Assembly (NCBI GenBank): GCA_024244705.1
Contig: JAAEOK010000036.1
Coordinates: forward strand, 62,001 to 126,000
DNA from: Alphaproteobacteria bacterium
GTDB taxonomy: Bacteria > Pseudomonadota > Alphaproteobacteria > JAAEOK01
Length of the DNA stretch: 64,000 bases
Direction: 5' to 3'
Shown here: piece by piece, positions 1 to 64,000 of the stretch
How the letters are laid out: each line of letters starts with the position of its first letter
How positions within the stretch are numbered: the first letter of the stretch is position 1
Notes under the pieces: generated by a model
What the model was told of the DNA's origin: nothing
Database searches by the model: none
Seen by the model: only the letters and a program-made list of their open reading frames with translations
Position numbers and translations under genes: made by a program

Positions 1-111
1 ACCCGTCGCTGGTCGTTCATGCGGGTGTCGGAGTGTGCAATCCGGAATTCGCCTGCTATAAGGTGGCGCGCCCGGAACCGGGGCGTTTCCATCACTAACG
101 GCGGACAGGAA

Positions 112-1407
112 ATGGTCGAGCCCAACTACCTGAAATTCGACACCTTGAGCCTTCACGCGGGGCAGCATCCGGACCCCGATTTTGGCGCCCGCGCGGTGCC
201 GATCTTTCAGACCACCAGCTATTTGTTTCCGGACACCGAATACGCCGCCTCGCTGTTCAATCTCGAACGCGCCGGCCACATCTATTCGCGCATTTCGAAC
301 CCGACCGTGGCGGTTCTCGAGGAACGACTGGCCGCGCTCGAAGGCGGCGTCGGCGCGGTCTGCACGGCCAGCGGCCAAGCGGCACTCCATCTCGGCGTCG
401 CCACGCTGATGGGCGCGGGCGACCACATCGTCGCCTCGTCGTCCCTCTACGGCGGCAGCCACAACATGTTCACCCATACGCTGCCGCGCTTCGGCATCAC
501 CACCAGCTTCGTCGAACCGCGCGACACCGATGGGTTCGCCGCCGCGATCCGCCCGGAAACGCGCCTCGTCTTCGGCGAGACCCTGGGCAACCCGGGCCTC
601 GAGATCATCGATCTCGAAGCGGTGACGGCGATCGCCCATGCGGCCGGCGTTCCGGTCATGGTCGACAACACCTTCGCGACCCCCTATCTGTGCCGGCCGT
701 TCGACTACGGCGTCGATATCGTCATGCATTCGGCGACCAAGTTCATCGGCGGGCACGGCATCGCCATCGGCGGCGTCCTCATCGACAGCGGCAACTTCGA
801 TTGGGAAGGTTCGGGCCGATTCCCGACCCTCACCGAGCCCTATGCCGGCTACCATGGACTCGACTTCGCCGAGGAATTCGGACCCGCCGCCATGATCATG
901 CGCGCCCGCGCCGAAGGGCTGCGCGATTTCGGCGCCTGCATGAGCCCGGCCAACGCCTTCTATTTGCTGCAAGGCGTCGAGACCCTGCCGCTCCGCGTCC
1001 AGCGCCATGTCGAGAATACCCGCAAGATCATCGAGTTCCTGATGAATGCGCCGGAGGTGGCATGGGTCAGCTATCCAGAGCTGCCCGATCATCCCGATCA
1101 CGAGCGGGCCAAGCACTATTTGCCCAAGGGATCGGGAGCGGTCTTCAGCTTCGGCATCAAGGGGGGACGCACGGCGGGCCGTAAGTTCATCGAGGCGCTG
1201 CGCCTGTTTTCCCATCTCGCCAATGTCGGCGACGCCAAGTCCCTGGTCATCCACCCGGCGAGCACCACCCATCAGCAAATGGATGCCGACGCGCTCGCCG
1301 CCGCGGGTATCGGCGAAGAGCTGGTTCGTCTGTCGGTTGGCCTCGAAGACGCCGACGATTTGGTCGACGATTTGCGCCAGGCCCTGCGCGCGTCCCAGAA
1401 GGCCTAG
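112..1407 (+). CDS. metY: O-acetylhomoserine aminocarboxypropyltransferase (sulfhydrylase)
   Basis: A 431-residue PLP enzyme of the Cys/Met-metabolism family that condenses O-acetylhomoserine with sulfide to give homocysteine, in the cytoplasm. The PLP lysine is K210 in the HSATKFIGGHG motif, and the conserved YSRISNPT segment lies at 59-66. The frame is open upstream to position 19, but family homology begins at MVEPNYLKFDTLSLHAG, and AGGA sits just before this ATG, so I start at 112. A hairpin at 69-85 followed by TTT lies upstream; I could not match it to a SAM riboswitch class. The alpha/beta hydrolase follows 7 bases downstream and is probably co-transcribed. The family call is firm; cystathionine-type lyases are less likely because of the MetY-type HSATKFIGGHG context. 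Confidence 0.93.
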   Translation: MVEPNYLKFDTLSLHAGQHPDPDFGARAVPIFQTTSYLFPDTEYAASLFNLERAGHIYSRISNPTVAVLEERLAALEGGVGAVCTASGQAALHLGVATLMGAGDHIVASSSLYGGSHNMFTHTLPRFGITTSFVEPRDTDGFAAAIRPETRLVFGETLGNPGLEIIDLEAVTAIAHAAGVPVMVDNTFATPYLCRPFDYGVDIVMHSATKFIGGHGIAIGGVLIDSGNFDWEGSGRFPTLTEPYAGYHGLDFAEEFGPAAMIMRARAEGLRDFGACMSPANAFYLLQGVETLPLRVQRHVENTRKIIEFLMNAPEVAWVSYPELPDHPDHERAKHYLPKGSGAVFSFGIKGGRTAGRKFIEALRLFSHLANVGDAKSLVIHPASTTHQQMDADALAAAGIGEELVRLSVGLEDADDLVDDLRQALRASQKA

Positions 1408-1414
1408 GACCGGC

Positions 1415-2203
1415 ATGGAGATCGCCGTCAACGACCGCCGCGTCTATGCCCACACCGGTGGACGCCCGTTCGACCCCGCCCAGCCGGCGCTGGTCCTGGT
1501 CCACGGCGCCGGCATGGATCACACGGTGTGGTCGCTGCAGACCCGCTACTTCGCCCACCATGGCCGCAGCGTACTGGCGGTCGACCTGCCCGGCCACGGG
1601 CGGTCGGAAGGGCCACCGCTGGCATCGGTCGAGGCGGTGGCCGACTGGATCGCCGAGCTGGTCGCGGCGGCCGGGTGTGAGCGCGCGGCGCTCGCCGGCC
1701 ATTCGCTCGGCGCCCTGGCGTCACTGGAATGCGCGGCGCGGCATCCCGAACGGGTGCGCGCCCTGGCATTGCTCGGCTGCACGGCGGCGATGCCGGTTCA
1801 CCCCGATTTGTTGAACGCGGCCCAGACCGGCGATCACCTGGCCATGGACCTGGTGACGGACTGGGGCTTCGGCCGGCCGGCCCACGTCGGCGGCCATCGC
1901 GCGCCGGGCATGTGGATGACAGGTGGCGGACTGCGCCTGCTCGAAGAAGGTCCGAGCGGTGTCTTGGGCGTCGACATGGCCGCGGCCAATGCCTATCAGG
2001 GCGGCCTCGAGGCGGCGCGCGCGGTGCCCTGCCCGACTCTGCTGATCGGCGGCGCCGAAGACCGCATGACCCCGGTCAAGGCCGGCCGCAAATTGGCCGA
2101 GGCCATCGCCGGCGCCGAGATGGTCGTGCTGCCCCGGGCCGGGCATATGATGATGGTCGAGGCCCCCGACGCCACCCTCGACGCCATGGACGGGTTTCTA
2201 TAG
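1415..2203 (+). CDS. alpha/beta hydrolase
   Basis: A 262-residue protein with a complete alpha/beta-hydrolase layout: the oxyanion-hole segment LVHGAGMDHTVW near 28-39, the DLPGHGRS strand-turn near 57-64, the nucleophile elbow GHSLG with Ser97, an acid near EDRMTP, and the catalytic histidine in the late GHMMMVE motif. There is no signal peptide, so it is cytoplasmic. The ATG lies 7 bases after the metY stop, suggesting one transcript. The substrate cannot be told from sequence; relatives include esterases and C-C bond hydrolases. Confidence 0.88.
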   Translation: MEIAVNDRRVYAHTGGRPFDPAQPALVLVHGAGMDHTVWSLQTRYFAHHGRSVLAVDLPGHGRSEGPPLASVEAVADWIAELVAAAGCERAALAGHSLGALASLECAARHPERVRALALLGCTAAMPVHPDLLNAAQTGDHLAMDLVTDWGFGRPAHVGGHRAPGMWMTGGGLRLLEEGPSGVLGVDMAAANAYQGGLEAARAVPCPTLLIGGAEDRMTPVKAGRKLAEAIAGAEMVVLPRAGHMMMVEAPDATLDAMDGFL

Positions 2204-2217
2204 GCGTTGCGGGCAGG

Positions 2218-4272
2218 TCAGTCGCGCGTCAACCGCCATCGAAGGCTGAGGATGAAGAAGGCCAGCGCCGCCAAAGCGGCGATGGACTGCAGGGTGCCGA
2301 CAAGTATGAACACCCAGCGCGCTTGGTTCCATGCAACGGCCAAGCCCGGCGGCGGATCGTAGGTCGGCGACCAAATCCAGAACGGGCGCAGAAATTGATC
2401 GGCGGCGTAGAAGAATGCCGCGCCGGCCGCGGAAGCGCCATAGGCGCTGAGGACCAAGGAATAGATGAGCCACGGCAACAGCGCGGCCATGACGAATAGC
2501 ACCACCGGGCGCGCCAGGCTCTGTCCGTAGTTCGATCCCAGCTTGTAGAGATAGGAACGGATCCATCGGAAGCCGGTCGCCGCGCCGGAACGACGCATGG
2601 CGTCCTGCTGATAGCCGAAGAATCGTCGCTGTTCCCGCCGATTGCCGACCCTCTCCATGGTGTCCTGCAATATCTGGTAGGCGGCGGCATCGACGTCCGC
2701 GGTTCCTTTGCGGTTTCCGAAATGCGCACCCTGGAAGGTGGTGCCCTCGGGCAGGGCGGCGCCGAAAAATTCGGGTGCGACGTGAAATCTGCTGCCATGG
2801 AAATCCGCCGCGCCAAGAAAGCGGCGCCCGCGGAATATCGCCCGTCCCTTGAACGTCGTCGTTCTGAAAGATGCGTCGCGGAGGGCCATGGAATCTCCAG
2901 CGTCGGTTTCCAGGCCGGCGGACAGATCGCAATCGCCCTCGAAGGTCGCTCGGTCGAAACGCAGGTCGGCGGCGAACGCCGCGCCGGCGAAAGAGGCCGG
3001 GCCGAGAAAAACGGAATCGGCGAGGCCGAGTTGGCGGCCGAACTTGCAATCGACAAACCCCGCACCTGGACCGAATGAGCATAGTGTCCACCGGCATCGG
3101 TCGCCGAAAATGTCGGCCGTGAAATTCGCGTCGGGACCGAATTGACAGGCCTCGAACTGGAGCTCATCACCGAACCGGCTGTCGTCGAAGGTCACGCCGG
3201 CGCCGAATGCGCAGGTCTTGAACGTAACCTGTTTGCCGAAGTCATTCGATTGAAAGGAGACACCGTCACCGACGACAATGTTCCGAAATGCCGTCGTGTG
3301 ACCGAACCGGGATTTGGCGATCCGCGAACCGTCCCCGACGCGCAAGCCCCGGAATAGCGAGCTGGGGCCGAATTCGCAGTCGGTCAAGGTGCAATTCGGC
3401 CCCAGGGACATCGGCGCATCCTTCGCGGCGCTGACCGCGGCACCATATTCGAAGCGGACGGCCGCGATTCGCGATCGCTCGCCGATTTCCAGGCCTGAAA
3501 TGATTCCGGGACGGGCGATCGAGATTCGGTCGAATGCCGAATGCGGCCCGACCATGACCCCGCCGATATGGGCGAAACCGGCGATCGTCCAGTCTTCGAA
3601 TCGCGTATTCGGTCCAAGCCGCAAGTCCGACAGGCGCAGTTTACCCTCGCAGTCGAGCGATCGGATAATCGTCGGTCCGGCGACCTGGGACCCGGCCACC
3701 TCGAGGCCGGAACAGGCACAGGATTCGATTGCCAGCGATTGGGCGAAATGGTTGCGATCGAGGCCGAGCCCGCCGCCGCTCCGGCAGTCGCTGATCGCCG
3801 CTGGGCCCTCGAACACGTTGCCGGCCAGCGTACAATTCTGGCCCAGCGCGGCGTCGCGGATCGCGAATTCCGATCGAAAGACCGATTCGGAAATCAGGGT
3901 CTCGCCGTCGAGGGTCGCGCCCTGCAATGAAAAACGGCGCGAGAAAATGGCATCATGGACCAGGAATTGGAGTTCGGCTTCGCCGTCGATCGTCACCGAA
4001 ACGGGACATACGAGACCGGTCAGGTCGACGATGCGGCCCCGATTCCGCGCGTCAGCGATGTATCGGTCCAGAGCCGCCCCGAACTTCGCTTCCTCCGCGT
4101 CGGCCCAGTCCCCCTTTCTTGCACCGCGTCGGTCGGCGATATCGCTCGGAAGATGAAAGGCGCAGAACTGGTCGTTGCCGAGGTCCGGCGATACCGCAGC
4201 ATTCGTGAACTGGCATCCGGGCGGCTGTTCGCCATAGGGCGCGGGGCGTTCGCAAGTGAACGTGCATGGCAT
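2218..4272 (-). CDS. membrane-anchored pentapeptide-like beta-solenoid protein
   Basis: A 684-residue protein of unknown function. From about residue 110 to 480 it consists of consecutive 11-residue units with large hydrophobics 6 then 5 residues apart (pattern FGxxxxFxxxx; examples FGAGVTFDDSR and FGPDANFTADI), the spacing of the Pentapeptide_3 type of right-handed solenoid. Next comes a charged helical stretch rich in Arg/Gln, then two probable membrane helices flanking a Trp/Pro-rich loop at the C-terminus. The frame is open to a TTG at 4335, but GGAGAG lies 8-13 bases before the ATG at 4272, so I start there. It is convergent with the hydrolase gene. An AT-rich region (about 4300-4380) upstream is the likely promoter. 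A soluble solenoid tethered to the inner membrane suggests a scaffold or binding role; this is inference. Confidence 0.85.
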   Translation of the reverse strand: MPCTFTCERPAPYGEQPPGCQFTNAAVSPDLGNDQFCAFHLPSDIADRRGARKGDWADAEEAKFGAALDRYIADARNRGRIVDLTGLVCPVSVTIDGEAELQFLVHDAIFSRRFSLQGATLDGETLISESVFRSEFAIRDAALGQNCTLAGNVFEGPAAISDCRSGGGLGLDRNHFAQSLAIESCACSGLEVAGSQVAGPTIIRSLDCEGKLRLSDLRLGPNTRFEDWTIAGFAHIGGVMVGPHSAFDRISIARPGIISGLEIGERSRIAAVRFEYGAAVSAAKDAPMSLGPNCTLTDCEFGPSSLFRGLRVGDGSRIAKSRFGHTTAFRNIVVGDGVSFQSNDFGKQVTFKTCAFGAGVTFDDSRFGDELQFEACQFGPDANFTADIFGDRCRWTLCSFGPGAGFVDCKFGRQLGLADSVFLGPASFAGAAFAADLRFDRATFEGDCDLSAGLETDAGDSMALRDASFRTTTFKGRAIFRGRRFLGAADFHGSRFHVAPEFFGAALPEGTTFQGAHFGNRKGTADVDAAAYQILQDTMERVGNRREQRRFFGYQQDAMRRSGAATGFRWIRSYLYKLGSNYGQSLARPVVLFVMAALLPWLIYSLVLSAYGASAAGAAFFYAADQFLRPFWIWSPTYDPPPGLAVAWNQARWVFILVGTLQSIAALAALAFFILSLRWRLTRD

Positions 4273-4474
4273 CGGTTGCCGGTCTCTCCAGCCTATCAAT
4301 TGTGACGAGTATAGTTGAAAAAGATTTGAATTCAACCAACTAAAAATTGTAAATTCAAACCAAGATAGAAATCCGCCATGGCCAGTTTGCGCATGGCTAT
4401 AGCCGGGCTTCGACGGTCTTTGCTATTAAGACGCCGGCAGCGTTCGCCCTGTCCTTGAATACTGGAAAGCCACG

Positions 4475-4918
4475 ATGTCCGACGACGCCTGGCGCAAGAC
4501 GCGCGACAAGTACAAGCACTTCCTGGCCATCCCGACGCGGTGGATGGACAACGACATCTATGCCCATGTCAACAACGTGGTCTACTATTCCTACTTCGAT
4601 ACCGTGATCAACGCGTACTTGGTCCGCGAAGGCGGGCTCGACATCGTCAATGGCCCCGTGATCGGTCTCGCCATAGAAAATAGTTGCCGCTTCTATCACG
4701 AGCTGACGTTTCCGGAGACCGTTCAGGCCGGGCTCTGCGTCGGCCATATCGGCAATTCGAGCGTGCGCTACGAGATCGGCCTGTTCGGGGAAACCTATGA
4801 CGAGGCGGCGGCGGCGGGCCACTTCGTCCACGTCTTCGTCGACCGCCAGAGCCGCCGCCCGACCCGGGTTCCCGACCCGATCCGAAGCGCGTTGCAGCGG
4901 CTGAAAATCGACGGTTGA
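4475..4918 (+). CDS. hotdog-fold acyl-CoA thioesterase (4HBT/YbgC-like)
   Basis: A 147-residue single hotdog domain. The N-terminal WMDNDIYAHVNNVVYYSYFDT segment carries the conserved Asp and the HVNN active-site helix of 4-hydroxybenzoyl-CoA-type thioesterases, and length fits the family. It would hydrolyse an acyl-CoA thioester in the cytoplasm; chain specificity is not visible. It ends 1 base before the convergent small membrane gene. It differs from the tol-linked ybgC at 24172, so the window holds two 4HBT paralogues plus one PaaI-type. Confidence 0.88.
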   Translation: MSDDAWRKTRDKYKHFLAIPTRWMDNDIYAHVNNVVYYSYFDTVINAYLVREGGLDIVNGPVIGLAIENSCRFYHELTFPETVQAGLCVGHIGNSSVRYEIGLFGETYDEAAAAGHFVHVFVDRQSRRPTRVPDPIRSALQRLKIDG

Positions 4919-4919
4919 G

Positions 4920-5132
4920 CTAGAAAGACGGCCACATCCCGATCGGCCGGCGGCCGCACCCGCAGCCACGCCCGGTCAAGGCGAGGGCGAGCGGGATGAA
5001 GCCGAGCAGTCCGAGCCACATCAGCGACCCGGGAAACACGAAAAACAGGGAAAACAGAACCGCCGCCGGGATCAGGCGCCAAGCCAGGGCGATCGCCCCA
5101 ATCGGCCCGAACCCGATCCCCGACGGCGTCAT
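4920..5132 (-). CDS. small two-helix membrane protein, unknown function
   Basis: A 70-residue hydrophobic protein with two likely membrane helices (about 10-32 and 36-52) joined by a short Pro/Gly turn, ending in a Cys-x-Cys, Arg-rich tail. The ATG at 5132 follows the hsp20 stop by only 6 bases on the same strand, so it is probably translated from the heat-shock message, although I see no strong Shine-Dalgarno. I recognise no named family; it loosely resembles short inner-membrane proteins such as the DUF2892 type. Its hydrophobic pattern and snug position make a chance ORF unlikely but not excluded. Confidence 0.5.
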   Translation of the reverse strand: MTPSGIGFGPIGAIALAWRLIPAAVLFSLFFVFPGSLMWLGLLGFIPLALALTGRGCGCGRRPIGMWPSF

Positions 5133-5138
5133 TTTGGT

Positions 5139-5603
5139 TTAGGCGGCCTTGGCTTCGACGGTCTTGACGTCGTTACCGGCCTTGGTCTCGATGGCGATCG
5201 TCCGCGGCTTCATGGCCTCCGGAATCTCACGCACCATGTCGACGTTCAACAGCCCGTTGACCAGGCTGGCGCCCCGCACCTCGATGTGGTCGGCGAGGTC
5301 GAACCGGCGCTCGAAGGCGCGCCGCCCGATGCCGCGGTGCATGTACTGGGCGTTCTCGCTATCGGCCTTGGCCTTGCCCCGGATGATCAAGGTGCTTTCC
5401 TTGACCGTGAGGTCGAGGTCGTCCTCGGCAAAGCCGGCAACCGCCATCGTCAGGCGATATTCGTTGTCGCCGACTTTCTCGATGTTGTAGGGCGGATAGG
5501 TAAACGCGCTGTCGTCCAGGCGGGTCGCCGCCTCGAGGACGCGATTGACACGGTCGAAACCGATGGAAGAACGAAGAAGGGGATTCAGATCGAATGTACG
5601 CAT
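5139..5603 (-). CDS. small heat-shock protein, Hsp20/IbpA family
   Basis: A 154-residue chaperone that binds unfolding proteins and keeps them refoldable. The alpha-crystallin domain spans about 35-130, with the AVAGFAEDDLDL strand and a GIGRRAFERRFDLADHI segment typical of IbpA proteins. I use the ATG at 5603 (MRTFDLNP) rather than an upstream start because AGGAGGA is 7-13 bases before it and because that site is part of an apparent thermometer hairpin. The 5' leader has a sigma-32-type promoter and ROSE-like structure (separate entries), so heat control is expected at both transcription and translation. Confidence 0.95.
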   Translation of the reverse strand: MRTFDLNPLLRSSIGFDRVNRVLEAATRLDDSAFTYPPYNIEKVGDNEYRLTMAVAGFAEDDLDLTVKESTLIIRGKAKADSENAQYMHRGIGRRAFERRFDLADHIEVRGASLVNGLLNVDMVREIPEAMKPRTIAIETKAGNDVKTVEAKAA

Positions 5604-5699
5604 GGCTGCATATCCTCCTATGAGCAACATGTCAGTTTCGGACCCACCCGATTGTGCGGTCCTGTCATTTCTTGGAACCCGCGGATGCGGCGCTCCAAT
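5604..5699 (-). promoter_or_regulatory. ROSE-like RNA thermometer in the hsp20 leader
   Basis: Reading the minus strand, the roughly 97-base leader ends with TTGCT (5627-5623), a three-base loop CAT, then AGGA of the Shine-Dalgarno (5619-5616). In ROSE elements the conserved U-U/C-G-C-U pairs with AGGA leaving one G bulged, which is exactly possible here. A strong GC hairpin lies upstream (about 5676-5698, arms GGAGC-GCCGC-type with a 4-base loop). The pairing is seen in sequence; melting on heating is inferred from known ROSE elements of alphaproteobacterial small heat-shock genes. Confidence 0.68.
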
Positions 5700-5706
5700 A
5701 ATTGGA

Positions 5707-5734
5707 ATCTAGGTGGTGTGGGAACAATTACAAG
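5707..5734 (-). promoter_or_regulatory. sigma-32 (RpoH) type promoter of hsp20
   Basis: On the minus strand CTTG (5734-5731), then 17 bases, then CCTAGAT (5713-5707). The alphaproteobacterial heat-shock consensus is CTTG-N17-CYTATNT, so only one defined base of the -10 differs. Transcription would begin near 5700, giving a leader of roughly 97 bases, the size usual for ROSE leaders. An rpoH gene is present in this window at 51 kb. Confidence 0.65.
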
Positions 5735-5759
5735 GCCTGAACTCGGGGCCCGAAATGCG

Positions 5760-5782
5760 AAAGGGCGCCGTCACCGGCGCCC
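5760..5782 (-). terminator. probable rho-independent terminator after rpmE
   Basis: Perfect 7-bp GC stem, GGGCGCC/GGCGCCC, with a 6-base loop at 5763-5782, followed on the minus strand by TTTCGCATTT. The U-tract is interrupted, so termination may be incomplete. It lies 26 bases after the rpmE stop and just upstream of the hsp20 promoter, separating the two units. Confidence 0.6.
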
Positions 5783-5807
5783 TCGATCGGCCGTTCCCGC
5801 GCTTCGC

Positions 5808-6029
5808 CTATTTGAGGCCGAAGCTCTCGAAGCGCTTGTTGAAACGCGCCAGCTGGCCGCCGCTGTCGACGAGACGGTGCACACCGGTCCACGCCGGATG
5901 CGACTTCGGATCGATGTCGAGCCGCAATACGTCACCCGGCTTGCCCCAGGTCGAACGGGTCGTGAATTCAGAGCCGTCGGTCATGACCACGGTGATCTCA
6001 TGGTAGTCGGGATGGATGTCCTGTTTCAT
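5808..6029 (-). CDS. rpmE: 50S ribosomal protein L31 (cysteine-free type)
   Basis: A 73-residue L31 beginning [12 protein letters not shown] and ending with the conserved [12 protein letters not shown]. It lacks the CxxC zinc-ribbon cysteines of E. coli L31, as is normal for the alphaproteobacterial long form with STWGKPGD and [12 protein letters not shown]. The start is chosen from family homology; GGAG is 7 bases upstream. It is divergent from the ABC exporter and followed by a terminator hairpin. Confidence 0.95.
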
Positions 6030-6226
6030 ATCGCAGCTCCGGCAAAAAGACCGGCGGTGTATATCGGATGTCGGGCCCAGGTTCAACCCCGAAGCGCGTG
6101 CCGCCCCGCGATGCGGTGGATAGTTGTTGTCGCCGGGGCCGACTGGTATTAGGGGGCGGCGAACGGCTCGCGCGTCGACGCGACAGCCATCGCGCAGGTG
6201 TCATACCGCACAAAGGAGCACGATCG

Positions 6227-8050
6227 GTGTCACTTCGGGTACTGCCGGTCCGAAAGAGCCTCGAATCCCCGCCCAGTCGGGATTTGGGGCAGCTGCGCCA
6301 TATCGTGCCCTTCGTCGTCCCCTATCGTGCGCGTGCTCTCATCGTGCTGATCGCCTTGATCCTCGCCGCCGGCGCCGTTCTCGCCTTCGGCAGCGGCCTC
6401 CGCTGGCTGGTTGACAGGGGACTGCAAGGCGGCGGCGAAGGGCTTTTGGACCAAACGCTCGGACTGATGTTCGTGATCATCGGCGTACTCGCCGTGGCGA
6501 CTTTCTTGCGTACCTATTACGTGTCGTGGATTGGCGAACGGGTTGCCGCCGACCTGCGGCGGGCCGTTTTCGACAACATCTTGCGACTCGGCCCGGCGTT
6601 CTACGAATCGGTGCGCGGCGGCGAGGTGCTGTCGCGAATAACGACCGATACGACGGTCCTGCAATGGGTCGTCGGATCGACCGCATCGATGGCGATGCGA
6701 AACGTGCTGATGATTATCGGCGGCACGATCATGATGGCGGTAACCAGTCCCAAGCTGACCGGCCTGACGTTTCTCGTCGTACCCGTCGTCATCGTTCCGA
6801 TCATCTTCTTCGGACGCCGCTTGCGGCGCCTGTCGCAGACGGCCCAGGACCGCATCAGCGACATATCGGCCTATGCCGGCGAAACCATCGGCGGTATCGA
6901 GACCGTGCAGGCCTTTACCCATGAGCCCGAGGATCGGCGCCAGTTCGGCAAGCTCGCCGAGGAGGCGTTCCGAATTGCGGTAAAGCGCACGAGAGCGCGG
7001 GCGTCGCTCGCGGCGACGGTCATCCTGCTGGTCTTCTGCGCGGTCGGGGTCATCATCTGGGTCGGCGGGCACGATCTGCAGGACGGGTCGATCAGTGCCG
7101 GGGACCTGTCCGCTTTCGTCTTCTTCGCGGTCGTCGTGGCGTCGGCCTCGGCCACCACCAGCGAATTCATGGCCGACCTCTATCGGGCGGCCGGCGCCAG
7201 CGAGCGCCTGGTCGAGTTGTTCCAGGTCGAGCCGGATATTCAAGTGGTCGACGTGCCGACCCCGTTGCCGAAACCGCCCGGCGGTGCGGTCGAATTCGAG
7301 GCGGTCAGCTTCGCCTATCCGACCCGCGCCACCATGCCCGCACTCAGGGATTTCACGCTGCATGTCGAGCCCGGCCGCCGTGTCGCCCTAGTCGGCCCTT
7401 CGGGCGCCGGCAAGAGCACCGTCTTTCAGTTGATTCAGCGCTTCCACGACCCCCAGGCCGGCCGCATCCTATTCGACGGGGTCGACCTGCGGCAGGTCGA
7501 CACGGCGGAACTGCGATTCCGTATCGGGGTGGTGCCCCAGGAACCGGCGATCTTCGCCACCAGCATCGCCGAAAACATTCGTTACGGCCGACTCGATGCA
7601 TCGCATGACGAGATTGTCGCGGCGGCGTCGGCAGCAGCAGCGCTGGATTTCATCGAACGGCTTCCCAACGGCTTTGCCACCACCACCGGCGAAGACGGCG
7701 CCGGACTATCGGTCGGCCAACGTCAGCGCATCGCGATCGCCCGGGCAATCCTTCGCGACCCCGCCTTGTTGCTCCTCGACGAGGCGACCAGCGCGCTCGA
7801 CGCGGAAAGCGAGCTTGCGGTTCAACGCGCGTTGGAGAAGCTGATGGCGGGGCGGACGACGATCGTCATCGCCCATCGCCTGGCGACGGTATTGAAGGCC
7901 GATCGTATATTCGTGATTGACCAGGGCCGCATCGTCGCCTCCGGAACCCATGACGAATTGGTCCGTGAGGGTGGCCTCTATGCCAGGCTGGCGCAACTGC
8001 AGTTCGAGACCGGCGATGAATCCGCCGAGAAGCAAGCGCTCCTCGTTTGA
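6227..8050 (+). CDS. ABC exporter, fused membrane and ATPase domains (MsbA-like)
   Basis: A 607-residue half-transporter: six membrane helices in about residues 25-310, then an ATPase domain with Walker A GPSGAGKST, Q-loop (VPQEP), signature LSVGQRQRIAIARA, Walker B LLLLDEATSALD and a switch His in IAHRLAT. It works as a homodimer, exporting a lipid or amphipathic compound; it resembles the MsbA-related group common in alphaproteobacteria. The start is a GTG at 6227 preceded by AAGGAG 8-9 bases away. The frame is open upstream, but that part is Arg-rich and unlike the family. It is convergent with the MotB-like gene, 19 bases apart. Confidence 0.92.
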   Translation: MSLRVLPVRKSLESPPSRDLGQLRHIVPFVVPYRARALIVLIALILAAGAVLAFGSGLRWLVDRGLQGGGEGLLDQTLGLMFVIIGVLAVATFLRTYYVSWIGERVAADLRRAVFDNILRLGPAFYESVRGGEVLSRITTDTTVLQWVVGSTASMAMRNVLMIIGGTIMMAVTSPKLTGLTFLVVPVVIVPIIFFGRRLRRLSQTAQDRISDISAYAGETIGGIETVQAFTHEPEDRRQFGKLAEEAFRIAVKRTRARASLAATVILLVFCAVGVIIWVGGHDLQDGSISAGDLSAFVFFAVVVASASATTSEFMADLYRAAGASERLVELFQVEPDIQVVDVPTPLPKPPGGAVEFEAVSFAYPTRATMPALRDFTLHVEPGRRVALVGPSGAGKSTVFQLIQRFHDPQAGRILFDGVDLRQVDTAELRFRIGVVPQEPAIFATSIAENIRYGRLDASHDEIVAAASAAAALDFIERLPNGFATTTGEDGAGLSVGQRQRIAIARAILRDPALLLLDEATSALDAESELAVQRALEKLMAGRTTIVIAHRLATVLKADRIFVIDQGRIVASGTHDELVREGGLYARLAQLQFETGDESAEKQALLV

Positions 8051-8069
8051 ACGCCACCGGGTCGCGGCC

Positions 8070-9119
8070 TTATCGCTGATCGAACTTGAGCTCGATGCGC
8101 CGGTTGCGCGCCAGCGCCGCCGCGCTGTCGCCGTCGACAAGCGGATGAAATTCGCCAAAGCCCGCCGCCACCAGACGATTCTCGTCGATCCCCTGTTCGG
8201 CCAGGAAGCGCACGACGCTTAAGGCGCGGGCCTGGGAAAGCTCCCAGTTCGATGGGAAGGCGGCGGTGCTGATCGGACGCGTGTCGGTGTGCCCGTCGAT
8301 CCGCAGGTTCCAGTCCAGATCGTCGGGTATTTCGGCCGCAATTTCGACCAAGGCGTTGGCCAGGCGCGCCAACTGAACCTTGCCCTCCGGTTCGAGCTCC
8401 GCCGATCCCGACGGGAACAGCACCTCGGATTGGAACACGAAACGGTCGCCGACGATTCGGATATCGTCGCGCTCGCCGATGACCTCGCGCAGTCGGCCGA
8501 AGAACTCGGAGCGGTATTTGGCCAGCTCCTCGACGCGGGCGGCCAGCGCCAGATTGAGCCGCTGGCCGAGATCGGCGATCTCGATCTTTTGCTCCTCGGC
8601 TTTTGATTCGGCGACGTCGAGCGCGGCTTCCAGACGCGACAATTGGCGTCGCAGGGCGGCGAGCTGGCGATTGAGAAGGACGACCTCGAGCTTGGCTTTC
8701 TCCGACAACTCCTGTTCGGCCAGCAACAGCTCGCCACTTTCTTCGAGGCTGCTTTCGATCTCCCGGATGTTCTTATCGCGATCCTCGAGATCGGATTCGG
8801 CCTCGGCGATTGCCGCCAGCAGATCTTCCTTGGTCGTCTCGGAGGCCTGCAGATCGGCCGACAGCCCGGTCAGCGTGCTGCGCAGGTCGTCGGCGGTCTG
8901 CTGTTCGACGACCAACAGATCGACCAATTCGTTGATCCGGCTGTTGAGCCGTTCAAGCGCGGTGTCGCGGCTCGACAAGGTCTCGTTCAAATAGAACTGG
9001 GCGACCATGAACACCATGAGGACGAAGATGATGATAATCAGCAACGCGGCCAGCGCGTCGACGAAGCCGGGCCAGATATCGAGAATGCGCCCTTGACGGC
9101 GCGCCGTGCGGACACTCAT
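8070..9119 (-). CDS. MotB/OmpA-like peptidoglycan-binding stator protein with coiled coil
   Basis: A 349-residue inner-membrane protein. One N-terminal helix (about 14-44) contains Asp21 in WPGFVDALAALL, the position of the proton-carrying Asp of MotB. A long coiled coil (about 50-205, heptads rich in Glu/Leu/Ala) follows, then a C-terminal OmpA domain (about 215-349) with the DGHTDTRPI and NRRIELKF peptidoglycan-binding motifs. It lies 18 bases after the MotA-like gene and is surely its partner. No flagellar genes are nearby, so it is more likely an envelope machine than a flagellar stator; Zorya-type ZorB is a similar architecture but its companion genes are absent. Confidence 0.9.
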   Translation of the reverse strand: MSVRTARRQGRILDIWPGFVDALAALLIIIIFVLMVFMVAQFYLNETLSSRDTALERLNSRINELVDLLVVEQQTADDLRSTLTGLSADLQASETTKEDLLAAIAEAESDLEDRDKNIREIESSLEESGELLLAEQELSEKAKLEVVLLNRQLAALRRQLSRLEAALDVAESKAEEQKIEIADLGQRLNLALAARVEELAKYRSEFFGRLREVIGERDDIRIVGDRFVFQSEVLFPSGSAELEPEGKVQLARLANALVEIAAEIPDDLDWNLRIDGHTDTRPISTAAFPSNWELSQARALSVVRFLAEQGIDENRLVAAGFGEFHPLVDGDSAAALARNRRIELKFDQR

Positions 9120-9137
9120 GGGGGCTCGCCCCTGCGG

Positions 9138-10232
9138 CTATCCGTCGACCCGCTCGGCCTGGGCGCCGACGGTGCGGGCGAGCAGCTTGATCTCCCGGCG
9201 CAGATCTTCCGTCATCTGCGGACGGCCGGTCGACAGCTCCTCGAGGATGCGTGACATGTAGATTTCCAGATTGCGGATATGAGCCCGCGTCGCCTCGTCG
9301 ACGCCGGTCTCGGCTTGGCGCTGCGCCATCTTGATCTGCAGATCCTGCTGCGCCCGCAATTGGTCGTTGAGGGTCCCGAGTTGCTCGGTGAGCTGCAACA
9401 TCGACCGGCCGGTACTGGCCTGCCTCTCTTCACCGGATTCCATGATGCGCTGAAGATTCGACAAACTCTCGGCGGTCTGTTCGAGCAGGGCCTGGATGTA
9501 CGCCGGTACCGACTGGTCGCCTTCGGCGAGAAAGCCGCCGGACGACAGCCGGGTCAGCCCAGATAGCCACTCTTCCAGGTCGTTGTAGAAGCGATTCTGC
9601 GCTTGCGACGCCTGCAGGTCGAGAAAGCCCAGGATGAGCGAACCGGCAAGGCCGAACAGCGACGAACTGAAGGCCGTGCCCATGCCGCTCAACGGTGCCT
9701 CCAAGCTGACCTTCAAATCCTCGAACACGACCGCGAAATCGCCGCTGCCGAAATTCAAGCTGGTGATGGCCTGGCCGACCGAGGTCACCGTCTGCAGCAG
9801 GCCCCAGAAGGTCCCCAACAGGCCGAGAAAAATCAGCACGCCGATCATATACCGGGAGATGTCGCGGGATTCGTCGAGACGGGCGCTGATACTGTCCAGC
9901 ATCGACCGCGTCGAGGTCGCCGAAAGGCTCATCTTTTCCCGGCGTTCGCCGAGCATATTCGACATCGGCGACAGTAGGCGTGGCGGTGGCGATTGTGTCT
10001 CGGCCGGTTGGTCGGCGCGGAAATCCTCGATCCAGCGGATTTCCGGCCGTAGCACCAGAACCATGCGGAAAGTAATCAAAACGCCGAATACAAACACCGC
10101 GACGATGATGCCGTTCAGCACCACGTTGGCCATGAAGGCCCCGGAAAGCCCCTGATAGAGCGCAAATCCGGCAACCGCGACGACCAGCAAAAAGAGCAGC
10201 ATGCGGGTGAGGTAGAGGCCGATACCGGTCAT
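9138..10232 (-). CDS. MotA/TolQ/ExbB-family proton channel with C-terminal coiled coil
   Basis: A 364-residue protein with two N-terminal membrane helices (about 8-28 and 35-58), a cytoplasmic stretch, then the paired core helices of the MotA/TolQ/ExbB family (MIGVLIFLGLLGTFWGLL near 128-145 and PLSGMGTAFSSSLFGLAGS near 175-195). The last 120 residues are Gln/Glu-rich and predicted coiled coil, longer than in TolQ. It should form the proton-conducting ring that powers the MotB-like protein next door. It follows the secreted OmpA/repeat protein by 57 bases in one minus-strand unit. The substrate of the motion is unknown. Confidence 0.9.
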   Translation of the reverse strand: MTGIGLYLTRMLLFLLVVAVAGFALYQGLSGAFMANVVLNGIIVAVFVFGVLITFRMVLVLRPEIRWIEDFRADQPAETQSPPPRLLSPMSNMLGERREKMSLSATSTRSMLDSISARLDESRDISRYMIGVLIFLGLLGTFWGLLQTVTSVGQAITSLNFGSGDFAVVFEDLKVSLEAPLSGMGTAFSSSLFGLAGSLILGFLDLQASQAQNRFYNDLEEWLSGLTRLSSGGFLAEGDQSVPAYIQALLEQTAESLSNLQRIMESGEERQASTGRSMLQLTEQLGTLNDQLRAQQDLQIKMAQRQAETGVDEATRAHIRNLEIYMSRILEELSTGRPQMTEDLRREIKLLARTVGAQAERVDG

Positions 10233-10289
10233 CTTGTTACGTTCCGGGATTTATGCGGGGTGCGCGGCTCGATGGTCGCGACCGCTCGG

Positions 10290-11621
10290 TCACCGCGTGA
10301 CTACCATCACGTCGACACGGTCGGGATCGCCACCTTCGACCTTGTTGCCGAGCGCGCGAACATCCATGCGGGTGCTCCTGACGCCAAGCTTGATCAGGTG
10401 ACCGCGAACGGCGAGCGCCCGAGACAGCGACAACCGCCGGGCTTTGCTGGCTTCCTCGTCGCTGCCATCGGCATAGGCAACGAGCCGTACGCGAAGACTC
10501 TCGTCGTCGCCGAGCTGAGCCGCAACGGCTTCGAGCTCTACGCCGTCGCCGAATTCGGCACTGCCGGGATCGAACCGAACCGACAGTGTGTCACCATCGA
10601 CGGTCTGAGCGGCCGGCGTCCGCGCGGCGACCTGGACCTGCTCCGTCGCCGCCGCTGGTGGTGGCACTTCCACCGCTGCCGGCGCTTGCGCCACCGCAGC
10701 CGGCGCCTGTGCCAGGGCGGGCACAGCGGCGGGTTCGGGCGCCGTCGCCGACGGCGGCGCCTTCGGCTGCGAAGGTTGCACGATGGGGCTCGGCGGAACG
10801 GCGATCGTCGCGGCGCTCGCCGCCGGCATCTCATCGGCCGCCGGTTCGGTGTCCGCCGGATCGGCCGATCCTTCGGCTACCGCCGGGGCCGGCATCGTGG
10901 TTGCGATACTGGTGGCCAGCGCCGGCGGCGCGGCGGGCACCGCTTGTGGTGCCGGTTTGGCCTGAGCCACCGGTGCCGCAGGCGGTTGTGCGACCGCGGG
11001 CGCCACCGCAGCGGTTGCCGTGGGTGTCGCTTGACGAACGGCCGGCACCAAAGGCGTCGGGGAAGTGGTTCTCGGCGCGCTGGCGACCGCCGACGATGGC
11101 GGCCGTATTTGCGGTGCCAACAATGTCGGTTGCGGTGGTCCGAACCCGGAGTTCGGCACCAGCAGATAGCCGCCGTAGGTCGGTCCAGTCTGGGCCACCG
11201 CCGGAGGCGGGGAGTAGGCCGGCACCCGACCATAGGTCGGTGCGGCGCCATAAGGCTGCGGTACGGCACCATACCCCTGCGGTACGGCAACATAGCCCTG
11301 GGGCGCGGCGCCATAACCCTGCGGTGGGGCGCCATAACCCTGTGGCGCGGTGCCATAAGGCTGCGGCGCGGCGCCATAACCCTGCGGTACCGTGCCATAC
11401 GGCTGCGGCGCAGCATAAGCCGGTGCGCCGCCATAGTTCGGTGGCGGATAAGGGGCGTAGCCGCCCTGAACATTCAGGACACTGAGGTCGACGATGACAT
11501 TGGGCGTCGATTGGGCGACCGCGGAATTACCCGCAGCCATCGCCACCAAGACGGTCACAGCGACCGAACCCGCCATTGCCGAAAATTGCCGTGCACGACG
11601 TTCAGATAATTTTCCGGTCAT
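10290..11621 (-). CDS. secreted repeat protein with OmpA-like C-terminal domain
   Basis: A 443-residue exported protein. It has an Arg-rich n-region and a hydrophobic core ending AVA-QS (signal peptide, about 1-37), then a Tyr/Gly/Pro/Gln segment with eight PQGYGAA-type heptads, a roughly 150-residue Ala/Pro linker, and an OmpA-like domain in the last ~100 residues (SVRFDPGSAEF, VAYADG, RALAVRGHL). This suggests a periplasmic or outer-membrane protein touching peptidoglycan. The frame opens earlier at a GTG (11651); I prefer the ATG at 11621 because it gives a clean signal peptide. It heads the unit with the MotA/MotB-like pair. Confidence 0.85.
   Translation of the reverse strand: MTGKLSERRARQFSAMAGSVAVTVLVAMAAGNSAVAQSTPNVIVDLSVLNVQGGYAPYPPPNYGGAPAYAAPQPYGTVPQGYGAAPQPYGTAPQGYGAPPQGYGAAPQGYVAVPQGYGAVPQPYGAAPTYGRVPAYSPPPAVAQTGPTYGGYLLVPNSGFGPPQPTLLAPQIRPPSSAVASAPRTTSPTPLVPAVRQATPTATAAVAPAVAQPPAAPVAQAKPAPQAVPAAPPALATSIATTMPAPAVAEGSADPADTEPAADEMPAASAATIAVPPSPIVQPSQPKAPPSATAPEPAAVPALAQAPAAVAQAPAAVEVPPPAAATEQVQVAARTPAAQTVDGDTLSVRFDPGSAEFGDGVELEAVAAQLGDDESLRVRLVAYADGSDEEASKARRLSLSRALAVRGHLIKLGVRSTRMDVRALGNKVEGGDPDRVDVMVVTR
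11242..11409 (-). repeat. eight 21-bp coding tandem repeats (PQGYGAA heptads)
   Basis: Within the secreted OmpA-like gene, eight consecutive 21-base units encode variants of A-P-Q-G/P-Y-G-A/T. On the plus strand the unit appears as GCGCCATAACCCTGCGG-like blocks. Several copies are nearly identical in DNA, so copy number may vary by slippage between strains. It is coding and has no spacers, so it is not a CRISPR array. Confidence 0.85.
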
Positions 11622-11763
11622 GTCCCGTCGCCGCCCCGCGGCGGCCTCCACCCTGTCCCAGTATGCATGCTATCGCTATGCACAATAGACCAAGGTTCGT
11701 ATGGCGACAACCGGTTTGGCGGTTGCAGGGCGGTCTGCATTTGATATTCTAACTTCTTCATAC

Positions 11764-12555
11764 TTAACGATTCTTCACGATCTTCACGAATTCCTCGTGG
11801 AGTTGGTAGTTGCCGGCGACAATCGATCGGCTGGAAAGCGTAACGGCGCGGCCGTCGGCCTCGCTAACAAAGCCTCCGGCTTCGCGTATCAACACCAATC
11901 CGGCGGCGATATCCCAAGCCGAAAGACCGACCGCCCAATAGCCATCGAATCGGCCGGCCGCGAGATAGGCGAGGTCGAGCGCGGCCGAGCCGCTGCGCCG
12001 GTAGCTCGCGGTCGCTTCGATAAGCGGTGCCAGGGTTTCGCCATAGCGAGTATGGCCGCCTTCCGCGTGCAGCGGGCCGCCGACACCGACCAGGGCGTCC
12101 TGCAGACGTTTTCGCGCGGAGACCCGCAATCGGCGCTCGTTGAGATAGGCACCGCGACCGCGGTCGGCCCAGAACAATTCATCCCGGATCGGATCGTAGA
12201 TAACACCGGCCTCCAGCCTGCCGGCGACCTCGGCGGCGACGGATATGGCGAAATGGGGCAATCCGTGCAGATAGTTCAGGGTTCCGTCCAAGGGGTCGAT
12301 GATCCATCGGCTCCCGGCGTCGCGACCGGTGGTCGCGGCGCCCTCTTCGGTCAGGAACCCGAACGTCGGCCGTGCCTCTCCCAACATCTCCCGCAACATC
12401 CGATCGGCGGTAATGTCCGCGGTGGTGACGAAGTCGCGCGGGCCCTTCTCCGAGACTTGAAGCTGTTCGACCTCATTGAAGTCGCGAAGCAGCTTGCGCG
12501 CCGTCTTGAAGACGGCGCCGACCATCACATTGATAAGAGCGGAACGGGTCGCCAA
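11764..12555 (-). CDS. suhB: inositol-1-monophosphatase family protein
   Basis: A 263-residue Mg-dependent sugar-phosphate phosphatase. It has the metal-binding motifs of the family: the TEEG glutamate, DPLDGT, and WDIAAGLVLIREAGG. SuhB proteins hydrolyse inositol 1-phosphate and in some bacteria act on rRNA antitermination. Homologues in alphaproteobacteria start close to the SALINVM segment, so I use TTG at 12555, 10 bases after the efp stop; the first in-frame ATG (12525) would remove conserved residues. It is the last gene of the fda-thiE-efp-suhB run. Confidence 0.9.
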   Translation of the reverse strand: MATRSALINVMVGAVFKTARKLLRDFNEVEQLQVSEKGPRDFVTTADITADRMLREMLGEARPTFGFLTEEGAATTGRDAGSRWIIDPLDGTLNYLHGLPHFAISVAAEVAGRLEAGVIYDPIRDELFWADRGRGAYLNERRLRVSARKRLQDALVGVGGPLHAEGGHTRYGETLAPLIEATASYRRSGSAALDLAYLAAGRFDGYWAVGLSAWDIAAGLVLIREAGGFVSEADGRAVTLSSRSIVAGNYQLHEEFVKIVKNR

Positions 12556-12564
12556 GGGGTCCGT

Positions 12565-13134
12565 TCAATCCCGCGCGCGTTCGGCGTAGGTTACGTCGGC
12601 CGTGTTTACGACGATACGTGTGCCGGTCTCGATATGCGGCGGCACCATGACGCGCACGCCGTTTTCAAGCACGGCCGGCTTATAGGACGAGGCGGCGGTC
12701 TGACCCTTGACCACGGCATCCGCCTCGACGACGGTCAGGACCACCTTCTCGGGCAATGCGACGCCGAGCGGGCTCCCTTCATGGCTTTCGATGGTGACCA
12801 TCATGCCGTCCTGCAGGAACGAGACTTGATCGCTGCCGATCAGGTCCTCGCTCAGCGAGATCTGCTCGTAGGTGTCGGTGTCCATGAAGGTGTATCCGTC
12901 GGCGTCCGCGTAGAGATACTGATACGGCTTCTGGTCGAGCCGCGCGCGCTCCACGGTTTCGCTCGAGCGGAACCGCTCATTCAGCTTGGTGCCGTCGCGG
13001 ATATCCTTCAATTCGACTTGCAAATACGCGCCGCCCTTGCCGGGCTGGACGTGCTGCGTCTTTACCGCCCGCCACAGCCGACCCTTGTGCTCGATCACAT
13101 TGCCGGGACGGATCGCATTTCCGTTGATTTTCAT
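12565..13134 (-). CDS. efp: translation elongation factor P
   Basis: A 189-residue factor that binds ribosomes stalled at polyproline and promotes peptide bond formation. KOW-like domain I carries the loop lysine in VQPGKGGAY that is modified in many bacteria; the two OB domains follow, ending [15 protein letters not shown]. Length is standard. A longer open frame exists upstream, but homology begins at [12 protein letters not shown]. Proline-rich proteins in this same window (the repeat/OmpA protein and TolA) are the kind of substrates that need EF-P. Confidence 0.96.
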
Positions 13135-13208
13135 GACTTTAGAATGATGTAGGAAGAGCTTTCGATCTCGGGCGCGGAACCTATCAGGTTGCCTGTCCCA
13201 AGGCAATG

Positions 13209-13862
13209 CTAGCGCTCGAACGCGCGCTCGATCTCGCGGTTGAAATCGCGGACCGCCGCCGCCGCACCCTCGGCATAGTCCCAGACCCCCGTGACCACGG
13301 CGACGAAATCGGCGCCGGCGCGGGCAAGGACCCGGCAATTGTCGACCTTGATGCCGCCGATCGCCACCGCCGGAACGGTCATCACCGCGTGCCAATCTTC
13401 GAGAATTTGCGGCGTCGGATGACCGCGGGCCTCCTTGGTACGCGTCGCGTAGAAGGCGCCGAAGGCGACATAATCGGCGCCCGCTTCGGCGGCGACCATG
13501 GCCAAGTGTGGCGAGGCGTAACACGACACGCCGAGGATGGCGTCGGTGCCGACGAGGCGACGGGCCTCGCCATAGGTCATGTCGTCGGCGCCGACATGGG
13601 CACCGTCACACCCGGCCGCGGTGACCAAGTCGACGCGATCGTTGAGGATGAATGCCACGTCGCGCTCCTGCGCGATGGGCCGCAAGATATCGCACGCCCG
13701 CATGAATTCGTCGTCGTCGGCCGATTTCAACCGCAGTTGAACGGCGGCGACGTCACCGGCATCGAGCGCCGCCGCAAGCACGTCGCGAAATGCCGTCGGG
13801 TCGAAGCGGTCCGGCGTAATCAGATAGAGCCGGCATTCGCCATGGGGACTGGGGGTGCTCAG
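13209..13862 (-). CDS. thiE: thiamine-phosphate synthase, apparent CTG start
   Basis: A TIM-barrel enzyme of about 217 residues joining HMP-PP and thiazole phosphate to thiamine phosphate. Family motifs are seen: [45 protein letters not shown] and PAVAIGGI. The first barrel strand [12 protein letters not shown] is encoded upstream of the first GTG (13781), but no ATG, GTG or TTG occurs in that frame before a TAA. A CTG at 13862-13860 overlaps the aldolase stop as CTGA, the usual ATGA coupling geometry, with AAGG just upstream. I therefore propose CTG initiation by translational coupling. If wrong, the protein starts at 13781 without strand 1. Confidence 0.8.
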
Positions 13863-14788
13863 GCCTTGCCCTTATAAATGCCGATGATCGTGTCGAGCAT
13901 CGCCAGCGCCTCTTGCCGCGGACGCTGAAAGGTGTTGCGGCCGATGATCGAACCGGTCCCGCCTCCGTCGCGTATCGCCCGCACTTCGTCGTAGAGCCCG
14001 TCGAGATCCTTCGCCGCGCCGCCGGAAAAGACGACCAGGCGCCGGCCGTCGAAGGCGCATTGAACGACGTGGCGGATACGGTCGGCGAGCGTCGCAATCG
14101 GAATGCCCTGCTGTTGATAAACCTTCTTCGCGGCCTCGAGTTCGAGCGCTTCGGTCGGCGGCTTGACCTTGATGATATGGGCGCCGGCCAAGGCCGCCAT
14201 ATGCGCCGCGTAGGCGACGATATCGACGGCCGTCTCGCCGTCCTTGCTGAGGTTACCGCCGCGCGGATAGGACCACACCACCACCGCCAGCCCAACCGCT
14301 TTCGCCTCCTCGGCCAGATCGCGAATTTCCTCGATCATGTCGTAGGCCAGATCCGAGCCGGGATAGATGGTGAAGCCGATCGCCGAGCAGCCCAGGCGCA
14401 GCGCGTCGTCGACCGATCCGGTCACGGCCTGGGTCGGTGCCTCGTTGTCGCGGGACAGGCTATTGGCGCTATTGACCTTGAGGATCGTCGGGATGGCGCC
14501 GGCGAAGGTGTCGGCGCCGGCCTCGATCATGCCGAGCGGTGCGGCATAGGCGTTGAGCCCGGCGTCGATCGCCAGCCGGAAGTGGTAGTGCGGGTCGTAG
14601 GCGGCGGGATTGGGCGCAAAACTGCGCGCCGGCCCGTGTTCAAAACCCTGGTCGACCGGCAGAATGACGACATGCCCGCTACCGCCGAGCCGCCCATGCA
14701 TGAGGATGCGGGCCAGGTTGGCCTTGGTACCGGGGCAGTCGCTTTCATAGCCAGTGAGGATTTTGCGTACGCGAGGACTGATTTTCAT
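13859..14788 (-). CDS. fda: class I fructose-bisphosphate aldolase (DhnA/FbaB type)
   Basis: A 309-residue Schiff-base aldolase interconverting fructose 1,6-bisphosphate and triose phosphates. It matches the archaeal/bacterial DhnA type: ILPVDQGFEHG near the N-terminus, AIGFTIYPGS, WSYPRGG, the lysine region HIIKVKPP, VVFSGGA and IIGRNTFQR. The start at 14788 (MKISPRVRKIL) has AGGA 8 bases upstream. The stop overlaps the proposed thiE start. The neighbours gap and tkt place it in central carbon metabolism. Confidence 0.94.
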   Translation of the reverse strand: MKISPRVRKILTGYESDCPGTKANLARILMHGRLGGSGHVVILPVDQGFEHGPARSFAPNPAAYDPHYHFRLAIDAGLNAYAAPLGMIEAGADTFAGAIPTILKVNSANSLSRDNEAPTQAVTGSVDDALRLGCSAIGFTIYPGSDLAYDMIEEIRDLAEEAKAVGLAVVVWSYPRGGNLSKDGETAVDIVAYAAHMAALAGAHIIKVKPPTEALELEAAKKVYQQQGIPIATLADRIRHVVQCAFDGRRLVVFSGGAAKDLDGLYDEVRAIRDGGGTGSIIGRNTFQRPRQEALAMLDTIIGIYKGKA

Positions 14789-14849
14789 CGCCATTTCCTG
14801 GATCGCTCGGGGTCGGAATTGGGCGACTGAATAGCCCACCGTTGGGCAA

Positions 14850-15263
14850 TTAGCAACGGCCCGAACCAGCTATTTTCTTGGCCGATCGTTTTCGCGCCAG
14901 CCACGCCCGGCAAGTTCGCTCCGGATCCTCGGCGCCGGCGAGATCGAGCCCGCCGCGAATCGGTGAAATGACCTCGGCGCGATAGGCCTTGGCGATCGCC
15001 TGCAGGCGCGTCCGCCGGTCCTTGGGCAAGCGGACCGAGACGCAGGCCACGCCTTCGCGGAACGCGGCAAGCGCGTGGCCGGCGGCACGGCCGCAATCGA
15101 GGACGGCGCAATAGCGAACGTCCGCCGAGCCTTCCGCGGCGGCACGGATCATCGCGACGAAATAGGCCGCACCCCCGTAGGCCGCGAAATTGCGCGGCGA
15201 AATCAGAGTTACCGAGACGTCGAGCGCCGCCGCGGCGGCCAGCGCGGCGCGGGCGTGCGCCAA
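14850..15263 (-). CDS. conserved-looking protein of unknown function
   Basis: A 137-residue, Ala/Arg-rich soluble protein that I cannot assign. It has an alternating helix/strand pattern (VSVTLISPRNF, FVAMIRAAAEG, VRYCAVLDCGRAAGHALAAFREG, VACVSVRLPKD) suggesting a small alpha/beta fold with two cysteines near the middle. The first usable start is TTG at 15263; the frame is open for about 20 more codons upstream without a standard start, so the true N-terminus may differ. It sits between gap and the aldolase, the place often held by pgk. Codon use matches its neighbours, so I consider it real. Confidence 0.6.
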   Translation of the reverse strand: MAHARAALAAAAALDVSVTLISPRNFAAYGGAAYFVAMIRAAAEGSADVRYCAVLDCGRAAGHALAAFREGVACVSVRLPKDRRTRLQAIAKAYRAEVISPIRGGLDLAGAEDPERTCRAWLARKRSAKKIAGSGRC

Positions 15264-15567
15264 CTCATGAACAATAACAGCGGGTGAGGCTTTGGGATCT
15301 TTCCGCGTCTCCGCCTCCTTCGCATCCTATGCGGCCGAGTCCAGGGCTTGGGTTAAGGACGACTAGGACGGTTTGTCAATGTTCGGGAGCCGGTCGGCGA
15401 AGAAGGCGTTCTCCACGCTCGCTGTTTGGGCCCTCGCCATTTCGTCGTCCCTGATGCGATGCGGCACGACGTGACGCTTCGCTGATCCGGGGTCGATCCC
15501 GGTTCTGCGCCGCACCGTTACCCGCTGCGCCGCGCCCGGGATGACGAAGATTGCGGGTATCCGGCGG
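15264..15567. other. intergenic stretch with repeat element, no gene
   Basis: No convincing reading frame. Apart from the upstream end of the unknown gene's open frame, the main content is a 108-bp element with inverted ends at 15441-15548 (separate entry). pgk, frequently found between gap and fda, is not here. Confidence 0.7.
15441..15548. repeat. 108-bp element with 11-bp terminal inverted repeats
   Basis: The ends TTCGTCGTCCC (15441-15451) and GGGATGACGAA (15538-15548) are inverted copies with one mismatch. A central palindrome CCGGG-TCGAT-type-CCCGG lies at 15487-15502. It encodes nothing. The layout fits the short dispersed palindromic or MITE-like elements common in alphaproteobacterial intergenic regions. 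No second copy was noticed in this window, so dispersal is unproven. Confidence 0.55.
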
Positions 15568-16578
15568 TCAGCCGAGCTTGCCGATCGCGACCGCGGTATC
15601 GCTCATCCGGTTGGAAAAGCCCCACTCGTTGTCATACCAGCTCAACACGCGCGCCAGCTTGCGCTCGACGACCTGGGTCTGGGTCAGGTCGAAGGTCGAG
15701 CTCGCCGGATTGTGATTGAAGTCGACCGACACCAGCGGCGCATCGTTCGTGTTCAGGATGCCCTTGAGTCGTGGCGTCTTCGATGCCTTGACGATGGCGT
15801 TGTTGATCGCCTCCGCATCGGTCTTGCGCTTGGCGACGAAATGGAGGTCGATCAGGGACACGTTGCCGGTCGGCACGCGGATCGCGGTGCCATCGAGCCG
15901 GCCCTTGAGTTCCGGTAGCACGAGGCCGACCGCGCGCGCGGCCCCGGTCGAGGTCGGGATCATCGACAGGCTCGCGGCCCGCGCCCGGCGCAGATCGCTG
16001 TGCAGGGTGTCGACGGTGCGCTGGTCGCCGGTTAAGGCATGGATCGTGGTCATGAATCCTTCTTCGATCCCCACCGCCCGGTTGAGCACGTGGGCGACCG
16101 GGGCCAGACAATTGGTCGTGCAGGACGCGTTGGAGATGACTTTGTGGCTCTTGCGCAATTTGTCGTCGTTGACCCCATAGACGACGGTGAGGTCGGCGTT
16201 CGAGCATGGCGCGGAAACCAGCACGCGCTTGGCGCCGGCATCGAGATGCGCGCCGGCTTTGTCCTTGGAGGCGAACAAGCCGGTGCATTCCAGGGCCACG
16301 TCGATCCCGAGTTTGTCCCACGGCAGTTTCGCCGGATCCCGCTCCGCCAGCACCGAAATCGATTTGTTGCCGATCCGGATTCCGCTTTTGGTCGCGCGCA
16401 CCGCGCCCGGAAACGTGCCGTGGATCGAATCGTATTTGAACAGGTGGGCATTGGCCTCGGCGGTGCCGAGATCGTTGATCGCCACGAAGTCGATATCCCG
16501 CCGCCCGGAAGCCAGCGCGGCCCGCAACACGAGCCGGCCGATGCGCCCAAAACCGTTGATCGCGACCCGAACCGCCAT
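15568..16578 (-). CDS. gap: glyceraldehyde-3-phosphate dehydrogenase, type I
   Basis: A 336-residue GAPDH. It has the Rossmann start [14 protein letters not shown] with the Asp typical of NAD-specific enzymes, the catalytic cysteine in [23 protein letters not shown], and the C-terminal [13 protein letters not shown]. The start is the ATG at 16578 with GGAGG 9 bases upstream; the frame continues open through the tkt gene by chance. It lies 22 bases downstream of tkt. GAPDH oxidises GAP to 1,3-bisphosphoglycerate. Confidence 0.97.
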
Positions 16579-16600
16579 AAGACTAATCCTCCGCTGAACC

Positions 16601-18616
16601 TTACAATTTTTCGCGCGCGGCATCGGCGACCGCCTCTGCGGTAATGCCGAAATGCCGATACAAATCCGCCGCCGGCGCCGAAGCGCCGAAACCGTGCATG
16701 CCGACAAAAGCACCGTCGTCGCCGATGATGGCGTCCCAGCCCTGCCGGACCCCGGCCTCCACGCAGACACGCACCGAATCTTCGCCCAGAACCGATGACC
16801 GATAGGCGGCATCCTGGCGCGCGAAGGCCTCGAGACAGGGCGCCGAAACCACGCGCGTCGGAATATTGTCGGCCTGCAGCATAGCCCAGGCGGTGACCGC
16901 GATTTCGACCTCCGAGCCGGTCGCGACCAGGGTGACGCGAGGCTCGCCTTCGGACGCGCGCAAGATATAGGCCCCGCGCGCCGACAGGTTTTGCGCTCCA
17001 TCCACACCGCGCAGGGTGGGAACGCCCTGACGGGTGAGCGCCAGGACCGATGGGGTGTTGCGCGATTCGAGCGCCAATTCCCAGCATTCGGCGGTCTCGA
17101 TCGCGTCGGCCGGCCGGTAGACGTCGAGGTTCGGTATCGCCCGCAACGAGGCGAGGTGTTCGACCGGCTGATGCGTCGGCCCGTCCTCGCCGAGACCGAT
17201 CGAATCATGGGTCATGACATAGATGACGCGGACCCCCATCAGCGCCGACAGACGGATCGAGGGGCGGCAATAGTCGGCGAAGATGAGGAACGTGCCGCCG
17301 TAGGGAATGAGGCCGCGGTGCAGGGCGATGCCGTTCATCGCCGCCGCCATGCCATGTTCGCGGACGCCATAGAAGATGTATTGGCCGTCGTAGGAATCGC
17401 GGGTGACGACGGATTGGTTCTTGGCTTTCGTGTTGTTTGACCCGGTCAGGTCGGCCGATCCGCCGAGCAGTTCCGGGATGCATTCGCTCAGTATGTCGAG
17501 AACCGCGCCGGACGATTGACGGGTGGCTTGTTTGGGCTGAGCCACGGCGATCTCGTCTTTGAACGCGGTCAGCTTTTCTTTCCAGCCGTGGGGCAGATCT
17601 TCGGCTTGGATGCGTTCGAATTCGCCGCGCCGTTCCGCGTCTGCTTCTTCGACCCGGCGCGTCCATGCCGCATAAGCGGCCGTTCCCCGGGCGCCTGCCT
17701 CGAGCCACCACGACCGAATCTGGTCGGGGATCTCGAACGGGGGGTGGGGCCAGTCGAGCGTCTCGCGCGCGCCGGCGATTTCGTCGGCGCCAAGCGGCGC
17801 TCCATGCGCGGCCGCGGTCCCCGCTTTGGTCGGCGCGCCATAGGCGATCCGCGTGCGGCAGGCAATAAGTGACGGCTGCGGCGAACGCCGTGCGGCGTCG
17901 ATGGCGGCGGCGATTGCCCCCGCGTCGTGGCCGTCGACCGCGGTGACATCCCAGTTGCTGGCGCGAAACCGCGCCAATTGATCGTCCGAGACCGAGAGAT
18001 CGGTTGGCCCGTCGATCGATATCCCGTTGTCGTCGAACAGCACGATCAGTCGGCCCAAGCCAAGATGGCCGGCGAGCGAAATTGCCTCGTGGCTGATACC
18101 CTCCATGAGGCATCCGTCTCCGGCGACGACATAGGTGTAGTGAGCGACCAGGTCGTCGCCGAAGCGGGCATTGAGGATGCGTTCGGCCAACGCCATCCCG
18201 ACCGCGTTGGCCAGCCCCTGGCCGAGTGGGCCGGTGGTGGTTTCGATTCCAGCCGCATGACCGTATTCGGGATGTCCCGCGGTGCGGCTGTCGAGCTGTC
18301 GGAAATTCCTGATCTCCGCAACCGTTACGTCCTCATAACCGGTGAGGTGGAGCAGCGCGTAGAGCAGCATCGAGCCGTGGCCCGCCGACAGGATGAACCG
18401 GTCCCGGTCAGGCCACTCCGGATGGCCGGGGTCATAGGACAGAAACCGCGAGAACAGGACGGTGGCGACATCGGCCATGCCCATCGGCATCCCCGGATGG
18501 CCCGATTTAACGGCTTCGACTGCATCCATGCTCAATGCGCGTATGGCATTGGCCATCAGAGTGTGGCGCATTGGGTCGTGTGTCGCAGCTGAAGCGCTGG
18601 AGACGGCGGCGCTCAT
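16601..18616 (-). CDS. tkt: transketolase
   Basis: A 671-residue thiamine-diphosphate enzyme moving two-carbon units between sugar phosphates in the pentose phosphate pathway. It has the N-terminal [14 protein letters not shown], the ThDP motif [13 protein letters not shown], the catalytic Glu region FYGVREHGM, and [18 protein letters not shown]. The start at 18616 (MSAAVSSAS) is the first ATG giving family length; [11 protein letters not shown] is an alternative. It is divergent from the DUF4164/zapA unit and leads tkt-gap. Confidence 0.95.
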
Positions 18617-18814
18617 GATCGGTGGCAATGATCGCTTGGAATAAGGCGTTGCGTTAGACCCCTCGCCGGGGCCGGCTGGCGCGAACATGCCGTCCGCCGG
18701 GGGCATCGTCAACCGAATCATTTCGGGGTGCTGTTGACGGCCGCTGGGGGCGAGGAGTATCGTCCTCGCATATGGCAATCGACAACGGCCTCTACGGTAC
18801 GGAGTATCGTTAGG

Positions 18815-19006
18815 ATGACGGATTTGGGGACCGCGCAAGAGCGCCTCGAAGCGGCAATCGTGCAACTGGAGAAGGCGCTGGATTCGCGCTCACGCAAGAA
18901 CCGTGACGCCGACAAGGATGCCGCCGCGATCAAGAAGGCGAATGCAGCGGTGGCCAAACGCCTCGACTCCGCCATCGAGCGACTTCGCGCGCTGCTCGAC
19001 GGGTAG
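18815..19006 (+). CDS. DUF4164-like small coiled-coil protein
   Basis: A 63-residue, highly charged helical protein (a single heptad-rich helix, [15 protein letters not shown] to [12 protein letters not shown]). Such DUF4164-type proteins commonly sit just before zapA in alphaproteobacteria; function is unknown but a cell-division link is plausible. The ATG at 18815 follows a G-rich stretch (TTAGG). A possible promoter, TTGACG (18734-18739) with an 18-base spacer and TATCGT (18758-18763), lies upstream. zapA follows 5 bases later. Confidence 0.75.
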
Positions 19007-19011
19007 CGCCG

Positions 19012-19341
19012 GTGGGACAAGTCACGATCAAGGTTAACGGCCGCGACTACGATATCGCTTGCGGCGATGGCGAGGAGAAGCATGTCGCGGAACTTGCGGC
19101 CTATCTCGATGGGCGCGTGCGCGAGTTGGCCGGCGGCAAACGGACCGTCGATGGTGACAGCCTGGTCCTGATCATGGCCAGCCTCATTATCGCCGACGAG
19201 TTGCTCGAGACCCAACAAGAGCTCAAGCGGGTCAGCGCGTCGTCGAAAGAGAGCGGCAAGTCGGCCGACGCGCTGGCAGCCGGAGTGGTCGCCCTGGCCA
19301 AACGCATCGAGAGTGTTGCCGAAAGGCTCGCGGCTCCCTAG
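19012..19341 (+). CDS. zapA: cell division protein ZapA
   Basis: A 109-residue ZapA that bundles FtsZ filaments at midcell. The N-terminal MGQVTIKVNGRDYDIACGDGEE matches the family's beta hairpin, followed by the long dimerisation helix. The start codon is GTG. Its location immediately before 6S RNA and the 5-formyl-THF cyclo-ligase gene is the classical ygfE-ssrS-ygfA order. Confidence 0.9.
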   Translation: MGQVTIKVNGRDYDIACGDGEEKHVAELAAYLDGRVRELAGGKRTVDGDSLVLIMASLIIADELLETQQELKRVSASSKESGKSADALAAGVVALAKRIESVAERLAAP

Positions 19342-19346
19342 ATTCC

Positions 19347-19520
19347 CCTTGGGGCGGATGCTGCGCTGCGCGTCAGGCCTCGTGCATCCCTGGGGCCAAC
19401 TCCAATCTCTACAGGGAGCTGTCCCTGCCGGAGCCGTGGCTTCGGTATACGGCGCCCACCTGCACTTTGCAGGCCACAGAGGATCAGGTTGGGCCAACGG
19501 CATGTGCGGCACGCCCCGTT
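19347..19520 (+). ncRNA. ssrS: 6S RNA
   Basis: Located between zapA and the cyclo-ligase gene, the conserved proteobacterial site for 6S RNA. The ends pair in a long stem: GGGGCG (19351-19356) with CGCCCC (19512-19517), and GCTGCGC (19360-19366) with GTGCGGC (19504-19510), separated by small bulges. The middle offers a weakly paired bubble flanked by further helices, as needed to mimic an open promoter. 6S RNA binds sigma-70 RNA polymerase in stationary phase. Exact ends are estimates from the stem. Confidence 0.85.
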
Positions 19521-19556
19521 CTTTCGCCAATTCCTTCTTTGACGGATTTCCCGCGG

Positions 19557-20141
19557 ATGACGCTCGACCAGGACAAACAGGCCGTACGCGAGCGCGCCGC
19601 GGCCAACCGCGACCGATTCGAACCCGACGCCCGCGATCGGGCGGCGGCGGCGTTGCCGAGGATTTTTTTGGAGAAGATTGTCCTGACCCCAGGGTCGCGC
19701 GTCTCCGCCTTCTGGCCGGCAAAAGGAGAGATCGACGTACGGGTGCTGCTGCGCCGCTTGCACGAAGCGGGTCACGTTTGCGGGCTTCCCGTCGTCGCCG
19801 GCCACGGCCGGCCGCTTCTGTTCCGGCGCTGGACCCCGGACACAGTCATGCGGCCCGGCAACTTCCGTATCCCGGTGCCACCCGAGAGTGCCGAGCTCTT
19901 GACGCCTGACGTTGTTCTCGTTCCGTTGCTCGCCTTCGATCGCAATGGAAACCGTCTCGGTTGGGGCGCCGGCTTCTACGACCGCACGCTCGCCGCGCTG
20001 CGCGCCGACCACTCGGTGGTGGCGATCGGGATTGCCTTCGCCGGGCAGGAGATCGAGCGCGTGCCCCACGGAAGCCAAGACGAGAAATTGGACTGGATCG
20101 TCACCGAGCAGGAAGCGATTCGCGTCGGGAGCGGGACATGA
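19557..20141 (+). CDS. 5-formyltetrahydrofolate cyclo-ligase
   Basis: A 194-residue enzyme (YgfA/FthC family) converting 5-formyl-THF to 5,10-methenyl-THF with ATP. It has VSAFWPAKGEIDVR, the GLPVV strand, and the C-terminal nucleotide/folate loop LLAFDRNGNRLGWGAGFYDRTL. The start is ATG at 19557 (MTLDQDKQAVR). Its stop overlaps the next ATG by ATGA, so the two are coupled. Confidence 0.92.
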   Translation: MTLDQDKQAVRERAAANRDRFEPDARDRAAAALPRIFLEKIVLTPGSRVSAFWPAKGEIDVRVLLRRLHEAGHVCGLPVVAGHGRPLLFRRWTPDTVMRPGNFRIPVPPESAELLTPDVVLVPLLAFDRNGNRLGWGAGFYDRTLAALRADHSVVAIGIAFAGQEIERVPHGSQDEKLDWIVTEQEAIRVGSGT

Positions 20142-20956
20142 AGATTCTATTCTGCGGCGACATCGTGGGCCGGTCGGGACGCGATATTGTGGTTGAACAG
20201 GTGCCGCTGCTTCGCCGCCGCCTCGACCTCGATTTGGTCATCGCGAACGGCGAGAACGCGGCCCACGGTTTCGGCATCACCGACAAGATTTGCCGCGAGC
20301 TCTACGATGCCGGGATCGATGTGATCACCAGCGGCAACCACGTTTGGGACCAGCGCGAGGTCCTCGGCCACATCGACGGCGATCGTCAATTGCTGCGGCC
20401 GATAAATTATCCAAAGGGTACGCCGGGCCGAGGCGCCGAGACCTATTCGACGCCGAGCGGCAAGAAAGTGCTGGTGATCAATGTCATGTGCCGCCTGTTC
20501 ATGGACCCCTTGGACAATCCTTTCGAAATGCTCGAGGCGGAAATGGCCAGGCACCGTCTTGGCGGTAGTGTCGACGCTATCGTTGTCGACGTTCATGGCG
20601 AGGCGACCAGCGAAAAGCAGTCCTTCGGTCATATCCTCGACGGCCGGGTGTCGCTGGTTGTCGGAACCCATACCCATGTGCCGACAGCCGATGCGCAGAT
20701 CCTCGTCGGCGGCACCGCTTATATGAGCGATGCCGGAATGTGTGGCGACTACGATTCGGTCATCGGCATGATCAAGGAACCGGCCATCGAGCGCTTCGTC
20801 CGCAAGCTGCCGACGGAACGTTTGTCGCCGGCGACCGGACCGGCCACGCTGTGCGGGCTGTACCTCGAGACCGACGACGCGACCGGCTTGGCGCAACGGA
20901 TCGAGCCGGTCCGCATCGGCGGCCGCCTCGTGCAGACCCTGCCCGACGCAGGGTGA
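20138..20956 (+). CDS. YmdB-family metallophosphoesterase
   Basis: A 272-residue TIGR00282-type phosphoesterase. Metal ligands are in the motifs ILFCGDIVGRSGRD, ANGENAAHG, TSGNHVWDQRE, VVDVHGEATSEK and VVGTHTHVPTADAQIL, in the order of B. subtilis YmdB, which has cyclic-nucleotide phosphodiesterase activity. It starts at an ATG overlapping the cyclo-ligase stop (ATGA). The ymdB-yebC-ruvC neighbourhood is common. Confidence 0.92.
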   Translation: MKILFCGDIVGRSGRDIVVEQVPLLRRRLDLDLVIANGENAAHGFGITDKICRELYDAGIDVITSGNHVWDQREVLGHIDGDRQLLRPINYPKGTPGRGAETYSTPSGKKVLVINVMCRLFMDPLDNPFEMLEAEMARHRLGGSVDAIVVDVHGEATSEKQSFGHILDGRVSLVVGTHTHVPTADAQILVGGTAYMSDAGMCGDYDSVIGMIKEPAIERFVRKLPTERLSPATGPATLCGLYLETDDATGLAQRIEPVRIGGRLVQTLPDAG

Positions 20957-21204
20957 CCTTTGGCGTTCCCGTAATCGGCACACGGGCGGGGAAATCGATC
21001 GGCGACCGGGGCTTTCCTTTGACTGTCGATTGGGCCATAAATCGGCCCGGCCTGACATCAAATGGACACATCCCCAACGTCCCGGCCACCACACATTTGC
21101 CATAAACCGAGGATAGCCCGTATTAGCGGTGAAAGCGGGTCAGGGACCACAATATGTGGTATACACAGAATTGAAACATACGCTGTCTAGGGGCTGACGG
21201 ATAT

Positions 21205-21951
21205 ATGGCCGGCCATTCGCAATTCAAGAACATCATGTATCGGAAGGGCGCGCAGGACGCCAAGCGCGCCAAGGTCTTCGGCCGCATCATCCGCGAGCTG
21301 ACCGTCGCCGCGCGCGGCGGCGACGATCCGGACGCAAATCCGCGGCTTCGCGCGGCGATCGCTACAGCGCGCACCAACAACATGCCGAAAGACACAATGG
21401 AACGCGCCGTCAAACGGGGTGCCGGCGGCGGCGACGCCGACGCCTACGAAGAAATTCGTTACGAAGGCTATGGCCCGGGCGGGGTCGCGATCATCGTCGA
21501 AGCGCTGACCGATAATCGCAACCGCACCGCCAGCGAGATCCGGGCCGCGTTCAGCAAGCACGGCGGATCGCTGGGCGAGACCAACAGCGTCGGGTTCATG
21601 TTCAATCGGGTCGGCCAGATCCAATACGGGACCGATGTCGGAAACGAGGAGGCGGTATTCGAGGCGGCGCTGGAAGCCGGTGCCGAGAACGTGGAATCGG
21701 CGGCCGACGGCCACGAGATCACCTGTGCGGTCGAAGATCTCAACGCGGTTCGCGAAGCGCTCGAACAGAAGTTCGGGCCGGCGCGCGATTCGGGTTTGGT
21801 CTGGAAGCCGCAAAACACGGTTCCGGTCGCCGGTGCGCAGGCCGAATCGCTCCTCGGGCTGCTCGAGACGCTCGACGACAATGATGATGTCCAATCGGTA
21901 TCGGCGAATTTCGACATCGCCGACGACGTCTTGGCCAAGTTGAGCGCATGA
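21205..21951 (+). CDS. yebC: YebC/PmpR-family translation or transcription regulator
   Basis: A 248-residue YebC protein. It opens [22 protein letters not shown], has the [15 protein letters not shown] and GYGPGGVA segments, and ends with the three-domain architecture. Members were described as DNA-binding regulators and more recently linked to ribosome stalling; the role here is not defined. It directly precedes ruvC, the usual position. The 248-base region upstream (20957-21204) shows no gene and probably holds its promoter. Confidence 0.94.
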
Positions 21952-21994
21952 CCCGGCGCGGGGCCGTCATGATCGACAAAGGAATGGCGCCGAT

Positions 21995-22507
21995 ATGATG
22001 CGAGTTCTCGGCCTCGATCCCGGCTTGCGCGCCACCGGTTGGGGTATCGTCGATGCCGGCAGCGGGCGCCTCACTCATGTCGCCAACGGCACCGTGCGAT
22101 CACGGGGCGAATCGACCGCGGAACGGCTGCGCTCGCTGTATGACGCGATCGCATTGGTGATTGTCGACCATCATCCCGAAACCGCCGCGGTCGAAGAGAC
22201 CTTTCTCAACAAGAACCCGGGTTCGACCCTCAAGTTGGGATTGGCCCGCGGGGTGGTGCTGCTCGCGCCCGCCCGCGCCGGCCTGCCGGTCGCCGAATAC
22301 TCCGCCAACCACGTCAAGAAATCGGTCGTCGGGGCCGGCCACGCCGCCAAGGAGCAAGTGGCGATGATGGTCGGTACCCTGCTGCCCGGATGTTCCATCG
22401 ACGGGGCCGATGCCGCCGACGCCCTGGCGGTCGCGATTTGCCATGCCCACCATCTCGAAACCGCGCGTTCGTGGCTGGCGAACGATGTGCTGACGGCGTC
22501 GTCGTGA
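21995..22507 (+). CDS. ruvC: Holliday junction resolvase RuvC
   Basis: A 170-residue endonuclease that cuts Holliday junctions symmetrically. It has the acidic active-site motifs of the RNase H-like fold: [13 protein letters not shown], the [12 protein letters not shown] glutamate, and [15 protein letters not shown]. Two adjacent ATGs start it. Its TGA overlaps the ruvA start by one base. Confidence 0.95.
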
Positions 22508-23112
22508 TGTTTGCGAAGCTTACCGGCATAGTCGATTCGACCGCCGACGATCGGACGGTCATCGACGTCAATGGGGTCGGTTACCTGGTCTTCTGCTCGG
22601 CACGAACACTGGACCGGCTGCCGATGCAGGGCGAGGTCGCCGTGCTCCACATCGAGACCCACGTACGCGAGGACCACATTAATCTCTACGGATTCGGCGA
22701 CGACGGCGAGCGGCAATGGTTTCGTTTGCTGATCACCGTGCAAGGCGTCGGCGCCCGCCATGCGATGGCGGTCCTTGGCATCCTCTCGCCCGAAGAGCTC
22801 GCGCAGGCGATCGCCGCCCAGGACAAGGCGACGATCAGTCGCGCCAGCGGGGTCGGACCGAAACTGGCGCAGCGTATCGCGAGCGAATTGAAGGACAAGA
22901 TCGGCGATCTCGCTCTTGGTCCGGCGGCCGGGCTCGGCCCGATCGAAGCCGGCGACGAGCCGGCTGCGGCCGACGCGGTCTCGGTGCTGGTCAATCTCGG
23001 TTATCGCCGTACCGAGGCCCATGGCGCCGTCGCCCACGCCCGTCGCGAGCTCGGCCAGCAGGCGGCGACCGAGGACTTGGTCAAAGCGGGATTGAAGGAG
23101 CTTGGCGCATGA
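22507..23112 (+). CDS. ruvA: Holliday junction branch migration protein RuvA
   Basis: A 201-residue DNA-binding subunit whose tetramer holds the junction for RuvB. Domain I starts [11 protein letters not shown]; the two helix-hairpin-helix motifs are at [12 protein letters not shown] and [16 protein letters not shown], and domain III, which contacts RuvB, is at the C-terminus. The ATG overlaps the ruvC stop, and ruvA's own stop overlaps the ruvB start. Confidence 0.95.
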
Positions 23113-24161
23113 CCGACGACCGCGTCATCGCCGCCGAGTTCGACAATGACGATCTTGGCGAGACCTCATTGCGACCGCTCACCTTGGATGCCTTCGTCGG
23201 ACAGGAGAAGCTGCGCCAGAACCTGGCCGTGTTCATTTCCGCCGCCCGGCGACGCGGCGAGCCGCTCGATCACGCGCTGTTCCACGGCCCGCCCGGCCTC
23301 GGGAAAACGACACTGGCTCAAATCGTAGCCCGTGAACTCGGTGTCGGATTCCGCGCCACGTCGGGGCCGGTCATCGCGCGCGCCGGCGATTTGGCGGCGT
23401 TGCTCACCAATCTGCAGCCGCGCGACGTGCTGTTCATCGACGAGATTCACCGCCTCAATCCGGCGGTCGAGGAAATCCTCTATCCGGCGATGGAGGATTT
23501 TCAGCTCGACTTGATCATCGGCGAAGGTCCGGCGGCGCGATCGATCCGGATCGATCTTCCGCCGTTTACGTTGGTCGGCGCGACCACGCGGTCGGGACTG
23601 ATCACCTCGCCTCTGCGGGAACGGTTCGGCATTCCCATGCGGCTATCGTTCTATAGTGCCGAGGAACTCGAGCAGATCGTGCGCCGCGGTGCGCGATTGC
23701 TGCAATTCGACCTGCTGCCGGACGGCGCCGCCGAGATCGCCCGGCGGTCGCGGGGCACGCCCCGGGTCGCCGGCCGCCTGCTGCGCCGGGTGCGCGATTT
23801 TGCCTCGGTCGGGGATGTCGCTACGGTCGATGCCGCGACCGCCGATGCGGCGCTGACCCGCCTCGAAGTCGACGCCCTCGGCCTCGATGCCATGGATCGC
23901 CGCTACCTGGCCTGCCTGGCGGAAAACCATGGCGGCGGACCGGTCGGCGTCGAAACGCTGGCCGCCGCCCTGTCCGAGCAGCGCGACATGCTCGAGGATG
24001 TCATCGAACCCTATCTGCTGCAGCAGGGCTTGTTGCAGCGGACCCCGCGCGGGCGCCTGCTCAGCGACGCCGGCTATCGCCATCTCGGCCTTTCACCACC
24101 CACCGAACGGCCCGATCAGTTGGTCTTGCTCGGTTCCGAGCCCGATACGGAGGACGGGTAA
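23109..24161 (+). CDS. ruvB: Holliday junction branch migration ATPase RuvB
   Basis: A 350-residue AAA+ motor. Walker A is [11 protein letters not shown], Walker [10 protein letters not shown], sensor I GATTRSGL, the arginine-finger region PLRERFGI, and the C-terminal winged helix contains TPRGR. It drives branch migration with RuvA. The ATG overlaps the ruvA stop (ATGA). It is followed by ybgC and the tol genes, as in many alphaproteobacteria. Confidence 0.97.
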
Positions 24162-24171
24162 GGTGACCGCG

Positions 24172-24609
24172 ATGACTGGCACGGTCTCGGCCGGTATTTT
24201 CGTATTTCCCGTTCGGGTCTATTACGAAGACACCGACGCGGCGACCATCGTCTATCACAGCAACTACCTGAAATTTGCCGAACGCGCCCGGACCGAACTC
24301 ATCCGCGCATTCGGTGACGACCACGGCGCGCTGCGCCGTCGATTTGGTATCGCGTTTGTCGTCAGCAAATGCGATATGCACTGCCTGTCGCCGGCCCATC
24401 TTGACGAACTCATCGAGGTGCGGACGACGTTGAACGGGTTGGGGGGCGCCTCGATCGATTTGCAGCAGGACATTTGGCGCGGCGATACACGCCTCGTCCG
24501 CCTCCGGGTCCTGCTCGCTTGCACCAATGCCGACAGCCGTGCCGTACGCATCCCGGCCGAGGTGCGGCAGCGTTTCGTTGCATGGGAAACCGGAACATCG
24601 CGGAATTGA
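24172..24609 (+). CDS. ybgC: Tol-Pal-associated acyl-CoA thioesterase YbgC
   Basis: A 145-residue hotdog thioesterase whose VYYEDTDAATIVYHSNYLKFAERART segment holds the catalytic Asp and conserved His/Tyr. YbgC acts on acyl-CoA/ACP near the membrane and is the first gene of the tol-pal operon. A GTG at 24163 in the same frame, with GGAGGA 8 bases before it, is an alternative start; I prefer the ATG because AAGGTG is also well placed and homologues lack the extra residues. Confidence 0.92.
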   Translation: MTGTVSAGIFVFPVRVYYEDTDAATIVYHSNYLKFAERARTELIRAFGDDHGALRRRFGIAFVVSKCDMHCLSPAHLDELIEVRTTLNGLGGASIDLQQDIWRGDTRLVRLRVLLACTNADSRAVRIPAEVRQRFVAWETGTSRN

Positions 24610-24615
24610 GAGGAT

Positions 24616-25347
24616 ATGGAACAGACCGTCATCGAAACCGTAAATCTAGCTGGCAGCGCGCCGACCGATCTCTCTATGTGGGGTCTGTTCCTTCGCGCCG
24701 ATCTTGTCGTGAAGGCCGTATTGGTTGTGCTGCTGGTCGCATCATTCTGGTGCTGGGCGATTATCTTCGAAAAGCTAACGAAGGTACGGCGCATCGGCCG
24801 CAAAACCGCCCAATTTGAGGATACATTCTGGTCCGGCAATCCGCTCGACGAGCTCTATCAGCGCCTCGCCGGCCAAGCGGTCGATCCGATGGCAGCCATG
24901 TTCACGGCGGCGATGCGCGAGTTGGAACGGTCGTCGCAGCGGGGCCTGACGCTGACCGAGACCAAGCGAATCGGAATCCAGCAGCGCATCGATCGGGCCA
25001 TGCAGGCAACGATGAGCCGGGAGATGGACAAGCTCGAACGGCACATGACGTTTCTCGCCTCGGTCGGCGCCACCGCGCCGTTCATCGGCTTGTTCGGGAC
25101 GGTGTGGGGGATCATGAACAGTTTCCAAGCGATCGCGCTGCAAAAGAACACCAGCCTGGCGGTGGTCGCGCCGGGGATCGCGGAGGCGTTGTTTGCCACC
25201 GCGCTAGGGTTGGTGGCGGCGATCCCGGCGGTGATCGCGTTCAACAAGATAAACAATGATCTCAGCCGCTATGCCAGCCGGCTCGAAACCTTCGCCGGCG
25301 AGTTCGCCGCCATATTGGGTCGCCAACTCGAGGAGCGCAGCGTCTGA
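24616..25347 (+). CDS. tolQ: Tol-Pal system proton channel TolQ
   Basis: A 243-residue inner-membrane protein with three helices (about 17-40, 138-165 and 175-200). The last two carry the MotA/TolQ/ExbB signature ATAPFIGLFGTVWGIMNSFQAI and the APGIAEALFATALGLVAAIPAVIAFN helix. It forms a pentamer around two TolR chains and conducts protons for outer-membrane constriction. It is 6 bases after ybgC; the stop overlaps the tolR ATG. Confidence 0.97.
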   Translation: MEQTVIETVNLAGSAPTDLSMWGLFLRADLVVKAVLVVLLVASFWCWAIIFEKLTKVRRIGRKTAQFEDTFWSGNPLDELYQRLAGQAVDPMAAMFTAAMRELERSSQRGLTLTETKRIGIQQRIDRAMQATMSREMDKLERHMTFLASVGATAPFIGLFGTVWGIMNSFQAIALQKNTSLAVVAPGIAEALFATALGLVAAIPAVIAFNKINNDLSRYASRLETFAGEFAAILGRQLEERSV

Positions 25348-25808
25348 TGAGTGTATCGCTCGGTGGCGACGGACCCCGGAGCGGCGTCAGGGTCTATAAG
25401 CGGCGCACCTACCGGCCGATGAGCGAGATCAACGTGACGCCGTTCGTCGACGTCATGCTCGTCCTGCTCATCATCTTTATGGTCACCGCACCGCTGCTGA
25501 CAGTCGGGGTGCCCGTCGATCTGCCCAAGAACGAAGCGGCGCCGATCAACGAACCGGAAGAGCCGCTGGTGGTGACCATGGATATCGAGCGTCGCGTTTA
25601 CATCCAGGAGACGCCGGTCGAGATCGACAATCTGGTGTCGCGGCTCGCGGCGATCACCGAAACCAGTCCCGACACCCGCATCTATGTGCGCGGCGATCAG
25701 GGTCTGCCTTACGGCGAGGTGATGGGTTTGATGGGACGGCTGGCGGCCGCCGGCTTCAACAAGGTGGCCCTGGTCGCCGAGACGCCGAAGCCCGACGAAA
25801 CGCAATAG
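25347..25808 (+). CDS. tolR: Tol-Pal system protein TolR
   Basis: A 153-residue bitopic protein. Its single helix near 32-52 carries the essential Asp in the EINVTPFVDVMLVLLIIFMV segment, followed by the periplasmic domain ending with the GLMGRLAAAGF helix. It couples proton flow through TolQ to TolA and peptidoglycan. Start and stop are set by the overlap with tolQ and family length. Confidence 0.97.
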   Translation: MSVSLGGDGPRSGVRVYKRRTYRPMSEINVTPFVDVMLVLLIIFMVTAPLLTVGVPVDLPKNEAAPINEPEEPLVVTMDIERRVYIQETPVEIDNLVSRLAAITETSPDTRIYVRGDQGLPYGEVMGLMGRLAAAGFNKVALVAETPKPDETQ

Positions 25809-25827
25809 GCGGACGGATCACGAGGAG

Positions 25828-26667
25828 ATGGGTCGCGCGGCCATATATTCGGCGATCTTGCACCTGACGGTATTCGTGCTCGCCCTGGTCGGGCTGCCCT
25901 CATTGTTTAGCGACGAGCCGCTGGTCGTTCGCGCCATTACGGTCGAGGTGGTCACCATCGACGAGGAGACCGCGGCGCCCAGCATAGATCCCGATCCGTC
26001 GCCGCCGAAGGCGGAGCCCGAGCCCCAGGAACAGGCGGCGCTGCCGCCGCCGGAGCCGCCTGAAATCGCGGCACCGGAGCCGGTTCCCGAGCCGCCGCCG
26101 GTGGAAGCGGAGGTCCCGCCGCCACCGCCAGAGAAGCCGCCCGAGCCCGAGCCGGCGCCGAAGAAAGAAGTGACCGAAAAGAAAGAGGACATAAAGCCGC
26201 CGCAAACGACACCCAGATTGAAGCCCGAATTGGCGGTTAGGAAGAAGAAGGAGCGCAAGAACACCGATTTCGATTCCGTACTGCGATCCGTCGCGGAACC
26301 GGAATCAGAGCAGCAACGCGCGGCGCCCCAGACGGCCTCGGCATTCAGCGAGCGGTTGACGCTTAGCGAACTCGACGCTATTCGCCATCAGATCGAACTG
26401 TGCTGGAATGTCCCGGTTGGCGCGCGTGACGCCAAAAATCTGGTGGTCGAGTTGAACCTCGATATGAACCCCGACGGCAGCGTGCGCCAGGTCCGCCTGA
26501 TCGACGGTAGCAATCGCTACCAGACCGATGCATTTTACCGGGCGGCCGTGGACAGCGCGATGCGGGCTGTTCTCAATCCGATGTGCAATCCCTTGAAGTT
26601 GCCGCCGAATAAGTACAACACTTGGAGAAACTTCACTCTGAACTTCAATCCCAGGGATATGCTTTGA
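25828..26667 (+). CDS. tolA: TolA-like energy transducer
   Basis: A 279-residue protein with an N-terminal membrane anchor (about 4-26, [16 protein letters not shown]), a long Pro/Glu-rich domain II (about 45-140, repeated PEPxPxP blocks, then Lys-rich) and a C-terminal TolA domain III (about 170-279) with two cysteines that may pair (ELCWNVP and NPMCNP). It reaches across the periplasm to Pal/TolB. GAGGAG abuts the ATG with no spacing, which is unusual; GGACGGA further upstream may serve instead. Confidence 0.9.
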
Positions 26668-26669
26668 CG

Positions 26670-28010
26670 ATGAAAATGGCCGTGCCCTCCTCACGATGGT
26701 TGGCGGTTCTTGCCGCCTTGTTGTTCTTAATCCTGCCGCAGGACGGGCGGGCCGAGCTGCGCATCGACATAACCCGCGGCAATGTCGAGCCGCTGCCGAT
26801 TGCCATCGTCGCGTTTCACGGCGATGTCGAGGAAGCGGCCCGCATCGGCGCAGACATCTCATCGGTCATATCCAGCGACTTGGAGCGATCGGGCCTATTC
26901 AGGATGTTGCCCGAATCGGCGTTCATTCAGAAAATCGTATCGGCCTCGGTGCAGCCGCGTTTCGCCGACTGGCGGCTGATCAACGCCCAGGCCCTGGTGT
27001 CCGGAGGCGTGCGGCTTTTGGTCGACGGCCGCCTGCGCGTCGAGTTTCGTCTGTGGGACGTGTTCGCCGGACAGCAACTGGTCGGCAAGGCGTTCGAGAC
27101 GCCGCCCGAAAACTGGCGCCGGGTGTCGCACATCATCGCCGACGAAATCTATCAGCGCCTGACCGGGGAGGAAGGGTATTTCGACACCCGCATCGTCTAT
27201 GTCGCGGAATCGGGACCCCAGGACGCGCGCGTCAAAAAGCTGGCCATCATGGACCAAGACGGCGCCAACCACCGCTACCTGACGAACGGCCGCAATCTCG
27301 TCCTGACGCCGCGTTTTTCGCCGACGACCCAAGAAATCACCTATATGTCGTATATCAACAACCGGCCTCGGGTGTACCTGTTCAATATCGACACCGGCCA
27401 GCAAGAGGTGCTCGGCGATTTTCCCGGCATGACGTTCGCGCCGCGCTTTTCGCCCGACGGCAATCGGGTCATCATGAGCATGGCAAGCGGCGGCAACAGC
27501 GAGATCTACACGATGGATCTGCGCACCCGCCAGGTGCGGCGTTTGACCAACAACCCGGCGATCGACACCTCGCCGTCCTATTCGCCCGACGGATCCCAGG
27601 TCACCTTCAACTCGGACCGCGGCGGCAGCCCGCAGATTTATATAATGGATCGCGACGGCAACAACGTGAAACGGATCAGCTTCGGCAAGGGCCAATACTT
27701 GACACCGGTGTGGTCGCCGCGCGGCGATCTGATCGCATTCACGAAGCTTCAGCAGGGCCGATTCTTTATCGGAATCATCCGGCCCGACGGCACCGGGGAA
27801 CGGCTGTTGGCCGAAGATTTCCTCGTTGAATCACCGACTTGGGCGCCCAATGGGCGGGTTTTGATGTTTTTTCGACAGCAACCTTCGAACAGCGACGGCG
27901 GCGGTGGCGGCAGCAGGCTCTATTCCATCGATTTGACGGGATATAACGAGCGCGTGGCGGAGACCCCGCTCGACGCTTCCGACCCGGCATGGTCGCCCTT
28001 GATTCCGTGA
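26670..28010 (+). CDS. tolB: Tol-Pal system beta-propeller protein TolB
   Basis: A 446-residue periplasmic protein. A signal peptide (about 1-27, [19 protein letters not shown], cleavage after GRA) precedes the TolB N-terminal domain and a six-bladed propeller with repeated FSPDG / SPDGSQ / MDRDG motifs. It binds Pal and TolA. I start at the ATG at 26670, just after the tolA stop, because it gives the signal peptide. Confidence 0.96.
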
Positions 28011-28181
28011 CTCGGCCAATCTATAGTTCCCAGGCGTTAGCTATTGGAATATATGGCATTTTTACACACTCCGAATCACGGGACCCGGGAATCGGTTTGT
28101 GACCATACGAGGCGGCGGTGGTCATGCTCGTAAATGTTCAAGCCGCTTGATTTCATGCCTTCGACTGGAAAGGGGCCACCC

Positions 28182-28676
28182 ATGCGCTTTAAGGAACTGA
28201 TCAGTGTTTTCGCAGTTGTCCTTCTGTTGACCGCCTGTGCCAGCGACGATGAAATGGCAGACCCCGACGTGGTTTCCACCGAATCGGGTTCATCCGGCTC
28301 CGGATCGACCTCGGCCTCCGATCTCACGGCCCAGGAGCAACTCGAGCAAATCGGCGACCGGGTCTTCTTCGAATTCAATCGTTACAACCTGACCCCACAA
28401 GCCCAGCAGGCGATTCAGGGTTGGGCGAAGTGGATGCAGGGAAATCCTGCCGTTACGGTGGTTGTCGAAGGTCACGCCGACGAGCGCGGAACGCGCGAGT
28501 ACAATTTGGCGCTGGGCGAACGCCGCGCCGACAGCGCGCGCAACTATCTTGTCGCCCTGGGCGTCCAGCCCGGCCGCATATCGGTCGTCAGCTATGGCAA
28601 GGAACGCCCGGCGGTGGTCGGATCGAACGACTACGCCTGGGCCCAGAACCGGCGGGCGGTCATCGTCGTACAATAG
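28182..28676 (+). CDS. pal: peptidoglycan-associated lipoprotein Pal
   Basis: A 164-residue outer-membrane lipoprotein. The signal peptide ends in the lipobox LLTAC (lipidated Cys near 19), then a Ser/Gly linker, then the OmpA domain with VFFEFNRYNLT, EGHADERGTREYN and NRRAVIV, which binds diaminopimelate of peptidoglycan. The start at 28182 has AGGGG upstream. A 171-base gap after tolB contains AT-rich sequence (TTGGAATATATGGC near 28045) that may be a second promoter. Confidence 0.96.
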   Translation: MRFKELISVFAVVLLLTACASDDEMADPDVVSTESGSSGSGSTSASDLTAQEQLEQIGDRVFFEFNRYNLTPQAQQAIQGWAKWMQGNPAVTVVVEGHADERGTREYNLALGERRADSARNYLVALGVQPGRISVVSYGKERPAVVGSNDYAWAQNRRAVIVVQ

Positions 28677-28836
28677 CGCGAATGCGGGGCCTGCCAAACC
28701 GGCCCTGAGAGCGATGGCGGGCTATCCGGTGGCGGTTATCCCGGTTTTCCGTGCGCCTTAGTTTTGCCGAAAAAATTGCGCACGCTGGTGTCTGTCGAAT
28801 GGCGGCATGGAAAGACCCGGAGGCGAAGATAAAGCG

Positions 28837-29718
28837 ATGATTGGATTGTCGGCGCGCCGCAATGTGGCCGCAGCGGTGTTGGCCGTGGCGGCGTGCCTTG
28901 TTACCGGTCCGCTGTCCGCCCAGACCGGTCAGCCCCTGTCGCCGGCCGCCGCGGCTCAGTTTGAAATCAGGCTTCAGCAGCTCGAACAGGAAGTCCGTGC
29001 GCTCACCGGCATGATCGAGGAGTTGAGCTTCAATGTGCGCCGCTTGGAGGGACAGTTCGAACGGAACCAGGCCGATCTCGAAATGCGCTTACAGCCGGGG
29101 ACGGGTGGAAGCTCGAACGAAAACCTCGCTGCCGACGCGGCGCTGCCGGCGCCCACCGCGCGGGCGGTGATCCCCGAACCGTCCGCGGCCCCGCCCCAGA
29201 TCGTCACGCCGCAAGGTGTGACCTTGGGCGCTGCCCCGAACAATCCCGCCAACTCGACCACGGTAACGGCCGCGCCGACGCTGACGGTGACCCCGCCGGC
29301 CAGCGGCGGAAGCGCCACCGTCCTTCCGCAAGGAGCGCCGGCGGAAGACTACAACAACGCCTATGCCTTGCTCCAACAAGCCGATTATGGCGGTGCCGAG
29401 CGCGCCTTCGGATCTTTTCTCGCCACATACCCAAGCGATCCATTGGCGGGAAATGCCCAATATTGGCTGGCCGAGACCTTTTATGTTCGTGAGAATTACC
29501 ATCAGGCCGCGGTCCAATTCGCGGAGGGGTACAAGAATTACCCGACCGGGCCCAAGGCGGCGGCGAATCTCCTCAAACTCGGCATGTCTCTCGGCCGCCT
29601 CGGCAAGAACAGGGAGGCCTGCGCGTCGCTTGACGAACTCGACCGCCGTTTTCCCGATGCCCCGGGCAATGTCCAGCAGTATGCGAGGACCGAGCGGCAA
29701 CGGCTCGGTTGCGGCTGA
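28837..29718 (+). CDS. cpoB: cell division coordinator CpoB (YbgF)
   Basis: A 293-residue periplasmic protein: signal peptide (about 1-28, cleavage after LSA), trimerising coiled coil (about 35-85), a low-complexity Ala/Pro linker, and a C-terminal TPR domain (about 175-293; DYNNAYALLQQADYGGAERAF, AQYWLAETFY). CpoB links Tol to peptidoglycan synthesis at division. The ORF could begin at 28807, but the ATG at 28837 starts the signal peptide. Confidence 0.93.
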   Translation: MIGLSARRNVAAAVLAVAACLVTGPLSAQTGQPLSPAAAAQFEIRLQQLEQEVRALTGMIEELSFNVRRLEGQFERNQADLEMRLQPGTGGSSNENLAADAALPAPTARAVIPEPSAAPPQIVTPQGVTLGAAPNNPANSTTVTAAPTLTVTPPASGGSATVLPQGAPAEDYNNAYALLQQADYGGAERAFGSFLATYPSDPLAGNAQYWLAETFYVRENYHQAAVQFAEGYKNYPTGPKAAANLLKLGMSLGRLGKNREACASLDELDRRFPDAPGNVQQYARTERQRLGCG

Positions 29719-31107
29719 TTGGAACCCCGGCGGGGACCGCGCAAACCAGACCACGGGCTGTCGTCGACGAAGTTCGGCCGCTTGATGGCGGCGGTCGGGC
29801 CGTTCGAGCCCAGGCCGCGGCTCGCGGTGGCGGTTTCGGGGGGCGTTGACAGCGTCGCGCTTTGTTTGCTGGCCGACCAATGGGCGCGGCGGCGCGGCGG
29901 CGGTGTTGTCGCCCTCACCGTTGACCATCGTCTCAGGCCCGAATCCCTTGGCGAGGCAAGACAGGTCGGGGCTTGGTTGTCGCCGCGGGGAATCCCCCAC
30001 AAGATCCTGTCCTGGACATCCGATAGCCCGGGCTCGGGAATTCAGGCGGCGGCGCGTTCGGCGCGTTATCGTCTGCTCTCGGAATGGTGCGCGCGCAACG
30101 GCGTGTTTCACCTGTTGCTTGCCCACCACCTCGAAGACCAAGCCGAAACTTTCTTGATGCGGTTGGCGCGCGGTAGCGGCGTCGACGGACTGGCGGCGAT
30201 GGCGCCGGTTTCGGCGCTGCCGCACACGCGGCTCTTGAGGCCGCTTCTCGGGGTGACGAAATCCGACCTCATGGCTGTGCTGCAAGACCGCAGTCAGGAT
30301 TGGATCGAGGATCCGTCGAACCAGGATCATAGTTATCACCGCGTGCGCGTCCGCGCCGAGCGGGATCGCCTCGATGGGCTTGGCATGACCGCACGAAGAT
30401 TGGCCGAGACCTGCCGGCGGATGGCCGATGCCCGGGCATTGCTGGAGGAGCTGACGACCTCCCTCATGGCCCGCGCAATCTCGATTCACGCGGCCGGCTA
30501 CGCGAACCTCGACCGAGGCGTATTCACCGCTGCACCGAGCGAAATCGGACGCCGCGCACTGGTCCGGACCCTGACGACGATCGGCGCCACGTCGTACGGG
30601 CCGCGAGCGGACAACGTATCGGCGCTCTATCACGATCTGGCCATGGGCCGGGTCGGGCGTCCCCGAACCCTTGGCGGGTGCCGGTTGGTGCCAACCCGTT
30701 CAAGCCTTCTGATTTGCCGCGAGCCGGCCGCGGCGAAGGAAGAAATCGAGCTTGGCGGGCGCGGCGAGGTGGTCTGGGACCGGCGCTATCGCTTGAAATT
30801 GACCCCCGATCTCGGCACCCGGGTCCGGGGTACCAAGCTGCGGCGGTTGGGCGTCAAGGGGTGGACGCAGGCCGTCGCTGATCGGCCCGATTTGCGCCCC
30901 AACGCGATCCCCAATCCTGCAATTCCGTCGTTGCCGGCGATATTCGACGCGGGGGGCGTTGTCGCGGTGCCCCACCTCGGTTATGGACGGCACGGGTCGG
31001 AACTTGGTAAGCTCTTGTTAAGCAAGATCGATTACGAGCCTATGAGGCCGTTATCGGCGGCCCGATTTTCGGTTGCGCTTTGGGGAGAACGCCCCATTTC
31101 TAGTTAA
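29719..31107 (+). CDS. tilS: tRNA(Ile)-lysidine synthase
   Basis: A 462-residue enzyme (if TTG at 29719 is used) that puts lysine on C34 of the CAU-anticodon tRNA-Ile. It has the N-type PP-loop AVAVSGGVDSVAL, LTVDHRLR, the LLAHHLEDQAET motif and DWIEDPSNQD. The C-terminal part is less conserved. TTG lies directly after the cpoB stop; the first ATG (29785) would cut an N-terminal helix present in homologues, so the exact start is uncertain. The tilS-ftsH order is conserved. Confidence 0.93.
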   Translation: MEPRRGPRKPDHGLSSTKFGRLMAAVGPFEPRPRLAVAVSGGVDSVALCLLADQWARRRGGGVVALTVDHRLRPESLGEARQVGAWLSPRGIPHKILSWTSDSPGSGIQAAARSARYRLLSEWCARNGVFHLLLAHHLEDQAETFLMRLARGSGVDGLAAMAPVSALPHTRLLRPLLGVTKSDLMAVLQDRSQDWIEDPSNQDHSYHRVRVRAERDRLDGLGMTARRLAETCRRMADARALLEELTTSLMARAISIHAAGYANLDRGVFTAAPSEIGRRALVRTLTTIGATSYGPRADNVSALYHDLAMGRVGRPRTLGGCRLVPTRSSLLICREPAAAKEEIELGGRGEVVWDRRYRLKLTPDLGTRVRGTKLRRLGVKGWTQAVADRPDLRPNAIPNPAIPSLPAIFDAGGVVAVPHLGYGRHGSELGKLLLSKIDYEPMRPLSAARFSVALWGERPISS

Positions 31108-31177
31108 CCGGCCACCCGGGTCCTGTGGAAAGGGACGGGGTCTGTAGCCGTGCCTGACCAAGCGAGGGATTGAATAG

Positions 31178-33118
31178 GTGAACAATTTCGGCAAGAACCT
31201 TGCGCTGTGGCTGGTTATCGGCCTTCTTCTGATTGCCTTGTTCAATCTATTCCAAGGCTCGACCAGCCGGCAGACGCCGACCCAGTTGGCCTATTCCGAT
31301 TTCCTCGCCGAGGTCGACAAGCGCCAGGTCAAGGAGGTCACGCTGCAGGGCGACATGCTCACCGGCACACTGACCGACGGCAGTGATTTCAAGACCTACA
31401 CGCCCAACGATCCCAACCTGGTCGAGAAACTGGAAGGGTCCGGTGTCCGCATCACGGTCTCGCCGGAAGATGACGGCATGCATCCGTTGCTCGGCGTGCT
31501 GGTTTCCTGGTTCCCGATGCTGCTGCTCATCGGTGTGTGGATTTTCTTCATGCGCCAGATGCAGTCCGGCGGCGGCCGCGCGATGGGGTTCGGCAAGTCG
31601 CGCGCCCGGCTGCTGACCGAAAAGGTCGGCCGGATCACGTTCGCCGACGTGGCCGGCATCGACGAAGCGAAACAGGAAGTCGAAGAGATCGTCGAGTTCC
31701 TGCGCGATCCGCAAAAATTCCAACGCCTCGGCGGCCAGATCCCGAAGGGGGTCTTGTTGGTCGGCCCTCCGGGCACCGGCAAGACGCTGCTTGCGCGAGC
31801 CATCGCCGGCGAGGCGAATGTTCCGTTCTTCACCATTTCGGGGTCCGATTTCGTCGAGATGTTCGTCGGCGTCGGCGCCAGCCGCGTCCGCGACATGTTC
31901 GAGCAAGGCAAGAAGAACGCGCCCTGCATCATCTTCATCGATGAGATCGACGCTGTCGGCCGCCACCGTGGCGCCGGCCTCGGCGGCGGCAACGACGAGC
32001 GCGAGCAAACCCTGAACCAGCTGCTGGTCGAGATGGACGGGTTCGAGGCCAATGAGGGGGTGATCCTGATCGCCGCCACCAACCGGCCCGATGTGCTCGA
32101 TCCCGCGCTGCTGCGGCCGGGTCGCTTCGACCGTCAGGTCGTGGTGCCCAACCCGGATGTGCTCGGCCGCGAGAAGATCCTCAAGGTTCACCTGAAAAAG
32201 GTCGAGGTCGGGCCCAATGTCGACCCTAAGATCATCGCCCGCGGCACGCCCGGATTCTCGGGCGCCGATCTGGCCAACCTGGTCAATGAAGCGGCTTTGC
32301 TCGCGGCCCGCAAGAGCAAGCGCATGGTGACCATGGATGAGATGGAAGAGGCCAAGGACAAGGTGCTGATGGGTGCCGAACGCCGCTCCATGGTCATGAC
32401 CGAACATGAGAAGGAAATGACCGCGTACCACGAGGCCGGTCATGCCCTGGTCGCGGTATACACGCCGAGCCACGATCCGCTACACAAGGTGACGATCATT
32501 CCGCGCGGACGGGCGCTTGGCGTCACCATGTCGCTGCCGGAGCGGGACAAGTACGCGCTGTCGAAGCGCGAGCTCGAGGCCAAGATCGCCATGGCATTTG
32601 GCGGCCGGGTCGCCGAAGAGTTGATCTACGGTCCCGAGAACATCACGACCGGTGCCGGCAACGATATTCAGCAGGCGACCGGATTGGCGCGCCGCATGGT
32701 AACCGAATGGGGCATGAGCGAGATCCTCGGGCCGCTGCGCTATAGCGATAACGAGGAGGAAATCTTCCTCGGCCATTCGGTGACGCAACGCAAGAACGTG
32801 TCCGATGCCACGGCCAAGATTATCGATGAAGAGGTGCGGCGTCTGATCGAGGAGGGCGAGGCGCATGCGCGCAAGGTGCTCGGCGATCACATGGACGATC
32901 TCCACCTCGTGGCCAAGGGCCTGTTGGAATACGAGACCCTGAGCGCCGACGACATCAAGGCGCTGATGAAGGGCGAGCCGGTCCAGCGGCCGGACGCGGA
33001 CGACGATCAGCCACGGACAAGCGGCAAGCGTGCGTCGGTGCCGACGACCGGTGCCAAGCGTAATCCGGGGTCCGAAGACGCCGGCGGCATGGAGCCGGAG
33101 CCGCAGCCCGGAACCTGA
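31178..33118 (+). CDS. ftsH: ATP-dependent zinc metalloprotease FtsH
   Basis: A 646-residue membrane-anchored AAA protease. Two N-terminal helices (about 8-26 and 104-124) flank a periplasmic domain; the AAA module has [18 protein letters not shown] and the [22 protein letters not shown]; the zinc site HEAGH is at 418-422. The start codon is GTG. It degrades membrane proteins and regulators such as sigma-32 and LpxC, so with rpoH in the window it may tune the heat-shock response. Confidence 0.97.
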
Positions 33119-33155
33119 CGCAGACCCCATCTGCTCACCTTCACGACGGCCCGCG

Positions 33156-34208
33156 ATGGCGGATCGCATCTATCTGGAACCGATTGGACTGGTTGATCCG
33201 AGCGTGACGGGCTTGGCGGGAGAGCCGTTTCTGGGCGGCCCGCGGCGCTTCATCGCCTGCCGCCAATTCCGGCGCGGCGAGGACGGCGCCGTCGTCGAAA
33301 GTGTTTTTCCGATCTCCGATATAGCCGCCGCGGAAGAGGCCGATAGAGACCTTCGCCCGCTTCTCGATCGCTTGGTCGCCGTGCGGCCGCCTTTTGCCGA
33401 TGTGCCGCTGGATCGCCCCGTCCTCATGGGCGTGTTGAACGTTACACCCGACAGTTTTTCCGACGGCGGCGATAATTGGGATTTCGAGCGCGCGATCGAG
33501 GCCGGTTTGGCCATGGTCGAGGCGGGCGCCGGCATCATCGATGTTGGCGGCGAATCGACCCGGCCCGGCGCGCGGGAAATCGACCCGGCGGAAGAAATCG
33601 AGCGCACCGAAGCCGTGGTACGGGCCCTGGCCGACGCCGGCGCGACGGTGTCGATCGATACCCGCCATGCCGCCGTCATGGCGGCCGCCCTTTCCGCCGG
33701 GGCGCGGATCATCAATGACGTCTCCGCCCTGACTCAGGATCGGGACAGCCTGGCGCTGGCGGCGGACAGCGACGCCGGCGTGATCCTGATGCATATGCGT
33801 GGCACCCCCGCGACCATGCAGAACAATCCCGCCTACGCCTGTGCGCCGCTCGACGTCTATGACGCGCTGGCCGGTCGCGTCGCGGCATGTCTCGAGGCCG
33901 GGATCCCGAGGACGCGCCTCGCCGTCGATCCCGGTATCGGCTTCGGCAAGACCATGCAGCACAATCTGGAGATTCTTCGCCATATCGGCTTGTTCCACGG
34001 CCTCGGCTGCCCGATCGCGCTAGGCGTCTCGCGCAAGTTGAAGATCGGACCGGCGAACAGTGGCATAGCGCCGAAATCCCGCGGCTCCGGGACGCTGGCC
34101 GCGGTGCTCGCGGCGGCCGATCTCGGCGTCCAGATTCTTCGCGTTCACGATGTTGGCGAGACGATCCAGGCGTTGGAAATTCAGGCCGCCATCGCCACCA
34201 CGGCGTAA
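33156..34208 (+). CDS. folP: dihydropteroate synthase
   Basis: A 350-residue enzyme joining p-aminobenzoate to dihydropterin pyrophosphate. The TIM-barrel core starts near 88 with LMGVLNVTPDSFSDGG and has DVGGESTRPGA, INDVSAL, MHMRGTP and DPGIGFGKT. The extra ~85 N-terminal residues are typical of alphaproteobacterial FolP. The start is ATG at 33156. It lies between ftsH and glmM, as in E. coli. Confidence 0.95.
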   Translation: MADRIYLEPIGLVDPSVTGLAGEPFLGGPRRFIACRQFRRGEDGAVVESVFPISDIAAAEEADRDLRPLLDRLVAVRPPFADVPLDRPVLMGVLNVTPDSFSDGGDNWDFERAIEAGLAMVEAGAGIIDVGGESTRPGAREIDPAEEIERTEAVVRALADAGATVSIDTRHAAVMAAALSAGARIINDVSALTQDRDSLALAADSDAGVILMHMRGTPATMQNNPAYACAPLDVYDALAGRVAACLEAGIPRTRLAVDPGIGFGKTMQHNLEILRHIGLFHGLGCPIALGVSRKLKIGPANSGIAPKSRGSGTLAAVLAAADLGVQILRVHDVGETIQALEIQAAIATTA

Positions 34209-34291
34209 AGCCGGCCGAGAAGCGACGCTGGAAATTGAAAAGTAACGAATCTTTGGTATAAGACATTGTTTCTCTAACTTGATTCAGAAGA

Positions 34292-35647
34292 ATGAGCCGT
34301 AAACTGTTCGGCACGGATGGTATCCGCGCCGCCGCCAATACCGAGCCGATGACCGCGGCGACGATGCTGCGCCTTGCCATGGCGGCGGGGCGTTATTTTC
34401 GCCGCGGCGACCATCGGCACCGCGTCGTCATCGGCAAGGACACGCGGCTTTCGGGTTATATGATCGAACCGGCATTGACTTCGGGGTTCGTCGCCATGGG
34501 CATGGATGTCGTCCTCGTCGGTCCCATGCCGACGCCGGCGGTGGCGATGCTGACCCGGTCGCTGCGCGCGGATTTGGGCGTCGTGATCTCCGCCTCGCAC
34601 AATCCCTACCAGGACAATGGGATCAAGCTTTTCGGGCCCGATGGTTTCAAGCTTTCGGATTCGGTGGAAATCGAAATCGAGCGTCTGATGGACAACGGCG
34701 TCGACGAGGACGCCGCGGTCGCCAAAGACCTCGGTCGCGCCCGCCGTCTCGACGATGCGCCGGGACGCTATATCGAGTTCGTCAAGAATACATTCCCCCG
34801 CGAACTTCGCCTCGATGGCCTCAAGATCGTCATCGATTGCGCCAACGGCGCGGCCTATCGGGTGGCGCCGACCGTCCTCTGGGAACTGGGCGCCGATGTC
34901 ATTCCCATGGCGGTGTCTCCGGATGGGCTCAATATCAACGATCGCTGCGGGGCAACCGACACCACGCACCTGCGGGAGCAGGTCATTACCCATGGCGCCG
35001 ATCTCGGCATCGCACTCGATGGCGACGCCGACCGCCTGGCGTTGGTCGATGAGCATGGCGCGCCCATAAACGGCGATCAGATGATGGCCCTGATCGCCCG
35101 CTATTGGCAGCAGATGGAACGCATACGGGGCGGTGGCTTGGTCGCCACTGTGATGTCGAACCTCGGTCTCGAACGCTTCCTGCAAGGCTTGGGGCTGCGG
35201 CTCGAACGCACCCAGGTCGGCGACCGGTACGTGGTCGAGCATATGCGCGCCGGGGGCTACAACATCGGCGGCGAACAATCCGGCCACCTCATCCTCAGCG
35301 ACTACGCGACGACCGGGGACGGGCTGATCGCCGCGCTGCAGGTCCTGGCCGTTCTGGTCAAAGGGGAAAACCCGGTCAGTGATGTCGCGCATGTCTTCGA
35401 TCCGTTGCCGCAGTTCCTGCGCAGTGTTCCGGATGCCGGTCGGGACTCGCTCGCCGACAGCCGAGTGAAGGATCGGATCGCGGCGGCGACGGCGCAGCTT
35501 GGCGACCGCGGCCGGCTTGTCGTTCGCCAATCGGGCACCGAACCCATCATCCGCGTGATGGCGGAAGGTGAGGACGCGGAGATCGTGACCGGCGTGATCG
35601 ACGATATCGCGAACGCCATCGCCGAAGCCGCGATAAGCACTCGTTAG
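34292..35647 (+). CDS. glmM: phosphoglucosamine mutase
   Basis: A 451-residue alpha-D-phosphohexomutase converting glucosamine 6-phosphate to the 1-phosphate for peptidoglycan and LPS. It opens [12 protein letters not shown]; the phosphoserine loop is [14 protein letters not shown], the metal loop is LDGDADRL, and the sugar-binding GGEQSGH and C-terminal [12 protein letters not shown] are present. thiD follows 3 bases after the stop. Confidence 0.97.
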
Positions 35648-35650
35648 GTT

Positions 35651-36445
35651 GTGGACGGGCGGGTTCTTATAATCGCCGGGTCCGATTCCGGCGGCGGTGC
35701 CGGAATCCAGGCCGACATAAAAACCGTCACCGCGCTGGGCGGCTATGCGGCGACCGCGATCACCGCCCTGACCGCACAGAACACCTTGGGCGTCTTCGGC
35801 GTCCACGCGGTGCCGCCCGCCTTCATTGCCAAGCAGATGGAGTTGGTGCTCGAGGACATCGGCGCCGACGCGATCAAGACCGGGATGCTGCATAGCAGCG
35901 AGGTGATCGAGGCGGTAGCCGACGTAATCGACGCATCCAACTCAGCGGTGCCGCGCGTCGTCGACCCGGTGATGGTCGCCAAGGGTGGCGCGCCGCTGCT
36001 CGAGCCGTCGGCGGTGGCGGCTCTCACGACCCGGCTGATTCCGGAGGCCGCGATCATCACGCCCAATCTTCCGGAAGCGGGGGTGTTGCTCGGCCGTACG
36101 ATCGAAACCGTCGACGTGTTGCCGACGGCGGCCGAGGATCTCCTGGCGCTCGGGCCACGGGCCGTGCTGCTCAAGGGCGGACATCTTGCCGGCGACCGTA
36201 TTGTCGACGTGCTGGCCACTGCGGATGGGATCGAGAGGTTCGAGGGACCGCGCATCGACACCCGGCATACCCACGGCACCGGTTGCACGTTGGCGTCGGC
36301 CATAGCCACCGGTCTGGCCCAGGCGCTGGACCTGCGGGACTCGGTAATACGCGCGCGGGCCTATGTCGCCGAGGCGATCCGCAACGCGCCCGGTTACGGT
36401 GGCGGGCACGGTCCCCTCGATCACGGCCACACGGTCAAGGCGTAG
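35651..36445 (+). CDS. thiD: hydroxymethylpyrimidine/phosphomethylpyrimidine kinase
   Basis: A 264-residue ribokinase-fold kinase phosphorylating HMP and HMP-P for thiamine synthesis. It has AGSDSGGGAGIQADIKT, DPVMVAKGG, TPNLPEAG and the anion-hole motif HTHGTGCTLASA. The start is GTG at 35651, 3 bases after glmM, so it is coupled. It serves the same pathway as thiE at 13 kb. A short hairpin GCCGG/CCGGC at 36451-36466 lies in the convergent gap to the MocR gene. Confidence 0.94.
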   Translation: MDGRVLIIAGSDSGGGAGIQADIKTVTALGGYAATAITALTAQNTLGVFGVHAVPPAFIAKQMELVLEDIGADAIKTGMLHSSEVIEAVADVIDASNSAVPRVVDPVMVAKGGAPLLEPSAVAALTTRLIPEAAIITPNLPEAGVLLGRTIETVDVLPTAAEDLLALGPRAVLLKGGHLAGDRIVDVLATADGIERFEGPRIDTRHTHGTGCTLASAIATGLAQALDLRDSVIRARAYVAEAIRNAPGYGGGHGPLDHGHTVKA

Positions 36446-36495
36446 TCAGCGCCGGTTCGTTCCGGCCGCGAGGCGTCGCCGAAATCTCAGTATCG

Positions 36496-37878
36496 CTACA
36501 CGATCGAGCGCTCCGCCGGAGGCCCGGACCCGAGCAATTCGGCGAGCCGTCGCAGGCCGGTTTCGAGCGCGGCGCGCGTCGCCGGTGGGCCGAGGCAAAT
36601 ACGGATGGCCTGATTTTCGTCGGGCCGGCCGACCCGAAACGCCGCGTCGGGGGCGACCGCGACACCGTGGCGCCGTGCCGCGGCAGTGAATTCGATCGCG
36701 TTCCAGCCACCGGGCAGGGTGAGCCAAAGGTGCAGGGCACCGGCCTCGGCGGCGACCCGATAATCGGCCAGGAGCTTGCGTCCCAGGTCTAGTCGCGCCG
36801 CCGCTTCCTGGCGCAATCCAGCCAATATGCGCGCCGCCGTACCGTCGCCGATCCAGCGCGAGGCGATCTCCGCCGGCAGCGGCGCGGCCATCCAGCAGGT
36901 CGCACGGATGGCCGATGCGACGTTGTCGCGCAGCCGCGCCGGGGCGACGACATAGCCGGTCCGTAGTCCGGCGGCGACCGTTTTCGAAACACTGGTGACA
37001 TAGATCACCTGGTCTGGCGCCAAACTGGCGAGCGGCGGCGGCCCATCGGGGTGGAAATAGGCGAATAGATCGTCCTCGATGACGACAACGCCGTGACGCG
37101 CGGCGATCTCGACAACGGCCGCCCGGCGCTCCGCCGGCAGGACCGTAGTGGTCGGGTTCTGCAGGGTCGGAATGCAATACAGCGCTTTGATGCCGCTGCG
37201 ACAGGCCTCCTCGACCGCTTCGGGGATCATGCCGTTCGCATCGAGCGCGATCGGCTCCACCTTGTGCCCGAGCATCCGCGCCGAGGCCAGAAAACCGGGA
37301 TGGGTAAACGCCTCGGCGGCAATGCGGTCGCCGGCCGGCACGGCGGCGGCAAGGGCCACGGTGATGCCATGCTGCCCCCCCGAGGTGATTGCCACTTGCT
37401 CGGCGCCGACATGCAGGCCGCTGCGGGCAATCCACCGCGCGCCGGCGGCGCGATGCTCGTCGCGGCCGAGATGGGGTTGATAATCGAGCACCGACGCGAC
37501 CTTGGGATCGGCGGCAAGCGCGCGGAGGACGGCGGCGACATCGCCGCCGTCGGGTCCCTTGGGCGGGTAGTTGAGGCTGAGATCGACAATGCTGTGTTCT
37601 TGTGCCGCGGTCTGCGGCGCCAGGTCTTCGGGCCGCGGCCCGCGAACGAAGGTACCGCGGCCGATCTCGCCGACGGTCAGACCGCGGCGCTCGAGTTCGG
37701 CGTAGGCGCGGGTCACCGTGCCGACCGTCACGCCGACCCGCCACGCCAGGTCGCGATGCGTCGGCAAGCGTTCACCGGGGGTCAGGGCGCCGGCGCCGAT
37801 CTTGGCGGCAATCACGTCGGCGATCGCGAGATAGCGCGGGCCTAGGCTTCCGGCGATATCTTTTGGAAAGATTGTCAT
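36496..37878 (-). CDS. MocR-type GntR regulator with aminotransferase domain
   Basis: A 460-residue fusion regulator. The N-terminal GntR winged helix (about 10-78; LPTHRDLAWRVGVTVGTVTRAY) is followed by a class I aminotransferase-like domain (about 100-455) with the PLP lysine in SVSKTVAAGLRTGY. Such proteins (PdxR, GabR kin) sense PLP or amino compounds and rarely catalyse transamination. It is divergent from the PhzF/EamA pair, its probable target, with inverted and direct repeats in the shared region. Confidence 0.92.
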   Translation of the reverse strand: MTIFPKDIAGSLGPRYLAIADVIAAKIGAGALTPGERLPTHRDLAWRVGVTVGTVTRAYAELERRGLTVGEIGRGTFVRGPRPEDLAPQTAAQEHSIVDLSLNYPPKGPDGGDVAAVLRALAADPKVASVLDYQPHLGRDEHRAAGARWIARSGLHVGAEQVAITSGGQHGITVALAAAVPAGDRIAAEAFTHPGFLASARMLGHKVEPIALDANGMIPEAVEEACRSGIKALYCIPTLQNPTTTVLPAERRAAVVEIAARHGVVVIEDDLFAYFHPDGPPPLASLAPDQVIYVTSVSKTVAAGLRTGYVVAPARLRDNVASAIRATCWMAAPLPAEIASRWIGDGTAARILAGLRQEAAARLDLGRKLLADYRVAAEAGALHLWLTLPGGWNAIEFTAAARRHGVAVAPDAAFRVGRPDENQAIRICLGPPATRAALETGLRRLAELLGSGPPAERSIV

Positions 37879-37881
37879 GGG

Positions 37882-37941
37882 TACAATTATTACATTGACT
37901 TGGAAATCTCGCCGATTTAGGTGAGATTATCGATACAATTT
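37882..37941. promoter_or_regulatory. probable MocR operator in the divergent intergenic region
   Basis: Two direct copies of TACAATT occur at 37882-37888 and 37935-37941, 53 bases apart. Between them is an inverted repeat with 9-base arms, AATCTCGCC (37905-37913) and GGTGAGATT (37920-37928), one mismatch and a 6-base spacer. MocR proteins usually bind direct or inverted repeats in such divergent regions. Binding is inferred, not shown. Confidence 0.5.
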
Positions 37942-38067
37942 CGCCTGCATGGCTGAGATTTACGACAATTTGCCGGTCATTCGAAAATTGTCTCGGCTTG
38001 AGCGGCCCGGTCGGTGGAACATGGCGGCTATCGGGATAGCGGAATTCACCCTGCGAGGAGGTCCAGC

Positions 38068-38868
38068 ATGAGAATCCCCATCTATCAGGTCGACGCGTTC
38101 TCGGCCGCGGTCTTCGGCGGGAACCCGGCCGCGATCTGTCCCCTGGATCGTTGGCTGCCCGACGAGGTGATGCAGTCGATCGCCGCCGAGAACAATTTGT
38201 CCGAGACGGCGTTCATCGTGCGCCGCAACGAGGGCGACTCCGTCGCCTTCGATTTGCGCTGGTTCACGCCGGCGATCGAGGTCGACCTCTGCGGCCATGC
38301 GACCTTGGGCGCCGCGCACATCGTGTTCGACAGGATCGATCCGGACGCCGAAGCGATCGAATTCTTCACCCGCAGCGGGCCCCTTTCGGTGACCCGCGAA
38401 AATGGACTGCTGGCGATGGATCTTCCGTCGTCGCCGCCGATTCCGGACTCGGACCTCGGCGACGTTGCGGGCGCTCTCGGTGCCGCTCCGCGTGAGGTTC
38501 TGAACGCCATGTACGGCTTGGCGATCTTCGATGATGCCGACGACATTCGCGCACTGACGCCCGATATCGACCGCATCGCGGCCTTGAATTGCGAAGCGAT
38601 TATCGCGTCGGCGCCCGGCGATCCGGGCTCGGGCGTCGATTTCGTATCGCGTTTCTTCGCGCCCAAGGCGGGCATTCCGGAGGACCCGGTGACCGGATCG
38701 GCGCATTGCGTCTTGACGCCCTACTGGTCCGCTCGATTGGGCAAAAAAGACCTGGTCGCCAAGCAGATTTCTCGCCGCGGCGGCGAAGTTCATTGTCGCG
38801 ACCTCGGCCCGCGGGTACGTATTGCCGGGACCGTATCGCCTTACCTCGACGGGATGTTGAATTTGTGA
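38068..38868 (+). CDS. PhzF-family epimerase/isomerase-like protein
   Basis: A 266-residue protein with the two-domain DAP-epimerase-like fold of the PhzF family. The N-terminal DAFSAAVFGGNPAAIC, the conserved Glu in NNLSETAFIV, ATLGAAHIV, and PEDPVTGSAHC are present. Family members isomerise small acids, but the substrate is unknown. The ATG has GAGGAGG 8 bases upstream. Its stop overlaps the EamA start (GTGA), so the two are coupled, and it is divergent from the MocR gene. Confidence 0.9.
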   Translation: MRIPIYQVDAFSAAVFGGNPAAICPLDRWLPDEVMQSIAAENNLSETAFIVRRNEGDSVAFDLRWFTPAIEVDLCGHATLGAAHIVFDRIDPDAEAIEFFTRSGPLSVTRENGLLAMDLPSSPPIPDSDLGDVAGALGAAPREVLNAMYGLAIFDDADDIRALTPDIDRIAALNCEAIIASAPGDPGSGVDFVSRFFAPKAGIPEDPVTGSAHCVLTPYWSARLGKKDLVAKQISRRGGEVHCRDLGPRVRIAGTVSPYLDGMLNL

Positions 38869-39776
38869 CCAGCGTGTCGAGTCTTGCCGCGCCGCCCCGC
38901 GCCCTGGTCCTCGGCGCGGTTTTTCTGACGCTGATTCTGTGGAGCGGCACGGCGATCGCCAACAAGCTTGCGGTCGGGCACATGGATGCGATGACCGCCG
39001 GCGTGTTGCGCTCGTTGTTGGCCGGCATCATCGCCGGCGCCATCGCCTGCGTCGTTCGGCTGCCATTGCCGGCGAACCGGAACCAGTGGGTTCTGCTGGT
39101 GGTCTCGGGCGTCGCCAGCTTTGCTGCGTGGCCGATGCTGCTGAGCCTCGGTCTCGGCGCGACCTCGGCCAACCGGGCCGGCCTGATCATGGCCATGTTG
39201 CCGGTCTTTACCGGACTGATCGCCGCGTTGTTCGATTGGCGTCCGCCGTCGGTGACGTGGTGGGTCGGTGTGTTCATAGCCGGCGTCGGCACGGTGATTC
39301 TGATCACCCACCAGGACACCGGCCAGGTGCTCGATAGCGAGGGCACTCTGGGCGGCGACCTGCTGATTCTCGGCGGCGTGATCATCTGTGCGCTGGGCTA
39401 CGTCGCGGGCGGACGCCTGTCGCCGATCCTGGGCACATGGGCGACCACGTTCTGGGGGCTTGCGCTGGCGACGGCGATCACCATCCCGACTTTAATTTTG
39501 CTGGCGCCGCGTACGGATTGGTCGGCGGTCGGTACCCATGGCTGGATGGCGATCGCCTATCTCACACTGATGTCCTCGATCGTCGGTTATTCGTTATGGT
39601 TCTGGGCCCTCGGGCGCGGCGGCATCGCCCGCATCGGGTCGTTCCAATTCGCCCAGCCGGTCCTTACCATGGGCTTCGCGGTGCCGATATTGGGCGAACG
39701 ACTCACCTGGACATTGGTCATTTCGGGCATCGTGATCCTGGCCGGGGTCGCGATCGCGCAACGGCAACCCCGTTGA
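38865..39776 (+). CDS. EamA/DMT-family membrane transporter
   Basis: A 303-residue protein with about ten membrane helices in two EamA halves. It is a drug/metabolite transporter, usually exporting amino acids or related metabolites. A GTG start overlaps the phzF-like stop. Regulation by the adjacent MocR and pairing with PhzF and an amino-acid dehydratase suggest export of an amino-acid-derived compound; this is inference from context. Confidence 0.9.
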   Translation: MTSVSSLAAPPRALVLGAVFLTLILWSGTAIANKLAVGHMDAMTAGVLRSLLAGIIAGAIACVVRLPLPANRNQWVLLVVSGVASFAAWPMLLSLGLGATSANRAGLIMAMLPVFTGLIAALFDWRPPSVTWWVGVFIAGVGTVILITHQDTGQVLDSEGTLGGDLLILGGVIICALGYVAGGRLSPILGTWATTFWGLALATAITIPTLILLAPRTDWSAVGTHGWMAIAYLTLMSSIVGYSLWFWALGRGGIARIGSFQFAQPVLTMGFAVPILGERLTWTLVISGIVILAGVAIAQRQPR

Positions 39777-39809
39777 GGCGGGGCCGCACCGGCGAGGAGG
39801 ATTCGAGCG

Positions 39810-40772
39810 ATGGAACATAGCCTGGCGGAACTGGAAAGTGCGGCCGATCTGGTTCACCGCTTCGTTCAGCCGTCGGCGCAAATCGAGTGGCCGCTGCTGT
39901 CGGCGCGGGCCGGGGCCGAAGTCTGGGTCAAACACGAAAATCACAACCCGACGGGCGCTTTCAAGATTCGCGGCGGGCTCGTCTACATGGACGATGTTCG
40001 TCGTAATCGGCCCTCGGTTAAGGGGGTGATTTCGGCGACCACCGGCAATCACGGTCAAAGCGTTGCCCTGGCCGCGGCGCGGGTCGGACTGACCGCGACC
40101 ATCGTCGCACCGCTCGGCAACAGCCCGGAAAAGAACGCCGCGATGCGCGGCTACGGCGCCGAGTTGATCGAACACGGGCACGACTTTCAGGTCGCCTACG
40201 AATATGCCCAGGAGCTGGCGTCGGAGCGCGGGTACCATTTCGTCGATTCCTTCAATCCGCTCCTGGTGCGCGGGGTGGCGACCTATAGCCTGGAGTTCCT
40301 TCGCGCCGCCCCCGACCTCGACACGGTCTATGTGCCGATCGGCATGGGGTCGGGGATTTGCGGCATGATCGCGGCGCGCGATGCGCTGGATTCGAAGACC
40401 CAAATCGTCGGCGTCGTCGCCGATCGCGCACCGATGTACGCGCTCTCTTTCGAGCAAGGCAAACCGGTCGCGACCAACAGCTGCGACACGATGGCGCTCG
40501 GCATGGCGTGCCGGGTTCCGGTCGATGCCGTCGTCGACATCCTCCTGCGCCGCGCCGACCGTATCGTGCGTGTCACCGAGGACGAGATCGGCGCCGCCAT
40601 GCGCCACTATTTCACCGACACCCACAATGTCGCCGAGGGCGCCGGGGCCGGCGCCCTGGCGGCGCTGTTGGTGGAGCAAGAGCGGATGCGGGGCCGGAAG
40701 GTCGGCCTCGTCCTTTCCGGCGGCAATATCGACCGCGATCAATATGCGGAAATCTTGGGCGCCGCCGCCTGA
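39810..40772 (+). CDS. threonine/serine dehydratase-like PLP enzyme
   Basis: A 320-residue fold-type II PLP enzyme. The Schiff-base lysine is K52 in NPTGAFKIRGG; the substrate loop SATTGNHGQS and the phosphate-binding Gly-rich GMGSGICG follow, with a late LVLSGGNID. It lacks the ACT regulatory domain of biosynthetic IlvA, so it is a catabolic threonine/serine deaminase or a specialised dehydratase such as the hydroxyectoine type. It lies 33 bases after the EamA gene, with GGAGG before the ATG. Confidence 0.88.
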   Translation: MEHSLAELESAADLVHRFVQPSAQIEWPLLSARAGAEVWVKHENHNPTGAFKIRGGLVYMDDVRRNRPSVKGVISATTGNHGQSVALAAARVGLTATIVAPLGNSPEKNAAMRGYGAELIEHGHDFQVAYEYAQELASERGYHFVDSFNPLLVRGVATYSLEFLRAAPDLDTVYVPIGMGSGICGMIAARDALDSKTQIVGVVADRAPMYALSFEQGKPVATNSCDTMALGMACRVPVDAVVDILLRRADRIVRVTEDEIGAAMRHYFTDTHNVAEGAGAGALAALLVEQERMRGRKVGLVLSGGNIDRDQYAEILGAAA

Positions 40773-40863
40773 CCCTCGATTCGCGCAGGAGGGGTCTGCG
40801 GCAGCAGCGGTGCCTTATTATTCTCCGGCATGATATGCAGGAGTCCGGAGCGAGGAGAACGCC

Positions 40864-41574
40864 ATGACGGAAGAGCTTTTTCGCGAGGATGCATACGCCA
40901 GAACGTGCGACGCGACTGTCACCGCGGCCGACGCTGCCGGAATACGGCTCGACCGAACCGTCTTCTATCCGATGGGCGGCGGGCAGCCGGGCGACGTCGG
41001 CGTGCTGCGCCTTCCCGACGGGCGCGAGATCGCGATCACCGATACGCGCAAGGGCGAGGGGACCGGCGATATCGTTCACGTCCCGACGGCGGGCGCTACC
41101 CTGCCGGCTCCGGGCGATGCGGTGGTTGCCGAGATCGATTGGGACCGCCGCTATCGGCTGATGCGGATGCACACTTGTTTGCACCTGTTGTGCGCGATCA
41201 TCGAGGGCGACGTCACCGGCGGTCAGATTGGCGACGGCAAGGGACGGCTCGATTTCAACCTGCCCGACACCAGCCTCGACAAGGAGGCAATTGCCGTCGC
41301 GCTCAGCCGCTTGATCGAGGAGAATCATGGCGCCGAGGTGCGCTGGATCAGCGACGAAGATTTGGCCGCGCGGCCGGAACTGGTGCGCACCATGTCGGTG
41401 AAACCACCGAGCGGTCGCGGCAGGGTTCGGCTTCTCGATATCGGCGGGGTCGACCTGCAGCCTTGCGGCGGCACCCACGTACGGTCGACCGGAGAGATCG
41501 GTCCGGTCCGGATCGGCAAGATCGAGAACAAAGGGCGGCAGAACCGGCGCGTCAATGTCCTGTTCGCGGAATAG
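40864..41574 (+). CDS. AlaX-type alanyl-tRNA editing hydrolase
   Basis: A 236-residue free-standing editing domain that removes Ser or Gly from mischarged tRNA-Ala. All four zinc ligands are visible: H103 and H107 in HTCLH, and C201 and H205 in CGGTH. The N-terminal domain with the MGGGQPGDVG motif makes it the longer AlaX-M type. It stands after the threonine/serine dehydratase, 91 bases away, and may share the unit. Confidence 0.92.
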   Translation: MTEELFREDAYARTCDATVTAADAAGIRLDRTVFYPMGGGQPGDVGVLRLPDGREIAITDTRKGEGTGDIVHVPTAGATLPAPGDAVVAEIDWDRRYRLMRMHTCLHLLCAIIEGDVTGGQIGDGKGRLDFNLPDTSLDKEAIAVALSRLIEENHGAEVRWISDEDLAARPELVRTMSVKPPSGRGRVRLLDIGGVDLQPCGGTHVRSTGEIGPVRIGKIENKGRQNRRVNVLFAE

Positions 41575-41662
41575 GGGTCGCCGCGCGACGCCGGCATCGG
41601 TCGCATTGAACGCGGGAGCCGGTCGCAATCGGCGCGCATCCCGGCCCGAAAGGCACGATTGA

Positions 41663-42172
41663 ATGGGTGGCGAGGAACAGATCTATCGGGTCGCCTGGGT
41701 GCCGCATGAGGTGAACCAGGATGCCTACGCGTCGCTCAGCGGACTGGACGTCCTACGGAAGGTCGTCGATGGGTCGCTGCCCCACGTGCCCTATGCCGCC
41801 ATCATCGGAATCCGTCTCGTCGAAGTCGAGTCGGGATACGCCGTCTTCGCCACCGAGCCCGCGGAGCACCTCTACAATCCCTTGGGGACCGTTCACGGTG
41901 GCGTCGCCGCGAGCTTGATCGACAGCGCGACGGGCTGCGCCGTTTACGCGACACTCGGCGCCCAAGACAAATGGACAACCCTGGAGCTCAAGGTCAATTA
42001 CGTGCGCGCGATGACGGAAGCGGTCGGCGAGGTGCGGTGCACGGGCACGATCATTCACGCCGGCGGCAGCATCGTCACCGCGGAGGCCCGGGTGACCGAC
42101 CGTGAAGGCCGGCTCTACGCTCACGGAAATTCGACCATTCTGGTCAAACGCGCGGCGAATGGAAATCGCTGA
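41663..42172 (+). CDS. PaaI-type hotdog thioesterase
   Basis: A 169-residue hotdog protein of the PaaI/YdiI group. The LYNPLGTVHGGVAASLIDSATGCAV segment holds the HGG motif and active-site Asp, and the second-half strands carry LELKVNYVRAM. It would hydrolyse an acyl-CoA thioester. The GNAT gene starts 1 base after its stop. Confidence 0.9.
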   Translation: MGGEEQIYRVAWVPHEVNQDAYASLSGLDVLRKVVDGSLPHVPYAAIIGIRLVEVESGYAVFATEPAEHLYNPLGTVHGGVAASLIDSATGCAVYATLGAQDKWTTLELKVNYVRAMTEAVGEVRCTGTIIHAGGSIVTAEARVTDREGRLYAHGNSTILVKRAANGNR

Positions 42173-42173
42173 C

Positions 42174-42671
42174 ATGAGCCGTCGAAAACCAATCGATGTG
42201 CCCGATGACATCGGGATTTGCACGGCCCGCACAGGCACGGAAATATCCGAAATCCGATCGCTCTTTCTCGAATACGCCGAGTCGCTCAATTTCGACCTTT
42301 GCTTCCAGGGCTTCGACGAGGAAGTGGCGACATTGCCGGGACGCTACGCGGCACCCGATGGGGAACTGTTCCTCGCCACCGTCGATCGAGCCTATGCCGG
42401 CTGTATCGGCGCCCGCCCGATCGGCGACGGTATTTGCGAGATGAAGCGCCTCTACGTCCGCCCCGCCTATCGCGGCGTTGGCCTCGGCCGGATCTTGGCC
42501 TGCCGCATCATCGACTGGGCGCGACGCGCCGGCTACCAGGCGATGCGGCTGGATACCGTCGACACCATGGTCGCCGCCAAGGCGCTCTACCGCGACCTCG
42601 GCTTTCACCCGGTCGCCGCCTATTACGACAATCCGGCCGATCAACTGGAATATTACGAGCTCCGGTTTTAG
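42174..42671 (+). CDS. GNAT-family N-acetyltransferase
   Basis: A 165-residue GCN5-related acetyltransferase. The acetyl-CoA pyrophosphate loop is in VRPAYRGVGLGRILACRII, preceded by the MKRLYV strand, with the late ALYRDLGFHPVAAYY helix-strand. The acceptor substrate is unknown. I use the ATG at 42174; an in-frame ATG at 42159 overlaps the previous gene. Confidence 0.9.
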   Translation: MSRRKPIDVPDDIGICTARTGTEISEIRSLFLEYAESLNFDLCFQGFDEEVATLPGRYAAPDGELFLATVDRAYAGCIGARPIGDGICEMKRLYVRPAYRGVGLGRILACRIIDWARRAGYQAMRLDTVDTMVAAKALYRDLGFHPVAAYYDNPADQLEYYELRF

Positions 42672-42832
42672 GCGCCGAGTTCTGATATAAATAGCTGAAA
42701 TATAAAAGGAAATTGCCTATTTCCTCGAGCCCGGCACGGGTTCGGGCAATACTCAGCGCGCACGTCCTGTGATAGACTCGCCGCGGATGCGGGCCTGCGC
42801 CCATCCAACCCATACGGGGGACAAGAGACGCC

Positions 42833-44671
42833 ATGGCGGTCGTCGATCCGACCTTTCACATGTGGGTGACCCTGGCCATCATCGTGCTGGCAATGGTGAT
42901 GTACGGGCTCGAAAAGACCCCGCTCGATCTGACCTCGCTGGCCATCATTTGTGTCCTGATGGCATTTTTTCACTTCTTTCCCATGGTCGGTCCGGACGGC
43001 GTCAACCGCCTCCGGCCGGAACGGCTCCTCGAAGGGTTCGCCAATCCGGCGCTGCTGTCGGTGCTCGGCCTGCTCGTCATGGGGCAAGGCATCGTGCGGA
43101 CCGGCGCGCTCGATCAGGTCGGCCGGGCGGTCTACAACACGACCCGCGGGCATCCGTTGGCGGCAACCGGGTTGGCCCTTGTCGTCGTGGTCGTGGTCAG
43201 CGCATTTCTCAACAACATCCCGGTCGTCGTGATCTTCATTCCGATCATGCAGGCCTTGGCCGACCAGCTCGGCCGTACGGCGAGCCGGCTGATGATCCCG
43301 CTGAGCTACGCCGCCATCCTCGGCGGCATGACCACCTTGATCGGCTCGAGCACCAACTTGCTGGTGTCGAGCGCCTTGATCGAGATCGGCGAGGAGCCGT
43401 TCGGTTTTTTCGATTTCACGATTCCCGGCATCCTCATGGCGATCGGCGGTTTGGTCTATATTCTGCTCGTCGCGCCGCGGCTGCTGCCCGACCGGCAGGC
43501 CTTCACGCGGGTGCTTGTCGACGACGCCGGCAAACAATTCATCGCCCAGATCGTCGTCGCGCCGGATTCCAGGTTGGCCGGCGAAAAGGCGGTCGGCGGC
43601 TTCTTCCCCCGGCTCAAGGGTATGACGGTTCGTCTCGTCCAGCGCGGCGAACACGCGTTCCTGCCGCCGTTCGAGGACTTCTCCTTGATTCCCGGCGATG
43701 TGGTGGTGATCGCCGCGACACGAAAGGTGTTGACCGAAGCGATTCAGGACTATGGCGGCGAATCGATGGCCGACGACGTCGCGCCGAGTCCGGAGAAAGG
43801 CGGTCGCCGCGTTACCGAGCAGGTCCTGGCCGAGGCCATGGTAGCACCCAGTTCGCGCATGATCGGCCAGAATCTCGAATTGATCGGGTTTCGTTACCGG
43901 TATCACTGTCTGGTCCTCGGCATTCAGCGCCATGCCCGGATGATTCGGGCGCGCATGACGGAAATTCGCCTGGAGGCCGGCGACGTGTTGTTGATCCAGG
44001 GTCATCCCGACGACGTCGCCGCCCTGCGTGCGAACCGCGACATGGTGCTCCTCGAATGGTCGGCCAAGGATATGCCGTCGCCGGCCCATGCCCGCCGCGC
44101 CGGACTTATTTTCGCGGTGACGATTGGCCTCGCCGCCTTCGGCATATTGCCGATCGTCATTTCGGCGCTCGGCGGTGCCGCGGCGATGGTCGCGACGGGA
44201 TGCCTCAATATGCGCCAGGCGATCCGCGCCATCGATTCGTCGATCGTGTTCATGATCGGTGCGGCACTCGCCATGGGGACCAGCCTGCAAGCGACGGGTG
44301 GAGCCGACTATATCGCCATGCTGCTCATCGACGGCTTCGGCGATTCGGGACCGGTGGTCGTCCTGTCCGCCTTCTTTCTGACCGTCGCGATCCTGTCGAA
44401 CATCATCAGCACCAAGGCTTGTGCGGTGCTGTTCACGCCGATCGCGATCGGCATCGCCCACGGCTTGGGCGCCAACCCCGTGGCCTTCGCGGTCGCCGTT
44501 GTCTTCGCCTCCAATTGCTCGTTCGCCTCGCCGGTCGGCTATCAAACCAACCTGCTGGTGATGGGTCCCGGGCATTACCGTTTTTACGATTTCGTTCGTG
44601 CCGGGGCGCCGATGATCATTTTCGCGTGGATCATCTTTACGATCGTCGTGCCGTGGTACTACGGCGTCTGA
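42833..44671 (+). CDS. SLC13-family permease with paired TrkA-C domains
   Basis: A 612-residue transporter. Five or six helices at 8-205 and again at 425-612 carry the anion-transporter repeats (LNNIPVVVIFIPI and TLIGSSTNLLVS; in the second half LSNIISTKACAVLF and NCSFASPVGYQTNLLV). Between them, about 220-400, lie two cytosolic TrkA-C/RCK-C-like domains (QIVVAPDSRLAGE and EAMVAPSSRMIGQ). This is the DASS-like group common in marine and soil bacteria that handles sulfate, carboxylates or sulfonates; the substrate is not known. Confidence 0.9.
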   Translation: MAVVDPTFHMWVTLAIIVLAMVMYGLEKTPLDLTSLAIICVLMAFFHFFPMVGPDGVNRLRPERLLEGFANPALLSVLGLLVMGQGIVRTGALDQVGRAVYNTTRGHPLAATGLALVVVVVVSAFLNNIPVVVIFIPIMQALADQLGRTASRLMIPLSYAAILGGMTTLIGSSTNLLVSSALIEIGEEPFGFFDFTIPGILMAIGGLVYILLVAPRLLPDRQAFTRVLVDDAGKQFIAQIVVAPDSRLAGEKAVGGFFPRLKGMTVRLVQRGEHAFLPPFEDFSLIPGDVVVIAATRKVLTEAIQDYGGESMADDVAPSPEKGGRRVTEQVLAEAMVAPSSRMIGQNLELIGFRYRYHCLVLGIQRHARMIRARMTEIRLEAGDVLLIQGHPDDVAALRANRDMVLLEWSAKDMPSPAHARRAGLIFAVTIGLAAFGILPIVISALGGAAAMVATGCLNMRQAIRAIDSSIVFMIGAALAMGTSLQATGGADYIAMLLIDGFGDSGPVVVLSAFFLTVAILSNIISTKACAVLFTPIAIGIAHGLGANPVAFAVAVVFASNCSFASPVGYQTNLLVMGPGHYRFYDFVRAGAPMIIFAWIIFTIVVPWYYGV

Positions 44672-44820
44672 CGGCGGGCATCGATTTTTGCATTGCAGCA
44701 TCGAATTCGGACCGAGCTTGCGGGATTAACCATATTGACGCCGTTCAGATTGACGCGGTGCAACACGCGCCGTAAACTTCGCCCGCCAAACCGTGAGCCG
44801 CTCCCTGGACCCGTCATTCC

Positions 44821-45984
44821 ATGAAACCTTCGGTCAAACCGGGCGATCCCAGATTTTCATCGGGGCCCTGCGCCAAGCGCCCGGGATGGTCCCTCGATGC
44901 CTTGCGCGGCGCGGTCGTGGGCCGCTCCCATCGTGCCGCCGCGGGCAAGGCCAAATTGGCGGAGGTGATCGAGCGCAGCCGTGACATTCTCGGACTGCCG
45001 GCGGATTACCGGCTCGGCATCGTGCCGGCGTCGGACACCGGCGCCATCGAGATGACGCTGTGGTCGCTGCTCGGCCCGCGCGGTGTCGACATGCTGGCGT
45101 GGGAGAGTTTCGGCAAGACATGGGTGTCCGACGTGCGTTCGCAGCTCCGGCTCGACGACGTCAGGGTGTTCGAGGCCGATTACGGCGACCTCCCCGATCT
45201 CGACGCCGTCGATTGCGATCGCGACGTGGTGTTCACCTGGAACGGGACCACATCGGGGGTTTGCGTGCCTGACGGCGGGTGGATCGATCCCAATCGTGCC
45301 GGACTGACGATCTGCGACGCGACGTCCGCGGTTTTCGCCATGGATTTGCCCTGGCAGCGGCTCGATGCGGCGACGTTTTCGTGGCAGAAGGTTCTTGGCG
45401 GCGAAGCGGCGCACGGCATGATCGTGCTCGGCCCCCGCGCCATCGAGCGGCTCCAGTCCCACGTGCCGCCGTGGCCGCTACCGAAAATCTTTCGGCTGAC
45501 CAAGGATGGTGCCCTGATCGAGGGCATCTTCCAGGGAGAGACAATCAACACGCCGTCGATGCTGTGCGTCGAGGACCTGATCGATGCCCTGAAATGGGCG
45601 GAGTCGATCGGCGGCCTTCCGGCCCTGGTTGAACGCGCCCGCGCGAACTTGGCCGCCGTCGCGGCCTGGGTCGGCGATACACATTGGTGTGATTTTCTGG
45701 CCCGCGTGGCGGCGACCCGCTCCTGCACCTCGATCTGTCTGCGCTTTTCCGATGCGGCGCAATGCGGCAACGGCGCCGCGGCGCAGAAGGCTGTGGCGAA
45801 GGGTATTTGCGCGCTGTTGGAACGGCACGGTGCCGCCTATGATGTCAACGCCTATCGGGACGCGCCCGCCGGTTTCCGGCTGTGGGGCGGGGCGACGGTC
45901 GAGACCGCCGACCTCGAAGCCGTTTTGCCGTGGCTCGATTGGGCTTATGGCGAGGTCGCCGCGACGTCGCCGCAACCCGCGTGA
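44821..45984 (+). CDS. serC: phosphoserine aminotransferase
   Basis: A 387-residue class V aminotransferase making phosphoserine from 3-phosphohydroxypyruvate. It is the long alphaproteobacterial type: [15 protein letters not shown] at the start, [32 protein letters not shown], and the PLP lysine in [14 protein letters not shown]. It precedes serA by 5 bases, so it is co-translated with the preceding pathway step. Confidence 0.94.
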
Positions 45985-45989
45985 TCGCC

Positions 45990-47567
45990 ATGGCCAAGGT
46001 TCTCATCGCCGACAAACTCAGCCAGCGGGCAATCGACAGTTTCGCCACCGGTGGCGTTGAAGCCGATGTGATGACCGGCCTCGATCCGGATGCGCTGAAG
46101 GCGGTAATCGGCGACTATGACGGCCTGGTCATCCGCTCCGCCACGAAGGTGACGGCGGACGTCCTGGAAGCCGGACGAAATCTCAAGGTTGTCGGCCGCG
46201 CCGGGATTGGTGTCGACAACGTCGATCTGGCGGCGGCGACCGAGCGCGGCATCGTCGTCATGAACACGCCGTTCGGCAATACGATCACGACGGCCGAACA
46301 CGCGATTGCTTTGATGCTGTCATTGGCGCGCAGCATCCCGCAGGCGAATCAATCGACTCACCAAGGCAAGTGGGAAAAATCTCGCTTCGTCGGCGTCGAA
46401 GTCACCGGCAAGACCCTTGGCGTCATCGGCTGCGGAAATATCGGGTCGATCGTGGCCGACCGCGCCCGCGGCCTGAAGATGAGGGTGCTGGCTTACGACC
46501 CGTTTCTGTCCCCGGCGCGGGCCACCGACCTCGGCGTGCAGCGGGTGGAGCTCGACGAACTCTATGCCAAGGCGGATTTCATCACCCTGCACGCGCCCGA
46601 GACCGACCAAACCCGTCATATGATCAATGCCGCCGCGATCGCCAAGATGCAGCGCGGGGTCCGCCTGATCAATTGCGCGCGGGGCGGTTTGGTGGTTGAA
46701 GCGGATCTCAAGGCGGCGCTTGAAAGCGGCCACGTCGCGGGCGCCGCGCTCGACGTCTTCGAGCACGAGCCGGCGACCGAGAATGGGCTGTTTGGCATGG
46801 ACAATGTGGTGGTTACGCCACATCTCGGCGCTTCCACCGAAGAGGCGCAGGAGAATGTCGCGACGCAGATCGCGAAGCAGGTGACCGATTTTCTACTCCG
46901 CGGCGCCGTCGTCAACGCGCTGAACATGCCGTCGGTCAGCACCGAGGAGGCGCCGCGGATGCGCCCCTACGTCAAACTCGCCGATCAGCTCGGCAGCTTC
47001 GCCGGGCAGATCACCCGGCACGGCGTCAGGGGCATCACGATCGAGTATTCGGGACAGGTCGCAGCGCTCAACACACGGCCGCTGACGGCGGTCGTGCTGG
47101 AAGGGTTTCTGCGCCCGCTGTTGGATTCGGTGAACATGGTCAACGCACCCATCCTGGCGCGACAGCGTAATATCGAAGTAGTCGAAAAGAAGCGCGATCG
47201 GGCCGACGACTATCTGACCCTGATCCGCCTGACGGTCGATACCGAAATGCGGGAACGCACGGTCGCCGGGACCTTGATCGGCGGCGACAAGCCCCGCGTC
47301 GTCGATGTCGAGGGCATCTCCGTTGAGGCCAACCTCGGGAGCAACATGCTGTTCGTGCGCAACCGCGACGAGCCCGGATTTATCGGCGCCCTCGGCCAGA
47401 CCCTTGGCGACGCCAACATCAATATCGGCACGTTCCATCTTGGCCGTTCCGACAAAGGCGGCGATGCAATCGCCTTCGTCGAGGTCGATCAGGCCATACC
47501 CCAGGCCACCCTCGATGCGGTCAACAGGATTCCCCATGTCATCCGGGCGCACGTGCTCTCGTTCTGA
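45990..47567 (+). CDS. serA: D-3-phosphoglycerate dehydrogenase
   Basis: A 525-residue long-form SerA. The NAD-binding fold has GVIGCGNIGSIVADRA; catalytic residues are in NCARGGLV (Arg), the AALDVFEHEP Glu, and HLGASTEEA (His). An intervening ASB domain and a C-terminal ACT domain (about 450-525; NRDEPGFIGALGQTLGDANINI) imply serine feedback. The start is the ATG at 45990; a GTG at 45981 is in frame. Confidence 0.96.
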   Translation: MAKVLIADKLSQRAIDSFATGGVEADVMTGLDPDALKAVIGDYDGLVIRSATKVTADVLEAGRNLKVVGRAGIGVDNVDLAAATERGIVVMNTPFGNTITTAEHAIALMLSLARSIPQANQSTHQGKWEKSRFVGVEVTGKTLGVIGCGNIGSIVADRARGLKMRVLAYDPFLSPARATDLGVQRVELDELYAKADFITLHAPETDQTRHMINAAAIAKMQRGVRLINCARGGLVVEADLKAALESGHVAGAALDVFEHEPATENGLFGMDNVVVTPHLGASTEEAQENVATQIAKQVTDFLLRGAVVNALNMPSVSTEEAPRMRPYVKLADQLGSFAGQITRHGVRGITIEYSGQVAALNTRPLTAVVLEGFLRPLLDSVNMVNAPILARQRNIEVVEKKRDRADDYLTLIRLTVDTEMRERTVAGTLIGGDKPRVVDVEGISVEANLGSNMLFVRNRDEPGFIGALGQTLGDANINIGTFHLGRSDKGGDAIAFVEVDQAIPQATLDAVNRIPHVIRAHVLSF

Positions 47568-47655
47568 TTCTTGACCGATCGTCGGGGTTTCCATTAGGCA
47601 AAGCATTTGCGCCGGCCGGGTAAAATCTCTACATCCTAGCTCGGAAGGACGCGCC

Positions 47656-48822
47656 ATGACCGATCGATCCGAGATGGCTCTGTTGCCGGCGGGCTTGGCC
47701 GACAAATTGCCGCCCGCGGCCGCCCACGAGGCGGTGCTTATCGATTCGCTGATCGCATGCTTCGGCGCCCACGGCTATCAGCGGGTGAGCCCGCCATTGG
47801 TCGAGTTCGAGGAAAACCTGCTGCGCGACGCCGACGCCGATATGGCCGCCGACACGTTCCGCATCATGGATCCGGTCTCGCAGCGCATGATGGGGCTGCG
47901 CTCCGACATGACCATGCAGGTGGCGCGAATCGCGGCCAGCCGGCTCCGCTTGCAGCCGCGCCCGCTGCGCCTCTGTTATGCCGGTGACGTGCTGCGCGTT
48001 CGCGGCACGCAGCTCAGGCCGGAGCGGCAATTCGCCCAGGTCGGAGCGGAGCTCATCGGTGCCGCGGGCGAGGCGGCGGACGTCAGGGCCGATGTCGAGA
48101 TGATCACGTTGGCCGCCGAAGGCTTGGCCGCTCTGGGTATCGATCGCATCAGTATCGATGTCGGGTCGCCGTCGCTGCTGCGGTCGGTCTTTCACGCCTT
48201 CGATCTCGATCCGGAGGAGCTGTCGCGGATCCGCGACGCGCTCGACCACAAGGACGTTGCCGCCGTTTCGGCGCATGCGAACAGCGCCGCGCCGCTGTTG
48301 TCCCGGTTGTTGGATGCGGCCGGACCCGCCCAAGCCGCGCTCGAGGCGCTGGCGGCGATCGATCTGCCCGACGCGGCACGGCGCGACGCCGATCGGCTGG
48401 CCGAGGTCGTCGGTCTCGTCGCCGCGCGGTCGCCGGATCTCACGCTGACCGTGGACCCGGTCGAAAACCGCGGCTTCGAATACCACACCGCGTCGTCGTT
48501 CACGATCTTCGCCGCCGGCGTCCGCGGCGAGTTGGGGCGCGGCGGACGCTACGTCGCCGGTCACGACCGCATGGGCGACGAGCCAGGGACAGGATTCTCG
48601 CTGTTCATGGACTCGGTGATGCGCGCGCGTCCGGAGACCGCCGCGCCGGGCGGCGTTTTTCTGCCGGTCGGGACGACCAGTGAAGACGCCCGCCGGCTAA
48701 GGGCCGAAGGCTGGATCACGGTCGCCGGGCTCGACGCCGAGGTCGAACCGGTCGCCGAGGCGCGCCGTCTCGGCTGCAGCCATGTCTTCCAAGGCAATGC
48801 CGCGGTTTCGGTGGAAGGGTAG
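47656..48822 (+). CDS. hisZ: ATP phosphoribosyltransferase regulatory subunit
   Basis: A 388-residue HisS-like protein. It keeps class II motif 2-type strands (MMGLRSDMTMQVAR, RLCYAGDVLRV) but is shorter than histidyl-tRNA synthetase and lacks its anticodon-binding domain; the histidine loop is degenerate (FEYHTASSFTIFA). HisZ activates short HisG and confers histidine inhibition. The serA-hisZ-purA order is usual in alphaproteobacteria, supporting this over HisS. Confidence 0.93.
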   Translation: MTDRSEMALLPAGLADKLPPAAAHEAVLIDSLIACFGAHGYQRVSPPLVEFEENLLRDADADMAADTFRIMDPVSQRMMGLRSDMTMQVARIAASRLRLQPRPLRLCYAGDVLRVRGTQLRPERQFAQVGAELIGAAGEAADVRADVEMITLAAEGLAALGIDRISIDVGSPSLLRSVFHAFDLDPEELSRIRDALDHKDVAAVSAHANSAAPLLSRLLDAAGPAQAALEALAAIDLPDAARRDADRLAEVVGLVAARSPDLTLTVDPVENRGFEYHTASSFTIFAAGVRGELGRGGRYVAGHDRMGDEPGTGFSLFMDSVMRARPETAAPGGVFLPVGTTSEDARRLRAEGWITVAGLDAEVEPVAEARRLGCSHVFQGNAAVSVEG

Positions 48823-48828
48823 CGGACA

Positions 48829-50121
48829 ATGGCGAACGTGGTCGTGGTCGGCTCCCAGTGGGGCGACGAGGGAAAAGGCAAGATCGTCGACTGGCTCTCG
48901 GAGCGCGCTGAAGTCGTGGTCCGCTTCCAGGGTGGCCACAATGCCGGCCATACCCTGGTCATTAACGGTCAGACCTACAAGCTCAGCCTGTTGCCGTCGG
49001 GGGTCGTGCGGCCCGGTAAGCTGTCGATCATCGGCAACGGCGTGGTGGTCGATCCCTGGGCGCTGCTCGGCGAGATCGAAACCTTGCGGGGGCAGGGCGT
49101 CGAGATCTCACCGGACAATCTGAAGGTCGCCGAAAACGCCCCGCTGATCCTGCCGCTTCATGTCCGCATCGACAAAGCTCGCGAGGAGGCACGCGGCAGC
49201 GAGCGGATCGGCACCACCGGCCGCGGTATCGGGCCCGCCTATGAGGATAAGGTGGCGCGCCGGGCGATTCGAATTTGCGACCTCGGCTACCCCGAAACCC
49301 TCGGCCGTAAGGTCGATGCCTTGATCGCCCATCACAACGCGTTCCTGCGCGGTATCGGGCAGGATGAAATCGAGCGCGGGCCACTAATCGAAGCTCTCAC
49401 GGAGGTCGCGCCGCAATTGCTGCCCTTCGCCGATTGCGTTTGGCAGCGGCTCGATCGCTGGCGCTCGGAGGGACGGCGCATTCTTTTCGAGGGCGCGCAG
49501 GGCGCGCTGCTCGATGTCGATCACGGAACCTATCCCTTCGTGACCTCGTCGAACACGGTCGCCGGCCTGGCCGCGGTCGGGAGCGGCATGGGCCCGGGAT
49601 CCCTCGGCTACGTGCTCGGCATCACCAAGGCCTATACGACGCGGGTCGGCAGCGGGCCGTTTCCGACCGAGTTGGAGGACGAGATTGGCCGGACGTTGGG
49701 TGAACGCGGGCGCGAATTCGGCACCGTCACCGGCCGCCAGCGCCGCTGCGGCTGGTTCGACGCCGTCCTGGTTCGGCAATCGGCGAAGATCGGCGGCATC
49801 AACGGCATCGCGTTGACCAAGCTCGACGTCCTCGACGGGTTTGCCAACATCAAGGTTTGCGTCGCCTATCGCCATCGCGGCGAAACCCTGCATCACATGC
49901 CCGCCGCCGGCGCGGTCCAGGGAGACCTGGAACCGGTCTACGAGGAAATGGAGGGCTGGCGGGAAAGCACGCGGGGCGCGCGGTCATGGGCCGATCTGCC
50001 GGCGACGGCGATCAAATACATTCGCCGCATCGAGGAGTTGATCGAAGCTCCGGTGGCGCTGCTGTCGACTAGTCCCGAACGCGACGATACGATCCTGGTT
50101 CGCGACCCGTTTGCTAATTAA
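48829..50121 (+). CDS. purA: adenylosuccinate synthetase
   Basis: A 430-residue GTP-dependent enzyme for the first step from IMP to AMP. It has the N-terminal P-loop [56 protein letters not shown] and the late [11 protein letters not shown]. It lies 6 bases after hisZ. Its stop overlaps the stop of the convergent sulfotransferase pseudogene. Confidence 0.97.
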
Positions 50122-50991
50122 TCCGCGCCCGCTTCGAGCGCGACCTCGGTCATCTCCAACCATCGCGCCGTATCGGCGTTGTCGAACATTTCGTGCGCCG
50201 ACACGACGTTGGCGCGGTGGCTCTCGGCCAATCGTGCCAGATAGTCCGGCGGAATGGGGTCGCCGCGGCTCACATTGTTGCGGCCGCGGTAGACCTCTTC
50301 GGCCGGCAGGTGGGGAACGGCGAGAAAATCGAGAATATTGTTGAGAAACAGATCCGGATCGCGAACCAGTTCGTCATAGAACGAGACATAGATCTGCGCC
50401 GACCCGAACCTTGCCCGCCACCGGTCGAGGATCGCAGCATAGTTGGTCCGGCGCTGCGCCTCGGGTCCGAACAGGTATTCCGAAATCAAATGCGGCGGCA
50501 TCTTGTCGATCGAGCCATAGCGTTCGAGAAGGTAGCGGCGGTTGATCAGCGACCACGACTGCTCGATCGGATTGCGCAGGATGTAGATGAGCTTTAGGCC
50601 CGGAATCAGCGCCCGAATATGGTCGATTTCCGCTTCATCGAGCGTGGCATAGGCCGGGGTGATCTCGCCGATCGGGCCATCATGATCGGCCGGGAAGAGG
50701 CTTCGATACCATCGCTCGCTGCGGGGCAGCGCGATGAAGCGGGCGATCCAGGCGGCGTGATTCGGCGCCTCGCCGGACATCGCCTTTTTTGATTTCCTTG
50801 ACCAGGCGGCGGCGATCTGCAAACGGAAAATTGGGGCTCAACAGTTGGCGCGCGACCGGCAGGCGTGGCGCGTTGAAATAGTGGAGTTCCTTCACCGGCG
50901 GCACCCACACGCCGGGATGCCGAAGCAGATTGAGAGACAACCAGGTCGTTCCGGCGCGGCTGGTGCCGATGCAAAGAAAAGTCGGAAACAC
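50118..50991 (-). pseudogene. sulfotransferase interrupted by a frameshift
   Basis: Two overlapping frames together make one P-loop sulfotransferase of about 290 residues. The N-terminal part (GTG at 50991; FLCIGTSRAGTTWLSLNL is the PAPS 5'-phosphosulfate loop) runs to EIKK, and the C-terminal part continues at KKAMSGEAPNHAAW with the 3'-phosphate motif LRNPIEQSWSLI. The break falls on a run of six A (plus-strand T at 50785-50790). One added or lost A restores a single frame, so it is either an assembly error, a genuine inactivating indel or a slippery site. The substrate is unknown. Confidence 0.8.
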
Positions 50992-51091
50992 CGGCGCACT
51001 TTCGATCGCTGCTTTCGGCCTGTCAATGGGCGGTGGTATTGGCGCCGGCTTGGGGCGGGCGGGTGCTTCGACAAGCCCCCCGAAAATCGGA

Positions 51092-51973
51092 TCAGGCGTT
51101 GACCCGTTGCTCGATGGTCAGGTTCTTCATCGCCTTCTGTAGTTTCTCGAAGGCGCGGACCTCGATCTGCCGGACGCGCTCCCGCGAGATGCCATAGACC
51201 TTGCTCAAATCCTCGAGGGTCGTCGGGTTGTCCTTGAGACGGCGCTCGGTGAGGATGTGCCGTTCGCGCTCATTGAGGGTGCTCATCGACTTGCTCAGCA
51301 TCTGGCGGCGGTTGTCCAATTCCTCGCTGTCGGCGAGCCGCGTTTCGGCGTCCTGCTCGTCGTCGACAAGCCAATCGATCCACTCACCGTCGCCGTCCTC
51401 GCGCAGCGGCGCGTTGAGCGAGTTATCCTGGGCCGCCAATCGCCGGTTCATCGATACGACTTCGGCCTCCGACACGTTCAGCCGATCGGCGATCTCGGTG
51501 ACGTGTTCGGCGGTCAGGTCGCCCTCTTCATAGGCCTTCAATTGGCCTTTGACCTTGCGCAGGTTGAAAAACAGCTTCTTCTGGGCGGCGGTGGTGCCGA
51601 TCTTGACCAGCGACCAGGAGTGCAGGATGTATTCCTGGATCGACGCCCGGATCCACCACATCGCATAGGTTGCGAGGCGGAACCCGCGGTCCGGCTCGAA
51701 GCGCTTGACCGCCTGCATCAGGCCGACATTGCCTTCGGATATGATCTCGTTGATCGGCAGGCCGTAGCCGCGATAGCCCATCGCGATCTTTGCGACCAGG
51801 CGCAAATGGCTGGTCACCAACTGGTGCGCGGCATCGCTGTCGTCATGTTCGCGCCACCGTTTGGCGAGCATGTATTCCTGCTCTTGCTCCAGCATCGGAA
51901 ACTTCCGAATCTCCTGGAGGTAGCGGGTCAGATTGCTTTCGGCTGTCAGTGTTGGCACTCGAGGAGTCGCCAT
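51092..51973 (-). CDS. rpoH: RNA polymerase sigma-32 factor RpoH
   Basis: A 293-residue heat-shock sigma factor. Region 2 (HLRLVAKIAMGYRGYG, NEIISEGNVGLMQAV, FATYAMWWIRASIQEYIL-like) is followed by the diagnostic RpoH box QKKLFFNLRK at 131-140 and a region 4 helix-turn-helix (LEDLSKVYGISRERVRQIE). AAGGAG is 6 bases before the second of two adjacent ATGs, so I start at 51973. It should direct RNA polymerase to promoters like that of hsp20 in this window. Confidence 0.96.
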   Translation of the reverse strand: MATPRVPTLTAESNLTRYLQEIRKFPMLEQEQEYMLAKRWREHDDSDAAHQLVTSHLRLVAKIAMGYRGYGLPINEIISEGNVGLMQAVKRFEPDRGFRLATYAMWWIRASIQEYILHSWSLVKIGTTAAQKKLFFNLRKVKGQLKAYEEGDLTAEHVTEIADRLNVSEAEVVSMNRRLAAQDNSLNAPLREDGDGEWIDWLVDDEQDAETRLADSEELDNRRQMLSKSMSTLNERERHILTERRLKDNPTTLEDLSKVYGISRERVRQIEVRAFEKLQKAMKNLTIEQRVNA

Positions 51974-52064
51974 CATATTCTCCTTGGATCATCGCGGCCC
52001 GAATGGCACCGCAGGGCCTGATAACACGCTCACGATACGAGCCAGTCTATCAGGACGTTTATGA

Positions 52065-52092
52065 ATGTAGCACAACGGCGCGAATTTGCAAG
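52065..52092 (-). promoter_or_regulatory. possible sigma-32-like or sigma-70 promoter of rpoH
   Basis: On the minus strand CTTG (52092-52089), 17 bases, then GCTACAT (52071-52065). It shares the exact geometry of the hsp20 promoter but matches the -10 less well. An overlapping sigma-70 reading is TTGCAA, 16 bases, TACATT. It sits in the 120-base AT-rich gap after rluD. Autoregulated rpoH promoters are known in alphaproteobacteria such as Caulobacter. Confidence 0.4.
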
Positions 52093-52093
52093 T

Positions 52094-53077
52094 TTATTGC
52101 ATGTTTTCTAAACAATGTGTCAACTTCATGATATCGTTAGGATACTTACTTTCAAATTTTAGGGTTTCGGGGCGGGTCGGATGCCGGAACCCGAGTATTC
52201 TGGCATGCAGGGCCTGGCGTTTGAAGTTCGCGAACACGGTCCGCGCGGGCTCCGCCATCCGCCCGATGAGGCTGCGCCGGGCGCCGCCGTAGAAGGGGTC
52301 GCCGACGACGGCATGGCCGATCGAGGCGAGATGGACCCGGATCTGGTGGGTGCGTCCGGTTTCCAGCCGGCATTCAACCAACGCGGCAATGTCGCCATAG
52401 GCCTTCAGGGTGCGGAAGTTCGTGACCGCCGCCTTGCCGCCGCGCGCGACGACCGCCATCTTCTTGCGATTGTGCGGGTCGCGGCCGATCCGGCCTTCGA
52501 TGCGTCCGCGGCGCGGCGCGGGCACGCCCCAGACCACGGCGATGTAACTGCGCTCGACGCTGTGCGCTGCGAATTGCGCCGACAGGGACTGGTGCGCGGC
52601 GTCGGTCTTGGCCGCGACCAGCAGCCCGCTGGTGTCCTTGTCCAGTCGATGGACGATGCCGGGCCGGCGCACGCCGCCGATCCCGGACAACTGGTCGCCG
52701 CAATGGGCGATCAGGGCATTGACCAAGGTCCGGTCGGGATTGCCGGGAGCGGGGTGAACCACCAGCCCGGCGGGTTTGTCAACGACGATCACATCCGCAT
52801 CCTCATAGACGATTGTCAGCGCGATATCCTGCGCGATCGGTATCGCGGCTTCAGGCTCGGGGACGAATAGGGCAACAATTTGGCCGGGTTTGACCCTGTG
52901 GTCGGCCTCGGATATCGTTGCGCCGTCCACATGAACGTGGCCACTTTCGATCAGCGCCTTGACGCGCATTCGCGACAAATCGCCGTACCGGCCGGCCAGG
53001 AACCGGTCGAGCCGCGTGCCCTTGTCTTCGTCACCGACCGTTGCGGTCTCGACGCGATCGAAAGTGTCTTCCGTCAT
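52094..53077 (-). CDS. rluD: RluD-type 23S rRNA pseudouridine synthase
   Basis: A 327-residue enzyme. An N-terminal S4 domain (about 18-75; RLDRFLAGRYGDLSRMRVKALIESG) is followed by the RsuA/RluA catalytic domain with the Asp in PGIVHRLDKDTSGLLVAAKT, plus VDKPAGLVVHPAPG and ETGRTHQIRVHL. It modifies helix 69 of 23S rRNA. The start is ATG at 53077; the long upstream frame lacks homology. It precedes rpoH by 120 bases and is divergent from the small membrane gene, only 22 bases away. Confidence 0.95.
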   Translation of the reverse strand: MTEDTFDRVETATVGDEDKGTRLDRFLAGRYGDLSRMRVKALIESGHVHVDGATISEADHRVKPGQIVALFVPEPEAAIPIAQDIALTIVYEDADVIVVDKPAGLVVHPAPGNPDRTLVNALIAHCGDQLSGIGGVRRPGIVHRLDKDTSGLLVAAKTDAAHQSLSAQFAAHSVERSYIAVVWGVPAPRRGRIEGRIGRDPHNRKKMAVVARGGKAAVTNFRTLKAYGDIAALVECRLETGRTHQIRVHLASIGHAVVGDPFYGGARRSLIGRMAEPARTVFANFKRQALHARILGFRHPTRPETLKFESKYPNDIMKLTHCLENMQ

Positions 53078-53099
53078 CGCTGCAGACTGGACCGAATGC

Positions 53100-53426
53100 A
53101 TGAACGCGCTCAAGGCCATTGTCATCATCATGGGTGTCCTTATCCTGATCGGATCGGTCGTGGTCGTGGTGACGATCTTCAATCGGCTGACCTCGGGCGG
53201 AGACGGCGAGGGCGAGACGCCGACCGCGGCGGAGGCGGTGGCGCCGCGAGCGTTCGGGACCCGCGACCTCGACTTGCCCGCCGGCACCCGCATCATCGAC
53301 CTGGACGAAGGCGGCGGCCGGTTGTATCTGCAGGCCCTGTTGCCCGGCGGCGAGAAACGCATCCTGGTCGTCGATCCGGACAGCGGCGAAACCTTGGGAA
53401 CATTGCGCATTCCGGCGCCGCCGTGA
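53100..53426 (+). CDS. small single-helix membrane protein (DUF6476-like)
   Basis: A 108-residue protein with one strong N-terminal membrane helix (about 5-28, AIVIIMGVLILIGSVVVVVTIF), an acidic linker, and a periplasmic beta-rich domain (LPAGTRIIDLDEGGGRLYLQALLPGG, RILVVDPDSGETLGTL). Proteins of this shape divergent from rluD are common in alphaproteobacteria; the function is unknown. The name is from architecture and position, not a search. Confidence 0.75.
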   Translation: MNALKAIVIIMGVLILIGSVVVVVTIFNRLTSGGDGEGETPTAAEAVAPRAFGTRDLDLPAGTRIIDLDEGGGRLYLQALLPGGEKRILVVDPDSGETLGTLRIPAPP

Positions 53427-53481
53427 TCGCCGGCCGCCGGTGTCGAACAACCGAATCGATATCTAAGAAAGACCGAGCGAG

Positions 53482-54534
53482 ATGAACTTTTGCAGTGACA
53501 ACGTAACCGGCGTCGCGCCGGAGATCATGGCGGCGCTGACGACCGCCAACGAGACGATCGCGGCGATGCCCTATGGCGACGATCCCTGGACCGGTCGCCT
53601 TGACGGCCTGTTCAGCGAGATCTTCGAGCGCGAGGTGGCGGTGTTCCCGGTGGCTACCGGCACGGCGGCCAACGTCCTCGGCCTCGCCCTGTTCACGCCG
53701 CCCTACGGCGCGATCTACTGCCACACCGATTCGCACATCGTGGTCGACGAATGCGGCGCGCCCGAGCTCTATACCGGCGGCGCCAAGCTGGTCGACCTTC
53801 CCGGCGCCGACGGCAAGCTGAGCGCCGGCGATCTCGATGCGGCGATCGGCGCAGCCGGGGCCGGCGACGTCCATCACGTCCAGCCGGCGGCGATCTCGAT
53901 CACCCAGGCGACCGAGGCGGGGACGGTCTACAGCCTCGACGAGGTCGCCGCGATCGGCGAGGTCGCGAACAAGTATGGGCTCGCCCTGCACATGGACGGC
54001 GCCCGCTTCGCCAACGCCGTCGCGGGGCTCGGCTGCACGCCCGCCGCCACCACCTGGCAGGCCGGGGTCGACGTCCTCGCCTTCGGCGCGACCAAGAACG
54101 GCGCCCTGGCCGCCGAGGCGGTGGTCTTCTTCGACCCGGCGCGGGCCGAGACCTTCGGCTATCGGCGCAAGCGCGGCGGCCACCTGTTCTCAAAGATGCG
54201 CTTCCTGTCGGCCCAGCTCGAAGCCTATGTGAGTGACGGCCTGTGGCTCGACAACGCGCGCCACGCCAACGCCATGGCAACGCGGCTCGGCGCCGGGCTG
54301 GCGGCGGTCGACGGCGTCCGCCTGCTCTATCCCGTCGACGCCAACGTGTTCTTCGTCGAGATGCCCAGGGCCATCGCCGACGGGCTCGAGGCCGACGGCT
54401 TCCGCTTCTACCGCATGAAAGATAACGGGCGCACGACCGTTCGTCTGGTCACCGCCTTCAACACCCGGGTCGAGGATGTCGACGGCTTCGTCGCCTCGGC
54501 CGCTAGCCACGGTGCCGGCGCGCGGCGCGCCTGA
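53482..54534 (+). CDS. low-specificity L-threonine aldolase
   Basis: A 350-residue fold-type I PLP enzyme splitting threonine/allo-threonine to glycine and acetaldehyde. It has the N-terminal FCSDNVTGVAPEI, YGDDPWT, the PLP-stacking CHTDSHIVVDECG segment, HMDGARFANAV, and the PLP lysine in AFGATKNGAL. Length fits the family. tRNA-Glu follows 49 bases after its stop. Confidence 0.93.
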   Translation: MNFCSDNVTGVAPEIMAALTTANETIAAMPYGDDPWTGRLDGLFSEIFEREVAVFPVATGTAANVLGLALFTPPYGAIYCHTDSHIVVDECGAPELYTGGAKLVDLPGADGKLSAGDLDAAIGAAGAGDVHHVQPAAISITQATEAGTVYSLDEVAAIGEVANKYGLALHMDGARFANAVAGLGCTPAATTWQAGVDVLAFGATKNGALAAEAVVFFDPARAETFGYRRKRGGHLFSKMRFLSAQLEAYVSDGLWLDNARHANAMATRLGAGLAAVDGVRLLYPVDANVFFVEMPRAIADGLEADGFRFYRMKDNGRTTVRLVTAFNTRVEDVDGFVASAASHGAGARRA

Positions 54535-54583
54535 TCCGCCGCCCTTGATCCCGGCCCGCGCATTCGCTATGTCAGGGGCTCGC

Positions 54584-54659
54584 GTCCCCTTCGTCTAGCG
54601 GCCTAGGACATCGGCCTCTCACGCCGAAAACACGGGTTCGAGTCCCGTAGGGGACGCCA
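54584..54659 (+). tRNA. tRNA-Glu (anticodon CUC)
   Basis: A 76-base cloverleaf. The acceptor stem GTCCCCT (54584-54590) pairs with AGGGGAC (54649-54655); the anticodon arm TCGGC/GCCGA encloses loop CTCTCAC, anticodon CTC; the T-arm ACGGGTTCGAGTCCCGT is intact; discriminator G and an encoded CCA (54657-54659) end it. The last bases of the gene recur at 60383, so it appears to be an integration target. Confidence 0.96.
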
Positions 54660-54720
54660 AGTTTCGTGAGGATCGTGAAATCGGGCGGTTATCGCTCCTA
54701 TACCTGCATTCGCTGCGCCC

Positions 54721-54862
54721 TCACGGATGCTGATGGAAGAATTTGTTGGTGATCTTCCACTCGCCATCGGCTTTCAGCACCGTGAACAGGTCGGTGAACC
54801 GATGACCGGTCCAGTTGTCGAGTTCGAGCCGCATGGTCGCGACCGAGTCGACAGGGTCGATG
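54721..54862 (-). pseudogene. C-terminal remnant of an NTF2-like protein
   Basis: About 45 residues ending at a TGA (54721-54723), ending TVLKADGEWKITNKFFHQHP. It matches the last strands of NTF2-like/lumazine-binding-type proteins (ELDNWTGHRFTDLF, then LLK-DG-WKI-NK). The rest of the gene is missing: just upstream the sequence switches to adenylate-cyclase coding on the other strand, near 54863. The assignment rests on one short motif. Confidence 0.5.
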
Positions 54863-55300
54863 CTGGCCCATGGTGGGAATATTCTGAACTTTATCGGTGA
54901 CGCGGTGCTGGCGATATTCCCAATTCGAAAGCGGCGGACGACAGCGAAACAGGCACGCAAATGCGCTCGCCGCAAGCCGTGACGCGCAACGGCGGCTGGC
55001 CGCCACCAACGCGAATCGGGAAGGGCTCGGTGCCAAGGCGTTGGCATTTGGCTTGGAGCTACATGTGGGCGACGTGCGCTTTGGCAATATCGGGGTACCG
55101 GAGCGCGTTTCATTCTCCGTCATAGGGCCGACGGCAAATGAAGTGGCGCGGCTCGAGGCACTGACGAAGAAGTTGGGCCGCCCGGTACTGGCAACCGAAA
55201 GCTTTGCTCGCAACGTGGCGGCTAAAGGGGTTCGGCTGGGGCTTCACAAACTCCGCGGCGTGGGCGAACCGATCGAGGTTTGTGCGCCAGCGCCGCCCGA
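54863..55300 (+). pseudogene. class III adenylate cyclase remnant, 5'-truncated and frameshifted
   Basis: Begins mid-domain with HGGNILNFIGDAVLAIFP, the second metal-Asp region of class III cyclases. A frame change near 54930 moves into the frame encoding LAFGLELHVGDVRFGNIG, SVIGPTANEVARLE (with the transition-state Asn/Arg) and LHKLRGVGEPIEV, the normal end of such enzymes. The first half of the domain, with the first metal Asp, is absent. The second frame stays open to 55496 without recognisable homology. Confidence 0.75.
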
Positions 55301-55502
55301 CTTCTTCCGGGCTCAAGATTACTGGCAGCTTGCGTGCCTCGTGAGCGGTGGTAATCCCGGCCTGCGCAGCGTCGCGCCCGGGCTCACGCCGAAAAAGAAG
55401 CGCAAGGCCGAGACCGCCGCGTTCATGGTCGTCGCCGAGGCCCCCCGGATCTCATGCCCAGATGAAAGCGCCGCTCGAGCGTCCGCTTCTCGATAGCCAG
55501 GA

Positions 55503-57017
55503 TCATTTGTAACGCTTGATCTCGCCCGACTTTAATCGAGCCTGATAGTCGCTGAGGTCTCTTCTCACCTCTCCCATCATCAAATACAGACCGAGCACAT
55601 TGGCAATGGACATGGCAAAAATGGCCGCATCTGAGAAGTCGATGACCGGACCTAGGCTCATGCTGGCGCCGATGACGACAAACACACAAAAAATGAGCTT
55701 GAAGATCAACTCCGTAACCAGCCCTTCGCCAAACAGATAGGTCCAGCATTTGAGGCCGTAGTAGCACCAGGAGATCATGGTGGAGAAGGCAAACAACAGC
55801 ACGGCTATCGCCAACACGACTCCAAACCAGGGGAAGACTGACTGGAAGGCGGCCGCGGTTAGGTCAACCCCGCCCAACCCTTCGACATTGGCGTAGGTTC
55901 CGGTGATAACGATGACCAGGGCGGTCATAGTACAGATCACCACCGTATCAATGAACGGTTCGAGCAGGGCAACATACCCTTCGGTGAGCGGCTCGCTGGT
56001 ACGTACTGCGGAGTGAGCGATAGCTGCGGAACCGACGCCTGCCTCGTTGGAGAAGGCGGCCCGCTTCAGGCCCTGAATCAGAACGCCTACGATACCTCCA
56101 CCGACGGCCTCGGGTGCGAAGGCGCCTTGAATGACGGCGCCGAGCGCCGTCGGTATCTCACTGAAGTTGGCGAACAGGATGACCAGGGCTGTCCCCACAT
56201 AGATGACGGCCATGAAGGGCACGACCTTCTCGGTCACCTGGGCGATGGATTTGATGCCGCCGATGATAACGGCGCCAACAAGGACGGCCAGGATGACCCC
56301 AAACAGCCAACCGGTCTCGGTAAAGATCCCAAAGGTATTGGAGATCATTTGATGGGCTTGGTTGCCCTGGAACATATTGCCGCCGCCCAGAGAGCCAAAG
56401 ATGCACAAGACGGCGAACAGCACAGCAAGCACCTTGCCGAGCCTTGGCTTGCCTTGGTTTGCCAAACCCTTGCTCAGGTAATACATGGGGCCGCCGGAAA
56501 CACGGCCGTCGGGATATTCGGTACGATATTTGACGCCCAGAGTACATTCGGTGAACTTGGCGACCATGCCGAATAGCCCGGCCACGATCATCCAGAAGGT
56601 GGCGCCAGGCCCTCCCAGGCTGACCGCGACTGCGACACCGGCGATATTGCCCAATCCCACGGTGCCGGACAATGCTGTGGCCAGCGCCTGGAAGTGAGAC
56701 ACTTCACCGGCGTCTCCAGGCTTCGAATAGACCCCGCGAAGCAGATCGATAGAGTGTTTAACCCCCGTGAATTGGATAAAGCCCATTCTCACCGTCAGAA
56801 CAATAGCGCAGATGATCAACCAGCCGACGATCACTGGGAAGCTCACGCCGGCGATGGGCACTGAGTAGAAGATGAAGGACACGAACGGACCGAACACGGT
56901 GCCGAAGGTCTCACTGACTATCTGATCAACACTTCTCCCGGTTTCCTGAGCGAAAGCCGACATCGGCATCAACAGGGCAAACACCAGCCCTAGGGCCGCA
57001 ATAGATTTTGATCTCAT
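55503..57017 (-). CDS. sodium:alanine symporter, AGCS family
   Basis: A 504-residue Na+/amino-acid symporter with about eleven helices. It has the family motif GGPGATFWMIVAGLFGMVAKFTE, the N-terminal GVKHSIDLLRG, ALSGTVGLGNIAGVAVAVS, and AFSNEAGVGSAAIAHSA. The N-terminus looks like a cleavable or re-entrant signal (ending AFAQE). AAGGA precedes the ATG. GC content is lower than in neighbouring core genes, and the protein resembles marine gammaproteobacterial AGCS carriers, suggesting transfer. UspA lies 54 bases upstream on the same strand. Confidence 0.92.
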   Translation of the reverse strand: MRSKSIAALGLVFALLMPMSAFAQETGRSVDQIVSETFGTVFGPFVSFIFYSVPIAGVSFPVIVGWLIICAIVLTVRMGFIQFTGVKHSIDLLRGVYSKPGDAGEVSHFQALATALSGTVGLGNIAGVAVAVSLGGPGATFWMIVAGLFGMVAKFTECTLGVKYRTEYPDGRVSGGPMYYLSKGLANQGKPRLGKVLAVLFAVLCIFGSLGGGNMFQGNQAHQMISNTFGIFTETGWLFGVILAVLVGAVIIGGIKSIAQVTEKVVPFMAVIYVGTALVILFANFSEIPTALGAVIQGAFAPEAVGGGIVGVLIQGLKRAAFSNEAGVGSAAIAHSAVRTSEPLTEGYVALLEPFIDTVVICTMTALVIVITGTYANVEGLGGVDLTAAAFQSVFPWFGVVLAIAVLLFAFSTMISWCYYGLKCWTYLFGEGLVTELIFKLIFCVFVVIGASMSLGPVIDFSDAAIFAMSIANVLGLYLMMGEVRRDLSDYQARLKSGEIKRYK

Positions 57018-57071
57018 TTCCTTGTAGCCCCCTTTGACTATGCGGCGTATTCCTCGGTGTGTTCGGTGTTG

Positions 57072-57506
57072 TTACGGTACTATGGTAACCGGAATTTCGG
57101 CGGCCTGTATCAGCTTCGCGCCCACGCTTCCAAAGAGTAAGGACGAGATAGTCGTATGACCAACCTTGCCCACAACAATCTGGCCGGCACTATGTTCTTT
57201 ACCAATCTGAAGCAGTACGTCTGCCACATGACCATGGCGTACGATCCCGATTGTCTCGATACCTTTGGATTCGAGTGATTCTAACATCGGGTCCAACACC
57301 CGTTCATGTGCGGTCTGGAGTTCCTCCTCCTTACGTTTGTGCCGCTCTTCGTTTTCTTCGGGGGTGTTGAATGTGTAAGGCGACCATTCGATCACAAAAG
57401 CAACGACCAGAGTTGCATTGCTGAACTTGGCTAGGGAGATTGCGAAATCTACGGTTCGACGACTGCTTTCGCTGCCGTCAATACCGACCATTATCGTATC
57501 AACCAT
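57072..57506 (-). CDS. universal stress protein UspA family
   Basis: A 144-residue single Usp domain. The start VDTIMVGIDGSESSRRTVDFAI and the C-terminal ATP-binding loop VVGKVGHTTISSLLFGSVGAKLIQ (G-2x-G-9x-G-S/T type) indicate the nucleotide-binding class. Usp genes beside transporters often modulate them. It stands between the binding protein and the symporter, all minus strand, and has visibly lower GC than the flanks. Confidence 0.88.
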   Translation of the reverse strand: MVDTIMVGIDGSESSRRTVDFAISLAKFSNATLVVAFVIEWSPYTFNTPEENEERHKRKEEELQTAHERVLDPMLESLESKGIETIGIVRHGHVADVLLQIGKEHSAGQIVVGKVGHTTISSLLFGSVGAKLIQAAEIPVTIVP

Positions 57507-57631
57507 TTGTCGTATCAGTCATTGAGTTCCATCCTTGTGGGATGATGTCGGAGAATATCACTCGTCTCGATTCGCCCAAAATAGAAAACCTGGGAAAAGC
57601 CCGGGCCATTTATTTCGAGACATCACTTGAT

Positions 57632-58849
57632 TCACCTTACCTGACCAAATTCCCTGAAAGAGCCTTCTCTTACGTATACGCCCATTTCGACGATCACGCC
57701 GGACACATCGCCAGCCTTGTCAAACTCGTGACTGCCGGTCGCGCCCTCATAGTTGATCTCCTTTCCCGCCTTGAGCAGGGCTTTAGCTTTCTTCCATTCA
57801 CCCGGCAGGATGACCTCACCCGGTGCCGTTGCCACGGCGCGCAAGGCCTCGGCAAGCCTGGCGCGCTCTGCACTGCCGTTCTTCTCGATCGCCAGCGCCA
57901 ACAGGAAAGCGGCGTCATAGGACTGACCAACAAACGGTGCCGTCGGGTTCAGATCGGCACCCCACGCGAGCTCGTTGAATACTCTCGCGCCTGTCGTATC
58001 GGGTTCGCCCGGCTTGGTCGCAATCATGCCTCTCAATTTATCGCTACCGATTGCGTGGATAAGTGTGTTGCTGACCATCCCGTCGCCACCAACAAACCGG
58101 TCAAAATCACCCCTTTCCAGCGCCTGGCGAATAATAGTCTGGCCGGAGCCGTTCGCGTAGGCCAGCACAACCAGCGTATCGGCATCCGAAGCGGCCAGTG
58201 AGCCGATCTCGGCACGGTAGTCCGCCCTGCCCTCCTCGTGTGCCTCGTTCGCCGCCACCTTGCCACCGGCTGCCTTGAAGGCATCGGAAAGCGCATCGGC
58301 AAAGCCCTTACCGTAGTCGTTGTTGACATAGGTGATAGCAATATTATCGATCCCCTTCGACATCAACAGGCGGGCCATGGCGCCGCCCTGATACACATCG
58401 GAAGGCGTGGTGCGGAACACCAGATCGTTGTCATCGAGCGATGTGATTGCTGGAGCTGTTGACGCCGGTGACACCACTGTGACGCCAGCGGGAATCGTAA
58501 CACTATTAGCCATTGCAATCGTCGCGCTCGAACACATTGCTCCGACAACGGCAACGACCTTTTCGGTGTTCACAAGATCGTTGGCGGCGTTTACCGCAGC
58601 GGTGGTATCCGCGCAGGTCGTATCACCGTTGGGCATGGCGATTTCCTGACCATCGAGTACGCCGCCCTGATCATTGACGTGCTTGGCAGCTAGCTTTGCG
58701 CCCTTGTAAATCCCTGGTGTCAGGCTTTGGAGCGGGCCGGTGAACCCGCCAAGAAAACCGACTCTCACATCGGCCGCGGCGGCTCCCGAGCTCATGAGCG
58801 CAGTGGCTACTGCTGCTATTGTCAATGAGCGCTTAAGATTAATTGACAT
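57632..58849 (-). CDS. ABC-type amino-acid-binding protein, LivK/LivJ-like
   Basis: A 405-residue periplasmic protein. The signal peptide (about 1-26, ending AAA-ADV) is followed by the Peripla_BP_6 fold: VGFLGGFTGPLQSL, VVGAMCSSATIA, VSPASTAPAIT, VFRTTPSDVYQG and YVNNDYGKGFADAL. It resembles branched-chain amino-acid or amide receptors. No permease or ATPase gene is next to it, so it either serves a remote ABC system or acts as an orphan receptor for the AGCS/Usp unit. Confidence 0.9.
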   Translation of the reverse strand: MSINLKRSLTIAAVATALMSSGAAAADVRVGFLGGFTGPLQSLTPGIYKGAKLAAKHVNDQGGVLDGQEIAMPNGDTTCADTTAAVNAANDLVNTEKVVAVVGAMCSSATIAMANSVTIPAGVTVVSPASTAPAITSLDDNDLVFRTTPSDVYQGGAMARLLMSKGIDNIAITYVNNDYGKGFADALSDAFKAAGGKVAANEAHEEGRADYRAEIGSLAASDADTLVVLAYANGSGQTIIRQALERGDFDRFVGGDGMVSNTLIHAIGSDKLRGMIATKPGEPDTTGARVFNELAWGADLNPTAPFVGQSYDAAFLLALAIEKNGSAERARLAEALRAVATAPGEVILPGEWKKAKALLKAGKEINYEGATGSHEFDKAGDVSGVIVEMGVYVREGSFREFGQVR

Positions 58850-59133
58850 AAACTAATGGTCCTCAGCCGACATTTTCCATATGGCTCTCGTTCTCACATC
58901 GATCTTGTTCCTTTTTCGGCTGGGAAGCAATAGCCTGAAGCATTTGCCGACAAGGCACGATGTCGGAGAACGTCCCCATTGTGCGCTCGGTGAACCTTTG
59001 ATCTAGCGCAATGTTCGCCATCGATCGTGGCACTATTTCTTTTGGAACAGTGAGAGGTAGCATCCGGTAGATGTCGGACGGCGATCTCGTTTGGGTGAGG
59101 TCAGTTCAATCAAGGGAATGGGAGGGGGACTGA

Positions 59134-60084
59134 ATGAAGGCGGTGTTTTTCGAGGAGTTCGGCGGCCCTGAAGTTCTCCGGGTCGCGACCCTGCCCGCGC
59201 CGGATCTGGAGGATGGGCATCTTCTGATCGATGTTCATTGTGCGGGTGTAAATCCCATTGATTGGAAGGCGCGCAGCGGGGCCTACACTAAGATTTTCGG
59301 GCATCAATTCCCGATCGTGGCCGGGTTCGATTACTCGGGCACCGTACAGGCCGTCGGCAGGGGCGTTAGCGGGTTTGCCGCGGGCGACCGCGTGAATGGC
59401 ATGAATCTCGGCAGCACAATGCGCCACGGCACCTACGCCGAGGTCACGCTGGTGCCGGCCGAGGCCGCCTGCCATATCCCCGACGACCTGTCATTCGAAG
59501 CTGCGGCGGCTATCCCAACCGGTGCGCTCACCGCCGACCAAAGCTTGATCGACTTTGGCGGCCTCGCCGCGGGCCAATCGGTGCTGATACAGGCCGGCGC
59601 AGGTGGCGTTGGCAGTCTCGCGATTCAACTCGCAAAGCAGCGGGGTGCCACGGTGCTCACGACCGCGCGCGCCGGTGACCTCGACTACGTCCTCAATCTG
59701 GGAGCCGATTACGTGGTCGACTTCGAGTCACAGGACTTTGTCCAAATTGCGCGCGAGCACTTTCCGCAAGGGCTCGATTTGGTCGTCGATATGATCGGCG
59801 GCGAAACACTTGCCCGAGGCTACGAAACGCTTCGCAAAGGCGGGCGCATGGCGCTTCTGGTCAGTCAGCCGGATCCATCGGTGGATGAGAAATTCGGGAT
59901 CCACTCCGAGTTTGTCTTTACGGTTTCTAATGTAAAGCGGTTAAGCGAGCTGACGGCCATGTTGGTGCGGGGAGCGATCAAGCTGCCCGAGATCAAGAGC
60001 ATGGCCATCGAGGATGCCGCCAAGGCCCAAATCGAAAGCGAAGCGGGCAACGTACGCGGGAAGTTGATTCTGAAAGTGCAGTAG
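59134..60084 (+). CDS. NADPH:quinone oxidoreductase-like MDR protein
   Basis: A 316-residue zinc-free medium-chain dehydrogenase/reductase. The N-terminal GroES-like domain (MKAVFFEEFGGPEVL, VNPIDWKARSG, GFDYSGTV) is followed by an NADP-binding Rossmann fold with AGAGGVGSLAIQLAKQRGATV. No zinc-ligand cysteines are seen. It likely reduces quinones or enones. It is the last gene inside the proposed island and is divergent from the binding-protein gene. The 284 bases upstream (58850-59133) hold no gene I can defend. Confidence 0.9.
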   Translation: MKAVFFEEFGGPEVLRVATLPAPDLEDGHLLIDVHCAGVNPIDWKARSGAYTKIFGHQFPIVAGFDYSGTVQAVGRGVSGFAAGDRVNGMNLGSTMRHGTYAEVTLVPAEAACHIPDDLSFEAAAAIPTGALTADQSLIDFGGLAAGQSVLIQAGAGGVGSLAIQLAKQRGATVLTTARAGDLDYVLNLGADYVVDFESQDFVQIAREHFPQGLDLVVDMIGGETLARGYETLRKGGRMALLVSQPDPSVDEKFGIHSEFVFTVSNVKRLSELTAMLVRGAIKLPEIKSMAIEDAAKAQIESEAGNVRGKLILKVQ

Positions 60085-60349
60085 ACAGTGACGCCTAAGA
60101 CTTTGGGATCTATATCGATCGCCCAGTTGGACAATAACTCATGACCCTCGATGTCTCTTGTGGGTCCAGGCTGACTTTCGGCGGCTTACCCACGAACGTC
60201 CGATATTGGCCGGAACTCCGACATCCTCGATCAGACCTGGAGGTCTGCGACGATGCCGCCTGCGTTCAATTTGACATCACCTTTCTGCGGAACCGCCCAG
60301 TCGGTGCATCTCTCATCACCTGAAACCGGCCCGGTCCGGTCAAGCCTCT

Positions 60350-60375
60350 GAGTCAATCGAGTTTTCGATTGGCTC
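60350..60375. repeat. 11-bp-stem hairpin beside the att-like repeat
   Basis: GAGTCAATCGA (60350-60360), loop GTTT, TCGATTGGCTC (60365-60375): eleven continuous pairs, one being G-U. It is 7 bases from the tRNA-derived repeat. It may be a recombinase-binding site or a terminator for the MDR gene; no T-run follows on either strand. Confidence 0.6.
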
Positions 60376-60382
60376 CATCGGT

Positions 60383-60398
60383 TCCCGCAGGGGACGCC
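60383..60398 (+). repeat. att-like copy of the tRNA-Glu 3' end
   Basis: TCCCGCAGGGGACGCC matches tRNA-Glu 54643-54658 at 15 of 16 positions, same strand. No other tRNA arms surround it, so it is a short duplication of the tRNA 3' end rather than a second gene, as left by tyrosine-recombinase integration. Confidence 0.65.
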
Positions 60399-60652
60399 GA
60401 ACTTTCCCTCCAGCGTTTTGTTCCCTGGCTCTCCGAGCCGTCGGTCGGCACCTGCCTGTCGCCACGGCCGCTGGCCGCCGGCGGTCGCGGATGATAGGGT
60501 GGGCATCGGCACCGGTCCGGGTCTCCGACGACGGTGCCGACGGGGTAATCTGCCGTCGCCCCGTGCCGCATTGGCCGCGGCAGCCGTACTCGGGGTCGCA
60601 TTGACCGTGCCACCGCCGCCGGGGCGAACGGCAAATCATGAGGAGACCGCCC

Positions 60653-61624
60653 ATGGCCCCAAATCCCGACTTCGGCACCGTCGGTGTCAATTTCAGCAAC
60701 AGCTTCCAGTCGACCCCGATCGATCCGGTCAGGGCCGCCAAGCAGATCGCTTCCGTCGGCGTCAAAACCGTGAAGATGTTCAATTATACCCAGACCGAAT
60801 TCCTCGACGCTGCCAGGGCCTCTGGGCTGCGCGTGTTGACCGCGGTCCCAAACGACGGCCTCGCCGCACTGGCCAAAGGCGACACGGCGCCGGTGATCAA
60901 GGCCACACAGCCCTATGCCGACATCGTCGCCGCCATCTGCGTCGGCAACGAGCCGTTGGGGGCGTGGCACAAGGGCAAGTACACGCAGGCCTTGGTTCCC
61001 GCGGTCACCAATCTGGCCAAGGCCCTCGAGGCGGCCCGGCTCGACGTCAAGGTCACCGTGCCCTTCAACTACGCCATCATGGGGCAGTCGTACCCGCCGT
61101 CGCAGGGCGTCCTGAAAGGCGATCTCACCGCCATCATTACACAGGTCTGCACGGTGCTGCGTTCGACCGGCTCCGCGTTCCTGATCAACATCTATCCCTA
61201 CCTCGACTGGCTGAACAACAGGGATCAAATCCCCCTCGATTACTGCCTGTTCACGGCAGGGCCGGACCACTGGGTGCATGACGGCGACCTCGTCTACAAG
61301 AACATCTTCGCCGCGTCCTATGACGCCCTCACCATTGCTTTGGGCCGGATCGGCTTCGACGATCTCGAGGTCGTCGTCGGCGAATGCGGCTGGCCGACTG
61401 CCGGCGACGTCAACGCGACCGCCGCCAACGCCGGGACCTTCAATCAGAACCTGATCAACCACTGCGGGGACCCGCAGCCGACGCCGCGCCACTTCGGACC
61501 CATCTCGTGTTTCGTCTTCGAGATGTACGACGAGGACCGGAAACCGACCGGGCCTGGAGCATTCGAGCATTACTGGGGCGTCTACACCGCAGCCGGCGGA
61601 GCGAAATACCCGATCACGTGGTAG
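60653..61624 (+). CDS. GH17-family beta-1,3-glucanase-like protein, plant-like
   Basis: A 323-residue TIM-barrel hydrolase resembling plant endo-1,3-beta-glucanases: VGVNFS start, VKMFNYT, VGNEPLG with the acid/base Glu100, NIYPYLDW, VVVGECGWPT with the nucleophile Glu244, and the late CFVFEMYDEDRKP and YWGVYTAAGG. Both catalytic residues are kept. No signal peptide is seen with this start; AGGAG is 7 bases upstream of the ATG at 60653. It would act on beta-1,3-glucan such as laminarin or fungal wall. It is monocistronic, convergent with the methyltransferase. Confidence 0.85.
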   Translation: MAPNPDFGTVGVNFSNSFQSTPIDPVRAAKQIASVGVKTVKMFNYTQTEFLDAARASGLRVLTAVPNDGLAALAKGDTAPVIKATQPYADIVAAICVGNEPLGAWHKGKYTQALVPAVTNLAKALEAARLDVKVTVPFNYAIMGQSYPPSQGVLKGDLTAIITQVCTVLRSTGSAFLINIYPYLDWLNNRDQIPLDYCLFTAGPDHWVHDGDLVYKNIFAASYDALTIALGRIGFDDLEVVVGECGWPTAGDVNATAANAGTFNQNLINHCGDPQPTPRHFGPISCFVFEMYDEDRKPTGPGAFEHYWGVYTAAGGAKYPITW

Positions 61625-61644
61625 ACGACGGCGGCCCGTCGGCG

Positions 61645-62739
61645 TCAGACGGCCACGATCTTGGCCGCCACGCCGAGGTCATCGAGCGATCGGCGGACCT
61701 CGTCGCGGTAGATCGCGTTCATCACGACGATCGTGTCCGGGCGCAGGGTCTTCAGGACGGCGGGAGCGACGATCCCCTGGCCGGTGCCGACGGCGAACTT
61801 GCCGTGCTGGGCGGGGTTGATGTTGACGATGCAGTCGACCTGATCCGAAATTCCCAGCGCCAACGAAAAGGCCACGGCCTGCGGCGCGCTGCCCCACAAC
61901 ACCACCCGCTCGCCTCTCGTCCCGGCCGCGATGAAGAAATCCCGCCAATAGGCGGTCCGTTGCTCGACGGCGGCGGAGAATTGCCCGACCGCCGCCAGCA
62001 TTTGGTCGACGGTCTCCTCTACCGGAAATCGGCTGGGGGATGGCGTGCCTTCGGATGCGCGGCCTTCGATCAACGCATATTGATCGTCGAAACCGAGATA
62101 GAGGTCGCCGATGGTCGTCCGAATCAGCCGCAATAGATCACCGACCGGCTGGACGTGTTCGAGTGTGTGTCGGCACGCAACCAAGGCCTCGACCAGGGGG
62201 GCGTGCGCCGGCGAGAAATACTCCCTTAGGAATTGGACGTTCGACCCATCGATCGCGTTCGGCCCCGGATCCTCTGCGAAATGGGGATCCAGGCCGGTGC
62301 CGCGGTTGCCGCCCATCTCACAGATCAGCTTGAGGAAATGCCCGGGCCCGCAGCCGATCTCAAGCACACAGGTGTGGCGCAGGCCGTGACGCTCGATGAG
62401 GCGCCGCGCCAGGGCGTGGCCGAATGCCCGGAAGCGGGAGGAGTGCCATTGGGTCTCCTCGAACACGGCGGCGTAGTCCTGGGCGGCTGGTTCGAAGGAG
62501 CGGTTCCAGATGAAGCCGCAACGCTCGCAGACCGCTAGGTCCAGGCGTCCGCCGGGAAAGCCGATTCCCGCCTCGCGGCTTTCGACGAGGCGGCAGGAAT
62601 CGACGGGCACCGTGGCCTGTGTGTAGAAATCGATGAACGACCGCGCGTCGCAAGCCGGGCATCGCGAGGCGGCGGGATTGGTGGACCCGGTCGCGACGCC
62701 CCTCACGCCCGGTAACAGTGTCGGCGTCTCAGGCGGCAC
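61645..62739 (-). CDS. zinc-binding SAM-dependent C-methyltransferase-like protein
   Basis: A 364-residue protein with the three-part layout of sugar C-methyltransferases: an N-terminal zinc module (C27xxC30 and C71xxC74), a central SAM fold (motif I VLEIGCGPGHF at 125-135) and a C-terminal Rossmann-like domain (VVLWGSAPQAVAFSL; TIVVMNAIYRDEV). Such enzymes methylate NDP-sugars in LPS or secondary metabolism, but the proposed sugar substrate is only by analogy. The start is GTG at 62739. Confidence 0.85.
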   Translation of the reverse strand: MPPETPTLLPGVRGVATGSTNPAASRCPACDARSFIDFYTQATVPVDSCRLVESREAGIGFPGGRLDLAVCERCGFIWNRSFEPAAQDYAAVFEETQWHSSRFRAFGHALARRLIERHGLRHTCVLEIGCGPGHFLKLICEMGGNRGTGLDPHFAEDPGPNAIDGSNVQFLREYFSPAHAPLVEALVACRHTLEHVQPVGDLLRLIRTTIGDLYLGFDDQYALIEGRASEGTPSPSRFPVEETVDQMLAAVGQFSAAVEQRTAYWRDFFIAAGTRGERVVLWGSAPQAVAFSLALGISDQVDCIVNINPAQHGKFAVGTGQGIVAPAVLKTLRPDTIVVMNAIYRDEVRRSLDDLGVAAKIVAV

Positions 62740-63050
62740 GGGCGCAACCGCGTCGGTTGACGCTGCGGTGTCGCCGTCGTGACGAATTCAACCGCGTTCT
62801 ACACGACGCATGGAAACGAGTATTTGATCGCACCCGACATGCCTTTCGACGACTCGATGGAAGCGTGCGGTGTTGCCGCGCTCGACTTCGACCTCCACCG
62901 TCCGAGGCATTGGGGCAGGTATGAGCATTCATTTTATGTGCCCCATGCCAGGCGTTGCAAATAGTCCGTGCGCGGTCGGTGCCGATCCGACAGCAGATGA
63001 AAATCCAAAATCGGGAATATCCCGATCTACGTCGCCGAAGAGGCGCACGG
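62740..63050. other. divergent intergenic region, no clear gene
   Basis: The shared upstream region of the methyltransferase (minus) and the membrane protein (plus). A 61-codon frame from a GTG at 62779 has no recognisable domain or ribosome-binding site and is left out. An inverted pair, TCGGGAATATCCCGA, lies at about 63011-63025. Confidence 0.6.
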
Positions 63051-64000
63051 ATGAAACGGATATCCGGAACGGCCGGGGGATGGCCGAGACCCGTTTTCCT
63101 GCCGGTTCCGACGCCACTTGGGGCTTGGGTCGCGGGTGCGTTCGATTTATTGTGCGGCGTCGTTGGCTGCCGATTATCGAAGTGTCCCTCCTTGAAAGCT
63201 TCGCCTCTTACGCCTCTCGTGATCCTTGCGGTCTTGTCCCTGCTGCTGGCGGTGGTGGTGACGGAAACGGTGCTCTATTCCCGCGCTACGCCGGCCAATC
63301 ATCCGGAATGGATTTTGTCCAAGCGGTTGGTACCGTCGGGGGTCATGGGCGGCGCGGAGGCGTTCGAGACGCGCAACCTCCTGCGCAACAACCGGCTCAA
63401 TCTGCACGAGTGGCATGGCTACCATGAGGTGCTGCTCGATCGAATCTTCGCATTGGGAGAACTGCGGGCGCGATTCAAACTGGGTCCCGACGGCTATCTG
63501 ATCGCGATCTTCAACAAGAACGCTGCCGGTTATTCGGGCGTTCGAGTGAGCCGCAATCCGCTTTTTCCGAACCTGTTCTTTCGGGCCACGGACACGGGTG
63601 AATTTCTGGTATCCGAGGCACTGGAGGACGTGGCCGTCGATAACGGTTGGCACGAACTGCACCTGCGTTTCGAAGGCGGCATGCTCGAGGTCTCCGTCGA
63701 TGACCTACGTATCGGCCGGATAGAGGAACCGTCCCAGGATGAACAAGTCATCGGATTGCGGTCGGGCCGGCGCAAGGCTGTCATCGACGACATCGAGGTG
63801 GCCGCTGCCGATGGATCGCAAATCATCGCGGACGATTTTCGCAACCGTCGTGGGTTCTGGACGACTCTGGTGTCGCTTTTTGCATTCCTGTTTCTGGTCG
63901 CCGCCGCAATCTACCTTGCGTCCCGTCGGCGGGGCGGCGACGGCAAGCCGGCGCTCTTTTCGTTGATCATGGTCGAGGCGGTCCTGGCAATTTCGTTTCT
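63051..64000 (+). CDS. membrane protein with a jelly-roll-like periplasmic domain (3' cut by window edge)
   Basis: An open frame of 316 codons running off the right edge. ATG at 63051 (MKRISGTAGG) follows AAGAGG. A membrane helix at about 53-73 (PLVILAVLSLLLAVVV) is followed by a roughly 190-residue extracytoplasmic beta-rich domain with a concanavalin/DUF1080-like look (WHELHLRFEGGMLEVSVDDLRIG), then a second helix (270-290) and the start of a third (301 on). The middle could bind glycans. No name can be given; it may belong with the methyltransferase in a surface-polysaccharide locus. Confidence 0.75.
   Translation, partial: MKRISGTAGGWPRPVFLPVPTPLGAWVAGAFDLLCGVVGCRLSKCPSLKASPLTPLVILAVLSLLLAVVVTETVLYSRATPANHPEWILSKRLVPSGVMGGAEAFETRNLLRNNRLNLHEWHGYHEVLLDRIFALGELRARFKLGPDGYLIAIFNKNAAGYSGVRVSRNPLFPNLFFRATDTGEFLVSEALEDVAVDNGWHELHLRFEGGMLEVSVDDLRIGRIEEPSQDEQVIGLRSGRRKAVIDDIEVAAADGSQIIADDFRNRRGFWTTLVSLFAFLFLVAAAIYLASRRRGGDGKPALFSLIMVEAVLAISF

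Follow-up and report, generated by a model that had tools for sequence, protein, structure and literature searches.

What fills the DNA immediately downstream of tRNA-Glu(CTC) in this uncultured alphaproteobacterium, and how did it come to be there? The initial annotation had read this part of our window (the whole stretch of 64,000 nucleotides that was analyzed) as an island that entered by integration into the tRNA gene. Our preferred reading, to which we assign a probability of roughly two in three, is that 54659-60398 is what is left, after decay, of one or more mobile elements that had integrated at this tRNA gene's 3' end.

First, we considered the repeat at the tRNA end. ARAGORN places an intact tRNA-Glu(CTC) at 54584-54659 on the plus strand, and the same tRNA lies beside an aldolase gene in many Rhodospirillales. 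Inside its 3' end, 54643-54658 (plus strand) spans the 3' strand of the T stem, the 3' strand of the acceptor stem, and the first bases of CCA. These 16 bases were said to recur in the same orientation at 60383-60398 with one mismatch, and they do: TCCCGTAGGGGACGCC and TCCCGCAGGGGACGCC agree at 15 of 16 positions. The right copy, presumably a displaced tRNA 3' fragment, ends one base before the encoded CCA end of the tRNA, and the interval from the tRNA end to this copy is 5.74 kb long. If one gap is allowed, the similarity continues a few bases beyond the tRNA end (TCGAGTCCCGTAGGGGACGCC-AAGTTTC and TCGGTTCCCGCAGGGGACGCCGAACTTTC). Within 124 kb of the contig, this gapped alignment is the best non-self match under one local-alignment scoring; under a looser scoring it falls outside the top ten. 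We also considered whether the right repeat might reach back to the anticodon, as there is a shared GCCTCT upstream, and local alignment gave no support for this. Just to the left of the right copy is a hairpin (60350-60375; DNA fold, z of -2.3) with an 11-bp stem, which includes one G-T pair, and a 4-nt loop. Elsewhere in the window, a predicted tRNA-Ala of 84 nt with its anticodon at position 40 (10648-10731) seems to be either a false prediction or an unusual tRNA.

The further claim that a 15/16 match is improbable by chance holds for a match to the tRNA terminus but not in general. This contig is GC-rich, and 104 kb of it contain about 100 unrelated 15/16 direct repeats that are at most 10 kb apart. 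For the tRNA terminus, which is a site named beforehand rather than any repeat, we estimated from match counts that about 1e-3 such copies would be expected by chance in the 5.7 kb downstream. Across 136 kb of the contig, the numbers of 11/16, 12/16, and 13/16 matches drop steeply, and 15/16 is reached by the right copy alone; in the entire 4.5-Mb genome, it is the sole other site within one mismatch of the 16-mer. With up to two mismatches, the genome has 9 sites, as compared to 8 for a reversed-pattern control. For relatives whose sequence extends 8 kb or more 3' of the same tRNA, the best downstream match to the relative's own 16-mer is 11-13/16, except in Marivibrio (14/16). The frequency of 15/16 repeats in such GC-rich DNA does lend something to another explanation, which we consider credible but unlikely: that a horizontally acquired cassette sits in a variable region, that its genes were gathered by IS-mediated or homologous events, and that the 16-bp match is due to chance or is left over from an older, unrelated integration. 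However, coincidence would then have produced a copy that is unique in 4.5 Mb and is placed and oriented just as an island's fragment should be.

Second, gene order breaks at the tRNA. In many Rhodospirillales, we found the same order of the genes at 47.7-50.1 kb, an RpoH-like sigma factor (51092-51976, which we take to be RpoH because we recognized the locus), RluD, a beta-eliminating-lyase/aldolase, and tRNA-Glu(CTC). The left flank of RluD, aldolase, and tRNA is kept in 16 Rhodospirillales-type loci, whereas the right side differs in all of them. On the 3' side of the tRNA, the relatives have almost no genes in common, and none of the genes adjoining the tRNA matches the window. Synteny ends exactly at tRNA-Glu(CTC); the initial annotation had remarked that the interval's genes lie outside the flanking core order. 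Because the content to the right differs between relatives, the tRNA is the edge of a variable region. (One contig with a Rhodospirillales-type aldolase [62% identity; L068, DVDX01000068.1] is filed as Synechococcus and is probably a misbinned metagenome-assembled genome.)

The right flank, beyond 60398, contains a GH17-like enzyme, a methyltransferase, and GDSL genes, and it is syntenic with none of the relatives searched, although the left flank was found in many. The genomes drawn for comparison are of the same class at the closest and include no relatives from the same genus, family, or order. For want of a syntenic right flank and of any genome closer than the same class, the empty site predicted initially, with the tRNA joined to the sequence to the right of 60398, was not found in the relatives searched. 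The GH17 (beta-1,3-glucanase-like) gene at 60638-61624 has host-like GC. Of 57 genomes of the same class, 3 contain matches to it, all of them weak, and it may have been acquired independently. From 62955 through the end of the window to 68750 (the last part being L066:1-4750), three tandem paralogues with a C-terminal GDSL-lipase domain are spaced about 1.85-1.97 kb apart and are highly similar at the DNA level.

Third, other elements use the same tRNA, which counts against a coincidental repeat. In G051, at the same aldolase-tRNA-Glu locus (G051:C2), a PF00589 integrase begins about 33 bp after the tRNA (L162:1923-3459), and 55 kb further on there is a second copy of 46 bp of the tRNA, anticodon loop through CCA (L197:6848-6893). 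Restriction-modification-like genes may lie just past the right end of this element. In G354 and G265, displaced tRNA fragments lie 18.6 and 13.2 kb, respectively, from the copy with the complete tRNA sequence. In Marivibrio halodurans (L088), a DUF6538 fragment, which we take to be the N-terminal domain of an integrase, directly follows the tRNA; then comes what by eye resembles a broken transposase and then cargo, and 5.4 kb on, 14 bp of the tRNA end are repeated. A control scan of other genomes for DUF6538 gave no matches and was uninformative. From these four genomes, it seems evident that tRNA-Glu(CTC) is an integration target in the class. The interval in our window resembles the 55-kb element of G051 in its chromosomal locus, in its att (the 3' end of the tRNA), and in having a fragment on the far side, but the G051 element has an intact integrase and a perfect 46-bp att from the anticodon loop, and it is ten times larger. 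It also resembles the 5.4-kb remnant in M. halodurans, which is at the same tRNA, is of nearly the same size, and has a short 3'-end repeat. In that remnant, though, the DUF6538 fragment still adjoins the tRNA, and the cargo is unrelated. One aspect of the comparison goes against an island: our repeat is 16 bp with one mismatch, while those of intact elements at this tRNA are about 46 bp.

The content of the interval was largely as initially annotated: remnants, a transporter/UspA/binding-protein block, and an "MDR" gene, by which is meant a medium-chain dehydrogenase/reductase and not multidrug resistance. Starting from the left, there is a 3' fragment of a SnoaL/lumazine-binding-like gene (54721-54865, minus strand, right limit approximate; partial match to PF12893) and a frameshifted fragment of an adenylate/guanylate cyclase gene (54866-55300, plus strand, limits approximate), which is 52% identical at the amino acid level to an intact cyclase-like frame in the same genome (C36:39158-39508). 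A piece of a recombinase gene, discussed below, is followed by a sodium:alanine-type amino acid symporter (AgcS; 55503-57017, minus strand; PF01235 and TIGR00835), a universal stress protein of the UspA family (57072-57506, minus strand; PF00582; 50% GC), a periplasmic binding protein of the branched-chain amino acid type (57632-58849, minus strand; PF13458), and a zinc-type, quinone-oxidoreductase-like dehydrogenase (59134-60084, plus strand; PF08240/PF00107/PF13602). The nearest NCBIfam to the dehydrogenase is the PIG3 type, which scores below its cutoff. The right copy of the repeat is free of recognized domain-bearing genes, and the next such gene begins at 60638.

The transporter block had been described as lower in GC, and a sliding comparison of GC and codon usage had been proposed. 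Both measures fall inside the interval and recover at about 60.4 kb: the cargo is 50-61% GC and has atypical codon usage, while the left side is 61-70% GC and the right side is 63-66% GC. That the step in composition coincides with the right copy of the repeat speaks against a coincidental repeat; the mosaic look of the gene orientations and remnants fits that explanation better.

We also considered whether these genes might be native and vertically inherited, that is, ordinary chromosome of an isolated lineage without sampled close relatives. The distance of the genomes drawn is compatible with this, and symporter-UspA pairs are present in other alphaproteobacteria. However, the low GC, the atypical codon usage, and the broken genes at the left end of the interval are not what native genes would lead us to expect, and neither is the similarity of the cassette to a locus in G183. 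The symporter and the binding protein are 86% and 81% identical at the amino acid level to their counterparts in G183, where they are neighbors; among 385 genomes, the next best match to the binding protein is just 51% identical. At four-fold sites, these two genes are 65-70% identical to those of G183, as compared to 47-60% for core genes of the same two genomes. UspA is far more diverged (55% identity; 36% at four-fold sites). In G183, the order of the genes for the symporter, UspA, and the binding protein differs, and the 40 kb read around them contain no tRNA. The tRNA-Glu(CTC) of G183 is on another contig, and the cassette genes do not come after it. (The region downstream of that tRNA has a weak match at position 71.6 kb of our own sequence, which is too small for synteny.) Because the symporter and binding protein are closer to this non-tRNA locus than core genes are, the pair was probably acquired horizontally. 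Because UspA is so diverged and the gene order differs, the cassette was not transferred intact as a single block.

The comparison with G183 therefore makes horizontal acquisition of the cargo, with a third lineage as a possible source, more likely than vertical descent, which we consider improbable. The interval combines atypical composition with discordant sequence similarity to another lineage, as a horizontally acquired region should. None of the viral contigs searched carries the binding protein, and when the whole island was compared to plasmid and phage records, only the symporter (66-69% identity) and tRNA-Glu were found among the matches listed. A more exotic idea, which we consider highly improbable, is that the amino acid transport cassette is a small unit without an integrase that spreads between distant alphaproteobacterial lineages, with the tRNA-Glu end serving as a mobilizable att pair and a recombinase acting in trans.

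Fourth, no integrase was said to be left. This is correct for a tRNA-type integrase: we recognized none inside the interval, nor an excisionase or relaxase, and none of the genome's own integrases matches the island sequence. (Some of those integrases adjoin tRNA-Leu(TAA) [L063, G000:C17] and tRNA-Phe [L064, G000:C52], so the host does have other tRNA-associated integrases.) However, nucleotide and tblastn matches identify a frameshifted fragment of a tyrosine recombinase at 55293-55434 (minus strand; about 140 bp), of the kind that is paired with IS91 transposases. It corresponds to residues 69-114, approximately, of 292 and is 72% identical at the nucleotide level to the site-specific integrase of Methylosinus plasmid pOB3b2. 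At the protein level, it is detected in two frames (tblastn E of 9e-7); a frame-by-frame Pfam search of the short pieces gave no match. Its relatives in Ensifer, Mesorhizobium, and Magnetospirillum directly precede an IS91 transposase, and the one Bradyrhizobium relative that we examined does not. The island shares this recombinase with IS91-type modules, which consist of a tyrosine recombinase and an IS91 transposase, but it retains just the short frameshifted piece: no IS91 transposase domain was found in those of the island's open reading frames that were scanned with Pfam. Because the fragment is from an IS91-paired family, the interval has a mosaic makeup, and the repeat may go back to an element earlier than the present cargo. 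Both the presence of this fragment and the absence of a recognized tRNA integrase from the interval also fit the alternative in which IS-mediated events gathered the genes beside a coincidental repeat.

Returning to integration at the tRNA, we compared the interval to the islands in Islander, which covers tDNA-integrated islands whose crossovers are at the anticodon as well as those with crossovers at the T/acceptor junction (PMC4383910). As in those islands, a tRNA gene and its own fragment are on the same replicon (here 15/16 and unique in the genome), the 3' fragment lies downstream in the same orientation (both on the plus strand) and extends to the 3' end, and there is cargo between them. 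The length of 5.74 kb is within the range of 2-200 kb, and the fragment is outside conserved coding domains. However, Islander's integrase filter would reject this island, as the interval contains no integrase gene other than the IS91-paired fragment. Also, unlike the Islander islands, ours has a short fragment with a mismatch and is decayed rather than putatively active.

Under our preferred reading, a tyrosine recombinase that is now lost would have joined an attP, which carried a copy of the tRNA 3' end, to the chromosomal tRNA gene, so that tRNA-Glu(CTC) would be the attB target and the attL side. On the left, the tRNA would have been completed by the incoming 3' end, and the original fragment, now displaced, would have stayed at 60383-60398. 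Because the repeat covers the T-stem and acceptor part of the gene, the crossover would have been of the T/acceptor-junction type rather than the anticodon type. Subsequently, the mobility genes would have been deleted, and an IS91-type module may have arrived and then left, with the recombinase fragment remaining. What was retained would be a small amino acid transport cassette (symporter, UspA, and binding protein) and the dehydrogenase. The repeat, the cargo, and the lost integrase may come from one integration event, but the damaged left end suggests several.

Overall, the recurrent target, the break in synteny, the distinct composition of the cargo, and its horizontal kinship agree with the integration proposed initially, although no tRNA-targeting integrase is identifiable. 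The evidence mostly supports a decayed, probably mosaic, tRNA-Glu island of an ordinary kind, from an already known class. More broadly, integration in Rhodospirillales recurs at the tRNA-Glu(CTC) that adjoins the low-specificity threonine aldolase-like gene; the occupants include an intact one (G051) and decayed ones (Marivibrio and this window), and, as seen here, a short tRNA fragment can outlast its integrase.

What the first reader, a model, noticed from the sequence alone, without database searches (positions are those of the whole stretch)
60653..61624. Plant-like GH17 endo-beta-1,3-glucanase in a bacterium
Both catalytic glutamates (E100, E244) and the plant-type end (FEMYDEDRKP followed by YWGVY) are present. 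GH17 of this shape is mainly known from plants; it sits just outside the tRNA island among other accessory genes. It has no signal peptide from the best start, so either it is exported another way or works inside.
Basis: partly seen in the sequence, partly recalled or inferred. Interest (0 to 1): 0.6.

Follow-up and report, generated by a model that had tools for sequence, protein, structure and literature searches.

The report
Plant-type glucanase linked to injection machines
This bacterium carries a sugar-cutting enzyme built like those of plants, with no export tag, and most of its few close relatives in marine bacteria sit at the end of gene clusters for phage-tail-like injection particles, which hints at a role in attacking glucan-coated cells.

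Summary
In detail: window 60653-61624 (+) encodes a full-length GH17 glycoside hydrolase (E 1.7e-52) with both catalytic glutamates. It is plant-type: its best solved relatives are plant glucanases, the model matches plant chains at Z 33.5-36.5 against 22.5 for the bacterial 6fcg, and it has the ~28-residue stretch that ordinary bacterial GH17 lack. No upstream start can give a signal peptide.

It is not alone. Relatives at 49-56% identity occur in marine Flavobacteriaceae: a Kordia MAG and eight Tenacibaculum-group genomes. [quoted passage not shown] In a 97-genome genus sample all 7 GH17 carriers are among the 28 genomes with the eCIS cargo domain. The window's genome also encodes an eCIS, but on another contig.

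Best reading: a horizontally spread, plant-type endo-beta-1,3-glucanase used together with eCIS particles, released at lysis or loaded, against glucan-coated eukaryotes. Fold and family are firm, activity is probable, the eCIS role is inferred and weaker for this copy. Against loading: it lacks the N-terminal leader of its cargo neighbours. Donor and direction of transfer are unresolved.

The parts
60653..61624 (+). GH17 plant-type beta-glucanase gene (323 aa, stop included)
   Evidence: PF00332 E 1.7e-52; PDB plant enzymes; model
60641..60645 (+). AGGAG ribosome-binding site for the start at 60653
   Evidence: read from the sequence
60638..60640 (+). alternative ATG, adds 5 residues, no signal peptide
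60950..60952 (+). codon of catalytic E100
   Evidence: sequence; invariant column
61382..61384 (+). codon of catalytic E244
   Evidence: sequence; invariant column
61199..61300 (+). approximate plant-type subdomain stretch (about residues 183-216), absent from two ordinary bacterial GH17
   Evidence: 65 residues between N179 and E244 here, 64 in barley, 37 in L037/L038; limits are approximate

Best explanation
The gene encodes a plant-architecture GH17 endo-beta-1,3-glucanase of a small, horizontally spread bacterial clade. It is a TIM-barrel enzyme with the GH17 pair of glutamates and the plant-type stretch on the aglycone side, so it should cut internal beta-1,3 bonds of laminarin-, callose- or fungal-type glucan. 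It has no recognisable N-terminal export signal and should gather in the cytosol. In Tenacibaculum, where most known relatives are, the gene mostly sits just after the cargo genes of an eCIS operon. The most likely use there is together with the injection particles: set free with them when producer cells lyse, or carried by them, to open the glucan coat of a eukaryotic target. In the window's genome the gene stands alone and the eCIS lies on another contig, so the same use is inferred for it. Shown: family, predicted fold, residues, no signal peptide, the bacterial clade, operon linkage in relatives, an eCIS in this genome. Inferred: hydrolysis, substrate, way out of the cell, target.
For: Family and fold. 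Plant-type stretch. Clade. Linkage: GH17 follows the cargo genes, same strand, gap 137-716 bp, in 6 of 8 Tenacibaculum-group genomes. eCIS genes confirmed by Pfam in G885; sheath also in G907, G485, G487. All 7 GH17 carriers are among 28 eCIS_core genomes of 97; 9e-5, 3e-4 without the centre genome. A GH64 beta-1,3-glucanase follows GH17 in Hp32 and G885. The window's genome has an eCIS, found in 20 of 385 genomes of its class. Papers: eCIS toxins tend to lie at the 3' end and beside DUF4157 genes (PMC8213781, passages).
Against: In the window's genome GH17 (contig C36) is not beside the eCIS (C73). In T. gallaicum and T. discolor the operon is missing at the GH17 site; the Kordia MAG has no eCIS_core match. 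GH17 has no leader: GRAVY of the first 35 residues -0.17 to 0.16 in nine members against -0.50 to -2.04 in 30 leader-bearing neighbours. The association test ignores shared ancestry. No activity was tested, and the model is weak at 184-191 and 293-309.
Confidence: 0.45

Rival explanations
1. An ordinary nutritional enzyme: a cytosolic or non-classically released glucanase that helps digest laminarin or its oligosaccharides. Its place beside eCIS operons in Tenacibaculum would be hitch-hiking at a shared insertion site.
For: No leader of the cargo type. T. gallaicum and T. discolor keep GH17 at the same place without the operon, so an operon inserted beside an older GH17 is possible. In the window the neighbours are not eCIS genes.
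Against: GH17 stays at the operon's 3' end although the gene after it differs (S41 peptidase, GH64, hydrolase-like) and the gene before the operon differs (rluA in G885 and T. larymnensis, a TypA-like gene in G907; the last label by eye). The characterised Vibrio GH17 glucanases have signal peptides (PMC9026390, passages).
Confidence: 0.4
2. GH17 is true lumen cargo, loaded into the eCIS tube and injected.
For: Position next to eCIS_core cargo genes; DUF4157 proteins are lumen cargo in AlgoCIS (PMC8894135, passages).
Against: No leader, no fusion to eCIS_core; truncating the leader abolishes loading in the Photorhabdus system (PMC11495950, abstract).
Confidence: 0.12
3. Contamination or a misbinned plant gene.
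For: 127-contig assembly with 4.44% estimated contamination.
Against: It lies on a 219 kb contig between bacterial-type genes, with a ribosome-binding site, window-like GC and bacterial closest kin.
Confidence: 0.02

Closest known systems
Plant GH17 endo-beta-1,3- and 1,3-1,4-glucanases (barley 1aq0/1ghr and 1ghs, banana 2cyg, Hevea 4hpg, potato 3ur7/4gzi, Cryptomeria 6jms)
   Same: Whole-length match, active-site residues, the extra stretch, Z 33.5-36.5
   Different: About 37-38% identity to three of them; bacterial host; no signal peptide; separate clade
Bacterial laminarinase GH17 of Formosa (6fcg)
   Same: Family, fold (Z 22.5)
   Different: Only a C-terminal sequence match (E 1.3e-5); bacterial GH17 modelled in PMC11005184 lack the plant subdomain (abstract and passages)
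Vibrio GH17 glucanases VvGH17 and VbGH17A (PMC9026390, passages)
   Same: GH17 glucanases of bacteria, active on beta-1,3-glucan
   Different: They have signal peptides and extra C-terminal regions; their sequences were not compared here
Plant-derived GH17 of the whitefly Bemisia tabaci (PMC11800479, abstract and passages)
   Same: Plant-type GH17 outside plants; shown there to be an active beta-1,3-glucanase
   Different: There the donor is a plant; here it is unresolved
eCIS-associated toxins (PMC8213781, PMC11297309, passages)
   Same: 3' end of eCIS operons, beside DUF4157 genes, in the relatives
   Different: No hydrophilic N-terminal leader; in the window's genome not linked to the eCIS

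Membership tests
GH17 (PF00332) | Full-length match above the curated cut-off | tested here: met
   179.4 bits against 28.2, positions 18-304/306
GH17 (PF00332) | Two catalytic glutamates | tested here: met
   E100 and E244 invariant
GH17 (PF00332) | Beta-glucan hydrolysis | not testable with these tools
   needs an assay
Plant-type GH17 | Extra subdomain between NIYP and the second glutamate | tested here: met
   65 residues; barley 64; ordinary bacterial 37 in the two measured; structure of the stretch partly low confidence
Plant-type GH17 | Groups with plant enzymes, apart from other GH17 | tested here: met
   branch 100/98; long-branch warning given there
Plant-type GH17 | Descends from within plant GH17 | tested here: inconclusive
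   six plant enzymes form one side (88/84), the bacterial clade another (92/92); other plant subgroups were not available
eCIS-associated cargo | Encoded at the 3' end of an eCIS operon | tested here: not met
   not in the window's genome; yes in 6 of 8 Tenacibaculum-group relatives, one of them (G966) seen only as cargo genes on a short contig
eCIS-associated cargo | Hydrophilic N-terminal leader | tested here: not met
   GRAVY -0.04 for the window protein
eCIS-associated cargo | Present in purified particles | not testable with these tools
   needs proteomics

The most novel reading that the evidence does not exclude
Plant-type GH17 is a mobile accessory of eCIS warfare: distantly related bacteria share a plant-architecture glucanase and use it, without any secretion signal, together with phage-tail-like injectors to get through beta-1,3-glucan walls or callose of eukaryotic targets.
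Probability: 0.33. Interest if true: 0.8.

Novelty: new variant of a known kind. Interest (0 to 1): 0.55.

Why it matters
It is an exception to the published statement that bacterial GH17 enzymes have the shorter active site without the plant subdomain (PMC11005184, abstract and passages). It also ties an enzyme that opens glucan coats to eCIS operons. A GH17, and in two operons a GH64 beta-1,3-glucanase beside it, at the cargo end would point to glucan-coated eukaryotes such as algae, fungi or oomycetes as targets, which can be tested directly.

Tried and rejected
Ordinary bacterial GH17: 18 of the 95 other genomes in the class sample have PF00332 matches, all partial (model positions about 218-304) in frames of 343-2023 aa. 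My spacing pattern found nothing in those partial matches, so the 37-residue figure rests on two sequences, L037 and L038.

Phage, plasmid, virus carriage: no match in plasmids or phages; in viral contigs pattern hits but no relative. Viral structure matches were weak, generic barrels or other glycosidases (best E 3.7e-8, 13% identity).

Upstream signal peptide: rejected. Odd composition: none.

Prevalence: window protein, 0 of 397 other phylum genomes at E 1e-10; clade profile, 2 of 397 in the Tenacibaculum family, both already known and one the centre, 7 of 97 in the genus draw, 1 of 4 in the Kordia MAG's genus, itself. The genome-contig scan uses two short patterns and is not exhaustive: 8 loci, 6 in the clade.

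Prior reports of GH17 with eCIS: none seen in this library. 'contractile injection system'+eCIS+glucanase: 1 paper, the word only in a reference title. eCIS+contractile injection system+cargo+glycoside hydrolase: 1 paper, off topic by title (listing only). GH17+eCIS: 1 paper; its passages show GH171. GH17+Tenacibaculum: 3 papers; in the one read the hit is GH171, the other two were not opened. Supplements could not be opened, so toxin tables there were not checked.

Left out of the tree: potato 4gzi (active-site mutant), 6fcg (no full-length alignment printed), the partial class relatives. The tree warns of long branches (fungal 4wtp, Cryptomeria), so rooting is unsure.

GH64: found when the C-terminal 551 residues were scanned, but the scan of the whole Hp32 protein lists only TIG.

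That it is not in Bacteroidota is my inference: the family- and genus-level relatives found are Flavobacteriaceae, while its own phylum sample held no relative; no taxonomic marker was searched.

Odds: the novel case went from 0.35 to 0.33 and the best explanation is set at 0.45.

Full report
Observation. The frame at 60653-61624 encodes a 323-residue GH17 enzyme. The frame above the start is open for 16 codons, with ATG 60638 as the only other usual start, so an N-terminal signal peptide is not possible. It is the only PF00332 match in its genome, on a contig of 219,440 bases.

Plant type. Against PDB chains the protein finds seven plant sequences (E 1.3e-46 to 4.1e-35) and then the bacterial Formosa laminarinase 6fcg (1.3e-5). 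A profile of seven clade members gives the same order (E 1.2e-61 to 1.3e-45, then 8.7e-8). The AlphaFold model (pLDDT 79.5, pTM 0.84) matches eight plant entries at Z 33.5-36.5 over 296-307 residues, 6fcg at 22.5, fungal GH17 at 20.7-21.4; unrelated barrels follow at about 18-19. Between the NIYP asparagine and the second glutamate there are 65 residues here, 64-72 in the ten clade members, 64 in barley, and 37 in two ordinary bacterial GH17. Plant enzymes carry a subdomain there on the aglycone side; PMC11005184 reports it missing in the bacterial GH17 it modelled and writes of all bacterial GH17 (abstract and passages). The clade is an exception. Residues 184-191 and 293-309 of the model are of low confidence.

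A bacterial clade. A pattern scan of the genome collection, with the plant/window alignment as query, gave six relatives at 49-56% identity: Kordia MAG NORP58, Tenacibaculum gallaicum, T. discolor, T. larymnensis, T. agarivorans and Flavobacteriaceae Hp32; two other hits (24-25%) are ordinary GH17. A profile search of 97 genomes of the T. gallaicum genus found seven carriers, three of them new (G885, G907, G966). None of the ten proteins has an N-terminal extension. In the tree the window and Kordia proteins pair (93/86), the clade of ten holds (92/92), and with the plants it is separated from the other GH17 by a branch of 100/98. Of 397 other genomes of the window's phylum none has the protein at E 1e-10. 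Transfer between distant bacteria is the simplest reading. Donor and direction are open, since the only eukaryotic sequences at hand were solved structures.

Injection systems in the relatives. In six of eight Tenacibaculum-group genomes (G485, G486, G487, G885, G907, G966) GH17 comes next after genes with the eCIS_core domain (DUF4157) or with a hydrophilic leader ending in DNR; the gap is 137-716 bp, on the same strand. In G885 Pfam confirms the operon: sheath, two gp19 tubes, CIS_tube, baseplate hub, PAAR, gp25, tape measure and AAA. Sheaths are also confirmed in G907, G485 and G487. For Hp32 (G486) only the later part of the operon was fetched, and G966 is an 8.8 kb contig with cargo genes alone. 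In T. gallaicum and T. discolor the gene stands between a pseudouridine synthase gene (rluA-like) and an S41 peptidase, without the operon; in T. larymnensis the operon lies between the same rluA-like gene and GH17. Loss of the operon is the likelier reading; insertion beside an older GH17 is the alternative. G924, with the same operon lineage (AAA 68% identical) but no GH17, has a GH25 gene near the 3' end. After GH17 come GH64 and LodA in Hp32 and G885, and an Rv2525c-type gene in T. agarivorans. GH17 thus looks like one of several exchangeable 3' genes.

Counts. All 7 GH17 carriers of 97 are among the 28 genomes with eCIS_core: 9e-5, or 3e-4 without the centre genome, which was chosen because it has GH17. 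With the 20 stronger eCIS_core genomes, picked by me, it is 6e-6. Related genomes share history, so the true weight is less. The window's genome has an eCIS on contig C73: sheath (C-terminal model over cut-off, the other below), gp19 tube, CIS_tube, gp25, baseplate J, and three eCIS_core proteins, one with a transglutaminase domain. eCIS_core occurs in 20 of 385 genomes of its class, itself included. The Kordia MAG has no eCIS_core match.

How it works. Shown: family, predicted fold, residues, no leader of either kind, operon linkage in relatives. Inferred: endo-hydrolysis of beta-1,3-glucan and use outside the cell. GH17 lacks the leader of 30 neighbouring proteins, and leader truncation abolishes loading in the Photorhabdus system (PMC11495950, abstract). 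I therefore prefer joint release over loading: eCIS particles are said to leave by cell lysis (PMC8213781, passages), and a cytosolic glucanase would leave at the same moment. In AlgoCIS the DUF4157 proteins are lumen cargo (PMC8894135, passages). For the window's copy the link rests on the habit of the clade and the presence of an eCIS, and is weaker.

Verdict. A real and unusual enzyme type for a bacterium, with a new, testable context. GH17 is known; a plant-type bacterial form in eCIS operons was not found in the searches made.

Noticed in passing
L066-L071, genes upstream of GH17: 30 proteins in six Tenacibaculum-group operons share a hydrophilic N-terminal leader ending in DNR (GRAVY -0.50 to -2.04), with varied C-termini; a candidate eCIS loading signal.
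   Followed up: partly
L045:5983-7905 (+), contig C73 of the window's genome: An eCIS_core protein with a C-terminal microbial transglutaminase match, a likely eCIS cargo.
   Followed up: no
L069, L082, L085: A 348-367 aa protein whose start reads GWIGGFAESNP or GWVGGFAESNP recurs near eCIS 3' ends with or without GH17; the Hp32 copy has no Pfam match.
   Followed up: partly
window 55000-59000: Lower-GC stretch (0.53-0.59 in 1 kb steps against 0.637) just after tRNA-Glu 54584, with a symporter-like, a UspA-like and an ABC-binding-protein-like gene (names by eye); a possible island.
   Followed up: no
window 62955-64000 and on (L043:1-5751): Three similar membrane proteins in tandem downstream of the window's end; the third matches GDSL lipase models.
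   Followed up: partly
window 19355-19516: 6S RNA by Rfam.
   Followed up: no
window 10648-10731: tRNA-Ala called by ARAGORN but not reported by Rfam, probably spurious.
   Followed up: no
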